From Terebella lapidaria (lineage: Eukaryota > Annelida > Polychaeta > Terebellida > Terebellidae), in NCBI GenBank assembly GCA_949152475.1, contig OX424559.1, forward strand, positions 15,283,809 through 15,347,808: a DNA stretch of 64,000 bases, read 5' to 3'. The notes under the pieces are model-generated. The model had not been told where the DNA came from. It did not search any database and saw nothing but the letters and a program-made list of their open reading frames with translations. How positions within the stretch are numbered: the stretch's first letter is position 1; each line of letters begins with the position of its first letter. Below, piece after piece: positions 1 to 64,000 of this stretch. The position numbers and the translations under genes are program-made.

Positions 1-1268
1 AGATTTACCAATCAAGGTCATCTTTGTTACCTTCATTGTCTCCATTATGTGTGATGCATAGGACTTTGCATATGTTCATAATACACAATATAAGCTCTAT
101 CAACAAGTATTTTGTCTGTGTAGGCCAATTCACACATTTCACGTTAGGCGAGACTTTGGAATTTAATCTTCAAGGTCGTCTAAGTTGAACATCAAGGTCA
201 CGAAAAGATGCACCATACATGTGTATGACATCATGTATGTTTATATTACACATTTCTAGACTGTGCGTGCGAGTGTTTCAGTCCCAGAGGCCAATTCATA
301 CAGTCAATGTCAGCTGTGACATTAAATTTAGCGCTCGAGGTCATATGAGGTCAAGTTCAAGGTGAATATTAGTTGTATCATATACCATGTATACGACTAC
401 CTATATGCTCATAATACAATCATAATGTCTATTTACAAAAAAAAAAACAATTCTGTAGAAGCCTTTTTACACATTTCATGTCACCCTGACCTGCAAGGTC
501 GTATCAGGTCAACCTCAAGGTCACCAAAAAATGCGCCATATATGACTTCCTATATCGTTATAATACAAACCTAAATCCTGTGTGGAAGCGTTTGTCCATC
601 TCATATGGCAATTTGTGCATATCAGATCTTTTTGGACCTTTCAAGCCCACATATTGGGCTTTTTCAGCGATTCAAGCATTCCACTAATGCCAATGAACCC
701 ATTTGGTATGTTTTGAGACAAAAATCTCAAAACTGATTTTTGGGAAACCAGCCAAAAACCTAATTTTGGGCCTTTTGAACGATTAAAGGCATTCCATTTT
801 AATACACAATGTAAAAAAAAACCCATTTAGCCTCTTTTGAAACAAAAATTTCAACAAACTTATATAGCTTTCGAGAAAAGAGTCGAAAAAGATTTTTGGG
901 CATTTTGGAGCCTGAATTTCAAGCAATTCGAGCCATTACATCTTAATACACAATGTCAAGAACCCCAACAAGCATGATTCAATACAAAAGCATCAAAGCT
1001 TATCTGACAGTTTTTGAGAAATTGGTCGTCAAAATTGAAATAAATTGGGGTTTTTTTTATTCAGAAAAAAAATGTCCACCATTTTCAAGAAATTGCGTAA
1101 AATAAAAAAAAGTAAAAAAGATTTTCTGGAAATATTTTAGGTATTTATGTACAAAATTTCAGATATATTCAACCGTAAACTTTTGAAGATCAAAATGTGA
1201 ATGGACGGACGACGGAATCAACACCCCGACAATAGGTTATCAGACCATAGGTCGGTAACATAAAAATA
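1..1268 (-). repeat. Decayed R1-family repeat, antisense
   Basis: There is no gene here. Positions 160-560 carry many AGGTCA/TCAAGGTCA half-sites. The right end (about 1202-1268) has GACGGACGACGG followed by 'aataggttatcagaccatagg', which is the reverse complement of the R1 terminus seen intact at 45617 and 55911. The middle has 'gcc' and 'ttttgggc' blocks that look like decayed R1 body. Short open frames here are unsupported. Confidence 0.55.
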
Positions 1269-1338
1269 CATGAAAAAATGGTATAATGGTACGACCTATG
1301 AAGACATACATGTCTAGAACAGCATTAAGTATACACAC

Positions 1339-1493
1339 CCAGGATGAAGGCGGTGTTGCTCTTGCCCGTTGCCATGATAGCCTGGACGAAGCGTAAAACT
1401 AGAAACGGTAGATACGTGGGAACAAACGCCGCTCCTATTGCCAGAATTATGTTCAGGACGCCCCCAACAAGAAATACTGGACGCCGACCGAAC
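1339..1493 (-). CDS. SLC22-like transporter, locus P, exon 3
   Basis: This 155-bp exon encodes the conserved segment starting RFGRRPVFLVGG. It covers the cytoplasmic loop after TM2 (the MFS GxxxDRxGRR signature, split with exon 2), TM3 and the start of TM4, ending in KSNTAFILG. The acceptor is ttccag and the donor is G|gtgtgt. It is 1+153+1 bases, so the phase matches exon 2 (5032-5141) and the equivalent A exon (13741-13895). No stop or indel is seen, unlike the mirror copy at 51486. Exon 4 must lie left of the window. Identity to SLC22 is from motif recognition; the substrate is unknown. Confidence 0.85.
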
Positions 1494-1554
1494 CTGGAAT
1501 CGTGGAAACACTAACCACATTATAACACTGTACTCTCAACAGACGGCCACTCTT

Positions 1555-2000
1555 TGAACAGTCATTATTCTATTTTTAGGGCGAATATTTTGGCACAAAG
1601 ATGCCCCGAAATATTTCAAGAGGGATGTATTTTTCAGTTTCTTGATTTTCGCAATTAATGGCTGCTATTTTCGTCGAAAAGGGTCAATTTTGGACTTTGG
1701 CGGCCATTTTCTCAGAAACTGTCTGATCAGTTTTGAGACTTTTATTTCAGAAGATTCCTCTCTTGTACCTTCGTAACATGTATAAGTTTCGTTGCTCTCG
1801 AATCACCAGTCTGTGTGTGGGGCCATTTCGTTTTTTTATGGGTCGACACAAAACATTTTTTTCTCCCATGTCAAGTCACTAATTGTTTTGAGCCATTTCC
1901 AGCGAAAAAAAAATGCTTATTTTTCGGAATATTGTTGGACCCAATTTTTCCTTCATAATGGGAGTTATATTCTGTTTGTTGCATACAGAAAACTGTGACA
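1555..2000 (+). repeat. R1-family body in the intron of locus P
   Basis: Positions 1555-2000 are R1 body: the blocks with 'tttcaagaggga', 'tttggcggccattttctc' and 'gggtcgacacaaaac'. The block is repeated inverted at about 50990-51440 in locus B, so it predates the locus duplication. Confidence 0.7.
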
Positions 2001-2640
2001 TAGATTCAAATTAGAAGATGAATTTGGAGCGATATCGAACTTTTCACCGTAAGCTATATCTTCACTGTTTTTTTTGCATAGAGAAAATTGTGACATATAT
2101 TCAAATTAGGAGATGACGAAATTGGAGCAAGATCGAACTTTTCACCATAAGCTATATCTTCACTCTAAAATGTGCCAGACTTAGTTTCAAGTTGAAATTC
2201 AAGGTAAAAGTTGACCAAAACTGCATCTCAAGCTGAAAATATAACTTGTGGTGAAAGTTCCGATCTGCTTTTAAATTCGTCAATCAAATTATATGCCAAA
2301 CTTGGTTTCAAGTTTTTTGAAATTACAACAAAAGTTGACCAAAACTGCATATGAAGATGATAAAATTTAAGCCGAATCAAACTTTTCATGAAAGTTCTAT
2401 TTTATCCCCCAAAATTATACCGAATTTGGTTCAGAGTTGAAATTCCAACCAACTGTTCGTCAAACTGCATTTCAAGATGATGAAATTGAACCCAGATCAA
2501 TGTTTTTTCACAGACGATCTATTCCCACCCCCCCCCCCAAACATGTTCCAAGTTAGGTTCGAATGCTAAAAATAATTCCAACTAAAAGTAACCAATACTG
2601 TATTTGAAATTGATTAAATACTTTTACGCCATGATACATG
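2000..2640. repeat. Degenerate ~115-bp tandem repeat
   Basis: Four to five diverged units share 'gaccaaaactgcat', 'aagatgatgaaatt', 'cgaacttttcac' and 'ccaaacttggtt'. The same array appears inverted at about 49990-50720. It is non-coding and there are no other signals. A C-run sits at 2508-2518. Confidence 0.65.
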
Positions 2641-2689
2641 GAAACGTTCAAGATGATTTAGAGGTATATCAAGACATCATTCCACATGA

Positions 2690-4030
2690 ATGTACATGTT
2701 TTTCACGATTTTATGTTGACATATTGACATATATGTACCGATGACTATACAGTCTGTAGCTTACACGTCACTGAGTTCAACCTAATAGCCATCACTCATT
2801 AGTACCATAATAATAAAAATTTATCTAGGACACTGCACCCAATGATCAAAGAGCGAAATTGAATGCCCTTCAAAACTTCTCTTCTCGACTGCTGGTGCAA
2901 ACCACGTCGCTACAGCGTTCTTTGTGCATTTGGAAGTGTGTCTTCTCAAGATGGCTCTGATGCCATTTGAATGTACTTCGTCCCATGGTTAATACGCAAA
3001 GTCACGTATACAGCAGGCGAGATAGGCGACAAGATAGCATACATGTGAGAGCTCAAATTTACGGTTATACTGAAAGGCTATACGCCTCTATTGTATGGTC
3101 ATTTACATTCATATGAAGACTATTTTCTGTTCAGCAACTCCACATATTCATTAGTTCTCCAAACGGGGGGTGTCCCGCCGCCTACGATATATGTCATTTA
3201 TGTTTGACTTGAAGCAAAGCGTACGGTCAATGACTCTCACTGTAGCCATGAAGTGCTTATATTAAACCCTATACATACACGTACATGCATTGTAGTAAAT
3301 GAATATCGATGGTATACAGTGGGTACATTCGGTCGACCTTACAATAATTAAATGGTATTTATATAGTGCTGTGATCGAAAAGCATCTCATAAAACTAGAC
3401 GTCAAGACTTCAAGGCCTTGGAGGCATTTCGATAGGAAGCATTAGGAAAGAAAACGGTAAATCGGCAACAATAAAATAGATCAAGTGCAAAGATACCCTT
3501 TTCACAGGCAGTGTTCGGCAGTGTTCGCACGGCGGGTATTTCAAACGTTTCTGGGGTGCGGGGGGGGGGGGGATCAGCGAGAGGAGTGAAATAGATGTGT
3601 TTCACTAATTAGGCCTAAATGTCGCTGCCTTGTTATGCCGGATACGCAACTTGCAGAATCAGTTAGACTTGATAACTCAACGAGATTACTGACCTGTATA
3701 TCCAAAGCCATCAAATGTGCATTAAGGTGTACGTGAAATAACATATACATCAGCGCGCCCAACTTCCTGTTTATCCGAAACAACACCGCAGGCTGTTCAA
3801 TAATGAAAACTTCAAACGTCCTCTTATATTTAAATTTCAGACAAAATGAGCTCTTGCAAATGCTACCACTGCAAAGGAAGGCTTCGAAGACGTTACGATG
3901 GTGATGCAGCATTGTAAAAGATCGCATGCTGAATTAAAATTCAGTGTTTTGTGCCGTGATGGCTGATGGCTATATGCATATAGCATGCTTTCGAGTGCTA
4001 CATCGGTTTATCTGGCACTCTGTCACCAAA
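2690..4030. repeat. Mirrored repeat block, also near 44 kb and 56-57 kb
   Basis: Inverse copies of different parts occur at 43860-44530 (for example 'cagcatgcgatcttt...ctgcatcaccatcg'), at 54401-54560 just after the sequence gap, and at 56280-57540. The order matches 43860-44530 inverted, so part of it belongs to the P/B inverted duplication. The 54-57 kb copies imply a dispersed element as well. The open frames at 3402-3605 and 3574-3927 read through repeat and are not supported as genes. A G-run is at 3559-3571. Confidence 0.6.
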
Positions 4031-4179
4031 TCTAGGCCGAGCCTTTAGGCACGACATGCACGAAACTTATACACATCACAATGATACATATGAATAGTCG
4101 TATTCATCAAATAGAGATCAAGTTCTAAACAGAGATAAAGATAATTAACAGATTTCGATAAAATGCCCGCCGAAATAAA

Positions 4180-5000
4180 ACAAAAAAACAACGAAAAAGC
4201 CGTTTTACCTTTCAAGGTCATTGAAGTTCGAATTCAAGGTCACCACTGAAACCGCAATATATGACTTCCCATTTGAATGTGCCAATATTTATGGTCTATC
4301 TTGAAGTGTACTCCATACAGCTTCTATACTGGAGGTAACAATTCATAGCAGTCCAAACAAATTTCAATGTTTGGTTTGGGACAGAAGAAACTATCTTGCC
4401 GACCCGTAAAAAAAATCAACACGCAGGCCGGAGACTCAATGACAACGAAACTTATACACAGCATGAAGGTACATATTATTAAGGAGAATCTTCTGGAACC
4501 AAAATCTGAAAACTGATCTGAGAGTTTTCGATAAAATGGCCACCAAAGTCCAAAAATCACCATTTTTCGACAAAACAAATGCCGTTTTGACCTTTCGAGG
4601 TCATTGAAGGTCAACTTCAAGGCCATCATTGAAACCGCAAAATATGTATGATTTCTCATTTAAATATGCCAATATTTAGCCTCTATCTTGAAGTGTTCTA
4701 AAAGTTTACATGTACTCAATACAGGCCCCATTATAAGGGAAAAGGGTCCAAAATTTTTCAATGTGAAAAAAATAGTTCTTTTGCTGGAAATGGCTCAAAA
4801 CGAATAATGACTTGATTTGAAGCGAGAAAAAACATCATAGGGGTACAAATTTAGTCTAAATGCTGAGATAGCTTACTGGACAATGGCAAATTGTCCAAGC
4901 AGTCTTTAACTGAATGGCCGTTTAGAGGTTTCAATGTCATTGTATGTCAAATCTTCTCCAAAAAACTTCTCATTTGTATGTGCGAACTGTCTGAGCTTGT
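4180..5000 (-). repeat. R1-type repeats with AGGTCA motifs
   Basis: Contains 'tttcaaggtcattgaagttc', 'tttcgaggtcattgaaggtc', 'caatatttagcctctatcttgaagtg' and 'aaaatggccaccaaagtcc' blocks. These are repeated in reverse at 39296-39480, 43600-43850 and 34280-34460. No gene is seen apart from exon 2 of locus P immediately beyond. Confidence 0.55.
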
Positions 5001-5031
5001 TTTCAGAGGACATATTACCACGGCCCCACAC

Positions 5032-5141
5032 CTGTCTGCGATCCAGCCAAATACGAAGTTACCCACGCAGCGCCCCGCCAGAAAGATGGCACTGATGCTC
5101 TTGGCTTTGCCCTTGCGCGCCGTGCTGCACACGAACTGCCA
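5032..5141 (-). CDS. SLC22-like transporter, locus P, exon 2
   Basis: This 110-bp exon reads WQFVCSTARKGKAK followed by SISAIFLAGRCVGNFVFGW and IAD. It is the SLC22 TM2 exon (family equivalent TEW-x-LVC...). The acceptor is tttctcag and the donor is ACAG|gtgtgg. It carries two bases over, completing Arg with exon 3. Against A exon 2 (12605-12714) the predicted protein differs by one residue (I for L), so this exon is intact although exon 1 of the same locus is frameshifted. Confidence 0.85.
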
Positions 5142-5503
5142 CTGAGAAACGATGATATTTTATATTCGTGATGAAACGAAAAACGGTGTACAAAAACAGT
5201 AGATCAAAAACTCAACTCACAGATGTTTTGTCGAATTGTTTTTTTTTATGACAATTCTCGTTATGACGTCATGTACGCTACTATAAATCATTAGTTTATA
5301 TTATTAGTTTTGTGGTGTGACATTAATGCAGCAACAATATTTTTATAAATAAATAATCTTTCAAAGCCAGATGTCATATATAATATTACTCCATATTATC
5401 TTGATGCTCGTGCCCAGAGACGTTAAAAAAGTTACAATATAGTCGTGTTGGTGCTGTCGGTTTCGTGAAACTTGCGTTTTGCTCAGAGGTATTTTACTTA
5501 ATG

Positions 5504-6092
5504 ATATGGTGTACAATGGCGGCCATTTTTGGATCTCGTGTTTTCGCCTTGGAAAGTAGGGCGAGAACGCCAAAGTACGAAACGAAAGACGAAACTACGA
5601 AGCGAAAACCCGAAAAGAGGAAGCGAAAACTCGAAACTGAATCTCGTCTTTTTGCTTCGTGATTTGTGTTTCCACTTCGTGTTTTCGCGTTCTCGCCCAT
5701 TTTTCTATAGACGAAAACCCGAGATCCCAAAATGACCGCTGTCGTGTGCACTGAATAATCTATATATCTGACCTGGTGAGTCGGCAAGGATTATCCGCCA
5801 GACATGTCTGACTGATAATGAACAAATGTCTGAAATGGCTTTATTGAATGAAATGAAAAAATCCCCTGATTGGTCAGAGTTACTACTGTCACGTGGAATG
5901 CCTGCGTAATACTGCGCATGCGCACATATAATATGGTATTTACTTGCGAAATGACGAAAACACGAAGCGAAATAACGAAATTTAATCTCGACTTTTCGCT
6001 TCGTCTTTTCGTCTGTTCGCTTCGTGTTTTCATTTTCTTAAAGGCGGAAACACGATATCCAGAAATGGCCGCCATGGTACACCATATGTACA
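5504..6092. mobile_element. Foldback/MITE pair rich in CGAAGCGAAAACACG
   Basis: The left end reads 'ggtgtacaatggcggccat' and the right end 'atggccgccatggtacacc', an inverted terminal repeat. Inside, 5513-5600 pairs with 5650-5745, and 5940-6090 repeats the pattern. 'acgaagcgaaaa' and 'ttttcgcttcgt' recur many times in both orientations, so the segment can fold back on itself. It is probably one or two nested non-autonomous elements in intron 1 of locus P. The overlapping frames on both strands (5465-6118) are shadows of the low-complexity repeat. Confidence 0.65.
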
Positions 6093-6381
6093 TGTACAAA
6101 CAAAGATATCAAATTTAACACATTTCTAGTCTTTCTTTGAAATTGTCAAGAGGTGTGGACCAATAAGTACTTGATGTGTACACACAAGCGAATACCTAGA
6201 TGCCAATTTCACACGTCTCTGAGAGAATAATGGATATCTTGTGATAAGTGAGCAAACTATAAACCGTACGTCGGTCTACTGGGTCACTCAAATGATAATG
6301 CATGCAATTGGCATAAACAAATATACATATTTACTTGTGGTTTGCACGGAAAAAATGGATGTGTAAAAAGACTCTAATCAC

Positions 6382-6823
6382 TTCTGTCACGATGGTAGAC
6401 GTGAAAGTCGAATTGTTGAATAACCACTCCTCGCATTTCCCTACGTCATATCCGGTCTCGTTCAATTCCGCCTCGGCATCCGCTATGATACTTGTATTTC
6501 CGACTCGACTGCCGTCACATGACCTAGGGGGGAATTCCACGTCAAACACGTCACAGTGGGAAAGCCCGTCGTTTTCCGCCATGACGTCATCACTCGTTGG
6601 TATAGTCATGCGCAGACGCTCCTCTAAGCTGCAGTTGCCATATGGTGTCGTTGAAGAGTTGTGGATGCTTGCACCAGTATTTCTTTGGCGTCGCCGCCAT
6701 GAAATTAGGCGCCATGACTTGGCTCGCAATAAATGTCTCCTCAAATCCTAAAATCAGCATCACTAGATATTGATACTTTCCGAATTTGCCGATTCGACGC
6801 TCAAAAAAATCGTCAAACTTCAT
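6382..6823 (-). pseudogene. SLC22-like transporter, locus P, exon 1 (frameshifted)
   Basis: The exon starts with ATG at 6823: MKFDDFFERRIGKFGKYQYL, then TM1 and the start of the large extracellular loop (YWCKHPQLFNDT). At about 6650 two bases are missing relative to A and B (codons for Ile-Phe-Gly), which throws the frame. The second half continues in another frame as GNCSLEERLRMT ... STFTSTIVTE. Length is 442 bp against 444 expected without the A-specific insert, confirming a net 2-bp loss. The donor is gtgatt where A, B and F have gtgagt, so it is weaker. A start or splice site that skips the lesion is not evident. The sequence supports a disabled exon, barring an assembly error. Confidence 0.8.
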
Positions 6824-7065
6824 GCTGTCGAGTTGCACTAATCAACTCGAATGCAGAGAGACACGAACTTTATGAGTACATGTAAATGAATCAATGTCAG
6901 TGAATTCCCTCGTTTGTCGTAATCAGAACAAAGCAAGCTGACTCCTAGGGTCCATCACTCCATATCGACGACTGCCTGCTCGCTCGCTACATCTGCGCTC
7001 AGACACGACAGTGCCCTATATGTAGCACGATACTGGGCCTGAATATTAGACCCCACACACCCATA
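6824..7065 (-). promoter_or_regulatory. Conserved 5' leader/promoter-proximal region of locus P
   Basis: Reading on the minus strand, this stretch aligns with the upstream regions of A (11270-11490) and B (36590-36852). Shared pieces include 'attcaggcccagt', 'tgtctgagc' and 'tcgtcgatatggagtga', a run before the start codon, and 'gtctctctgcattcgag'. Conservation of upstream DNA in all three starts fits either a 5' UTR/promoter or simply shared duplication. I see no convincing TATA box. Confidence 0.5.
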
Positions 7066-7139
7066 GCAGGTATATAACCAACAAATTATACCTGACGCGC
7101 TGAACCTTGACGATTCACTCAAAGTACCTAAGTTTCCGG

Positions 7140-7330
7140 CTTCGCATTCGCCTCGACACGAAACACGTTTTCTAATTTTTCTAACTCGTTCAGACCGTTT
7201 TTGCTTGAAATACTATTATTACTTGGAATACTTCACCTAGGTGTCAAGCGGCAATTGTCTACCGGATTTCAGTCTTCTATCGCAAAAATTGAGAAAGTTG
7301 GCATTCTACCCCAACCTTAAAGGAGGACTT
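7140..7330 (-). repeat. Half of the FB1 foldback family
   Basis: 'tttttctaactcgttcag', 'cttcacctaggtgtcaagcgg' and 'aaaattgagaaagttgg' match the left arm of the FB1 elements at 12779-13335 and 35987-36551. A mirror copy is at 35440-35640. Only one arm is present, so it is a solo arm. Confidence 0.6.
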
Positions 7331-7439
7331 CCTGTCAATGTGTATTGGCTTCAACCCATGATTTTTTAGTTTGGTTGATACTTTATTTCACCAAAGGCCT
7401 CGGGCCCATGTTTATTTACAAGAAAGTGCAAGTATGAGC

Positions 7440-8790
7440 GAAGCAAAATGGTCCGATTACCTATTACCGTCGCGTTGCGTCCGTCCGTCGTCCGTCCGTC
7501 CACATTTTTAGCTTCCGGCCCATAAGCTTACCGGTCCATAAGGGCCGATAAGCTATTGTCGTGGTTTTTCGTCCGACTACGTCCTCGTCGTCGGCGTCGT
7601 CGTCCGCATCTTCTACTAACATTTTTTATCTTTTTTTCGGGAAGATGACTTTGCCCATAAATTTGTTTGAATATGTGTTGGGTCAATACGCCCAGACGTT
7701 TTTTTTTCATTTTTTTATTGAATCGTTTATGCAGTCTGTACGGCCATTTTTATGGCGAAAATGGCTGTTTTAGTATGTTTTTCTAATTAAAAAATTATTT
7801 TCTCAAAAACTGTCTGATCAGTTTTGAGATATTGGTTTCAAAATGTTCCCCTCATGTATAATTATAATATGTATAAGTTTCGATGCTCTTGAATCGCAGG
7901 TCTGCATGTGGCGGCCATTTTGATGTTTTCTACGGGGCCCAAATGAGACTTTCCCATGTTAATCTCTCCTATGCCTCATAATGGGTCACATTGTTACTGA
8001 TATCTCACTTATTGAGATTAACCCTTTCACTGCCGGAGGCGACTTTAGTCGACCAAAATTAGGGGAAATCAGGGCAAATTGAAACACGATCAATGAATAT
8101 TAAACTTATGTTCCAGTAGTGAAATTTTGAAATTGCATTCTGTACATTGTACTTTTACGAACAAACCCATCTTATATTTTATTATAATGGAGAATGTTTT
8201 CATAATAAATAAATCATTCAAATACATACTTTATAATTTCTTCAAAATAACTTGGCAATGTGAAAAAAGGTCTGGAACAGTTTCGGGCAGTGAAAGGGCT
8301 AAAGATTTGGAATCAATTGTGGACATATAGGAAGTGTATGCTGAATTCTCTCGTGACCTTGAATTTGACCTCATTTTCAAGGTCAAAGCACACAATGGCT
8401 AATACCTCGCATATTATCGATTTTACAGCTTAGAACAATTGTGGACATAGGAAATGATATATGCCGAATATTCTAATGACCTTGAATTTGACCTTTGACG
8501 TCGAGGTCAAAGGCACAAATTTTCGAGGTCAGATCACAAATGGCTAATATCTCGCTTGTTATTTACTTTACACCTTGAGAATCAATTGTGGACATTTTAG
8601 AAATGATATATACTGAATGTTCTCTTGAATATGACCTTTGACCTCATTTTCAAGGTCAGCGCACAAATCGGCGCATATCTCACTTATTGTCAACTTTACA
8701 GCTTATAAATCAATTGTGGACATATAGGAAATGATATATGCTGAATATCCCTGTGACCTTGAAGTTACCGGACCATCGGTCCGATCACCT
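7440..8790 (+). repeat. R1-family element with 3-4 AGGTCA-rich tandem units
   Basis: It begins near 'gtccgattacctattaccg' and CGTCCGTC runs, and passes through the R1 body ('gtctgatcagttttgag', 'tgtggcggccattttgatg'). It then has units at about 8310, 8437, 8582 and 8711 sharing 'tcaattgtggacatatagg', 'gatatatgctgaat' and 'tgaccttgaatttgacct'. A second terminus 'gttaccggaccatcggtcc' is at 8764. It is non-coding. Confidence 0.7.
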
Positions 8791-8879
8791 ATTGGCTATC
8801 TGGTAAGCTACAGATTTTTTCTGTTGTCACCAAAAACGTCAGTTCTTTATTCTGAACAAAAATCCAGTGCATTGTCTTC

Positions 8880-9700
8880 CAAAGTTACCGTACAGGTTAT
8901 TGGAGTGATCACAGATGTCAAAGTGGGTATATGAATGGTCGTAATAAGTTTTCCTGCATCCTGTTAACTAATTAATATTTATTTCATCATTCGGAAAAAT
9001 AGTAGGATTTGTGTGACTGTCTGCCTCATCGAGCCTCTGCCATTTCATCATCATTCATCGAAAACTCTTACCCGTAGAGCGTTCACAAACCAAGCGTGAT
9101 AAACAGGCCAGTTTGAGTACAAAATATGTTGCTATGGCAACCAAAATCGAATGGTGTACAATCTTACCATAAGACACGTTCCACAGTGCCCCTCCCTCCC
9201 GTTTGCAGGTGTTGACGGACATGTGTTTTTGGGAAAATGTAGACGAAATGAAGTACCAATGGACAACCAACGGCTCACAAATGCTCGCAAAAAGCAAAAG
9301 TTCTTTGGGTCGTAAACTTGATATTGGCTATTTGATATTTGGGCACTCATTTAAGACCCTCTATTTATAATCATTACGAAAAAAACAGCTGACGTTACGC
9401 AAAAATTTCAGTACGCAATTGCGTAATTTGCGTAATTAGAGCTACGCCCTTGTCCGAGGTCAAGCTCAAGGTCATCATCAGTTGTTCCTTATACGACTTC
9501 CTATATGCTCAAAATCCAAACATGAGCTCTATCTGCAAGCATTTCATCTTAACTGAACAGATATCGACAAAATGGCCGCCAAAATCCAAAAGTTTTCTCT
9601 TTTCGACGAAAATGGCTCATTTGATATCTCAAGGTCATTAAAGGTCAAATCAAGGTCAAAACTAAAACTTCTATATGTAATTTCTGTTACCGGCGGCTAC
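8880..9700. repeat. Segment mirrored at 34365-35220
   Basis: 'ttgctatggcaaccaaaatcg' at 9130 pairs with 'ttttagttgccataac' at 34945. 'cgaaaactcttacccgtag' pairs with 'gggtgagagttttcg', and 9450-9690 pairs with 34365-34650. This is the distal part of the P/B inverted duplication. The frames at 9055-9350 have no mirror conservation as proteins and are not called. Confidence 0.7.
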
Positions 9701-10260
9701 TTTGATGTTAATTTCATAGCGTTCACCGCGGGCGGGTTCATTATAGAAATACTGGACTCGAGGTATTTTGGTCGTTGTGTTTTATTGCACAATCGTTAGA
9801 CATATACTTGGATTCTGAAATGACAAACGAACCCTTAAATACTACACGTGTTGTACATGGTAATACTTGTTCAATCCTAATGTATAAAGCTATTACAGTA
9901 ACTGTAGTATGACGAACATGTGTGTGCGTTGCACAAATATTCTAACCTTGATAGCTGTAAATATTCTAAATCTGATAAACTAACAACAGCTGTAGACTAC
10001 AATCGGTATATATGAATAGTAAAACTATAATACAATACAACGTCAGAGAAAGGATGCTCGCCTTGTGTAAGGAATCCAAGTATTTAAGTGTCCCAAAAAT
10101 GTGAGAATCGATCCGTGCTGTTGCCTCTATGAAGACCAAGATTCGAATGAGCATATTTGGCGCCACAACGGAAAATAGCAACCAGTAAACAGGTAAACAA
10201 GTAAACAACTTGAAACAATCATACGTCGAGTACGTCACAGGTAAGTCACATACGGAAGCC
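9700..10260. other. No feature recognised
   Basis: AT-rich intergenic DNA between the divergent loci P and A. One short minus-strand frame (9966-10238) has no recognisable motif and no splice context. Confidence 0.5.
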
Positions 10261-10279
10261 CAGATAGGACATTCGCCCC

Positions 10280-10432
10280 GATAGTTTATCTCGCCTCGGC
10301 GAACTGTTATCTCACCTCGGCGAACTTGCCTGTTATCTTGCCTCGGCGAACTGCTATCTCGCCTCGGCGAACTGTGGTTGTCATTTAGATGTGTTACATA
10401 ACTGGCATTTTAGTAGTTGGCCGAGGCGAGTT
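10280..10432. repeat. Tandem palindromic repeat, core TCGCCTCGGCGA
   Basis: Four closely spaced copies of 'atctcgcctcggcgaactg' (one with a short insert) lie between about 10284 and 10372. An inverted partner 'ggccgaggcgagttagcag' is at 10418-10436. The core TCGCCTCGGCGA is close to self-complementary. It sits in the intergenic gap upstream of A. Confidence 0.75.
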
Positions 10433-10619
10433 AGCAGTATACAAATGAAGTCTGGCGAATATTGGCTGAAAAAGTACATGACAACATATTATACGTTGTC
10501 ATGACAATTGTAAACTAAAGTAAAATGAAGTGGCTTATTTGTTAGCTTAATAGCGCCTTATTTTTTTTCACATTATCATCTATGCTATAACATTGTGATC
10601 ATAAATTGCCCACTGTATT

Positions 10620-11160
10620 CTACATATCCTTCAGAAATTGAAGGTACTAAGAAACGTAGTGGAAACTGCAAAATGTGGGCTAAAACACTGGGATTGTTCA
10701 GCAAAATTATTATGTTTATAAACTTTATACAAGATTTGCAGCCACGCTAAGAACGTTCAGTGGTTGCTCCGTGGGTGCGCAGTGGCATCTTCTATCACGC
10801 CGTGAGCACGCAGTAGGTCGCTACCTAGAACGCTGCGAAAACGGGGTTGCACTCCACAGACGCTCCATGGGAACGCCACAATCGCCGAACAGACGCCATG
10901 ACATCTCCATGCGGAGAAATATAAATTTTACTCGCCACAATTTTCGTCATTTTTCCTGCGATCCCATGGCGTTCTGGGATTTTAAGAACGCCGGGCCAAC
11001 TCCGTGGGATCGCCGTCTAGTGTGACGGCATCTTAACTTAGAAGGCCCATGTAGCGCAGGTTACTATTTCTTCTAAATTCAACGAAGATTAAAAATGTGC
11101 CAGACAGATTAAATATGGTATACATTCAGTGGGTGAGTAATATTAACAGAGTAAGATGCG
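10620..11160. other. GC-richer intergenic segment, unassigned
   Basis: Positions 10740-11030 are GC-richer than the surroundings, with repeated 'gaacgc', 'ccatgg' and 'ccgtggg' pieces. An open frame of 84 codons at 10771-11025 has no recognised domain. It may be a fragment of an unclassified repeat. Confidence 0.35.
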
Positions 11161-11269
11161 CTACTTCAACCATTGGAGAACAATATAGGACCAGTAACTA
11201 ACAGGCGTACAAAACTCATCGGCGTGAGGAGTTGGAATTGTGGGAGACATCGGGCAGCTATGAGGGGAG

Positions 11270-11490
11270 GGGTGCGTACATTCAGGCCCAGTCTCGTACA
11301 ACTCGTGTCTGAGCACAAATGTAGCGAACTGTCAGTTAGTCGTCTATGTGTATGTGGAGTGTATGTGGCCTCGATCTAGGGTGGCTTGCTCTGCTGTGAT
11401 CACAACAAAGTAGGGATTTCACTGACATATGTCAGTGAAAGTTCGTGTCTTTCTACACAAGAGTGGAGGGGGGTTGTGCATCTTGACAGC
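11270..11490 (+). promoter_or_regulatory. Conserved 5' leader/promoter-proximal region of locus A
   Basis: It aligns with the regions upstream of exon 1 in B and P. Shared strings include 'attcaggcccagt', 'gtgtctgagc', 'atgtgtatgtggagtg' and 'tgatcac', the last followed by a start-proximal 'cgacagcatgaag'-like context. The start at 11491 is favoured because the family begins MxFDDxxE and because P uses the same ATG. Open frame upstream of it (from 11386) is leader. Confidence 0.5.
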
Positions 11491-11976
11491 ATGAAGTTCG
11501 ACGATTTTTTTGAGCGTCGAATCGGCAAATTCGGAAAGTATCAATATCTAGCCGTGCTGATATTAGGATTTGAGGAGCTATTTATCGCGTTACAAATCAT
11601 GGCGCCTAACTTCATGGCGGCGACCCCAAAGAAGTACTGGTGCAAGCATCCACAACTCCTCAACGACACCGTCTTTGGCAACTGTAGTTTAGAGGAGCGT
11701 CTGCGCATGACCGTACCCATCAGTGATGACGTCATGGCTGGAAATGACGGGCTTTCCCACTGCGAAGTGTTTGACGTGGAATTCCCCCCTGGGTCATGTG
11801 ACGGCAGTCAAGTCAGAAATGCAAGTATCGTAGTGGATGCTGAGGAGCTGATGTCGAATCGAAGCGTCGCGGACGTCGGCGACAGAATGGAAGTGAACGG
11901 GACCGGATATGACGTAGGGGAATGCGAGGAGTGGGTCTTCGACAACTCGACTTTCACGTCTACCATCGTAACAGAA
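11491..11976 (+). CDS. Locus A exon 1
   Basis: 486 bp, 162 codons: N-terminus, TM1 (about residues 21-41) and most of the extracellular loop. Loop Cys are in YWCKHP, GNCSLE, SHCEVF, GSCDGS and GECEEW. Sequons are NDT, NCS, NAS, NRS, NGT and NST. It ends VTE|gtgagt in phase 0, joining TrpGln of exon 2. The frame stays open to 12087, but that extension is intron. Confidence 0.88.
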
Positions 11977-14900
11977 GTGAGTATATCATCTATAGAGGTC
12001 TCTCTGTCTATCAGGCAACCTACAAAAAAATATATATATGTTTATAATAACGTAAAAACGTCACGCATTATCAATTGCTCGACCTAATATACCGGGGAAC
12101 TGTAAATATGTCGTTTTTGAAAGTTTGTCACAAAACATACATTGCTTTCCAGACAATATGATATTCACATCCAGGACTCCAGGTCCCTATTGCTCGTGTT
12201 TAAAATATGTGCTCGTATTGGGTCAGGCTTTTTACTTTGAAGAAGGTTGTAGAATTGTATATATTTGTTGAACATGTAGTATGAAGACGTTAACTCTCCA
12301 TGTAAAACGCAAGTTTCAGGAAACAGAAAGTACAAAATTAAATAAGACAACAATAAGGAATTTTTTTTCAAATAACTTTCGGCGATGTGCATCATTTTAG
12401 CTGAAAAAATCAATCTTTTCGATCATTGAACAAAGCCGATTTCTCGTTGTTGCATTAATGTCAAACAATGATTTAATTTTAGGCCTACACATGTATAGTC
12501 CTTCAAAAGCATTAAATATTGTGAACATTTTCACAGCTGTTTCGACAAGTTCTTTGCTCTTCCATGGACATAAAATATAACATTCAACCATCGTTTTTTT
12601 CCAGTGGCAGTTCGTGTGCAGCACGGCGCGCAAGGGCAAAGCCAAGAGCATCAGTGCCATCTTTCTGGCGGGGCGTTGCGTGGGTAACTTCGTATTTGGC
12701 TGGCTCGCAGACAGGTGGGTTAGTTAAGGATAACCTGAACAATTACACAGCAATGCACCCTCCATTTCATACATACTACTTTGATTCTAACTCGTTTACA
12801 CAGTTTTTTGCTGATATTTCTGCTAAATGCTATCGTTCTATAATTTGGCATACTTCACTTGGGAATCAAACGGCAAAATTTACCGAATTTCAGAATTCTA
12901 TCACGAAAATTGAAAAAGTTGGCAATCTATAGTATGTTAAATTTAGCCCTGTCATTTAATTTCTGGGTCCGCACACAATTTCGTGCATTTGCTCGGTTTT
13001 GTAGTGGTGCAATCTTTCAAAATCAGCATGTTTGTGTAGAATACACCCCCAATGTGTCATCTGGTCTAAAATTACAAAAAATACTTCGAATCCTGGTGGA
13101 TGTAAACAGGATCAAATCCTCGAATAAGCTCAGATTGTCGAGATCCCGTTTTTGGCTGAAATTTAACATTGGGGTAGATTGCCAACTTCTTCAATTATTG
13201 CGATAGAAGTTTGAAATTTAGTAGAAAATTGCCGTTTGTCTTCGAGGTTAAGTATGCCAAATTATAGAACGATACCATTTAGCATCGCGAAGATATCGTC
13301 AAAAACCGGTGTAAACAAGTTAGAAAAATCAGAGTATACGTTCACTCTCATTACTTCACCTCATGTTTGGTAGGAATCGTCACACCCAAAAAAATCCACA
13401 GAATAGCTCAGGAATCAGGGGGTTCATTTAGACTTGCTGACTGAAATTTAGTTCCAAATCATGTTCAGAATAGAATATAATATGACTTGAATAAGTAATT
13501 TAAGTTTTGATGGTATTTTTGCTGATCGTCAAATAAAGGTCAAGGTGAATTGAATCGAGAACTTCGGGGTAAATGTATGATCCCTATTGAATCATATGCA
13601 TTTGCCTCCACCCCATTGGGCGCTAATCGTAATGATCACATTCAAAGTGATATTGGGAGTTATTGGGAGTTATGGCTTTTGCCACACATTTCTGTTGAAT
13701 GTACAGAATTGAAATGTGGTTAGTTATTCCTGGGTTCCAGGTTCGGTCGGCGTCCAGTCTTCCTTGTTGGAGGCGTCTTGAACGTGATCCTGGCGCTGGG
13801 AGCGGCGTTTGTTCCCACGTATCTACCGTTCCTGGTGATACGTTTCGCCCAGGCTGTCATGGCAACAGGAAAGACCAACACGGCCTTCATTCTGGGTGTG
13901 TATACTTACTGCTGGTCTAGACATGTATGTTTTCATGGGTCGTAACAATATACCATTTTTCCATGTTTGATCCTCCAATGTTACATAACATTAGCCGAAA
14001 TGTGTCTCAAATTGCCACGAAATGTGATCAAGTAATAACAGCTTGGTGGTGTCGCTTACATTACTACAGCAGTCTGTTTATGCACAATATGCTGCACGAA
14101 ACACGAATTCAATATTAGTTACACATAAATTGGTAATTTCATCAATTACCAATGCTCATGAAATTTTAATTTCATGAGGAAGTTTAAATACATTGCTTAA
14201 CGAACACTCCCTCGGAGGAGAGATAACCAGTCATTGAAAATAACCCACTGGCATGGCGTCGCAGCTGTCGTCATTCGTCGTCGTCGTTTTCATTTTTAGG
14301 TTGCCGGCTCTCTGGGCCGATAAACTATTGCCGTGGCGTTGCGTCCGTCGTCCGTCTAACCGGGCATACCAGAAGGGTTTACGGGGAAAGCTTAGGAGAA
14401 AAAAAGCTGAAAATGCCTCCTAACTAGGTTTAAGCCAAAAGGTTGCTTTTACGGGGATTTTTTCATGACTTACGGAGGAAGTTAAGATAGGAAATCTAAC
14501 ATTGGGTCTGCCCGTAACGCCCGTCCGTTCGCACGTCTAGCCGTCCGTCCGTCCGTTCACATTTTTATCTTTAAAGTTTACTGTCGAATCTTTCCGAAAT
14601 TTTGCACAAAAATACCTAAAAATAATTCCAGGAGAGTTTTTTTTTTTTTTTTATAGTTTTTTGGGTTACCGCAGCTATGGTCTGAAAACCTATTGGCATG
14701 GCGTTGCGTCCGTCATCCGTTGTCTATCCGTCGTCGTCGTCCACATTTTTATCTTTTATGTTTACAGACGAATTTTTTTGAAATTTTGCAGAAAAATACT
14801 TTAAAATAATTCAAGAAGGAGTTATTTTTTGTTTTTCGATTTTCGCATTTTTTTTGTCAAAATAGCGGCCTTTTCAATGAAATATGCCTGATTTTGTCAA

Positions 14901-17900
14901 AATCTGTCCAGTAACTTTTTTTCTTTTTGGTCAATAACACTCCTCATATCCTATGATGTCTATGAATTTCCTTGCGCTTGAATAGCTCGAAGTGGGCCAT
15001 TTTGGCCCAAACTCGGCTTTTTTTTTTTTTAATGGGACTTTCCCATTATAAATTCTCCTATGCTTTAATATCTCCATTGACTAAGAATCAATTGTGGACA
15101 TATAGGAAATGATATATGCTGAATATTCTCGTGACCATGATTTTGACCTCTGACCTCCGTTTCAAGGTCAGAGCACAAAGTGGCTAATGTCTCACTTATT
15201 ATCGACTTTACAGCTTAGGAATCATTTGTGGTCAAACTAATAATGATATATGCTGAATATTCTCGTGACCTCGAATTGATCAATGACCTTATTTTCAAGG
15301 CCATGGGACAAAAGGCTCATATCTAATATATAATTGTCCGGTAATCTTTATTAGCCCTTGGGCTAAATTTTTTTGTTAATGGACCTTTGGTCAGATAACC
15401 TATTCCGTCACCTGTCATCATCCATTGTCGTCCTTCTCCCGTTTGTCACACGTCTTTATCTTTAAAATTCACATTTAAAATTTATCTGAAATTCTGCACT
15501 AAAATAAATAAAGATATTTCAAGAGGGAGATATTTTTAGTGTGTCGGTTTTTTTTCTCGCTTTCTCGAAATGGTAGCCTTTTTGTTAAAATTTTTGGACT
15601 TCGACGGTCCTTTTCTCGAAAACTATTCAGTAATTTTCTTCCTATTGATGCATAAGACTCCTCATATGTACCCCTATGATATTTATAAGTTTCGTTAGCC
15701 TTGAATCGCTGGTCGTGTGTGTGGCAGCCATTTCGATTTTTTGATGGGTCGCCTTGAGGGACAATTTTTGTCCCAAGCAAGTCATTATTCGTTTTGGGCT
15801 ATTTTCAGTAGAATAACATATTTCCCCTAGGAACATGTTTGAACCACTTTCATCCACTTTCTCCTTCCAAATGAAAGCTGCACGGAGCAAACTCCTGGAA
15901 ATCCTAGTAAACTCCTAGATAAATCCTAAATTTTGGTATAATTCAAATTGGAAATCATATGTGGTGGTTTCAGTAGTGACCTTGAATTCGACCTTCAATG
16001 TCCCTGAAAGGCCACTCACTCCACCGCAGTGGATAAGACGTCGGACTCGTAATCCAAAGATCATGGGTTCTTTATATTGATCACGAAATGAAACAACCAG
16101 AAACGACGTGTGAATCATCAAACAGCTCGTTTCAGTTTTCCTTCAGACGAAAGAAAAGTATCCCCAAAACCTCCTACTTAATATTGGGATTCAATGTTAC
16201 ACCATGTATTCGATCCCCTCCTACCACCCAACTAGCTGCCGTACTTTGCCGTGTTTCAGCCCTGGAGTTCGCGCCGCCCTCCAAGCGTGTCACCATGGGA
16301 ACTGTCTACTTCACCTTCTGGGCCTTCGGGATGTGTGTGATGGTGGGCGTGGCTTATCTGATAAGACACTGGAGGCACCTGCTCCTTGCTATCACCATTC
16401 CTGAGATTCTTCTCTATGTCGTCTTCTACTTGTTAGTTCAAACAATTTCATCAGTTCTGTTCAAAAATCAAGTTACGTTCTTATACGATTAGGCTCAAAA
16501 TGTGGGGTATTTTCTTACATCGAGTTCATAATAACAAATTTTTTGTTAATCTTAGTCAATGTGAACAAAATTTGGTCAAAAGTAGCCAAAGTGTATAACC
16601 ATCGACTTTGGGTTTTTCCAGCACATTTCCCGAGTCTCCGCGATGGTTATATACACGTGGACGGACTGATGAGGCAAACAAAACAATACAACACATTGGC
16701 CGAGTTAATGGCGTGGAGTTACCACAGGAACTAGACATCGACACCACGGTAACAGCAACGGCAACAACAACGGGAACAACAACAACAATTTTTGCCATCA
16801 TCAAGATCAATTCTTCATAACCAGCATCTTCTTCGTTTTTTGCAGATTGAAAAGAATAAAACTTCGCCGGTCGATTTGGTTCGCACGCCTGAAATTCGAC
16901 GTGTTACGTTCATCATGCTGTTTATATGGTGCGTATATGAGATCACACGACAATCGAGGAATAACACCACTTGTCGTGGGCTATAAATCGGTTTAAAGAA
17001 AATAAACCTTCTGGGAAAAGGTGAGAAATGTCAGGAAAATGTGTGGTGTAGCAGTGCTTTTTGCCCAGAAATGTGTTGTAGGCCTATGTTCAATTGTTGA
17101 TCAGGCAATGGTAATTTTATGATGTTTGGCTAAAAAAAAAGAAAACATATTTAAAAAAAGCACTTTTGTATCATTGCGCGCCAGAAAACATGTGGTTTGA
17201 ACGGTACCGTCACTCGAAGGACATTACAAAATATGAATATTCATATTCGCACGAATCTGATATAATTTTATTCCAAGGTAATAATCTTGCTAATCACGTT
17301 ATACGGAAGTAGTATTCTGGCTTCTTTTTCCCGTCATGGTTGTCACCAATGTAGGATCTGACTGTGGCGAGAGGCCATATACATATACATGCATGTAGAC
17401 ATTTCACGGAATAGGGAAAGAAATGAGAAATATTTCGTAATGATTTGTTGGTCCACAACATTGTAATCGAACTCGAATGCCGTCTTGTAACAGATTCAAA
17501 TTTTCTCTCAAACATTTTCCCGTTCACACCACTTGTTTATATACACAAAATAATTATGTTGATTTATTGTCTGCCTCCCCCCCCTCCCCTCCCCTCACGC
17601 CTTGTACAGGGCGGTGTGCGGCGTATCCTACTATTCCTTCAACTTTGGTATGGCCGAGCTAGGCGGGGACCTCTTCCTGACCACGTTGCTAGCCGGCGTC
17701 ACGGAGCTCCCGTCAGCTCTCATCATCATACTGCTGTTCACCTACGGGGGGCGCATCCCCACCTTCACAGCCTCCCTGCTACTGACCAGCATACTGATTC
17801 TCTCTTCGATGGCCGTCATGGGCGGTACGTATCGATTTTTGTTACCGGATCTTTGGTCCGATAACCTATTGGCATGCCGTTGCATCCGTTAAATTCGTTA

Positions 17901-20900
17901 TCAGTGGTCATCCGGCGTCATCATTCACATTTTTATGTTCGGAATTTATGGTCGAATTTTTCTGGGATTTCGCATAAAATACCTAAATATATTTCAACAG
18001 TGAGGTATTTTTTTTTTATTTTCGCATTTTTTGTTCAAAAATGGCAGCCATTGTTTCAGAAAAAATGGCCAATTTTGGACTTTAACGGTCATTTTCTCAT
18101 TTTTTCAGTAACCTCCACATATATACCTATGTGATGTGTATGAGACACGCTGGTTTGCATGTAGCGACCATCTCGATTTCTCGACGGGTTGGCAAATAAT
18201 GTTTTCGTCCCAAGTCAAGTCATCATTCAGTTTGAGCCATTTCCAGCAGAGAAAAAGAATTATTTTCCTCCATTGATTGATGCAAACAGAATGTTTGTAG
18301 TTGTATTAATGGAATATAGGTAGTCGCATCAGGTGATTTGTCGGTGACCTTGTTCCTTCATAATGACAGCTGTATATAGAACACTTCAAGATATTCGCAC
18401 AAGATATTCGCACATTCAGATGGGAAGCCATCTATAGTGAGTTATGTGGTGATCTTGAATCTGACCTACAGTTACTTTGAAAACGGCAATTTTAGTGTAA
18501 AAAAGACGGTTGTGGCTCAACACTATAAATTTCTCCAGTAACCTTCCTTAGCATTTGGGCTGATGTTTTATTTCTTGTTTATCGATTTTTTCACGTTGAT
18601 TCAAAGTTTGAAGAGAGCGCTATGGAGTGTGGCATTTAAACAGCAATTTTTCTCATCCTAGATAATCTCAGAGAACTTTATGGATGGCAAAATTGTACAT
18701 TCTGCGTAGACTTTTGGAAATTGTGGGAGTTCTATGTTTAATCAAAATGCCTAATAATAATTAGCGATAATTAGCGAACTGAATTATGCTGAAACATATC
18801 ACATATGTTTACAAGAAATATTATACCCAGTGATCGCTGTGGCGGATTTTCTCGGGCTCTTCCCAAACCGCGAGTCTCTGTCGATTTAGCGCGGACATTA
18901 TCCCCGGATGGCTGATCCGTTGTGGAACCTTGGTGAAACCGTCATGTCACCGGTAGGACCTGGACACGACCGTGGCGTTACCATACCGATGCCTGGAAGT
19001 CCGTAGTGAAACCGTGGTGCATCCATGGCCAGCGGGAGATATTTCGCAAGCCGGTAGAACAGTGGTCTTGCCACGGTCGCTGTACGGTTCTATCATGGAC
19101 ACACAATGTCTATCACGGTTCCACCACAAATCACCCCGGTTCTTCACGGTAGTACTATGGTGGCACGTTGGAAATTGAACCGTGGCACGATCGGAGTGTA
19201 CCGTCGATCGGGGTGTTATTTTTTACCCCCAAGTGTCCCAGACCACGTCGGGTCATCCCGGTAGCGCAACAGGTCTGGTGCACGAGTCAGGGGTGAACCT
19301 GGACGTCCATAGTGGATCCGGGGTGCAGTGAGACTGTAACATATGTAACATAAACTGTTTATTCAGTAACAACAATGTACTTCTCACTCACTCGTTCACT
19401 TGATCACATGTACTCCTGGTTCAGTCCACTTTTAAAAACACGGATTTAGTCCTATGTTAATCCTTGTAGGGATTCACATCACTTTTCTGGTATAGATCTC
19501 TGAAACACGTCTATCAACATCGGCGTCTCTCACTCCATTCCTCGAGTTCTGGCTGGGACCTTGCGGAAACTCGGGAAATACATTACGAGCTGAAGCACAG
19601 TGCTTACACAGATTAAGGTACCGCGCGGTACCTTAATCAAAGATGGCGGGAGGTAGGTTATGCTTCGACCTTTCATCGGCGATTTCTAGCATATACATTA
19701 GAAATGCGCGTATATTTTTGTGGTTTCTGAGAGGGAGTCACATCATATACACTGTGGATAAGTTACAAGAGATGTTATACTGGCAGTCGCGAGTAATTTG
19801 AGGGAGAAGAAATTGGCTTGATTATGGTACCGCGTGAGGTTGATTAAGGTACCACGAACAGCCTTGAATCGTGGATTATGGTACCACAACTACCCATTTT
19901 ATCCATTTAATGTTTTTTTTTCTGTTAAAGAGGTGCTATTCCAGTGTTACTTTTTTGACACACAGTCACCCGAAAACGGCAATATTTACGAGGTTCAGTC
20001 GTAGTTTTTAATGTTTAAATGTGTTTAATGGTGGTTACCAACTTTGTCATAGATGAACATAATATATGAAATAGACATGCTGATACCACCGACCTCAAAG
20101 TAGGGCTCGTTTCCATGGCAACAGGTCCATTTCCCATAAAATGGCAAAAATATTGAAGATCGGGCTGCTTTAAAGTGTTAATGTTTAAGGACAGATCAAC
20201 AACCTTGTCTAAGATATAAAACACCTGTGGGACAGGGATGGAATGCTACCAGCGTGGCCCCTGTGTGGGACTCGTTGCTATGGCAACAGGCAGTCTTAAC
20301 CATCCGTGCCAGATCTATTTTTTTGCACAAAAGGGCAAAACAATGAAGATTGGGCTGCTTAAAATTGTTAATGGATAAATAGCCAGGATAATCGGCAAGA
20401 ATGAAATATATTACATACAGTTGTAAATGACAAGTTTCCGAAGAACAATATTCTACATTCAACGCAATTTTACTGCAATATCTCTCACTTTTTTGTTTCT
20501 ATTGTGAGCCAGTTTTGTCAGATGCAATTCATATGACTCAAATGATTACTGAGTACAGGACCATTTTTACATTTTTAAACGATAAAGTTTACAGAACAAG
20601 TAATCATACAGACCCCAATAGAACAATTTATGTGCATTTCATAAATACATCACTGCACAGTGCACCATCCTATTGTATGCCAGTTATAAACGTCGCTGTC
20701 ACTATAGTGTCAGCGGACTCAATTGATATAATCAATTGATTGACAACGCGGCTTATTTCACATGAACGGTTCTGCTGGTAATCTCTAATATCAAAATCTT
20801 CTTTCATTAACACCCTGCAGCAGTGCTAGACAAGAAAAAAAGTCTCCAAATTTCCTGACACAGATTCGGAGGGTAAGTTCTGTGATCGTTTTTGAAACGT

Positions 20901-23285
20901 CTTCAGCAACAAAATTGCCAAGATTACATTAAGGTTCTCTGATGATCACCCAGTGCTAAATAGTGACAATCAGATCACATACAAACTCGAGAACTTCAAA
21001 AGGCTAACATCAAACGAAGTGTGTAACATCATCAAATCTTCACCATTGAGATCATCGCGAAGTGACCCCATCCCAATTTCGCTGGTGAAAAAATGTCAGG
21101 AGTTGTTTGCTGAACTCCTTGCTCTGCAGTGGTGTATTTCCGATCTCAATCAAACAAGCCTTGATCACACCCATTTTGAAAAAAACCAACAACATGGGTC
21201 TGACACTGAAGAACTGTCAAACTCATGAAACTATAGACCGGTATCGAACCTCCGATTGCTATCTAAAATATAATATTTTTGAAAAGGCAGCCGATCAACA
21301 GGTACGCCAGTACACAGTGTCTGGTCTCGATGAAGCACTCCATTCGGCAATATACCAGCGGCACCATAGCACGGAGACTGTATCGGCCAAAGTACACACC
21401 GGATTCCAAAAAATTGATTGAATCCCGGCTTTAATACGATAACATTGTATATATTATGGAGGTAGTAATTTTCCAATGTGATGAAAACAGAAAATATATG
21501 CTCTTCTTACTCTATTATCCCACCAAGACGAATTTATGTTCGAAAGTGCACACATTTTTCTGATTTGGTACCATAATCTTTTACGCGTGGTACGGTAATC
21601 ACAGGCCGCTCAGCTCTGTGTGGTACCGTAATCAAGCCGATTTCTTCTCCCACAGATTACTCGGGACTGCCACTATAACATCTCTTGTAACTTATCCACA
21701 GTGTATATGTTGTAACTCCCTCTCAGAAAACACAAAAATATACGCGCATTTCTCATGTATATGCTAGAAATCGCCGGTAAAAGATTGAAGCATAACCTAC
21801 CTTCCGCCATCTTTGATTAAGGTACCGCGCGGTACCTTAATCTGTGTAAGCACTGTGTGAAGGATCATATAAGCAGTCCTGTGATTGGTACAAATCAGTT
21901 TTGTGGTGGGGTTTAATTTACATATTATGAATACATTTGCATGATGTGGCGCATGATCGTTGGTTGTCATGGCAAGGTGATAGAATAGAATGTAATAGCG
22001 TGAGTATGTGTGGGAAACGTGTCAAGTTTGCAAGTTTATGCAGGTGGGCTGTAGAACACTGTGTATTCCAGGCCGAGGTCAAGGTCGAAGTACACGTGAT
22101 GTGCGGGGAAAGTCCCTTCCTGACAAAAATATTCTACAACACTAGAGTTAAACTGATAATCATTTTCCATCAATTAAACCCACCCCTCCCTCCACACAAC
22201 AGACACGCGTCACCACTGGCCCTTTGTCACTCTGACCCTAGCTGGTAAATTCACCCTGACGGTTGCATTACTTATGGCCTGGATCTACTGCGGGGAGTGT
22301 TACCCTACGTCCATCCGGAGTATGGGGGTCACGTGGACGGCGATAGGCGCACGAGCCATCTCTCCCCTCGGGCCTTTCCTCGTCATGTTGGTAAGTGATA
22401 GTGGTCCTTCGCGAACAAACGGACCCCTTTGGTCGAATGTTCATGGTCTTGACTCGTAGTGAAAGATGGCAGAGTCTTGTTTAAAGATCACTTGAATTTG
22501 GTGATATTTGGTGGTAAATGTTAACACTCATGATTCCATGGGGTATTGAGTGAACAAGTTTAATTCATATTGCAGGTTAAGATTTGACGCAAGAAAGTTG
22601 AATTAATTCATGCAATAAAATTTAATACTGTAGGTCATTCATAAAGAAATGTACTTATGCAGAAAATAGCTAATCCAATCTGCGACAAAGGGTATCATTG
22701 TTAAACTTTCTCCACAACAGTTATTTCAATTTCAAGGTCTAATATACATAAATTAATCACCTCTTCCTCAGGGTGATTTCTCCCTTTACCTGCCGCCCAT
22801 ATTGATAGGACTATTGACCCTGACGGCCGGCCTCTCCGTGCTCCGGCTGCCTGAGACGAGGAACAAGCCCATGGTGGAGACGATAGAGGCCGGGGAGGCG
22901 GCCATCCGACAGAACAAGCTCAGGCTCTGTCAGTGGGTGTTAGGCTATGTACAAGATGAAATGATTATTTGGTCAATTAGGGTAGTTGCAGTTTTACCAA
23001 TTGAACATCAAATTCTTATCCATTCACATAAGCATAATATACATGGGAATCATTCCTTTCTTCACTTGTTACTAGGTAGTTATAATAGATTTACACGTGA
23101 AACAATTGTAGCTGTCAAAATGTAAGTATCAAACTCACGGCAATAATTGTCAGTCGTTTCATTATTATTCCAGTAAGAGAGGGAAGACGTTCATTAACAG
23201 TAACAGCGAACAACACACGGAGGATGAGGGTGTTCATCTCGATGGCATGTCACATTCGGACAAAAAAGGCCACGTATGCGCCTAG
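11491..23285 (+). CDS. SLC22-family solute transporter, locus A (complete, 10 exons)
   Basis: A plasma-membrane major facilitator, SLC22 (organic cation/anion/carnitine) type. The substrate cannot be deduced. Exons: 11491-11976, 12605-12714, 13741-13895, 16260-16431, 16622-16748, 16846-16928, 17610-17824, 22203-22390, 22772-22932, 23174-23285. They sum to 1809 bp, 602 residues plus stop, with every intron GT-AG and phase-consistent. Landmarks in order: MKFDDFFERRIGKFGKYQYL; TM1; a large extracellular loop with several Cys and six N-glycosylation sequons; TEW-QFVC; GNFVFGWLADRFGRRPV (MFS signature); PPSKR; AYLIRHWRHLLLAI; FPESPRWL; GGDLFL and ELPSA; ECYPTSIRSMG; LPETRNKPMVETIE; a charged C-tail. 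Length is slightly above the usual 540-600. Oddities: the second GRR motif (after TM8) reads GRI. Exon 1 has a 14-residue insert (around ELMSNRSVADVGD) that P and B lack. The last three exons are duplicated downstream. Confidence 0.88.
12605..12714 (+). CDS. Locus A exon 2
   Basis: 110 bp between ttttttccag and ACAG|gtgggt. Encodes WQFVCSTARKGKAK, TM2, and GNFVFGWLAD plus two bases of the Arg codon completed by exon 3. Nearly identical to exon 2 of locus P. Confidence 0.9.
12779..13335. mobile_element. FB1 foldback element in intron 2 of locus A
   Basis: The left arm 12785-12950 ('ttctaactcgtttacac', 'ttggcatacttcacttgg', 'aaaattgaaaaagttggc') is the reverse complement of 13150-13330 ('ggggtagattgccaac', 'aagtatgccaaatta', 'gtgtaaacaagttagaa'). 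About 200 bp of unrelated sequence lies between the arms. A second copy with the middle in the opposite orientation is at 35987-36551. No transposase is encoded, so this is a non-autonomous foldback. Exact ends and target duplication are unclear. Confidence 0.75.
13741..13895 (+). CDS. Locus A exon 3
   Basis: 155 bp between gttccag and G|gtgtgt. Encodes (R)FGRRPVFLVGG, TM3, PTYLPFLVIRF and KTNTAFILG. Same length and phases as the P exon. The B exon is 5 bp shorter. Confidence 0.9.
14285..15365 (+). repeat. R1-family repeats in intron 3 of A (two nested starts)
   Basis: R1-like termini are at about 14297 ('aggttgccggctctctggg') and 14659 ('gggttaccgcagctatgg'), each followed by CGTCCGTC runs and 'cacatttttatctt'. 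Two ~134-bp AGGTCA-rich units follow at about 15085-15330. The end is near 'taatctttattagcccttgggc'. Non-coding. Confidence 0.7.
15366..16015 (+). repeat. Further R1-family copy in intron 3 of A
   Basis: Begins 'ggacctttggtcagataacc', contains 'ttgatgcataagactcctc', 'tggcagccatttcg' and 'gatgggtcgcc', and ends in AGGTCA-type 'gtgaccttgaattcgacc'. The minus-strand frames at 15499-15890 lie within this repeat and are not genes. Confidence 0.65.
16016..16075 (+). repeat. tRNA-derived SINE fragment (truncated)
   Basis: 'cagtggataagacgtcgg', 'actcgtaatccaaag' and 'catgggttc' look like the D-arm, anticodon arm (CGT) and start of the T-arm of a tRNA. The B box breaks off into unrelated sequence, so this is a truncated SINE head rather than a tRNA gene. 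Confidence 0.4.
16260..16431 (+). CDS. Locus A exon 4
   Basis: 172 bp between gtttcag and TT|gttagt. Encodes (A)LEFAPPSKRVTMG, TM5, the AYLIRHWRHLLLAITIPE segment and TM6. The frame upstream to 16088 is open only by chance. Confidence 0.9.
16622..16748 (+). CDS. Locus A exon 5
   Basis: 127 bp from ttttccag to ACG|gtaaca. Encodes FTFPESPRWLYTRGRTDEAN, then KTIQHIGRVNG and an acidic stretch: the PESPRWL motif and start of the central cytoplasmic loop. Failure to splice here would add about 23 residues rich in Thr and then stop at 16818, because the intron starts with an ACA-type simple repeat (16750-16792). Confidence 0.85.
16846..16928 (+). CDS. Locus A exon 6
   Basis: 83 bp from tttttgcag to TG|gtgcgt. 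Encodes IEKNKTSPVDLVRTPEIRR then VTFIMLFIW, the end of the central loop and the start of TM7. It is the shortest exon and is bounded by a 97-bp intron upstream. Confidence 0.85.
17610..17824 (+). CDS. Locus A exon 7
   Basis: 215 bp from tgtacag to GGCG|gtacgt. Encodes VSYYSFNFGMAELGGDLFL, TM8 and TM9 with ELPSALIIILLF, GGRIPTF and MAVMGG. GGRIP replaces the GRRxP usual in SLC22 at this point. Confidence 0.9.
17838..18540 (+). repeat. R1-family copy at the start of intron 7
   Basis: 'gttaccggatctttggtcc' at 17842, a degenerate CGT run, 'cacatttttatgttcgg', and the R1 body. It ends with AGGTCA-type sites near 18450-18520. It starts only about 15 bp after the exon 7 donor. Confidence 0.7.
18835..19330. 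other. GC-rich island in intron 7, unclassified repeat
   Basis: Much GC-richer than its flanks, with many variants of ACCGTGG/CCACGGT in both orientations ('gaaaccgtggtgc', 'gccacggtcg', 'gaaccgtggcacg'). The opposing short frames at 18947-19178 overlap each other and are not supported. Confidence 0.4.
20080..20380. repeat. Diverged direct repeat pair inside the transposon
   Basis: 'ggctcgtttccatggcaac' and 'gaagatcgggctgctttaaag' (20104-20185) recur as 'gactcgttgctatggcaac' and 'gaagattgggctgcttaaaa' (20269-20370), about 170-185 bp apart. They are two tandem units of unknown origin. Confidence 0.6.
20850..21425 (+). pseudogene. CR1/L2-type LINE reverse transcriptase fragment
   Basis: Two overlapping frames carry the N-terminal RT region of CR1-like LINEs: DPIPISLVKKC, then (other frame) PISIKQALITPILKK, a broken remnant of the NYRPxSNL segment, and HSTETVSAKVHTGF. 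Frameshifts separate them, and the catalytic FxDD region is absent. It lies inside the CACAGTG-ended element, so it was either inserted into the transposon or carried by it. Confidence 0.75.
22203..22390 (+). CDS. Locus A exon 8 (proximal cassette)
   Basis: 188 bp from cacaacag to ATGTTG|gtaagt. Encodes (D)TRHHWPFVTLTLAGKFTLT, WIYCGECYPTSIRSMG and TAIGARAISPLGPFLVML: TM10, TM11 and the ECYPT version of the family's ELYPT motif. Paired with the homologous exon at 24646. Confidence 0.9.
22772..22932 (+). CDS. Locus A exon 9 (proximal cassette)
   Basis: 161 bp from cttcctcag to TGTCA|gtgggt. Encodes GDFSLYLPPILIGLL, TM12, LPETRNKPMVETIEAGEAA and IRQNKLRLC. The donor choice is fixed by the matching phase of exon 10. 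Confidence 0.9.
23174..23285 (+). CDS. Locus A exon 10 (proximal cassette, stop)
   Basis: 112 bp from attattccag. Encodes the cytoplasmic tail KRGKTFINSNSEQHTEDEG, then VHLDGMSHSDKKGHVCA, stop TAG at 23283-23285. It shares SEQHTEDE with the distal version but differs at its very end. Confidence 0.82.
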
Positions 23286-23443
23286 GTTTATTACCATACA
23301 CACTTTATTGTGTATATATAGAGATAGGTCTATACGTTGATATAGATAATTTTGGCAGTCAAGCCCGGTAACGCATCGTTAAATGCGCTGATCCAGTAGT
23401 TGCCCTGTGCTGTCATGTGGCAAAATCTGTTATTATTTCTATG

Positions 23444-23449
23444 AATAAA
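23444..23449 (+). terminator. Putative polyadenylation signal AATAAA, proximal cassette
   Basis: AATAAA lies about 160 nt after the stop, within 'tctatgaataaaatc'. The same string is preserved after the distal stop at 25818, supporting a shared 3' UTR design. Confidence 0.5.
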
Positions 23450-23694
23450 ATCATATATATACATAAACTTGTCCTTTTCGTTTCAGCTGTGCAATTAATA
23501 CTACCCGAGGTTTACAGATTTACATATATCAACATATTTCAGCTTTGCATTGAATACATTAGGGTCGGTGAGGTAATCATAATATGTGAAAAAAAACGTT
23601 GTCTAGTTGTATAGGGGCATACGTTCCACTTTGGTTCTGGTCGCAGACAGAAGATCAGTGTTTGCTCGTCAGTGTGAGTTGTTCCACTGCTCAT

Positions 23695-23984
23695 GATTTC
23701 TCTACCGAGAGAACCCGGTTGCCCGGTTAGCTCAGTTCGTATGTGGGCTGACTTCTCACCAATGCAGTCGGTTTAGGCACGGGTTCGATCCCCGGCCTCG
23801 GCAGTATGTGACGTGGTACGTGGTCGCCAAACCGGGCAAGTGGATTTTCACCAGGTTCTCTGGTTTCCTCCCACACTAATGACCACCTCACGCCAAGATC
23901 CGAGCCAACAAAAGATGTTAATATGAGCTGATGCTTGTTCATCAATTGTTGTAAAATAAATAAAGTTTAAAGATTTCTCTACCG
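23695..23984 (+). mobile_element. tRNA-derived SINE with 13-bp target duplication
   Basis: The target duplication GATTTCTCTACCG is at 23695-23707 and 23972-23984. The element (about 264 bp) has a tRNA-like head: A-box-like 'gttagctcagttcgtatg' at 23725 and B box GGTTCGATCC at 23781. A body follows, then a tail 'aaataaataaagtttaaa'. It is absent from the equivalent place after the distal cassette, so it inserted after the cassette duplication. It is not a functional tRNA: the anticodon arm does not fold cleanly. Confidence 0.82.
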
Positions 23985-24189
23985 TGGAATTACTCAAAAG
24001 ACAGTTGGCCAAAAGTTTTTGGCCAATCAACGTGCAGGCCTCTAAAGTTCGAACGTGACAAGATCATGCCTGGGAAATATTTTTCCCGAGGTGATCCTTG
24101 CATTTCTGTCAGAGGCTGAAAAAAAGTAATTCAAGTCGTGGAGGGTCATTTTCAAGTAGAATTTTAGTAGAAAGGTTTCAAGTAGAAAG

Positions 24190-24510
24190 GTTTAAAATTG
24201 GATGTTACATCAATAACTTGAAATGAACACAATATGGAAAACCATAAACATGGTTAAGTGGTTTCACGTCAACACACAACACAATAATGAAATTTGTGTC
24301 CATTGATATACAAATGGGTTGCGAATTTTCCTTAATGACACAATATAGCTCCATTAAAATATATTACAAGACGTTAGCATGTCCTCCAATTTTGTCGACG
24401 ATAGAGAATTTGTTCGAAGATATGCGTGAACAAATTATTGTTTTCAATCATCGCGTTGATATAAACCCATCTCATTGTGTTCTTATCCGTTCATCAAGTT
24501 AAGGTTTGTT
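24190..24510 (+). repeat. Cassette-downstream repeat, copy 1 (also 26120-26430, 27360-27700)
   Basis: 'gttacatcaataacttgaaat', 'cacaacacaataatg' and 'agcatgtcctccaattt' recur at 26120-26430, and in weaker form at 27360-27700. The first two copies follow the two exon 8-10 cassettes in the same order. The third has no exons upstream, marking a further partial duplication. Confidence 0.7.
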
Positions 24511-24645
24511 ATCAATATCCAAGGCTTGGTGTCAATATCTCACATATGTTCGCAACGAATATTGTAACCACTGATCACTAAAGTTGAATCAATAATTATC
24601 CTCCACCAATTATCCCGCCCCCCCCCCCCCCCCCCCTCACCTCAG

Positions 24646-24833
24646 ACAAGGATCACTACTGGCCCCTTGTCGCTCTGACCCTAGCTGGTAAGTTCACCCT
24701 GACGGTCGCATTCCTTATGTCCTGGATCTACTGCGGGGAGTGTTACCCCACGTCCATCCGGAGTATGGGGGTCGCATGGACGGCGATAGGCGCACAAATC
24801 TTCTCTCCGCTCGGACCTTTCCTCGTCATGTTG
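24646..24833 (+). CDS. Locus A exon 8' (distal cassette)
   Basis: 188 bp, a duplicate of exon 8, with a C-run (24608-24636) and ctcag as acceptor and ATGTTG|gtaagt as donor. Encodes (D)KDHYWPLVALTLAGKFTLT, WIYCGECYPTSIRSMG and TAIGAQIFSPLGPFLVML. Changes cluster at the start and in the ARAIS/AQIFS segment of TM11. Phases are identical to exon 8, so it could splice from exon 7. Confidence 0.87.
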
Positions 24834-25172
24834 GTAAGTGATGGTGGTGGTCTTGTGAGAGCGAATAGAAATATCGGTCGAATGTTCATTGTCTTGACTC
24901 TCGGTGAATGATGGCAGACTAGTAGTCAAAGGTCACTTTTATTTGGTGATTATTGGTGATAAATGTTAGCAATCGTGATTCCAGATTGTATTGATTGAAC
25001 AACTTTGATTTCAGTTCAGAAACGTTCATGAACTAATCCATGCAATAAAGTTCAATACTGTAGGCTACTCATAAAGAAACCCATGGAGAAAGTAGCCACC
25101 TGTGATAAAAAATATCATTGTTGAACTTCGTCCACAACATATAACCCCCCCCCCCCATTTTCCTTCCTCCAG

Positions 25173-25333
25173 GGCGTGTTCTCCATGTACCTGCCGCCTG
25201 TACTGATAGGACTCCTGACCCTGACGGCCGGCCTCTCCGTGCTCCGGCTGCCTGAGACGAGGAACAAGCCCATGGTCGAGACGATAGAGGCCGGGGAGGC
25301 GGCCATCCGACAGAACAGACTCAGGTTTTGTCG
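25173..25333 (+). CDS. Locus A exon 9' (distal cassette)
   Basis: 161 bp between cttcctccag and TGTCG|gtgggt. Encodes GVFSMYLPPVLIGLL and then a stretch identical in protein to exon 9 through LPETRNKPMVETIEAGEAA, ending RQNRLRFC. Much of the DNA is also identical, including silent positions. Confidence 0.87.
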
Positions 25334-25559
25334 GTGGGTGTTAGGAGGAGATGAAGTTATCATTTCGTTAATTGAGGGTTGCATTTTGACCAATTGAGAA
25401 ATATGCTTGGTGAACAGTTATTCACGTTATCAAAACATTTTTTCACGGGCTACTGTGCAGCTAATACTGAGACAATGGATTCACACGGGATTCAGTTGTG
25501 ACAGTCAAAATGTATCAAAATTACCTTAATAATTGTCGGTCATTTCCCTGTTATTCCAG

Positions 25560-25680
25560 TAAAAGAAGGAGAATGAGGCTTATTAAGGGCGACAGCGAAC
25601 AGCACACGGAGGACGAAGCTGTTCACTTCAAAGGAACAGCACCCTTAGAGAAAAGTGGCCACGTAGCTTCATCATTATAA
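25560..25680 (+). CDS. Locus A exon 10' (distal cassette, stop)
   Basis: 121 bp from gttattccag. Encodes (R)KRRRMRLIKGDSEQHTEDEA, then VHFKGTAPLEKSGHVASSL, stop TAA at 25678-25680. Use of exons 8'-10' would give 605 residues. The end SxL could resemble a class I PDZ ligand (S/T-x-hydrophobic); the proximal tail ends VCA. Confidence 0.8.
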
Positions 25681-25817
25681 CACTTTATTATGCATAGAGT
25701 GAGATTTGTTTATATATAAAATTTTGGCAGTCGATCCCGTTAACGCATTGCTAAATGCGCTGATCCATTACAGTTAACCTAAGTTGTCATGTTGCAAACT
25801 CTATTATTTTTTCTATG

Positions 25818-25823
25818 AATAAA
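25818..25823 (+). terminator. Putative polyadenylation signal AATAAA, distal cassette
   Basis: AATAAA lies about 140 nt after the distal stop, in the same 'tctatgaataaaatc' context as the proximal copy. Confidence 0.5.
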
Positions 25824-26529
25824 ATCCCATATACAGACTTGTCGTTTTTAGTGTGCCAAAAATGTCACCTGAGATTTTCATATTTACACATATCAACATA
25901 TTTCAGCCCAGCCCAAGCGACACGGAGCGCGTCCAAGATGGCCCACATTGGTGCTCGGGACGAAAACAATCAAATCATGATTATGACCGATTTACGGGCT
26001 GACACACAGACTGTTATTATTGTATGTATGTTAATGCATGAGAGGAGCCAAATTACGTTTGATAATTCAACTTAATAATCAATATATTGCTCAAAATACC
26101 TGAAGAAATTGTTCAAAGTTGGCTGTTACATCAATAACTTGAAATAAGCGGAATATGGAGAACAGTAAACGTGTTTAAGTAGTTTCACCTCAACACACAA
26201 CACAATAATGTGATTAGTCTCCAGTGATACATGAAAGGCTAGCGAGCCTTCGATAATGACATTAAAACTATATTGGTTGTTATGATGTACAGCATGTCCT
26301 CCAGTTTTAGTCGATAAAAGAGGATTTGCTCGAAGATCTGTGCAAACACCTGATTGTTCCTGATTATTGCATGGATATAACCCCAGTTCATCGAGTAGGT
26401 TTTCTATATACACAAGCAGTTTAGTTTCCAATGGATTGAATCCAAACGCGAGCTTATGAGCTTGAGCCATACATTTGAGTTGTCGGACTCACATTGACCC
26501 GAGTTTTAAGTTCAGTCTCATCTCCGAAC

Positions 26530-27030
26530 CTTGGGTTAGGAATATAAATAAAGCAATATAAACAAATCACGACCAAATAATAAAATGAAGGAATATAAAT
26601 GAGACAATATAAACAAGGCCCGACTAATTAGTTTATCCAAGGACACACTGGCCTCATCTTGGGCACACAGTGTGTGAAATGTAATTGTTTCTACTGTACA
26701 CCTAATGGGATTAGCATACAACTGCTCAATAATCCATCAAACTTATTTAGAAATCCGAAACAATCTCCATGGAATAGATATATGACAAGTACATAAGTAC
26801 CTAATCACAAGCCCAAAGGCTACTGAGTTTCTGGTATCCTCGAGGACAGATTCAACGTCCATCAGCAGTGACATCGGCTCAGTGGTATGAATGTAAGTAT
26901 CAATCTATTACCACCAATACCACTAGATTTTGATGATGTCAATAACAAATGCAGAATACAACATTTTACAATATAAACGAAGCCCGTCCAATTAGTTAAT
27001 CCAGAAAAGCACTGGCGTTATCATGGGCAG
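26530..27030. repeat. Diverged local duplication downstream of A
   Basis: 'aaacaaggcccgactaattag' followed by 'cacactggcctcatcttggg' (26615-26665) recurs as 'aaacgaagcccgtccaatt' and 'cactggcgttatcatggg' (26975-27030). No gene is seen. Confidence 0.55.
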
Positions 27031-27212
27031 AGAGTCTGTGAAATGTAGTTATAGGTGCAGATAGCGTGTGAAATGTAGTTGTGGGGGCAGACAGTGTGTG
27101 AAATGTAGTTGTAGGAGCAGACAGTCTGTGAAATGTAGTTGTAGGGGCACACAGTCTTTAAAATGTAGTTATAGGGGCAGACAGTCTGTGAAATTTAGCT
27201 GTAGGGGCAACC
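27030..27212 (+). repeat. 30-bp minisatellite, about six units
   Basis: The unit resembles 'gtgaaatgtagttgtagg' plus 'ggcagacagtct'. Because 30 is a multiple of three, one frame stays open (a repeated VKCSCRGRQS-like decapeptide, 27068-27382). No start context, splice context or homology supports coding. Confidence 0.75.
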
Positions 27213-27699
27213 AATCACAGCCACGTTTGCAATCACGTGGCAAAACATGTCGGGATTTTTCTTCAAAGTCGACCCTTACACTTCTGACGAAGGCCGAATG
27301 TATAAGAAATTTAGTTGTTGTGGATTATCGTTCGTATGTAAAATTCACATTGTTGTTCAGAATTGAATGTTACATAAATTAATAGGAACAAGCAGAATAT
27401 GGAGAGAAAAATTACTGTGTTTGAGCAGTTCATCCTCGACACACAACACAATAATGTGCTCCATTATAATGGTCTCCAGTGATTTACAAATGGGCAGCGA
27501 GCCTTCGATAATAACAGATAGACTGTATAAAAGCTACACTAGCAGGCGTTATGATGTACATCATGTCATCCAGTTGTCAGTTCAATCGGTAAAAGAGTAC
27601 ACTTGCTCAAAGATCTGCGCAAACAACTGATTGTCTTCATTGATCGCACTGATACACAACATACAAACTATTTTGTGATACCTTCAACAAATCATTTCG

Positions 27700-28600
27700 A
27701 GATTTCTATATAAACATACGCAAAGAGCTCCAAGTCATAGTTAAGTTTCTGGGACTCCTCTCAAAACTCATTCGTTTTCACTTTCCATCCCCGGTAGGAC
27801 TCTCCCTTGACCGCGATGGACAACCATTACGCAACCGAACATTGAATATATGCGAATCACGCTGAACAATCATTATTCTACTTCATGAAGATTATGTGGA
27901 TGTCTTAACTTGGGCGTGGCCTTGGGTGAAGTGAGGACGCATCTGTTATTTCAATGCATCTGTTTTTTCTGTTACGAATTTAACCGGAATGACAAGTACC
28001 ATTTTGACGCCCCCCCCCCTCGTAATAAGTTAATGGACAGAGACTTCAATCTCATTTTGAAAAAAATATACTCTCGTTTCTTCTTGCATTCTTCATTGCA
28101 TTGCTATGTAGCTTTTTTCAGTTTATTGCATAATACAAGATAACTCAGATACTCTGATTGTCGGTTTTTACCCCCCCCCCCCCCCCCAAACAAGACGATT
28201 ACGTATTATGTTAGTTCACAACCATGATAATTTTGCATTACAGGAGTCATATGAGTCGCGTAAGAATGCGACAATTATAACGACATAACGTCGGAGGGTC
28301 CATCCGCAGCGTTAACAATCTATTTGATAGCGCTGAATGTTTTTACCAAGGATCGACGTATAGCTTACATGGCCCATTCAAAACATTCGCAATACTTTTT
28401 ATAACTAAACTTCACAAAAACACAGAATGTCATCAATTGAGGAGCATATCATGAAATGTTATTATTTCGAGTTGGTGCGATGGAGAATGTTTATTGATGT
28501 TTCTTGTTAAGGTTAATACTTATGTGTTTACAAATCGAGGTCATGCGAAGGTATCACTGGTCTATGAAATGTGAAATAGCTGTCAACGTGAACTGCAACA
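27700..28600. other. No feature recognised
   Basis: AT-rich DNA with C-runs at 28010-28018 and 28171-28187. The frame at 27910-28143 has no recognisable domain. Confidence 0.45.
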
Positions 28601-28619
28601 TTAACCCATATTGGACCAC

Positions 28620-28870
28620 ACAAAAAGTAGTGTCGCAAACGTACAATGGACCGAGTTCGCAAAACGTAAAGTGAAGCGAAGCGTACTAGAGACGTTTAGC
28701 TGCGCGTATATGCGGTAAGATGAACGTGTAGAAACGTCATGTCGTATTCCTTCGTGATGAATTTGAACCAATAGATTTACGTAACTACACATTTTCTTAC
28801 CACCCAGACATAAACGTAACCGCAAATACGAGCAGCTAAACGTCTCTGTAATTAGCTTGTAATTAAGACC
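28620..28870. mobile_element. Small inverted-repeat element (MITE-like)
   Basis: 'agagacgtttagctgcgcg' at 28688 pairs with 'gagcagctaaacgtctctg' at 28832, with matching flanks ('tatatgcggtaag' / 'acgtaaccgcaaata'). Arms of about 50 bp surround a ~70-bp middle. The minus-strand frame of 96 codons across it is not supported. Confidence 0.55.
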
Positions 28871-29455
28871 CAGTACGACAAAATCAGACATAAGTCGCGA
28901 ATATTGACTTTATAGTACAGGGGCAAATACATAAAATATTCATTTTGACAAAAATGATTTTTGACATTAGGGCGTTGTGGGCGAAGCCTCTAATTCTCTA
29001 CATGTCTATGTGCTGACTTTTTTTATGGAGGTTTCATGCCAACCTATTGACGCCCGTTTTGGCATGTAAACATTCAGACACCTACTTCAAATGTGAATTT
29101 TTTTCGTCCTTGACATAAATTCTCTCGAATTGATGGCAAACTTTGAATATTCCACAGATGTATAATGCATAAATCGATGTGTTAGGTTTGAGAAAATTAC
29201 GCAAAATGCTCAGATTGTTTTGAAAACGTCAAAATGGCAGAACCGGTGGAAATTGACGTTCCCAGAATGCAAAGCAAATTTTATCGCAATGGTGCGTATT
29301 TTGGAGCACACAATTTTCCATGCAGCTATTCATGCATGCATACATGTAAGCTTGCGTGTGCCGTGTAGCATTATTCGGTGTTATGAAGTGAACGCAATGA
29401 TTCGTCTGCGATACCACGGCTATATTTACCATAATTTGACGTATTTCATATGTTA

Positions 29456-29805
29456 AGGTGTTGGGTTTGCGAAGCCTTCAGACAATCCTTTATACTTTGA
29501 ACTGGTCTTTTCATTAGCCCAGTGGGCATATGTTAATTATCATGATATCAGCTGCAGATATTCCTCATAGCTTCCAATATTTTCAAGGATATTTTTTCAA
29601 GGTTCAATATCATTTTAGCAGGCGTATCTGGTGTTGTGTTTGCGAGGCCTTCGGACAATCCTTTATATTTTAAACTGGTCTTTTCATTAGCCCAGTGGGC
29701 ATATGTTAATTATCATGGTATCAGATGCAGATATTCCTCTTAGTTTCCAATATTTTAAAGGATACTTTATTAAGGTTCAATATCATTTTGGCAAGCGTAT
29801 CTGTT
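29456..29805. repeat. ~174-bp tandem duplication
   Basis: Two head-to-tail copies share 'gcgaagccttcagacaatcc', 'ttcattagcccagtgggcat' and 'aaggttcaatatcatttt'. Copy 1 starts near 29458 and copy 2 near 29632, with few substitutions. Non-coding. Confidence 0.8.
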
Positions 29806-30479
29806 TCATTGAGTTCAAAATAATGTTTACTTATTAGGAATATGAATGAAGTAGGCCAATGCTTTCATTATAATATACGGGAATGAATTGGAATCTTGTG
29901 GGGGGAAGATGTGGTAGCATTTTTGTTCGGGGTTGGGGAGGGTAACGTTGAGTAGGATACATTCAGCTGTCGTGGTGCTGATGATGTGCTCGAGCTCTAA
30001 TGTCGACTCTCGCAGTTAGCTGCATTTTCTTGTTTGTTATCATTTTGTTGGGAGAAGAATCTACTATGGAATGAAAATAACAATTACTAGATATTCTGAA
30101 AATTTTAAGTGATATTGTGGACTGTAATCATAACTTGAAATTGATTGGTAAAAACATCGAAAATGTATATTTATATCATATTGCCTGTGTGTCAAGACAA
30201 ATACTTTTATACAATACAAATATGATTGTTGCAGAGTTGAATGGTAATGTCTTGCTCTTTCGTGTGATACAAGATTTGTTATAAGTTTTAAAAGATGATG
30301 ATTGGTGATAAGGAAAACTTGTAGTCAAAGTATCAGTAAAATGTTTATTTTGTGGGATGAAATTGACCTCCATCTTTTGACGCCATTTTCTAAGAAACAA
30401 TAAGTCAGTGTTAGGAATCTTCGAATCAACATAACTTCACCCCTATTTATGATAGATATATGAGCCTCTTATGTGGCCA

Positions 30480-31980
30480 GGCTGAGGCTGGGATTTACGT
30501 CCTCTACGGAAGAAGCACCTTCCCTCGAATTTGGGAAACTGGCTCTGGATGCGGTGGTAGTGTCCGGATGTAAGGACTGAATTCTGGTCGTCCGGACACT
30601 TTTAGGTGGCACACCTCGGTGCGCCGCCACCTGTGAGCCAGCAACTATAAGGTTTTACTTTAGTAGCATAAGGTTTCTAATGGCAGGGAACCGTTTTACC
30701 AGTATTATTTGTGATGGGCGACTGTTAAGTCCGCGCGTGCGAACCAGTTGCGGCAGTGGGTGGATGCTTGTTTCGTCCGGATCGTACGTTACACAACGCA
30801 ATCCGGCCGGAATGATTTGAAACCCGACCCTACTTCTAAGAAGGGGGGCGAATGCTACGTGCGCAGAATACTTTGTGGTTTCTAATCCCTTTCATATCAT
30901 TGGATAAGGTCAATGTGCTATCATATGGTGATTGTCTGGGTCTGGACTCCGTTCGCGGGCAGATCCGGACGACCGCCGGCTATTGATTTCATCATGTTTG
31001 GGATTCTCTAGATTGGGCGCCGGTATGAAGGGTTCGCCCCCTAACCGTTGTGGTTATGGACCTGCCGGCATCCCGCCCAAATCTATGGAATCTGGGCTCC
31101 GGTAGTCGATTTATGGGCTCTAGGTTTGAACGGTGCATTATTGCTCTGTGGCCTTGCTGTATGATGGGGTTGCTAGTGTGGGCGCATCATGAACGCCCAC
31201 AGGGCGCTCAGTTGTCTGCAGGGCTACCATGGGCATACGCATTCGCCTTGTAAGCGTAATTTTGGCTATGGGGAGTGGTTTTATTCATTTTCCATCTCAT
31301 GTTATAATTTTGAGTGGATTATTCAAACTACAAGTGTGTGTTAATTCCGTGGAAATGCTATTTCTTTCTCATTTGATCATACATTGAGATAAGATTAGTG
31401 ATGTATCTTTTTCCTGGTGCAATAGAGAGTTAGAAATCGGGGTGTAGGAGATTGTATTCATGTGTCAGAAGCCAGTGTGCCGTGATCTATGAAAAGTAGG
31501 CAAATGGTGGTGATTGTATTTTCATCGCTGTTCGAGTGGTGGTAAATGTATTTTATCGATGCTGGTGGATTGACATAATCGTGACATTCACAAGTAGATT
31601 GACTTCTGATACATTTTACAGAATCTCTATCCTGCTGGGGTGATTATTCAACGTCATTGCCCGCAGGTGCGGCAGCTAAAAGCTAATGACTTTTATAAAT
31701 ACTGTATGTGATTGCAGGATCCCCCGGGATGGCCTGTATTTAGGCCACCCGTATACAAGGCATGATAAGGAGTCGCCGGGGGGAGGGGGGGGGGGGGAGA
31801 TGCATGTGTATGCATCAGCCTACAGTGAAAACGTAATGCGTTTGTTGTACGTATCGTTGATGCTATAAATAGGCTTTTCCACGGAGACCGGCTTAGGCTG
31901 GTCATTTGAGCGTTCGGCACTGGTGGAGACAGATCAGCGGATCTTGACTCCCAGTGCTTCCATCGAGAGCACTCGAATTT
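30480..31980 (+). other. Leader of a GC-rich gag-like element
   Basis: Hairpin-forming pairs occur near the left end: GTGTCCGGA with TCCGGACAC (30569-30600) and AGGTGGC with GCCACCT (30604-30632). The composition changes to GC-rich until 33298. A G-run is at 31778-31797. No coding region is recognised in this part. It probably is the untranslated leader of the element whose frames follow. Confidence 0.35.
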
Positions 31981-31986
31981 TAGAAA

Positions 31987-33298
31987 ATGTCTGAAGAGTC
32001 TGACGGGGAAAGGAAGGGGAGGTTCCCCCTGTATCGTGACCTCGAGGTTACGTCCGAGGATGAGTCCTTTGAGAGTGGTTGCCGCTTTCGGGACGCGATC
32101 ACACGAAGGGTGATGGCCACACGGCTGTCTCTGGAGGGGGTGAAGCTTCAGGTCTTGCGAGATCCGGCTCCAATGGCAACATCGCGAGCGTTACGGGTTC
32201 CGAGGAATCCGACTCCGGTGGCGACACCAGAGTGTGGTCAGTGAGATTGACCATGTTGTTGGCAGCTTGATCGACCACACCGCAGCAGAGGTGGCAGCCG
32301 AAAAGTTGCTACGTCTTGATACTCTTCCAGACTCAGAGGAATTGATGGATGTCGACATGCAGAGTCCCCTTGCTGTAGAACTCAAGCTACATCCGAGGGA
32401 GAAGATGCCCCCATCTTTTCTCCCGGATGAGGAATCCCGCTTGGGCACTGCTTCCGGCGGAAATCTGACGGGTTCTACAGCTCCGGGATCAGGTCAGTCT
32501 GCTAATAAGACTTCCGCGTCCTGGTCCGATCAGGTTGATGCAGAGTAATCTGCATCCCAGACCGGCCCGGACAACCAGGAAGTCGGCCCGGACATGCCAG
32601 ACACGTCCGAGACTAGCTTCGTAATGCCAGTCTCGAAACGTACTCGTGGCCGGGCCAAAATGGTCCCGAAAGCGGTGATGCAGAAAAAGCAGGAGGCTCA
32701 GCGTGAGCTGGAAGAGGCCGCAGTCCGTACCCGGCAAGGGTGCGGACTCCATTGGGGAGAAGAAGAAGAAGAAGAAGAAGCGCCTCAAGCGCTCAAATGC
32801 CTAGGCCTCGCACCAGCGGTCAGCTCCCCTGGCTCTGGAACGCAACCCGAAGGTGCCAATGCACCAAACCCCCCGTGGGGTGGTGCGGTCGGTGCCCCCA
32901 AGCATTGCGGGAGTGCTAAGGCGCCAAACCTTCGGGAGGTGGCGCGGGCAGCACTCCTGAAGGGTCCAGCCAAGGATCTAGGGACTCCCGCTCTCGGTCG
33001 ATCATCTGGGTGCCGCAGGGAGCACCCTCCAGTACATCCACTCCCAGTCGACAGAAACCAGCACACGGCTCGGCGCCCAAGCCCTCCGGACAGCCCAGAC
33101 TATCAGATCGCTATCTGTGGTTTGTCAAGCTCCGGGAAGAGGCTCGTGCGATGGGACAAGGCCACCTGTCCAACGAGGTGCTGCTGGCCAGCTGGGCGAA
33201 CCTCCAGAAACAGAAGAAGAGGGGTCCATCCGCCGAGCGCATGAACAACGCATCTGACCACGTCCGGTCACAGTCCGGCCCTGGGGGATCTTCTAAAT
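31987..33298 (+). pseudogene. Broken gag-like reading frame of an unidentified retroelement
   Basis: ATG at 31987 opens MSEESDGERKGRFPLYRDLE. A shift near 32235 moves to EIDHVVGSLIDHTAAEVAAE, a stop at 32546-32548 interrupts, and the same frame continues from 32594 (KRTRGRAKMVPKAVMQKKQE, coiled-coil-like, then an acidic run). Another frame from about 33010 encodes WFVKLREEARAMGQ and EVLLASWANLQKQKKR. The acidic N-terminus, charged helices and Pro/Ser-rich basic stretch resemble gag-like first ORFs (DIRS/Ngaro-type is a guess), but no zinc knuckle, RT or recombinase is seen. It stops abruptly where intron sequence of locus F begins (33299), so it is truncated or a partial insertion. Function unknown. 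Confidence 0.4.
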
Positions 33299-33862
33299 GT
33301 ATGATGAACATCCCCGAAAGTTGTTTTATAAAGTACCTTATTGTTGTCTTATTTATTTTCGCACTTTCTGTTTCCTAAAACTTGCGTTTCACATGGATAG
33401 TTAACGTCTTCATATTAGATGAACTACATGTTCAAAAAAGATATATACAATTCTACAACCTTTTTCAAAAGTAAAAAGCCTGGCCCAATACGAGCACATA
33501 TCCTAAACATGAGCAAAGACTTAGAGCCAGGTGTGAATATCATATTGTCTGGGAAGCAATGCATTTTTTGTGACAAACTTTTAAAACAACATAATTTACA
33601 GTGCCCCAGAATATTGGGTAGAACAACTGATAATGCATGACGTTTTTGCGTTATTGTAAAAATATATTTTTGTGGGTTGCCTGATAAATAGAGAGATGTC
33701 TACTCACTTCTGTCACGATTGTAGAAGTGAAAGTCGAGTTGTCAAAGACCCAATCCTCGCATTTCTCCACGTCATATCCGGTTCTGTTCACGTCTGTTCT
33801 GTCGCCGACGTCCGCGACGCTTCGATTCGACATCAGCTCTGATTCTTCATCCATTATTGAAC
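33299..33862 (-). pseudogene. SLC22 locus F: 3' part of exon 1 plus intron 1
   Basis: On the minus strand 33708 to about 33858 encode SELMSNRSVADVGDRTD, GYDVEKCEDWVFDNSTF and TSTIVTE|gtgagt. This is the last third of exon 1 with a good donor. It carries the insert seen only in locus A, so F is closer to A than to P or B. Intron 1 of A (about 11977-12400) continues inverted down to 33299. The start codon, TM1 and all later exons are missing. Confidence 0.82.
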
Positions 33863-33904
33863 ACATATTTTATGCAGTAAACATCGAATTTGAAGTAACC
33901 TATC

Positions 33905-34460
33905 AGCATGTCGATAACCTATTATGACGTTGAGTTCGTCGTCCATCCTCATTTTCATCTTTGAAGTTTACAGTCGAATATATCTGGAATTTTGCACAAA
34001 ACTGGAAATTTTTAAAATGTAAACCAGCCAATTTTGGACTGACGATCATTTTATCAAAATCTGTTCAGTAACTTTTCATTTATTGACGCATACAACTCCA
34101 CGTATGTATCCGTGTGGTGTGTATAAATAGTGCTACTCTTGAATCTCCAGTCTGCGTGTGGTGGCCATCCGGATATTTCAATGCATCAGATATTTCAATG
34201 GACATTTTTTTTGCCCCGAAATTGAAAACTTGCTCGGACATTCTCTCCCTTTTTCTTTCATAATGGGAGCTTTACGGAGTAAATTGCTAGAACACTTCAA
34301 GGTAGAGCTTAAATACTAGCACATTCAAATGGGAAATCACATATAGGGGTTTTAGTGGTGACCTTGATTTGACCTTTAATGACCTTGAGAGATCAAAACA
34401 GCCATTTTCGTCGAAAAGAAATAAGTTTTGGATTTTGGTGGCTATTTTGGTCGACATAGA
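33905..34460 (+). repeat. R1-family copy
   Basis: 'cgataacctattatgacgttg', 'tttgaagtttacagtcgaa', 'ttgacgcatacaactcc' and 'gtgtggtggccatccgg' are R1 body blocks. The end has 'tttagtggtgaccttgat'. Confidence 0.6.
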
Positions 34461-35720
34461 TAGATTGATAGATATTTTATTTCAAAAGACACAATACAAT
34501 AATATTTGAATTATATATAAAAAATATATCTGTTCAGTAAAGATGAAATGCTTGCAGATAGAGCTCATGTTAGCATCATGAGCATATAGGAAGTCGTATA
34601 GGGAACAACTGATGATGACCCTTCGGATGACTTTGAGTGACTAGTGTTAATTGTCCTGTGAATCTGATGCATAAACATAGTAGTAGTCTGTACAAAATGA
34701 AATTTATGTCCGAAATTCTGCAAACTTCGTCAGTTTGTGTATCTAGTAGCACTGAGATGTTTGGTGACAAAATATATCGAATTAGTTTTCGAATCATGAT
34801 AACGTTTTCAGCATGTGTTTTGTAGTACATGTATCCACGAACGAAGTTCGGCGAATACTGTGGATTTGCGTTGCAAATCCAAACCAATTACGAATTTTTC
34901 TAGAGGGGCGTGTCTTATGATAAAATTGCGACACCAATCGATTTTAGTTGCCATAACAACACATTTTGTGCTCAAATTGTCCTGTTTAGCAGGCATGGTT
35001 TGAACGCTTTACGGGTGAGAGTTTTCGATGAATGATGATACAATGGCCCAGACTCGTTGAGAAAGACAGTTGCACGAAACCTGTTGTTTTTCAGAATGAT
35101 AAAGTACATATTAATTAGTTACCAGGATTCAGGATAACTCATTACGACCATTCAAACACCCACTCTGACATCTGTGATCACTCCAATATCCTGTACTTCG
35201 GAAGGAAATGGCACTGGATTTCTGTTAAGAATAAAGAACTCACGTTTTTGGTGACAACAGGAGAATTTTACCGAATAAGTTAACATTGGTTTCACTGGTT
35301 AAACTTGTTTTTGCTGAACGAATATATTTCATGTGATAACGAAGCTTAGAGTCTTCTCTATTAAAATGCATTGAAATATATCTGATAAAATATAAAAGTG
35401 GTAACCGAAAAATCACGGGTCAAAACCAATACACATTGATAGGAAATCCTCCTTTAAGGTTGAGGTAGATGCCATCTTTCTAAATTTTTGCGATAGAAGA
35501 CTGAAATCCGGTAGACAAATGCCACTTGACACCTAGGTGAAGTATTTCAAGTAATAATACGTTATCATTTAGCATCACAGAAATATCAGCAAAAAAATGG
35601 TGTAAACGAGTTAGAAAAATTTTCGTGTACGCGTTTCGTGTCGTGGCAAATGCGAAGCCGGAAACATAGCTTTGTCAATCGAATCATCAAGATTCAGCGC
35701 CTCAGGTATGAATTGTTGGT
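34365..35720. repeat. Inverted copy of 7.1-9.7 kb
   Basis: The order of matching blocks is the reverse of the left side: 34365-34650 with 9450-9690, 34890-35220 with 8880-9180, and 35400-35720 with 7100-7390. It establishes that the upstream DNA of P and B is one inverted duplication. The AAGGTCA-rich array at 8.3-8.7 kb has no partner here. Confidence 0.75.
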
Positions 35721-35986
35721 TATATACCTGCTAGCAGGTGTATGAGTAATATATATACACTGAGCGCGAGGTGAATTAGAATATTATGGACCGAGCGGCA
35801 AAGCCGCGAGATTTCACAATATTTTAATTCACCGAAGCGCGAAGTGTATATACTTAGCTACTGGCTCTATTGTTGTTAGTAATATACCTGCTAGCGGGTG
35901 TATAAGTTACTTATCGATCTTCGGAGAACAATGGGACCAGCAGCTAAGTTAGATTTCAACCGCTGCAGAACAATATTAAATATTTT

Positions 35987-36551
35987 ACTCGGATTTTTCT
36001 AACTCGTTTACACTGTTTTTAGCTAATATTTTTGTGATGGTGAATACTATCATTCTATAACTTGGCATACTTCATTTAGGAAACAAACGGCAATTTTCGA
36101 CCAAATTTCAGACTGATATCGCGAAAATTGAAAAAGTTAGCAATCTACCTCAATGTTAAATCTCAGCCCAAAACGGGATCTCGAGAATCTGAGCATATTC
36201 GAGGAATTGGTCCTGTGTACATCCATTAGGATTCGAAATATTCTTGTCACTTTGAAGCAGAAGATACACTGGGGTCTTTTACACAAACATGTTGATTTTG
36301 AAACATTACTCCCCTACAAAACCGAGCAAATACAAAAAAATTGTGACCGGGCCCAGAAATTAAATAATAGGGCTAAATTTAACATTGGGGTAGATTGCAA
36401 ACTTTTTCAATTTTCGCGAAAGTTGTCTGAAATTTAGTAGAAAATTGCCGTTCGACTCCCAGGTGAAGTATGCCAAGTTATAGAACGATAGCGTTAAGCA
36501 TCACAAAAATATTAGCGAAAAACAGTGTGAACGAGTTAGAAAAATCCGAGT
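35987..36551. mobile_element. FB1 foldback element upstream of locus B
   Basis: Left arm 'actcggatttttctaactcg' at 35987 pairs with 'cgagttagaaaaatccgagt' ending 36551. Arms are about 180 bp. The middle (36165-36370) is related to that of the 12.8-kb copy but inverted. Total about 565 bp, with no coding capacity. Confidence 0.78.
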
Positions 36552-36589
36552 ATAGGCTTACAAAAATAATCGGCCTGAGGGGTTGGGCA

Positions 36590-36852
36590 GCTTCCATGGG
36601 TGTGTGGGGGGTCTGATATTCAGGCCCAGTCCCGTGCTACCTATAGGACACTGTCGTGTCTGAGCGCAGATGTAGCGAGCGAGCAGGCAGTCGTCGATGT
36701 GTATGTGGAGTGATGGGCCCTGATGGAGTCAGCTTGCTTACTCTGTTCTGATCACGACGTACGAGGGAAATCGCTGACATAACACTAATGATTCATTTAG
36801 TCATAAAGTTCTTGTCTCTCTGCACTCGAGTTGATTAGTGCAACTCGACAGC
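36590..36852 (+). promoter_or_regulatory. Conserved 5' leader of locus B, start codon missing
   Basis: Matches the leaders of A and P. At the expected start the sequence reads 'gacagc' then 'aagttcgac', where P has 'gacagcatgaag': the ATG triplet is deleted. An in-frame TGA lies upstream at 36832-36834. Confidence 0.6.
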
Positions 36853-37293
36853 AAGTTCGACGATTTCTTTGAGCGTCGGATCGGCAAATTCGGAAGGTAT
36901 CAATATCTAGTGATGCTGATTTTAGGATTTGAAGAGATGTATTTTGCGTGCCAAGTCATGGCGCCTAACTTCATGGTGGCGACCCCAAAGAAATACTGGT
37001 GTAAGCACCCACAACTCTTCAACGACACCATCTTTGGCAACTGCAGTTTAGAGGAGCGTCTGCGCATGACTGTACCCATGAGTGATGACGTCATGGCGGA
37101 AAACGACGGGCTTTCCCACTGTGACGTGTTAAACGTGCAATTCCCCCCTGGGTCATGTGACGGCAGTCGAGTCGGAAATGCAAGTATCATAGCGGATACC
37201 GAGGTGGAAGTAAACGGGACCGGATATGACGTAGAGAAATGCGAGCAGTGGTTATTCGACAATTCGACTTTCACGTCGACCATCGTTACAGAA
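36853..37293 (+). pseudogene. SLC22-like transporter, locus B, exon 1 (ATG deleted)
   Basis: 441 bp encode KFDDFFERRIGKFGRYQYL, TM1, and the extracellular loop with YWCKHP, GNCSLEERLRMT, DVMAEND, GTGYDVEKCEQW and STFTSTIVTE|gtgagt. The frame is open throughout, but the initiator triplet is gone. The next in-frame ATG lies inside TM1 (VMLILGF), so a normal N-terminus cannot be made unless an upstream exon supplies it. It lacks the 14-residue insert of A, as P does. Confidence 0.8.
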
Positions 37294-37459
37294 GTGAGTT
37301 GAGCCTTTATACACATCACTGTTATCGTGCAACCACAAGTAAATATATATATATTTATTTGTGAAAATAGCGTGCGTTGTCATTTGGATGACCTAGTAAA
37401 CCGGGGCACGGTTTATAGGTCCCTTACTTGTCACAAAATATCCATTATTCTCTCAGAGA

Positions 37460-37840
37460 CGTGTAAAATTGACATCTAGGTATTCGCTTGTGTACAAAAC
37501 AGGTGCTCTTATTGAGCCACCCCTCTTTACAACTTCAAAGAAAGACCAGAGAAGACTAGAGAAGTTGGAGCACATGTACAATGGCGTGGGCAATTTTTCC
37601 CGGGTCTACTCTCACACTGAAAAGGGGCGATACTATTTTTGGGGTGGAGATATAAATGGGGGTTTGTAATTTAGGGGGATACACTTAAACGAAGGTTGGT
37701 TTTTTTTTCGTCCTGTTTCTCCGACTCCATTTCGCACCCGTTTGCCGTCCGTTTGTCCGTCGCAGTCAACTGTCAGTTAATTCCTACCTATATGTTGTAC
37801 TTCATTGCTTGTAATGTTCGTGTTTGTGAGTGTAGATCCG
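37460..37840. other. No feature recognised
   Basis: The first part (37320-37490) is intron 1 sequence matching the inverted P intron (6120-6330, 'acatctaggtattcgcttgtg'). Beyond that the sequence is unassigned. Confidence 0.45.
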
Positions 37841-37910
37841 AGCCGACGGTGATTCGATCCCGGGTCACCTGGCATGGAAGTCCCGTGCACTGCCTCTGAG
37901 CCACGACGCT
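37838..37910 (-). repeat. tRNA-like SINE head
   Basis: The minus strand reads A-box-like 'cgtggctcagaggcagtg' and B-box-like 'ccgggatcgaatcacc' over about 73 nt. The acceptor stem pairs poorly, so it is more likely a tRNA-derived SINE piece than a tRNA gene. Confidence 0.45.
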
Positions 37911-38654
37911 CGTTGTGATGTCTCTGCTTGGAACTTTCAGCCACGGTTGATGAATGGCGCTGGTGTGTAAAGTCTCATTTGTGACCTTCGGCCCAGTTGA
38001 ATAATGAGAGTGGCTTGACCCAAATAAATATGTATGAGATCACGTGTTTTGTTCATACCCAGGTATGATCACGTGTTGTAGTGTATGGGATTTGTAGTTT
38101 GTGTTGATAAGTGTTGAGCACAGGGGGATTGACAAGCAGTTGTGTGAAAGAGAAGCCGCAAGCCGGGGGGGGGGGGGGGGGGCGTAGTGGCGTTTGAAGT
38201 GAAGTTTGCACAGATAGCATGTTTAGTGCGTGATACGTATTGCGGACAATAAGGTGAGTATTTTTGATTGTGAGTTGTGCGCGACAGCAGTAATTGAAAT
38301 ACTGAAAATGAGCTCCGAAACAATGGCAGCAATATGTGTATTCAGAGCGTATACACTCTCTGTTTTCGGACACAATGTGTCGTACATTGTTTGACGTGCA
38401 ACGAGAGTTGCACGTACAATATCAATACAAGAATGAAGCCCCTTCAATGTCCTTTGGTTTGCTTAGGCGTACACTACTTGTAGGCATGTGTAAATGTAAA
38501 GTAATTGATATATTTGTAAGCTGTGTTTGACAGTATAATGTCAGCTTGTGAGAACGGCCGAGTGCGGTGGCCACGTTGATTCGTAGACATGATATGGGGA
38601 CATCCAATTTTAGATGAAAGGGTGCAGTCGGGAATAGAAAATGACAGTGTATGT

Positions 38655-39296
38655 AAATGTACACTGAACAAAAATATAAACGCCCCATGAAACCTACGTG
38701 TGCAATATGACCGGAATCAATTTGAATGAGCTTATTTTGAGTTTTATTCGTTTCAAAATGTTTTTTTTTTCTTTTGATTTGAGTACGAAAAATTGTTCCC
38801 ATTCATGCCAGTGAGCACTGCTCAGGGAATGAGTAAGTCCACCGGTAATGCAGGTGTGGCATGTCCAGACGCTGTTCACAGGGCGTGACCAGTACAAAGG
38901 CACTCCCTAAAATGGACACAATAAAAGGCCACCCCAAAATGTCAAATTTTGTCAGATGCAGCAATGCCACAGATGCCACAAATCATGCGGGAACGTGCCA
39001 TTGGCATGCTTGATGCAGAGATGTCAACCAGAGCAGTCGCTATTCAACTGAATGTCCAATACAACAGCGTTTCAGACAGTACGGCACCACTGCAAACCAA
39101 CCACACCCCCGCAGTCCACGTGTGACCACCCCGGCACAAGATTGTCACATCCGGCTCCTCCACCTGCGGGATCGTCTCTGGCCAGCAACACGCACAGCAC
39201 AGTTGGCCTGCACAACAGACGAATCACGCCACAGACTGTCCGGAATCGTCTGAGAGAAGCAGACCTACGCGCTCGTCGTCCACATCGGGCCGTAGA
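38655..39296 (+). pseudogene. Tc1/mariner-family transposase fragment
   Basis: The terminus 'tacactgaacaaaaatataa' at 38659 looks like a Tc1-type end. From ATG 38964: MPQIMRERAIGML, STRAVAIQLNVQYNSVS, the N-terminal HTH of Tc1-like transposases. Other frames follow, with RPRVTT-like and HNRRITPQTVRNRLREADLR pieces (the second HTH; 39052-39296). Frameshifts separate the parts, and the DDE catalytic domain is missing because an R1 piece starts at about 39297. Confidence 0.8.
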
Positions 39297-39500
39297 ACAC
39301 TTCAAGATAGAGCCTAAGTATTGGCACATTCAAATGGGAAATCATATATTGCGGTTTGAGTGGTGACCTTGAATTTGCCCTTCAATGACCTTGAAAGGTC
39401 AAAACGACCTTTTTTGTTGAAAAAACGACGAATTTTGTCTTTGGTGGCCATTTTCTCAAACTCTATTCAGATATTTTTCCTCAAAATCATATATAAAACT
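39297..39500 (+). repeat. R1-family fragment
   Basis: 'cacttcaagatagagcctaag', 'ttgcggtttgagtggtgacc' and 'tttggtggccattttctc', the same order as 43730-43850 and 34280-34450. Confidence 0.6.
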
Positions 39501-39526
39501 CTCATTAAGTACGTTTGTGATGTGTG

Positions 39527-40301
39527 TTAAATTGAAACGCAGTAAATGAAACTTTTTGAAAAAAATTTTTTCTTCCTAAACTCATTTTTTGGTCATTATT
39601 TATCTCCCCAATTAACCGTTTTTAACAATTCCGTCCGTAACTGCTCCATGGATACTCAAAATGCCGTAACTGACAAAGGATTTGCAGTAACTGTACCGTG
39701 TTAAAGCAGCTGCCTTCGAATGTATGCAATATTTTCTTCAAAACTAAATCTTAGTGCAACACATCTAATACAAAATAATAAAACATGTGCACACTGATTT
39801 TGACGATTACACTCTGTCCGAGTTGTCTTTTCATCCGATTTACCACACATTATATGCCAGTTTTGTTTATAAACAAACGAAGTGTATCCATCAAACTCGA
39901 ATTTAAACAAATGCCCAAATTGGCCTTAAAATTCCACATTGAGTACATTTTCCAGTTTGTATCTGCAAATATGGTGTAGTTATGAGAAAATAATTAATGA
40001 TATACCGTTTTGTGTGTGGAATTGTCAGTCCATCTTGCATTTCGACGCTTTGTTTACATCTGCGTGTGATGGATACAGTTCGTTTGTTTATATACAAAAC
40101 TGGCATAAAATGTGTGTTGAATCGGATGAAAAGACAACTCGGAACGGAGTGTAATCGTCAAAATCAATGTGCACATGTTTGATTATCTTGTATTAGATGT
40201 TTTGCACTAAGATCATAGTTTTGAAGAAAATATTGCATACATTCGAAGGCAGCTGCTTTAAATTGAAACGCAGTAACTCAGGATACTGCGTTTCAATTTA
40301 A
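39527..40301. mobile_element. FB2 foldback element with TTAAATTGAAACGCAGTA ends
   Basis: The left end 39527 and right end 40301 are inverted copies of TTAAATTGAAACGCAGTA. Long arms (about 39702-39935 against 40052-40262) pair: 'cagctgccttcgaatgtatg' with 'catacattcgaaggcagctg', and 'tttgtttataaacaaacgaa' with 'cgtttgtttatatacaaa'. A compact palindrome sits at 40258-40301. It has TTAA-type ends, but the target duplication is not separable from them. No transposase. The small opposing frames here mirror each other because of the fold. Confidence 0.75.
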
Positions 40302-41950
40302 CACCGCAATACAGTTACGATGGGAACGAGGCTGCAATTACTGCATCCGTATGCGCGAATTTGAATCTACATCAACCTTGAGAACCATCTTGAAAGGTTT
40401 TCAAGAGCCAAACGTATTCTTAGCCTGTTGCTGAAGAAGAGTAAATTAACAATAAGTTGGCATGATGGACATGTCTGCATTCAATATAAAGCGACCAAAT
40501 ATCTTGAAATGTATCCGATCGGCTACCATCAAATATATTAACTGACACATGCGAAATTCAACAGAGATACACGAGTGATATGATCTCGTATATTTTGTCT
40601 CTCCGCACGGAAAACACAAGTTGCCCTATAACCGCTAACCCCCCCCCCCCTCCCCCACTGGGGTCAGAATTTTAGGTTGAAAATTGTGTTTCCAGAAACA
40701 ATGTTTCAGTAGGCCTATTGTAAAAGTATATATGATCAGTCATGTTTTACTATAGTTTTTCATGCATGCAGTAGTATTTTAATAAATATTTATAAAGAAG
40801 AAGCACCTCAACGCTAACGTCCAAGGCATTAAAGTGCTAGTTAAGTGTAAATATGATGTGAACTTCTACGAAAGATCTCTTGATATGAGCAAAATGGTAT
40901 TCACGGTATGTCACTATCACTATCCGTTCAAAAGTTACAACCGTTTGACAGCCATTTTGGTATATTTTGTCAATGATGTTTTTAGTTGGAAACAAGCATA
41001 AAATGGCTTCTTATCGATACCAAAATATAGCCCACGCTAGGTAAATATGTCTACAACAGAGATTGGACATGTGTTATTGATATATTTGCACTAAAAGAAG
41101 CCGCATAATTTGAAGCGAAAGGCGGGCGCAGTACCGGATTTGAAACAAAGGCTGACGCGTGGCTCCCTCAACCGCCCCACTGATTACCCTCGCCCTGATA
41201 GGGGGAAAAGGTTATTGTATTTGAGTCTCTCTGTTTATCAACAACAAATGGTCCGATTGACTTGAAAGTTATGGAGATTAAGCACTATGGCTGTGGCTCG
41301 GCCTTTCTCAATTTTGGCAAAATTAACACAAAATGGTTGCCAGAGCAACCGAAAAAGTGAAAATCACATAATTGGCTATAACTCAGATTTTAATCGATAG
41401 TTATTATTGCTTCAAACTATTTTTGTATTTGCTTTGGCAAATTCCTTATCGTATGATGTACAACTGATGGTCCTAAGACCAAAACTCCCCATTATCGCCT
41501 GAGGCCGGAAATGGGGGGGGGGGGGGGGGGGGGGGTCAGTATTTTATGATGTTTGAGTGTTCTGAGATTCGAGACCACATTGTAAAGCCCGTGTTTAAAA
41601 AATCGTGTTTGTTCAGAAGCCATGCCTTGATAATGGAAATAATACTGTGGAATTTTAAAGCTCAATTTTAAAGGTCAAGATCAGAGAAAAGAACAAAATC
41701 GAAAAGTTGTAATACTCTGCATATATTCATGATTCATTTTCCTGTTAATTTTGTATTCTTCTATGGTCAATTCCATTTCATTTGCTCTAAGATCGATGGT
41801 CATATGGTCAACATTCCTCATCATCGCCCAAGGCCGGTCATCATCGTATTGGTCATCATGACAGCTGAAACCTTTGATTCATATTATTTCAAGTAATAGT
41901 AATTCAAAAATCATCCAAGCGCCGAGAACAGCTACCAGATAATAATCAGC
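40302..41950. other. No gene recognised; poly-C and poly-G tracts
   Basis: Contains a C-rich run (40630-40647) and a 24-ish G run at 41513-41535. A repeated 'atggtc...gcctgaggccgg' / 'gcccaaggccggtc' motif occurs near 41490 and 41830. Nothing codes convincingly. Confidence 0.5.
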
Positions 41951-41984
41951 ATCAGCACAACAGAAATATCGGACCTTTGAGTCG

Positions 41985-43000
41985 GTGACCTTATATGGGG
42001 TTGTGGTCAGGTAACCTTATATGTTTGGTAAGTGAGATGGTAACAAAAGGATAAGAAAATTATTTTGTGCAAAATATAGTGATGATTCGACTTATAAGGA
42101 TAATATAAAACTAGTTGGATGGCCGCATGATGGACGCATGCAATGCCACGGTAATTTCGGGCCTTTGAATCAGTGACCTAATATGGGGCTGTGGTCCGGT
42201 AATTCAATTATTGGGACCTTGGTTCGGTAACCCGATAAATAATAAACGATAAATGATGATTTCACAAGAAATATGAAACTAGTAGGACCGCCGCATATGA
42301 GCGGATAAAATGCCACGATAATTTAGGTTGGTTCATTAATATGGGGCTGTGATCCGGTAACCTGATATTTCGGGTCCTTTGGTCGGTAACCTAATAAATA
42401 ATAAACGATGACTATTATCTGTAAAATATAACGATGATTGGACTTATGAGAAAAAAATGCACTATAGTTGGATGGCCGCATACAGACGAATGCAACGCCA
42501 TGGTGATATCGCACCTTTGGGTTGGTAACCTAATTTCATGGGGCTGTGGTCCGGTAACCTAATATTTCGGGTCCTTTGATCGGTAACCTAATAAATAATA
42601 AATGATGACTATTATATGTAAAATATAATGGTGATTGGACTTATAAGAAAATATAACACTATAGTTGGATGGCCGCATACAGAAGAATGCAATGCCATGG
42701 TGATATCGCACCTTTGGGTTGGTAACCTAATTTTATGGGGCTGTGGTCCGGTAACCTAATATTTCGAGTCCTTTGGTCGGTAACCTAGTAAATAATAAAT
42801 GATGACTATTATCTGTAAAATATTATGATGATTGGACTTATAAGAAAATATAACACTATAGTTGGATGGCCGCATACAGAAGAAATGCAATGCCATGGTG
42901 ATATATCGCACCTTTGGGTTGGTAACCTAATTTCATGGGGCTGTGGTCTGGTAACCTAATATTTCGGATCCTTTGGTCGGTAACCAATTAAGATAATGAT
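41985..43000 (+). repeat. ~198-bp tandem satellite, about six units, GGTAACC-rich
   Basis: 'atggggctgtggtccggtaac' recurs at about 41994 (variant), 42186, 42340, 42538, 42736 and 42935, the last four spaced near 198 bp. Each unit also has 'gttggatggccgcata', 'gcaatgccatggtgat' and 'cctttgggttggtaacct'. The GGTAACC/GTTACC motif recalls the R1 terminus. Confidence 0.8.
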
Positions 43001-43099
43001 GATAAGGAGAGTAACAGTGTATTATTCTTATTAAATTTTCCGATTAAGAACAAGTTTAATAACAGCTACTGCATTCATGATTACAAATTAAAACCGCAT

Positions 43100-43180
43100 T
43101 ATTGTTAGATTGAAACGCAGTAACTGACACAGAGGTCATGTTATGTTAGATTGAAACGCAGTAACTGACACAGAGGTCAC
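43100..43180 (+). repeat. Tandem copies of the FB2-end motif
   Basis: 'gttagattgaaacgcagtaac' plus 'tgacacagaggtcac' occurs twice head to tail (about 43104 and 43143). The motif matches the FB2 terminus (39527, 40258). Confidence 0.65.
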
Positions 43181-43539
43181 GTGATAAGCGAAAATGCAAT
43201 TATGTTTAATCTCGTACATAAGTACACCGAAGACATGTTTATAGACATTAACATATATTTCGTACAATAATTCAAACAAAAATGGCACCAACTTGTTATT
43301 ACACAATGTTAGCAGTTAAAGAACCCCAAACTATTTGATAGTTAGTGAGCTTGTGACAATTGACATCGAATCCAGGTACTTGTGTCTTTGATTCCTTCTA
43401 AATAGACTCTAGTGGGCGGAAATCAACAAGAAAATCACCTACGATTCCTTCTTACCTTGTGTTTTGGTGCGTACACATCCGTGACTTTACGTAGCATTCA
43501 ATACATACAGTACGCACGCAACCGTTTACCCCGGGTGTA

Positions 43540-43850
43540 AAAATGTCCTTCAGAATCAAGCTCAGACAGTTCGCACATACAAATGAGAAGTTCGGCAAGA
43601 TAGTTTCTTTTGTCCTAAACCAAGTCACTACTCGTTTTGGGCCATTTCCAACCAAAAAAAAAAAAAGGAAAAGCACAATTTCGCCATTGAAATTTGTTTG
43701 TCATGAATTGTTTTTCTTTCAGTATAGGAGCTGTATGGAGTAAGCTCCCAGAACACTCCAAGACCCTAAATATTAGCACATTTAAATGGGAAGTCATATA
43801 TTGCAGTTTTAGTGTTTCAGTGGTGACCTTGAATTCGGTTTAACTAGCCT
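43540..43850 (+). repeat. R1-family fragment
   Basis: 'gccatttccaaccaaaaaaa', 'ggagctgtatggagtaagc' and 'atatgacttcc'-type blocks, with 'tcagtggtgaccttgaattc' at the end. Frames at 43452-43797 overlap on both strands and are not genes. Confidence 0.55.
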
Positions 43851-43859
43851 TCTGATCAC

Positions 43860-44530
43860 CATCTAAGCCTTGCCTGAGAGCTCGGCCTAGATTCGGTGAC
43901 AGAGTGCTAGATAAACCGATCTAGCACTCGAAACAATGCTATATGTATATACTGCTACCTGTTGTCATAGGGAAAATGTTAAAACGCTGACAATGTAAAG
44001 CGTGGTACCCACAGCCATCACGGCACAAAACACTGAATTTTAATTCAGCATGCGATCTTTCACAATGCTGCATCACCATCGTAACGTCTTCGAAGCCTTC
44101 CTTTGCAGTGGTAGCATTTGCAAGAGCTCATTTTGTCTGAATTTAAACTATACGAGGACGTTTGAAGTTATTTTGACCAAATGACCATATAATAGAGGCG
44201 TATAGTCTTTCATTGTAACCGTACATTCGAGCCCTCGCAGGTATGCTATCTCATCGCCTATCTCGCCTGCACACAGGCCTTTTTGCATAATAACCATGCG
44301 AAGAGATACATTCAATTGTCATCTCGAGTTATCTTGAGAAGACACTCTTGAGAAGACACTCTTTCAAATACACAAAGAACGCTGTTGTGACGAGGGTTGT
44401 ACCAGCCGTCAAAAAAGGAGAAGTTTTGACGGGCATTGACTTCCGTTTCTGATCATTTGGTGCAGTGTCCTAGATAATCTTCTTAATATTATGGTAATGT
44501 GTGGTGGTTATTAGGGTGAACTCAGTGACA
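43860..44530. repeat. Inverted copy of 2.8-4.0 kb
   Basis: 'gctcggcctagattcggtgac' pairs with 'gtcaccaaatctaggccgag' at about 4022. 44038-44170 pairs with 3800-3940, and 44190-44490 pairs with 2815-3110. It places this DNA in the intron of locus B as the mirror of the P intron. Confidence 0.75.
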
Positions 44531-45530
44531 TGTAACTGCTGTATAAAGATGAAATGACGTAACTCAAGCAGGGGTTCCACGTAACGTTTATTGCATACAC
44601 AATAAAGAACATATGTTCTGAAATTAAAACAAACAAAAATTTGTTACCAACAAGTTATAACAAAGTGTACATTTAAATAAAAACAATCTGTTTTACCAGA
44701 TAGATACGTTAGATACACAAACCTAGTTAGCACAGTTACAAACTGACCACAAATATTCTCAGTCTAGTTTACACCACATATATGTGTGATATTTAATGAA
44801 TCCAGGTATGTACTGAGTTTCAAAGCAACACATTATTTTACACCTATGATATGAAATAGACTCTATACTTAGTTTGGACAAACAATACTCTTGAAGAATA
44901 CTTCTATTCTGGTTATTCACAAATAAACCAAACTGTTTTATAGGATATTTACACGTGACAAAAAATACCTATTCACGACCGAACATTCTAGTTACCAGGG
45001 AATGACCTTGTTATGAAAATTACACACGAATTACACATGAAAATACATTTGGAGTACACAATCACAATGTTCGTACCTGAAGAGTTACCCCTTATAGTTA
45101 AACTCAGTAAAACTGTTCCGTAAACTTCAAGTGTCGTGTTCAACATCGAGACGTTAACTGATTTAAAATACACGCTTTTTCGTTCTAGGTTTTTCTGCAA
45201 ATATGGCGTACTGACCATTTGTTATCACAACATTGAACAGAAATAATATTTTTACAGATTACATCGAAATGTTCTTGTGGACCTCTATAAAATCACATAT
45301 ATGACCTTATATTATAACACAACATTATAATTAGACCAGATTTCAGGTATTTAAACAGATTGACACACAAAACATAGAATTTTAGATCATTGTTCAACTT
45401 AAAAACAAACCGGTCCCGATCGGGATTAAACACCGACTCCATATTTTAATGTTTCTCGAACAGTGACTACATACCAGGCATGGGTCAATTAACTCGAATT
45501 TTTAATTATTTAAATTACAATTAAATCATA
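44531..45530. other. No feature recognised
   Basis: AT-rich, with no motifs that I recognise. The minus frame at 44988-45218 lacks a recognisable domain. Confidence 0.45.
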
Positions 45531-45533
45531 AAT

Positions 45534-45582
45534 CATGCAATTAAATAATAATAATAATAATATAATAATAATAATAATATGT
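45534..45582. repeat. AAT trinucleotide microsatellite
   Basis: About 14 'aat/ata' units with one interruption, just before an R1 element. Confidence 0.9.
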
Positions 45583-45616
45583 GATGGATGTATGCAGTAT
45601 GTGTCCCTGCTTTTTA

Positions 45617-47530
45617 GGTTACCGGACATATGGTCCGTAACCTATTGGCATGGCGATGCGTCCGGCGTCGTCGTCGTCCGTCGTCGTCCGTCGTCCGTCG
45701 TCCGTCGTCGTCGTCCGTCAACAATTTTATCTTTAAAGTTTACGATCGAATTTTTCTGAAATTTTGCACAAAAATGCCTAAAAATATTTCGAGAGGGAGC
45801 TATTTTTTAGTTTTTTGATTTTCGCATTTTTTTCAAAATGGCGGCCGTTTTCGACGAAAAATGCCTGATTTTGGACTTTGGCGGCCATTTTCTCAAAATC
45901 TGTTCAGTAACTTTTTTTTTTATTGATGCATAACACTCCTCATATGTACCCCTGTGACATGTATAAATTTCGTTGCGCTTGAATCGCTCGAAGTGGGCCA
46001 TTTTGGGCCCAAACTCTGCCCAAATGGGACTTTCCCATGTTAAATTCTCCTATGCTTTATAATGGGACACATTAAAGCCTAATATCTCACTTAATATTGA
46101 GATTAGAGACTAGGAATCAATTGTGGACATATAGGAAATGATATATGCTGAATATTCTCGTGACCTTGAATTTGACTTTTGACCTCATTTTCAAGGTCAC
46201 AGGACAAAATGGCTAAGATCTCGCTTATTATCGACTTTACAGCTTAGGAATCAGTTGTGAACATATAGGAAATGATATATGCTGAATATTTTCGTGACCT
46301 TGAATTTGACCTTTGACCTCATTTCCAAGGTCGCAGGACAAAATTGCAATATCTCGCTTATTATCGACTTTACAGCTTAGGAATCAATTGTGAACATATA
46401 GGAAATGATATATGCTGAATATTCTCGTGGCCTTGAATTGAGCTTTGACCTCATTTTCAAGGTCACAGGACAAAATGGCCAATATCTTGCTTATTAGCGA
46501 CTTTACAGCTTAGGAATCGATTGTGAACATATAGGAAATAATATATGCTGAAAATTCTCGTGACCTTGAATTTGACCTTTGACCTCATTTTCAAGGTCAC
46601 AGGACAAAACGGCCAATATCTTGCTTATTAGCGACTTTACAGCTTAGGAATCAATTGTGAACATATAGGAAATGATATATGTTGAAAATTCTCATGACCT
46701 TGAATTTGACCTTTGACCTCATTTTCAAGGTCACATGACAAAATGGCTAATATCTCGCTTATTATCGACTTTACAGCTTAGGCATCAATTGTGAACATAT
46801 AGGAAATGATATATGCTGAATACTCTCTTGACCTTGAATTTGACTTTTGATTTCATTTCCAAGGTCACAGGACAAAATTGCTAATATCTCGCTTATTATC
46901 GACTTTACAGCTTAGGAATCAATTGTAAACATATAGGAAATGATATATGCTGAATATTCTCATGACCTTGAATTTGACCTTTGACCTCATTTTCCAGGTC
47001 ACAATACAAAATGGCCAATATCTTGCTTATTAGCTCCTTCACAGCTTAGAAATCAATTGTGAACATATAGGAAATGATATATGCTGAATATTCTAGTGAC
47101 CTTGAATTTGACTTTTGACCTCATTTTCAAGGTCAACAGGACAAAATGGCTAATATCTCGCTTATTATCGACTTTACAGCTTAGGAATCAATTGTGAACA
47201 TATAGGAAATGATATATTCTGAATATTTTAATGATATTGAATGTGACCTTTGACCTAAATTTCAAGGTCAGTCATTTTATTTTCAAAGCCAGATTACAAA
47301 ATGGCTTATATCTCGCTTATTATCAAATTTACAGCTTAGGGGTCCATAGTGAACATATAGGAAATAATGTATGCTGAATAGTTTGGTGATCTAGAATTTT
47401 TAACCTTTGATCCCATTTTCAAGGTTAGAGATATGGCGATTTCAGTGGTCACCTTGAATTTGACCTTCAACTTTCTCGGCTTAACTCTGTATATTTCTCC
47501 GGTAACCTTTCTAGCCCATTGGGCTAATTT
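45617..47530 (+). repeat. Long R1 element with ~10 AGGTCA-rich 134-bp units
   Basis: The terminus 'aggttaccggacatatggtcc' at 45618 is followed by CGTCGTC runs (45665-45720) and the R1 body ('aaaatggcggccgttttcg'). Tandem units then have 'tcaattgtgaacatatagg' at about 46112, 46246, 46380, 46513, 46646, 46780, 46917, 47050, 47185 and 47345. It ends 'tctccggtaacctttctag'. Each unit contains TGACCTTGAATTTGACC, often TGACCTTTGACCT (a perfect DR1 on the other strand) and TTCAAGGTCA. Non-coding. No transposase or RT seen. Confidence 0.85.
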
Positions 47531-48360
47531 TTAGTATGATAATATTTCCAATAAAAGGGCAGTTTTGGATAGAAATACAAATATATATATTTCCATGTGC
47601 TATATCTACCAGTCCAGTGAATGCTATTGTTTTTGTTTAGTATCTGCGCATAACCTTTTGAAAATGCAAAGTTTTTGAAAAATATGTCTGTGTCATATCT
47701 TGATTGCGAATTTTATGTGTTTTTGTTTCGTATGTGTGACCACAGTTCCAATGTTTTTCAATAGACAATCTATGGTACAACTTGAATAAAGGCAATAAAA
47801 AAGTTCCCTCGTATATTTGCTTAAGGCTTGGAAATTTACATATGCACTGAACTTCAAATATATGTAGTGAACTTATAAGAGATGAACACTATGTCCAGGC
47901 TAATTCTATTGTATATACCTTTTTCCATAGGGTTCAGATGTTTGTGTGATGCTTTATGGTAGAATCTCTAGCATCTCTACAGGATCTCTTATGTTAGTTC
48001 AATATACTGTCCAGATCTAGATTACACAATCACCCCACTGACTGTTAGTACTGGCATTTGGCCTGACAACCTTGGCCAATTAACCATTGTCTATGATCAT
48101 TGACTTTTCTGCCTTTGAATCCGAGTTTGAGATTCTAAGGAGATTATATCACCCAGCTGAGCTACAGGAAGGGCTTTTGCTTTGAGGGGAGGGCGTCCAT
48201 TTATTAAGGAAGCCCTTATTGTGTGTGTGAGGGGGGGGGGGGGGATTTTTTCTCTGGCCACGGCTAATAATGTGAACTATCAAATGTATAGTTGATGCTG
48301 GGAAACTGCTAGTTAATTGTGATTTAATTGCATTAATTGATCTCAATTGAACATATTTAG
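47531..48360. other. No feature recognised
   Basis: AT-rich sequence with a G-run at 48230-48243. No coding signal. Confidence 0.45.
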
Positions 48361-48912
48361 CCCTAACATGGAATTTCAGAGTCGGCACAAAAAACAGCAA
48401 CTTTTATTCGATGTTTGAGTTATGTATTGCTCCAAAATAAACATATTTACTTGATATATACCGACTGTGCATTCCAACTCAAAATCAACGCAATAAGTTG
48501 ATTCTGTACGGGCAAAAAGATGATAAAAGCTCTGAATTTGATGGAATTTATTCGACTCCGTTTCGTACTGAAATTTAACATTGGGGTAGATTGCCAAATT
48601 TTTCCTTTTTTCGGATATAATTCTGAAATTTGGTGAAAAATTGCGGCCTGACACCCAATTAAGACACACGAAATTTCAAGTTGATCCGATTATTCAAAAC
48701 AAAACTATTGCCAAAAAGCGTGTTTCACTGACAGATGAATTCGACTTTAGTCGTCGTTAAATATTATACAAATATTGACTTTCGCTGAGGTTGAAACGTG
48801 ATTATCTTCAGCTCGGTTAATACAACTTTCCAACAAGTGAAGATAATCACGTATCAACCGAAAGCTAAAATGTTCACACAGACTGAACTAACAACACATT
48901 GGCCAAGAGCAC
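48360..48912 (+). repeat. Dispersed repeat, related copy at 57541-57847
   Basis: 48573-48910 ('acattggggtagattgccaa', 'gacagatgaattcgacttta', 'cttcagctcggttaatac', 'cacacagactgaactaa') recurs in the same orientation at 57541-57847 with an internal deletion. The first part also has the 'ggggtagattgcc' piece found in FB1 arms. Confidence 0.7.
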
Positions 48913-49079
48913 ACATGGCAACAGTTACTTTCCAAACGCGTGATCGAGCGATGCGCGCCATCTGGCGAGGTCAGAGAAGGATCAACTAAAACTTGTTTTT
49001 ACATCGGTCTCGGAAATATCACTTTTCCAGAGCACCTTGACCAGGATATTGTAGTATCATTTTAGTCACGTGGCCCCAT

Positions 49080-49302
49080 TTAAAGGGCCACTGTATGGGA
49101 TTCGGCTTTTGGGGGATTTCCAAGATTTTTCTCCCGACGCTTCTATTTATAGAACAAAAGGTCAGGTTACGTTTTTGAGCCAGAATCTCTGCGAGATCCT
49201 AGGCCAAAAACGTCATGTGACGTTTTGTTCTATAAATAGAAGCGTCGGGAGAAAAATCTTGGAAATCCCCTAAAAGCCGAATCCCATACAGTGGTCCTTT
49301 AA
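49080..49302. mobile_element. MITE with ~80-bp inverted repeats and TTAA flanks
   Basis: TTAA at 49080-49083 and 49299-49302 flanks a 215-bp element. Ends are AGGGCCACTGTATGGG and CCCATACAGTGGTCCT. The arms continue through 'cccgacgcttctatttatag' (49135) and its mirror at 49229. TTAA duplications are typical of piggyBac-type elements, though the ends are not the classic CCC start. No coding capacity. Confidence 0.78.
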
Positions 49303-49344
49303 ACCAATCACAGACAGGAATCTTATACAGTTAATAATGAATGT

Positions 49345-49712
49345 CAATATTGCATTGTTGTTATTACTACACTGGCCAGAACTCGTTGCTATGAAGTCAC
49401 TCATTGTGACGTCACCCATTGTCTCTTTTGTTCTGGAAATCCTTATTGTAGACATAAACCAAATACTAACCAAACATTGCATTGTACTGGGTTTTATTTC
49501 GCGCGGGTCCTCTCACGGAGTACGAGTTTACGAGTGCTACGCGGAAGGACCAAGTGAGAAATAAATTTCAGTACAATGTAGTATTTGGTTTATTATATGT
49601 CTACAATAACGTTTCTTCAGCACAAAAGGGACAATGAGTGACGTCACAGTGAGCGACGTCATAGCAACGAGTTCTAGCCAGTGCAATTAAAACAACAATG
49701 CAATATATGGAT
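49345..49712. mobile_element. Second foldback element with CRE-like sites
   Basis: 'aacaacaatgcaatat' at 49690 mirrors 'atattgcattgttgtt' at 49350. 'gccagaactcgttgctatg' (49376) mirrors 'catagcaacgagttctagcc' (49660), and 'gacataaaccaaatac' mirrors 'gtatttggtttattatatgtc'. The centre is near 49530. Both arms carry TGACGTCAC. A third partial arm follows at 49795-49890. Confidence 0.75.
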
Positions 49713-49894
49713 ATTTATTGCACTCGCCAAATTACATTGAATAAGATAGGAAGTTAGGAACGCAATGATGAGACATAATGATAATACACTGTGCTGGAAT
49801 TTATTTCTCACACACTCGTGAACTCGTGCTCCGTGAAAGAACCATTGCGAAATAAATCCCAGTACAATGCAGTATTTGGTTAATATGTCAACAT

Positions 49895-51445
49895 CAAATT
49901 GTGAATGAGTGGAAAGTCATATTAACAAAATCGTGAAAACATGTACATTCATGTGAAATGATATCTTGATATACCTCTAAATCATATAGAACATTTTCAT
50001 GTATCGTGGCGTAAAAGTATTTCATCAATTTCAAATACTGAATTTAGTTGGAATTTCTCATTCGAACCTAATTTGGAACATGTTGGGGGGGGGGGGGGGT
50101 AAAAATAGAGCTTCTCGTGAAAACTTCGATCTGGCTCTAATTCTATCATCTTGAAACGCAGTTTTGACGAACATTTGGTTGGAATTTCAACTTTGAACCA
50201 ATTTTGGTACATTTTTGAGGAGTAAAATAGAATTTTTGGGAAAAGTCTGATTCGGCCCTAATTTTATCATCTTCATATGCAGTTTTGGTCAAGTTTTGTA
50301 ATTTCAGAAACTTGTTTATTTTGATTGACGAAATTACAATCAGATCGAACTTTCCACTAAGAATTATATTTTCAGCTTGAGATGCAGTTTGGGTCAATTT
50401 TACCTTTAATGTCAACTTGAAACTAAGCACATATTAGAGTGAAGGTAGGACTTATGGTGAAAAGTTCGATCTGAATCCAATTTTGTCATCTTGAATTGCA
50501 GTTTTGGCCAAATTTTACTTGGAATTTCGTTTATAAATCAAGTTTGGCACATATTTCGAGTTAAAATATAACTCATGGTGAAAAGCTCGATCTGGCTCCA
50601 ATTTCGTCATCCAAAGATGCAATTTTCGTTCAACTATTACTTGGAACTTCAATTTGTAACCAAGTTTGTTGAAGATTTTGAGTTTTAACTATTAGTGAAA
50701 AGTCGGAACTGGCTATTATATAATATCATCAGCTTATCGAGCATGTTGAAATGGAAATTCTCCAATGACCTTGGAAGGTCGAAATAGCAATTTTGGTAGA
50801 AAACGTTGTGGCTCAAAGCCTTACAATTCTTTGGTAAGCATCTTCAGCTCTTGCTCTAAAATTTTCACCCTTAATATCAGTGATATATTTGGGGCGACAA
50901 GGAGGATAGGGTTACGGAGGATACACTCCAGCGGTTGTAGGTGACCAAAAAGCGTCCAGTTTAAATATATATCACAGTTTTCTGCATGCAACAAGCAGCA
51001 TAAAACTCCCATTATGAAGGTAAAAAGGGGTCCAACAAAATTTCAATGCCAAAAAGAAAACATTTTTCTTTTGCTGGAAATGGTTCAAAACTATTAGAGA
51101 CTTGATATGGGAGGAAAAATTTTTTTGTGTCGACCCATCAAAATATCGAAATGGCTCCACACGCAGACTGGTGATTCGAGAGCAACGAAACTTATACATG
51201 TCACAAAGGTACATGAGCGGAATCTTTTGAAATAAAAGTCTCAAAACTGATCAGACAGTTTTTGAGAAAATGGCCGCCAAAGTCCAAAATTGGTCCTTTT
51301 CGACGAAAATGGCCGTCATTAATTGCGAAAATAAAAAAATATATTACCCTTTATATATTTTTGGGCATCTTCGTGCAAAATTTCAGAAATATTCGCCCTA
51401 AAAGTAGAATAATGACTGTCCAGAAAGTGGCCGTTTGTTGAAAGT
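49895..51445. repeat. Inverted copy of 1.55-2.75 kb (intron of locus B)
   Basis: 'aacatgtacattcatgtg' at about 49937 pairs with 'catgaatgtacatgttttt' at about 2686. The degenerate tandem array at 49990-50720 pairs with 2000-2640, and the R1 body at 50990-51440 with 1555-2000. It leads directly into exon 3 of B, just as the left copy leads out of exon 3 of P. Confidence 0.78.
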
Positions 51446-51485
51446 GCAGTGTTGAAATGTGGTTAGTTTTTTTTCACGATTCCAG

Positions 51486-51635
51486 GTTCGGTCGGCGTCC
51501 AGTATTTCTAGTGGGAGGCGTCTTAAACGTGATCCTGTCAGTGGGAGTTTGTCCCCACGTATCTACCGTTCCTGGTTCTACGCTTCCTCCACGGTGTCAC
51601 GGCGAATGGCAAGAGCAACACGGCTTTCATACTGG
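51486..51635 (+). pseudogene. SLC22-like transporter, locus B, exon 3 (5-bp deletion)
   Basis: The acceptor gattccag and donor G|gttagt are kept, but the exon is 150 bp, not 155. RFGRRPVFLVGGVLNVIL is intact. After 'gtgggag' five bases (CGGCG in the A copy) are missing, and the rest (PTYLPFLVLRF ... KSNTAFILG) is in another frame. Spliced as is, the protein would stop or read out of frame from TM4 on. Confidence 0.82.
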
Positions 51636-51724
51636 GTTAGTATACTTAATGCTAGTCTAGACATGTATGTTTTCATCGTACAAGTATGTTTTCAGGTTGT
51701 AAGATTATATCATCGTTTCGTGTA

Positions 51725-51880
51725 TTTTTAGGTTATCTACCCTATGGTCTGATAAACCTTTTGTTGTGGCGTTGCGTCCGTCGTCCGTCCATTTACATTT
51801 TAGCCTTTAAAGTTTACGTTCGAATCTGTCTGAAATTTTGCATATGTTTGTTGTCCGGGCCCCGGGCCCGGATATACTAA
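51725..51880 (+). repeat. R1 terminus followed by GC palindrome
   Basis: 'aggttatctaccctatggtc' and CGTCCGTC runs are an R1 start, cut at about 51850. The GC palindrome TCCGGGCCC-C-GGGCCCGGA lies at 51856-51874. Confidence 0.6.
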
Positions 51881-53470
51881 AACGCACTAGTCTCAGCTAG
51901 TTTCAGCCGTTTTGCGAGGTCTCCCGCAGTGATGGGCAGGGAGTGATTCCACGGTGGACATACGTTGCGCGCTATTGTGCAGGCTTCGCCCGTTTACTAT
52001 GCTGTGAAATGTAGTTCACAATGTCTCATGTCAGATGTCAGGGATGTTTGTGTGGTAAAGCAGGGGTCGCAAATATTGTCACTCTGTTTGCCCAGGCAGT
52101 GATTTTTATATAACGCTGATGTAACGCTGATGTAATAGCGCTGATGTAATAGAATCATATTAGAATTGCACTTAGAATAGGATATAGGCATTTGCGCCTA
52201 GAAAAACTCGAGCAGTGGGGAATAATAGGCGAGATATTAATTTAATTCATAAATAAAAAAAAGCAGCAAAACATTTCCTCCGGACATATTCTTAACACTT
52301 TGCATTCCTACTATTCTGTAGCTTGTATATAATTAAGAAAATGTATAGAAAGTCGTACTATGATAAAACTAATGTTCATCTTGAGCTTGACCTCAGATGA
52401 CCATGAGTGCTAAATCTCAATTTCACGTCTGACATGAAATGTGTAAATGGTCCTCTTGGGCTGAAACACTTGCACATACAGGTTAGGATTGTGTTATAAA
52501 CATTTAGGAAGTTATATATGATGCATCTTTTGGTGACCTTGAGGTTCACTTCTGAAGACCATGAAGGTTGAATCTCAAGGTCACACCTGACGTGAAATGT
52601 GTATATTGGCCTCTACCAATGAAATACTTGTTGATAGAGCTTATCTGTTTATATTATGAACATATGGAAATCATATGCAGCACGTCTAAGGGGGCAATGA
52701 AGTTGACAAAGATTACCTTGATTGGTAAATTTCAAGATCATATCTCACCTGTGGTGCTTAAACGAAAATTGTCCAGTAAACTATATCAGCCCTGGGCCAA
52801 AATTTTTTTCATATCCTCTTATGCTGCCCTGACTGACAATTCGGCCAAGTCTGGTGGTGACACACAGACATAACAACAACAGACTGTTTATGTGCTATAT
52901 GCCACACAGCTTTTGACATTAGTTACACAAAAATTATAAATTCAATCCACACATGCCATCTATAAATAATCGTTGTTATCGAATTGTATATCTCTCAGGA
53001 TCTTGCTCTAATGTTCATATGATTACTCCAGATTGTATCTACTGATACTGATATACAAACAATACCATGTTTCATCATATATATATAAAACGTTTACATC
53101 GTATATCTTTGTTCCAATTGGACGCCTATTTTGGAATATGGGAATTGTAGTTATTGGGCCGGATAGCCTGAAATATTAAACCAACAATATATATCACATA
53201 ATATAACAGTTCATTAGTTCTCATTGTACACTTTTACTGTGGTGTTTGTAACACGGATAGATATAGAATATTGCTCCGATGTCTGTTTTGTTTGAAAATC
53301 AAGTGTTTTTCGAGAGACCTAATTCCAGGTCAAAATCAAAGTATACATATATGCATATTTTTGACAAGTGAGTTGGAGGTAAATCAACTGTTAAGGCTTG
53401 TAGAAGCTTTGGAAGATCTCTGTTCAATACATACATTTGAAAAATTCATGTCATGCGGGGAAAAAAATTC
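51880..53470. other. No gene recognised; AAGGTCA-containing repeats
   Basis: 52370-52760 has 'tgaccttgaggttcac', 'ctcaaggtcacacctgacg' and similar, resembling the left-edge repeat (150-560). The rest is AT-rich and unassigned. Several short frames lack domains. Confidence 0.45.
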
Positions 53471-53788
53471 GCTGATAACTTGTGATAAGCTTCAGTCACA
53501 AAATGAAACAACCAGAAAAAAAAGATGTGAAGTCAACGAGCTCAATTCAGTTCCCTATCAGACGAAAACAAACTACAACATGTATCCCCAAAACACCTAC
53601 TTAATTGGTGTTCAACTGAAGGTTTTCCTCGGCATCTTAAAAACATACTCTTATTAAAACATGGTAACGCCATGTAATTCTTATATCCCTCCCCATATTC
53701 CTTCAGTATCCGATTAGCTACCATACTACAACATGTCTTCGATCACCGCCTCTCACTGATACAACTACCATACTTTGCCATGTTTCAG

Positions 53789-53960
53789 CCCTGGAGTTCT
53801 CACCACCCTCCAAGCGTGTCACAATGGGGACTGCCTACTTTGTCTTCTGGGCCACTGGGATGTGTGTGCTTGTGGGCGTTGCTTATCTGATAAGAGACTG
53901 GCGACATCTGCTCCTTGCTATCACCATTCCTGAGATTTTCATCTATGTCGTTTTCTACTT
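53789..53960 (+). CDS. SLC22-like transporter, locus B, exon 4
   Basis: 172 bp from gtttcag to TT|gtcagt. Encodes (A)LEFSPPSKRVTMGTAYF, AYLIRDWRHLLLAITIPE and TM6. No lesion. The preceding ~300 bp of intron also match A intron 3 ('atgaaacaaccagaaa', 'tatccccaaaac'). It retains the Asp of the family's RDWR motif, where A has His. Confidence 0.82.
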
Positions 53961-54167
53961 GTCAGTTCATACAATTTTGCTAGTTCAAAACTGTTATTCA
54001 AACTTCAGGTTACCTCTTGAAAGAAGTGCTTGAAATGTAGATACTTTTCTAACAACTAGTTTATAAAAACAACAATTTCAATTTATTAAAGCCATTGTTT
54101 ATATTCCCTTGCAAAATGTAGCCAAAACTAACCCAAATATATAACCATCGACTTTGGGTTTTCCCAG

Positions 54168-54200
54168 CACATTTCCAGAGTCTCCGCGATGGTTAATACA
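54168..54200 (+). CDS. SLC22-like transporter, locus B, exon 5 (cut by gap)
   Basis: After tttcccag the sequence gives (F)TFPESPRWLI and then runs into N. The phase agrees with exon 4. Any later exons of B would have to lie within the gap or are lost: the DNA after it is repeat. Confidence 0.75.
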
Positions 54201-54400
54201 NNNNNNNNNNNNNNNNNNNNNNNNNNNNNNNNNNNNNNNNNNNNNNNNNNNNNNNNNNNNNNNNNNNNNNNNNNNNNNNNNNNNNNNNNNNNNNNNNNNN
54301 NNNNNNNNNNNNNNNNNNNNNNNNNNNNNNNNNNNNNNNNNNNNNNNNNNNNNNNNNNNNNNNNNNNNNNNNNNNNNNNNNNNNNNNNNNNNNNNNNNNN
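54201..54400. other. Assembly gap, 200 N
   Basis: Exactly 200 N, probably of nominal length. The sequence jumps from SLC22 exon 5 to a repeat (the 3.7-kb block family), so the true distance is unknown. Confidence 0.98.
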
Positions 54401-54600
54401 TGAAGTTATTTATTGAACAGTCTGCGATTTTGTAAACAGGAAATTGGGCACGCTGCTGTATATGTTATTTCACGTACACATTCGGTGATATGGAATATAC
54501 CGATCAGTAATTTCTGAGTTATCAAGTCCAACTAATACAGCATGAACGATAGCAACACGACAGTGGCCTTAGGACAGATTTCAGTAATAGCCCCGGCCGT
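54401..54600 (+). repeat. Copy of the 3.66-3.80 kb repeat
   Basis: 'attgaacagtctgcgatttt', 'aggaaattgggcacgctgc' and 'tatgttatttcacgtacac' match the reverse complement of 3661-3800. Confidence 0.7.
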
Positions 54601-54611
54601 TCAAAGCAATA

Positions 54612-55915
54612 ATAAAAATTAGGCCGAGGGCCAAAGATAGGTTACCGGACAATGTTTAATATTTTAGATGTTAGCCAGGTCAATGGTTGAATTCAAGGTC
54701 AAGATAATATTCAGCATATATATTATTAAGCATACATGTATATCATGTACACAAGCTGTAAATTCAATAATCAGAGAGATATTAGCAATTTTGTGCTGTG
54801 GCCTTGAAAATGAAGGCAAAGGTCAAATTCAAGGTCATCAAAATATTCAGTGCATATCATTTTATGTGTCCACAATTGATTCCCAAGCCATACAGTCAAT
54901 AGAGGAGCAAGATATGAGCCATTTTCTACTGTGACCTTGAAAATGAGGTCAGAGGTCAAATTCAAGGTCACGAGAATATTCAGCATATATCATTTCCTAT
55001 ATGTCCACAATTGATTCCTAAGCTGTAAAATCGATAATGAGTGAGATATTAGCCATTTTGTCCTGTGACCTTGAAAATGAGGTCAAAGGTCAAATTCAAG
55101 GTCATGACAATAATCTGCATATATCATTTCCTATATGTTCATAACTGATTCCTAAGCTGTGAAGTCGATAATAAGCGAGATATTAGCCATTTTGTCCTAT
55201 GACCTTGAAAATGGGGTCAAAGGTCAAATTCAAGGTCATCAGAATATCCAGCATATATCATTTCCTATATGTACACAATTGATTCCTAAGCTGTAGAGTC
55301 GATAATAAGCGAGATAAAAGCCATTTTGTGCTCTGACCTTGAAACTGAGGTCAGAGGTCAAATTCAAGGTCACGAGAATATACAGCATATATCATTTCCT
55401 ATATGTCCACATTTGATTCCTAGTCTCTAAACTCAATATTAAGTGAGATAGTAGACATAATTTGTCCCATTATAAAGCATAGGAGAATTTAACATGGGAA
55501 AGTCCTATTTGGGCCGAGTTTGGGCCAAAATGGCCCACTTCGAGCGATTCAAGCGCAACGAAATTTATAGACATCATAGGAGTACATATAAGGAGTGTTA
55601 TGTATCAAAAAGAAAAAAAGTTACCGAACAGATTTTGAGAAAATGGCTGCCAAAGTCCAAAATCAGGCATTTTTCGTCGAAAATGGCCGCCATTTTTAAA
55701 AAAATGCGACAATCAAAAAACTAAAAAATACCTCCTTCCTGAATTATTTTAAAGTATTTTTGTGCAAAATTTCAGAAAAATTCGCCTGTAAACAAAAAAG
55801 ATAAAAATGTGGACGACGACGACGACGGACGACGACGACGACGACGACGGACGACGGACGACGGACGCAACGTCATGCCAATAGGTTATCGGACCATAGG
55901 TCCGGTAACCTAAAA
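54612..55915 (-). repeat. R1 element, antisense, with ~6 AGGTCA-rich units
   Basis: The terminus 'ggaccataggtccggtaacct' is at about 55893-55913, preceded by GACGACGACGG runs. On the other side units share 'gtccacaattgattcctaag' at about 54867, 55003, 55135, 55268 and 55403. Each has AGGTCAAAGGTCA or AGGTCAGAGGTCA and TTCAAGGTCA. It is the mirror-orientation counterpart of 45617-47530, shorter by several units. Confidence 0.83.
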
Positions 55916-56280
55916 ATCCCAAATTCAAGTCTTCATAGCTCCGTCCCAGAGCGAGATAAACCTTAGCAGCTTACATAACAAGCTGGCTAATTCATTTACT
56001 CATCTCACCATAGTAAAGAAAATGTAGGTTGAAAACTTGGATTTTTTGCTACAGCTCGAGTTCTGAGGGTACCCCCTCAAAACGACTTATTTTCATGCCT
56101 GACAACCTCGTCTGAGCCGTTCTGTGCATGCTATGGCCTTGAAAGTGTTCGTGTGCACTGCCAACCAGCTCGGGTCAACAACCAGCCATAGCAAATTTCC
56201 CCCACTATTCTGCGGGGAATCAAGGAAATCCCCCGTTTCAAAGTGGGCAATTCCCTAACTGTAATGGATGTGACGAAATA
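55916..56280. other. No feature recognised
   Basis: Unassigned sequence without coding signal. Confidence 0.45.
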
Positions 56281-57540
56281 TCATTGGTGTTGTTATGCCA
56301 TTAGGCCTAATCAGTGAAACACATCTATTTCACTCCTCTCGCCCCCTGCCCAACCCCCCACCCGACTCCTCAATGTGTAAGTATGTTAGAGGTATTTACA
56401 CATGCTTGCCTTTGGAAAATTAACAAACACGTTTTCGAATTTTTGCGGAAGACGAGACAACTATAGAATATACTGTTTCATGAAGATGGTTATGACGCAT
56501 GTGATTTTTTGGCAATTCTGCATCTTCGAAGCCTTCCTTGCAGTAGTAGCATTTGTAAGAGGTAAGTTTTTCTGATGCTAATATATACGAGAACGTTTAA
56601 AATTCACAATGACCATTATTGATACGTTTGAATTCTGCCGCGACATTTGCAATATTTCAACTAGTCTAGAAAGGACAGTCCCGCTGGAATTTCCTGGCTG
56701 TAAATGGTATGTTATTGTCAATCAGTTTCAGCTACACTACCTACCAGCAATATGTACCCAATTATTCCTTTATTAATTATTCCAAAATTAATAGTTATCC
56801 ACTCTGCACAGAACCGTCATCTATTTGTTCGGTTTCAGGCCCGATATGTTCATAATTATACTCAATCCTAGGCAGGTAGGATCCTCACCTTCTAGAGAAA
56901 ATTCACGCTACTACCACCGAGCTGTGCCTCTTTTACCGGAAGTAAACACAATACAAACATTCGAAATCGCCGCCAAACGTTTGAAATTGGCCAGCAATTT
57001 TTGAAATACCCACCAATGGAACGTGCGAAATTTCAGATTCACGCCGCCGAACACTGCCTGTGAAAAGGGTATCTTTGCACTTGGTCTATTTTAATGTTGC
57101 CGATTGATTGTTTTTTTCCTAATGCTTCATATCGAAATGCCTCCAAGGCCTTGAAGCCTTGGCGTCTAGTTTTATGACATGCTTTTGGATCTCAGCGCTA
57201 TATGAATACCGTTTAATTATGGTAAGGTCGACCGAATGTACCCAATATGATGTATACCATCGATATCTATATACTAAAATGCGTGTATGTATAGGGTGTA
57301 ATATAAGCACTTCATGGCTATAGTGAGAGTCATTGACTGTACGTACGCATTGCTTCAAGTCGAACATAAACGACATATCCGCAATTACAACGCCAAGAAT
57401 CGCTCGTAGACGGCGAAACACCCACCGTTTGGAAAACTAATGAACATGTGAAGTAGTTGCTGAATAGAAAACTGTCTTCATATGAATGTTATTGACCAAA
57501 TGACCATACAATAGAGGCGTTTAGCCTTTCATTATAACCG
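56280..57540 (+). repeat. Copy of the 3.06-3.94 kb repeat block
   Basis: 'attaggcctaatcagtgaaac' and 'tatttcactcctctcg' match 3590-3620 inverted. 57036-57400 matches 3180-3540 inverted ('aacactgcctgtgaaaaggg', 'ttggcgtctagttttatgac', 'aaggtcgaccgaatgtaccc'). The minus frame at 57119-57421 is in this repeat. Confidence 0.7.
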
Positions 57541-57847
57541 TACATTGGGGTAGATTGCCAAATTTTAATTTTTTTCGGATAAAATTCTGAAATTTGGTGA
57601 AAAATTTCAAGTTGATCCGATTATTCAAAACAAAACTATTATATGGCCAAAAAGCGTGTTTCACTGACAGATGAATTTGACTTTAGTCGTCGTTAAATAT
57701 TATACAAATATTGACTTTTGCTGAGGTTAAAACGTGATTATCTTCAGCTCGGTTAATACAACTTTTCAACAAGTGAAGATATCACGTATCAACCGAAAGC
57801 TAAAATGTCCACACAGACTGAACTAAGAACACATTGACCAAGAGCAC
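57541..57847 (+). repeat. Copy of the 48573-48910 repeat
   Basis: Same orientation, with a ~35-bp internal deletion. It ends at 'cattgaccaagagcac', where LINE sequence starts. Confidence 0.72.
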
Positions 57848-57867
57848 TACACTGTGTTTTCCATACA

Positions 57868-58266
57868 TATGAATATCTATATAGAATTGGGATAACTAAT
57901 GATGATCTGTGTATATTCTGTGAAAAAACTGATACACTTGAGCATTATATTGTGACATGCTCTATGATATCAAAACTTTGGAACCATATAATATGTTGTA
58001 TATGTAATGATACCAATGAGAAACATTATGATATTAATGCAAAAGATGTGCTATTGGGTGTCTTTACTGGGGGTATCAGGGAATTAGATTTGATGTATAT
58101 TAATAGGTCTATATTGTTAGCTAAACATGTGATTACCAAGTTTAAATATGGAAAATTGCACCAAATTCAGGGTTGTGAAAGGGATGACATTGTATTCATT
58201 ATGAAAACTTTTCTTCTTGCTCTTGGTACATACATCTCAGTTCTGATACTCGGTCAATATGCCTGA
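57868..58266 (+). pseudogene. L1/Tx1-type LINE, C-terminal fragment
   Basis: Encodes DLCIFCEKTDTLEHYIVTC, then SMISKLWNHI and about 90 more residues to a stop at 58264-58266. CxxC-H-C followed by W is the zinc-finger-like C-terminal domain after the RT of L1/Tx1-type LINEs. RT and endonuclease are absent. It is a different clade from the LINE that follows, so it is a separate insertion. Confidence 0.65.
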
Positions 58267-58639
58267 TTTTATGGTGCGGGGTCAAACGTGAAGTAGAAAC
58301 ATAAGACGTAAATTGAAAACAACGTTATTTCAACTTTAATGCGGGCTCTAAAATACAAATTGTAAAACTGTGAATAGGTAGGCCTATACATTCTATATCA
58401 AAGTAAAGCAAAAGTTGAGACGGGCACATGTTAGACTACTCATAACATGCTGACAAAACAGGACAGTTATTGTGTGATTTTAACGTGATTTTTGTTGGAA
58501 TCAACAAAAATAACTGGAACCATCAGCGTAAAATCTACTTGAGTAAGTTAGAAGTAGGCATATTTCTCAAAACAAAAAACTCCTCAATAACAGCGGTTTT
58601 TTTTACCTTTGTCTGAAAATCACACAGTTATATAACAGA

Positions 58640-60533
58640 TTGAAAAAACAAATGAAAAGGAACTACCATGATGAAATGCTAGAACTGAATAAAAACAATA
58701 TCAAACAAACTTGGAAAATATTACAATCTGTAATGGGCAAAAAGAACAACAAAACTCAATTTCCAAACTCATTTCTTATAAACAATAAAGAAATATCAAA
58801 TAAATCAGAAATTGCAGATGAGTTCAATTTATTTTTCTCTACGATCGGTAAGAAAACAAGTGAATCTGTTCCGAATACAGAGTATCATTTCTAATCCTTT
58901 CTAACCAGCCCCGCAGCCAATAGTATTTTTATCGAACCAGTTGATCAATCTCATATCCTTGATATAGTAGGAAAACTTAAGCCCAAAACTAGTTCACGAT
59001 GAAGTATCAGCTAAGATATTGAAAGAAACGATAACTCACATAGTTGAACCACTAACTTATATCGTTAATTCTTCCCTTACAACTGGAACTGTTCCAGAAA
59101 AACTAAAATTAGCTAAAGTGATCCCAATATACAAAAGTGCAGAGGCAAATAAATTAAACAATTACCGCCCAGTCAGTCTTCTCCCCTGTTTCTCTGAAGT
59201 CTTTGAAAAGGTCATGTTTAATAAAATATTTTCTTTTTTTAATAGTAAGGACCTTTTTTATAGACATCAATATGGTTTTCGTCCGAAACATTCAACTATA
59301 CATCCTATTATACAGTTGTTAAGCAAATGTTCTGAAAACCCAAGCCAAATTTTAATCTGTCTATTTTTTGCGATCTACCTAAAGCCTTTGATGTCATAGA
59401 TCATCAAATCTTATTAACCAAGCTTCATTATTATGGGATAAGGGGAATTGCCTTAAAATGGCTCTCTGATTACCTAACAAATCGTAAACAATATGTATAT
59501 TTTGAAAACTGTATTTCTGAGCAACAGCCACTATTGTGTGGCGTTCCTCAAGGCTCCATATTAGGGCCTTTACTATATCTCATATATGTAAATGACATAG
59601 TCAAATGTCAGATGCAAACATTTTATCTTTCGCTGATGATACATCATTACTTGTCTTTGGACCCAATATTGATGATCGATATACAAAAGCTTCTCAAGAA
59701 ATCCATAATCTATATACCTGGTTTTGTGCAAATAAATTATCTCTCAATGTTAAGAAAACCAAATATATTGTTATCCGATCACCCACGTTAAATTGTGATT
59801 TAGATGATTTCAAATTGGAAATATACAATGTACCACTAGAAAGAATAGGGTCTGGTCAGAATGAACAAAGCACAAAGTTCTTGGGATTATATATTGATGA
59901 ATTCTTGACCTGGAAATATCATATTGATTTCATAAATAACAAAATAGCTAGAGCTCTATATCAAATAAAACAAGCTAAACATTTCCTACACATATCCAGC
60001 TTAAAAACATTGTATTATAGCATGATACACCCATATTTGATTTATGGTATACTGGCGTGGGGGAATACAAACAATTATTTCTTAAACAATTAACAACTCT
60101 GCAAAAACGAGCTATTAGGACAGTACATAAGGCCTCCTATAATAGTCATACTGATCCGTTATTTAAGAAGTCTAGTGTTCTAAAACTTCAGGATCAATAT
60201 ATACATGAGGTAAGGATATTTATGCATATGTTCATTAATAATAATCTTCCCGTCTCCTTCAATGAAGTTTTTAAATACCAATGGGAAATACAGAGTGAAC
60301 GTCTGACGAGACAATCAAATAATCTTTATATCCAGAGATGTGAATCTGCATTTGCTGAGAGACTGCCACTCCATGCCTACCCATCCATTTGGAATAAATG
60401 GGCGACGCCGGACATTGAACGTACATCGAAATCTCAATTGAAACATATCTCCAAAAACGAAATATTATCTTCATATTTGGAAAATGTCACATGTGATAAT
60501 AAACATTGCATAGATTGTAATGCCGGAGTATAA
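58640..60533 (+). pseudogene. 5'-truncated non-LTR retrotransposon reverse transcriptase
   Basis: Order: pre-RT helical region (WKILQSVMGKKNN, 58640-58894); KLAKVIPIYKSAEANKLNNY with RPVSLLPCFSEVFEKV and QYGFRPKHST (59019-59399); the first catalytic motif DLPKAFD and DHQ (about 59365-59405); GVPQGSILGPLL (about 59540); the second catalytic motif SFADD (59626-59640); thumb/C-terminal domain to the stop at 60531-60533. At least four frameshifts (about 58900, 59365, 59605, 60060) and no endonuclease: dead on arrival. The catalytic aspartates remain. Clade uncertain (jockey-superfamily-like). No poly-A tail is visible. Confidence 0.85.
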
Positions 60534-60805
60534 ATATATACCATGCCATGTTACATGTACATTGTATCAACCACAATTTCTCCGGTATAGTATCTTCCAA
60601 ATTATAGTGTTCTGGAATTTCATTTTTTCGATAAGAGTACTTGTAGTCCTGAACTTGGTCATGTATTTGTTATAAATCTGGTTCCTCCTTCCCGGTGTGC
60701 CAAACCTTGTGAGTGTGTGTCTGTGTGGCCCGAGACAGCGGTAGTACTATTCCATATTTCGTGTTTCGTTTTTGTTCCCTGTGTTTTTTTTTTTGTGGTT
60801 TATTA

Positions 60806-60950
60806 CTTGACGAAATGTAAATTTCGTCAAGTATGTTGGTCAGTTGAGTTTATTACTTGCCGGAATCTTCGATTTCGGCAAGTATGTTGGTCAGTTGGTT
60901 TGTTTATGTGTTTGTTACTTGCCGGAATCTAAAGATTTCGGCAAGTATGT
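60806..60950. repeat. Three tandem covarying hairpins
   Basis: Hairpin 1 (about 60808-60835): ACTTGACGAAAT, loop, ATTTCGTCAAGT. Hairpin 2 (about 60853-60881): ACTTGCCGGAATC, loop, GATTTCGGCAAGT. Hairpin 3 (about 60918-60948): ACTTGCCGGAATCT, loop, AGATTTCGGCAAGT. Each is followed by 'atgttggtcagttg' or a close variant. An A-T pair in hairpin 1 is a C-G pair in 2 and 3, so both arms changed together; one pair is G-T wobble. Confidence 0.75.
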
Positions 60951-62690
60951 TGGTCGGTTGGTTTGATTGATTGATTGATTGTTTGTTTATCTGTTAGTGC
61001 TCTACAGGTCGCAATTGTACAGTGATTGTTACGTTACTTGGGGTATGTAATCTGTAGGATAATAGGCAGGCACCGCACACTTTTGGTGAGTCTAGGTCAA
61101 AGGTCAAGGTCAAGGTCAAGCAAAACGTCGAAAACACATAAGTGGCCATAACTCCAGTTCTAATTGTCGTAGAGACTTCAAATCAAGTGCATATGGTAGA
61201 TATACTCGAGTTCTATCTTTTGTGACCTTGACCTTGACATTTGACTTTGACCTTGAGAGTTCGCCTGAGGTCGAATATTTGACCTTGGAGGTCACCTCCT
61301 CCGATTTTCGATCTGATGCTTGGAAACGATGTCGGACCGGTCCCTTATGGTCAATGTCAATTTTTAGCGCGATCGGTCAATCCGTTATGACGTAATTGAC
61401 GTTTCTATGGCAACGAAATCGGTCCCATTATAAGCGAAATTGCATGTTTCAAGCTGTCCATGCTGATAAAAGCGTCAATAATGTGCGTAAAAATCTAATG
61501 ATACACCTGTTTATAGCCAAGGACGAGTTCTTTTGTTCCGCGAAATTTCAAGGTCAAAGGTCGGAAGTCAAGGTCAATATTGACCCGCAAGTGAAAACCA
61601 TGTAGGTCACTATATCTCAGGAAGTAAGCAAGATAGAGACACGAAAGTAAATCCACAGTATTGCACTCACTTAGCCTATCAACTTTTGTATTTACACCTA
61701 AGGCGTATGGCCGATAGCCTTTGCAAGCGCCTGAGGTCGAAGTTGACCCAAAAAATGACCTTGACCTTGACCTTTCGCGAAAATATCGAGTAGTAACTCG
61801 TTTGAAAGGTCTTCGGGAGTAGTTTCGATATATGTTCTTATTTTTGGAATCTGACGTCATATGACGTCATAATGACGTGAAACGTGATTTTATCATACTT
61901 CAATTGATTGTTTACATGTGATGCATAAACCATTTATGATTATTGTTGATCCGGTGCTCTGGTAAGTATTGGGGATACCTACTGAAGCTATTTGACAAAT
62001 ATCAGTTCAATAATTGCAGTGGTAATGGCCTAATTGACCTTTTTATGACGGAAAATTGGAGAAAATTTCATTTGTTTGTCTTTTCATACTCATAGCGTCC
62101 ACATTTGTTGCTTGATTCTTTTCAAATTTGATGTAGATATTCTGTAGGATAATGGCTCTTGACAGAATGATTTTGAGAAAAATAGCTCTATTGATGACGT
62201 CACAAAAGATCCGAATCCTATCAGTCTTTCATGACCACAAACTGCTTATGCTAGGAAAGAAATATAATACTTTTTTCAATGTTTTCCATCAACTATACAA
62301 AATCTAGAAAAATGCCATTACTCATATTTAAAATAACCAGATGCATCAACTTTGCAAAAAATTCAAAGTCTTTGGTAAAAGTTCAAGGTCATTGCCAGCT
62401 ATTCCGGCAAGTTAGTCGACTATGTCGGTTCATTTGGGTGTTTGGTTGTGCGCGCTCTAGCGTCCACAGTTTTTGAGCTAGCATCATGAAATTTTTTTTA
62501 TAAATAGGTATTCGCCCAAGGACGAGACCGCACGTTTTTGGAAAAAATCGGTACATTGATGACGTCACCAATTTTTTTTAAAAACTCGAAAAATCCCTAT
62601 CTCTCATCATTAGCGAATTTTTTAAAATTCACACAGGAGTCATATTTAGTCCAATACCTCTGAAATGTAACACATCGATATATGATGATA
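60951..62690 (+). repeat. AGGTCA- and TGACGTCA-rich repeat leading into the satellite
   Basis: 61085-61290 and 61540-61780 have runs such as 'aggtcaaaggtcaaggtca' and 'gaccttgaccttgac'. TGACGTCA occurs at about 61852, 61861, 62196 and 62560. The frames at 61396-61860 cover this DNA on both strands and have no recognisable domain. Confidence 0.55.
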
Positions 62691-64000
62691 TCGTCGATCA
62701 AACTGCGAAGTTTTGTTTGGATCCAACGAACGTCAATGACGTCACGACGTAAAACGTCAATTTTTGAAATGGGACTATATCTCAGAAAGTATTCGTCGTA
62801 CAGAGAAGCGGATTGCACCACTGGAAAGCTCGTTGAATTCTGGTTTAGGAGGATGCTGTCCGATACTTTTCCGCCATGATAGATTTTCCGCTATGACGTC
62901 ATAAACATAAGGCCTGTCATACCAATTTTTCGACTTTTCAGCAAACTTTCAAACATCCACAGTGCACTCAAATTTGAAGATATTGGACTGTAAATATCAG
63001 AACATGTGTGAAATAAAATCACCCAGCAAATTGAAAAGTTTCAACACGCTACGTGCAACGTTGATGACGTCATGACGTAAAACGGCAATTTTTAAAATAG
63101 GGCTATATATCAAAAAGTATTCGTGGTACAGAGAAGCGGATTGCACCACTGGAAAGCTCGTTGAATTCTGGTTTAGGAGGATGCTGTCCGATACTTTTCC
63201 GCCATGATAGATTTTTAGCTATGACGTCATAAACGTAAGGCCTGTCATACCAATTTTTCGACTTTTCAGCAAACTTTCAAACATCCACAGTGCACTCAAA
63301 TTTGAAGATATTGGACTGTAAATATCAGAACATGTGTGAAATAAAATCACCCAGCAAATTAAAAAGTTTCAACACGCTACGTGCAACGTTGATGACGTCA
63401 TGACGTAAAACGTCAATTTTTAAAATGGGGCTATATATCAAAAAGTATTTGTCGTACAGAGAAGCGGATTGCACCACTGGGAAGCTCGTTGAATTCTGGT
63501 TTAGAAGGGTGCTGTCCGATACTTTTCCGCCATGATAGATTTTCCGGCATGACGTCATGAACGTAAGGCCTGTCATACCAATTTTTCGACTTTTCAGCAA
63601 ACATCCAAACATCCACAGTGCACTCAAATTTGAAGATATTGAACTGTAATTATCAGAACCTATGTGAAATAATAATACCCAGTCACATACCAAGTTTCAA
63701 CACGCTACGTGCAACGTCAATGACATCATGACGTAAAACGTCAATTTTGAAAATGGGGCTGTATATCAAAAAGTATTTGTCGTACAGAGAAGCGATTTGC
63801 ACCATTGGAAAGCTCGTTGAATTCTGGTTTAGGAGAGTACTGTCCGATACTTTTCCGCCATGATAGATTTTCCGCTATGACGTCATAAACGTAAAGCCTG
63901 TCATACCAAATTTTCGACTTTTCAGCAAACTTTCAAACATCCACAGTGTTCTCAAATTTGAAATAATTTGACCGTAATCATGAGGACATACGTGGAATAT
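62690..64000 (+). repeat. 328-bp satellite, at least four units, open at the right edge
   Basis: 'cagagaagcg' recurs at 62801, 63129, 63457 and 63785: spacing exactly 328 bp each time. Each unit has 'atgacgtcatgacgtaaaacg' or close variants, 'ctatgacgtcataaacg', 'cgttgaattctggtttagg' and 'catccacagtgcactcaaat'. The array continues beyond the window. Frames on both strands (62597-63693) follow the repeat and are not genes. Confidence 0.9.

Follow-up and report, generated by a model that had tools for sequence, protein, structure and literature searches.

The 64,000-nucleotide stretch of DNA from Terebella lapidaria analyzed here (the window) contains a whole non-autonomous element of 2262 bp (19596..21857), with the best database copies aligning to positions 3/6-2267 of a query spanning 19591-21862. 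TGAAG is read on both sides of it as the left (19591..19595) and right (21858..21862) target site duplication, and the terminal heptamers are exactly CACAGTG at 19596-19602 (plus strand) and, on the minus strand, at 21851-21857 (CACTGTG on the plus strand), which confirms the ends and flanks described in the original prediction. Terminal inverted repeats lie at 19596..19831 (plus) and 21622..21857 (minus), with 94% identity (221/236 bases identical); at 236 bp, they are shorter than the approximately 300 bp initially estimated. Both repeats contain the same perfect 28-bp palindrome, GATTAAGGTACCGCGCGGTACCTTAATC, at repeat bases 16-43 (19611..19638 on the left, 21815..21842 on the right). At repeat bases 45-52, each also carries AAGATGGC (19640..19647, plus strand; 21806..21813, minus strand), a putative YY1-type core that reads as the TR5 sequence of ProtoRAG ends reversed. 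Ends of the element family begin CACAGTGCTTACACAG. The predicted lack of an RSS-like nonamer is borne out, with 3/9 bases agreeing with ACAAAAACC at a spacer of 12 and 1/9 at a spacer of 23. In the interior, a decayed stretch on the plus strand (20896..21425, end approximate) contains, by eye, reverse-transcriptase-like words (NYRPVSNL in relatives), and a Pfam search with three interior frame pieces from relatives of the window element returned no families.

Exon-like frames on the plus strand flank the element at 16037-16489 and 22757-23122, and were read as a membrane transporter. In Pfam, the former matches Sugar_tr below threshold (E 3.2e-4; 20.1 bits, the cut-off being 22.3) and the latter no family. 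The proposed location in a transporter intron is therefore plausible from the frames on either side, though the sub-threshold or nil Pfam results lend it little weight. Repeated exon-like frames at 11380-12084, 36835-37299, 16037-16489 and 53668-54030 suggest that the window holds tandem copies of the transporter gene. A further frame, at 54102-54464, contains a run of N.

The first 27 bases of the element occur 215 times (118 + 97) in the 761-Mb assembly with up to three mismatches, compared with 0 + 0 for a reversed-pattern control, and 174 of these ends (108 + 66) are exact. Pairing and linkage were counted among 166 listed exact ends, with 8 exact and 41 inexact ends lying outside this set. 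These 166 form 58 adjacent left/right pairs less than 20 kb apart, with spans between about 58 bp and 14 kb (median about 2.27 kb). Over nearly the full length of the window copy, five others (L002-L006) are 99% identical to it, a near-identity that suggests recent movement, and internal deletion variants occur from 301 bp (L048) upward. A candidate close sister family, with just the outer 12 bp in common and a different base at position 18, found no support (47 matches compared with 84 in the control). A literature search with little subscription coverage returned no paper describing this family, which is not proof of absence.

Several loci show other arrangements. At C2:49211782-49230336, 12 exact left ends succeed one another on a single strand, the initial 11 at intervals of about 1663 bp, and a single right end comes next at 49232523; the element end is here now part of a tandem array. 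Another locus (L055, 4626-9522) has one right end and two left ends in tandem, the ten bases of flank ahead of each left end being identical. The interior of a third copy (L040, about 1670-8373) is non-coding, and frame pieces recur in it at a distance of about 3.36 kb, which suggests an internal tandem duplication. A further place (L062, C1:61503508-61503565) is a 58-bp perfect palindrome comprising the two tips alone; it lacks a target duplication and may have arisen by deletion and not by insertion.

Target duplication lengths were counted over many copies, as the original prediction had proposed. An exact 5-bp duplication with no longer match flanks 21 of 22 two-ended copies; the exception (L046) has CAATT on one side and AATTG on the other, sharing only a 4-bp word. 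Two-ended places thus number 23 in all, with 21 exact 5-bp duplications, this 4-bp word and the palindrome with none (L062). Consistently different lengths, which would have pointed to another type of element, were not found in these copies. Three empty sites support the 5-bp duplication. For L042, neighbouring tandem repeat units hold CCTAG once; for L044, the window itself at 39293-39422 matches the joined flanks at 125/130 bases with no gap; and for L005, positions 4748-4640 of L004 match the joined flanks at 101/110 with one gap. Joined flanks of L002 and L006 matched only diverged repeats (69-79% identity, gapped) and were rejected as empty sites. The targets lean AT: 32/105 duplicated bases (30.5%) are G or C, compared with 40.2% in the flanks (p 0.046), and T occupies position 5 in 15/21 duplications, both tests having been chosen after seeing the data.

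No transposase of Transib or RAG1-like type was found between such ends in the copies read, nor was an autonomous relative encoding another type of transposase. The 10 scanned copies hold no open frame longer than 146 aa, and reverse-transcriptase-like words are common to their longer frames. RAG1L and RAG2L of this genome gave no match at E <= 0.05 to the loci L001-L056 (the best was to L040, with 28% identity over 39 aa and E 0.099) and none to L061, while Pfam searches with two frames of L039 returned no families. Seven pairs span >3.5 kb, of which three were read. A 5.86-kb copy on C8 owes its length to a nested LINE, its interior being a non-LTR reverse transcriptase frame of 677 aa (RVT_1, E 1.6e-33), and the long frames of L050, of 873 and 449 aa, by eye resemble a nested LINE as well. 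An autonomous copy may lie among the other four long copies, at C6:21375664-21381228, C8:25461861-25467581, C14:18608899-18615534 and C15:17604480-17618545.

The genome was also searched for Transib itself, using a sequence that we take to be the signature of this group, which was checked against moth Transib 6pqn (E 1.1e-18) and then made into DNA patterns. With up to one mismatch, the pattern has a single genome match, reading EEDSEASNK, compared with none in the control; with up to two mismatches there are 18 matches against 9, and a looser pattern gives 16 against 6. The 166 listed exact ends have none of these matches within 190 kb, and a protein search with the Transib motif, run without a positive control, returned no candidates. 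As the pattern counts are about two-fold above those of controls, a diverged Transib may still exist elsewhere in the genome.

RAG1L is the only RAG1/Transib-type protein found in the genome. PF12940 has 18 genome matches, counted as 11 places, two of which (L057, C7:27375500-27383500; L058, C9:33531700-33539700) each contain an open RAG1L frame, one of 1042 aa (PF12940, E 1.9e-88) and the other of 1054 aa, together with a convergent 487-aa RAG2L-like kelch/PHD frame. The genome's RAG1L gives E 9.3e-177 with lancelet RAG1L (6b40) and E 9.4e-6 with moth Transib (6pqn), and the words DGMGD, IDATH and SEGNEAGNK, which are presumably those of the catalytic blocks, are visible in it. Judged from these frames, the genome has an apparently intact RAG1L-RAG2L transposon. 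The two loci, taken with their upstream sequences (L059, L060), are 98.9% identical over 8.4 kb, indicating that the transposon was recently mobile or duplicated.

The ends of this resident transposon have been placed on one side. Its 5' end starts CACATAGAAACG, in a longer reading CACATAGAAACGTCCC, and the first 367 bases of this end have eight matches in the genome. Six of these (94-100% identity) lie 4.1-4.4 kb upstream of RAG1 matches; of the other two, one is 79% identical and has no neighbouring RAG1 match, and the other covers 44 bases at 2.8 kb from a RAG1 match. On the 3' side, the copies cease to be homologous at TTAA, where neither a GTG nor a duplication is seen. RAG1L copies with a placed 5' end therefore have a different tip from the element family, and no RAG1 match, out of 18, comes within 56 kb of a family end among the 166 exact ones listed. 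With a different end, 13/17 consensus positions of RAGL compared with 5/17 for the element, and no linkage to the listed ends, the RAGL family of this genome was rejected as a direct relative.

The window element belongs to a real and apparently recent family of non-autonomous transposons whose ends are of Transib/RAG type. Exactly defined ends, a constant 5-bp fill-in, deletion variants and a lack of coding capacity in the copies read point to cut and paste by an enzyme acting in trans. A transposase encoded at another locus would recognize the CAC... tip together with subterminal sequence, would cut precisely at CACAGTG, and would join the ends to the target with a 5-bp stagger, the filling-in of which would give the 5-bp duplication. 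The most probable mover, which we favour, together with this scheme as a whole, with reasonable though far from complete confidence, is a DDE transposase of RAG1/Transib type, within the CMCT clade. This ranking follows from the terminal pattern: CMCT transposons mostly have 5'-CA..TG-3' termini and 2-5 bp duplications, as described in the available text of PMC12730594, and a CAC heptamer with 5 bp is the pattern of Transib and RAGL. The Transib/RAG reading of the original prediction is accordingly plausible. In its favour are the heptamer-type ends, the 5-bp duplication in 21/23 places and the three empty sites; against it are the failure to find such a transposase between the ends read, the lack of an A-rich block, the AT-leaning targets and the different ends of the resident RAG1L transposon.

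That these structures are chance inverted repeats or artefacts, with no transposition involved, is exceedingly improbable. L046 and L062, the only two places without a clean 5-bp duplication, are what might be cited for it, and the 215 ends compared with 0 in the control, the exact duplications in 21/22 copies and the three empty sites rule it out. A less likely but credible alternative to a RAG1/Transib-type mover is a different superfamily with a 5-bp stagger, such as hAT5 or an undescribed CMCT lineage, to which the AT-leaning targets and the failure to find a Transib signature or linked RAG1L near the listed ends would be congenial. CACAGTG ends are at odds with the hAT end consensus. The duplication length cuts both ways, since hAT5 makes 5-bp duplications, whereas EnSpm, Plavaka and the other CMCT lineages named in the available text of PMC12730594 make duplications of 2-3 bp. 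We consider it unlikely, and clearly more so than a different superfamily, that the genome's own RAG1L-RAG2L moves the family in trans, acting on RAGL-dependent, symmetric, heptamer-perfect ends. Such a mover would be at hand, with RAG1L and RAG2L-like frames open at two loci, a close match to the lancelet protein with visible catalytic-block words, copies that were themselves recently mobile or duplicated, and no other RAG1/Transib-type protein found; non-autonomous RAGL elements have been published (PMC7204232, in the part available), and each repeat has the putative YY1-type core, which is found in ProtoRAG ends in the other orientation. The 5' ends of RAGL copies nevertheless agree far better with the RAGL consensus than the element does, 0/166 listed ends are close to RAG1 matches, and the targets are not GC-rich.

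Transib/RAG-type transposons are the group behind the origin of antibody-gene shuffling. If the mover is of RAG1/Transib type, the genome would offer dozens of recent natural substrates with symmetric ends beside an apparently intact RAG1L-RAG2L pair, and the end features that the recombinase needs (heptamer, A-rich block, palindrome, YY1-type core) would become testable. Were the resident RAG1L-RAG2L itself responsible, the result would be a gene-free swarm with exact RSS heptamers at both ends and sites that include a gene intron, resembling the proposed first step towards V(D)J recombination, in which an RSS-ended insert is split from its transposase. If the mover is of another type, the combination of an exact RSS heptamer and a 5-bp stagger would not be diagnostic of Transib/RAG, which bears on end-based annotation.

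We assign the family to neither Transib nor RAGL, since for each group some of the features tested are lacking. Heptamer-type ends with 5-bp duplications are described for Transib, RAGL and RAG (PMC7204232, PMC8289069, PMC4411706, each in the part available). Transib elements and the present family have in common symmetric, heptamer-like CAC ends and 5-bp duplications. The family differs in its inverted repeats, which are 236 bp long and contain a palindrome, in having yielded no Transib transposase in the copies read, and in its AT-leaning targets, whereas the available text of PMC8289069 reports targets biased towards GC for ProtoRAG, Transib and RAG. With RAGL elements, including ProtoRAG, the family shares the CAC start, the 5-bp duplication and a putative YY1-type core in the inverted repeat. 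Against the protostome RAGL end consensus CACTWMCAAACKTYKBB, however, the element agrees at 5/17 positions, compared with 13/17 for the RAGL end of the same genome, and its ends lack the A-rich block (AAA at positions 8-10); the element copies read contain no RAG1L or RAG2L, whereas the RAGL copies of the genome end in CACATAGAAACG. In ProtoRAG ends, lancelet YY1 binds a conserved GCCATCTTG (TR5) (PMC8289069, PMC7481187, both in part); the AAGATGGC of the element is the TR5 core turned round and placed nearer to the palindrome, and may be either a true common feature or a coincidence.

More distant systems agree with the family in single features. With hAT5, for which the available text of PMC12730594 gives a duplication of 5 bp, the family has the duplication length in common; the same text gives 3 bp for EnSpm/CACTA. 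No transposase was seen in the element copies read to compare with that of hAT5. The end sequence CACAGTG differs from what we take to be the hAT consensus. EnSpm/CACTA elements make short duplications, of about 2-4 bp, unlike the 5 bp found in 21/22 copies of this family. With the recombination signal sequences of V(D)J joining, the family shares the exact consensus heptamer, CACAGTG; the nonamer ACAAAAACC is missing at both 12 and 23 bp, which leaves a V(D)J-type signal without support, and the sequence is that of a mobile element end rather than a joining signal.
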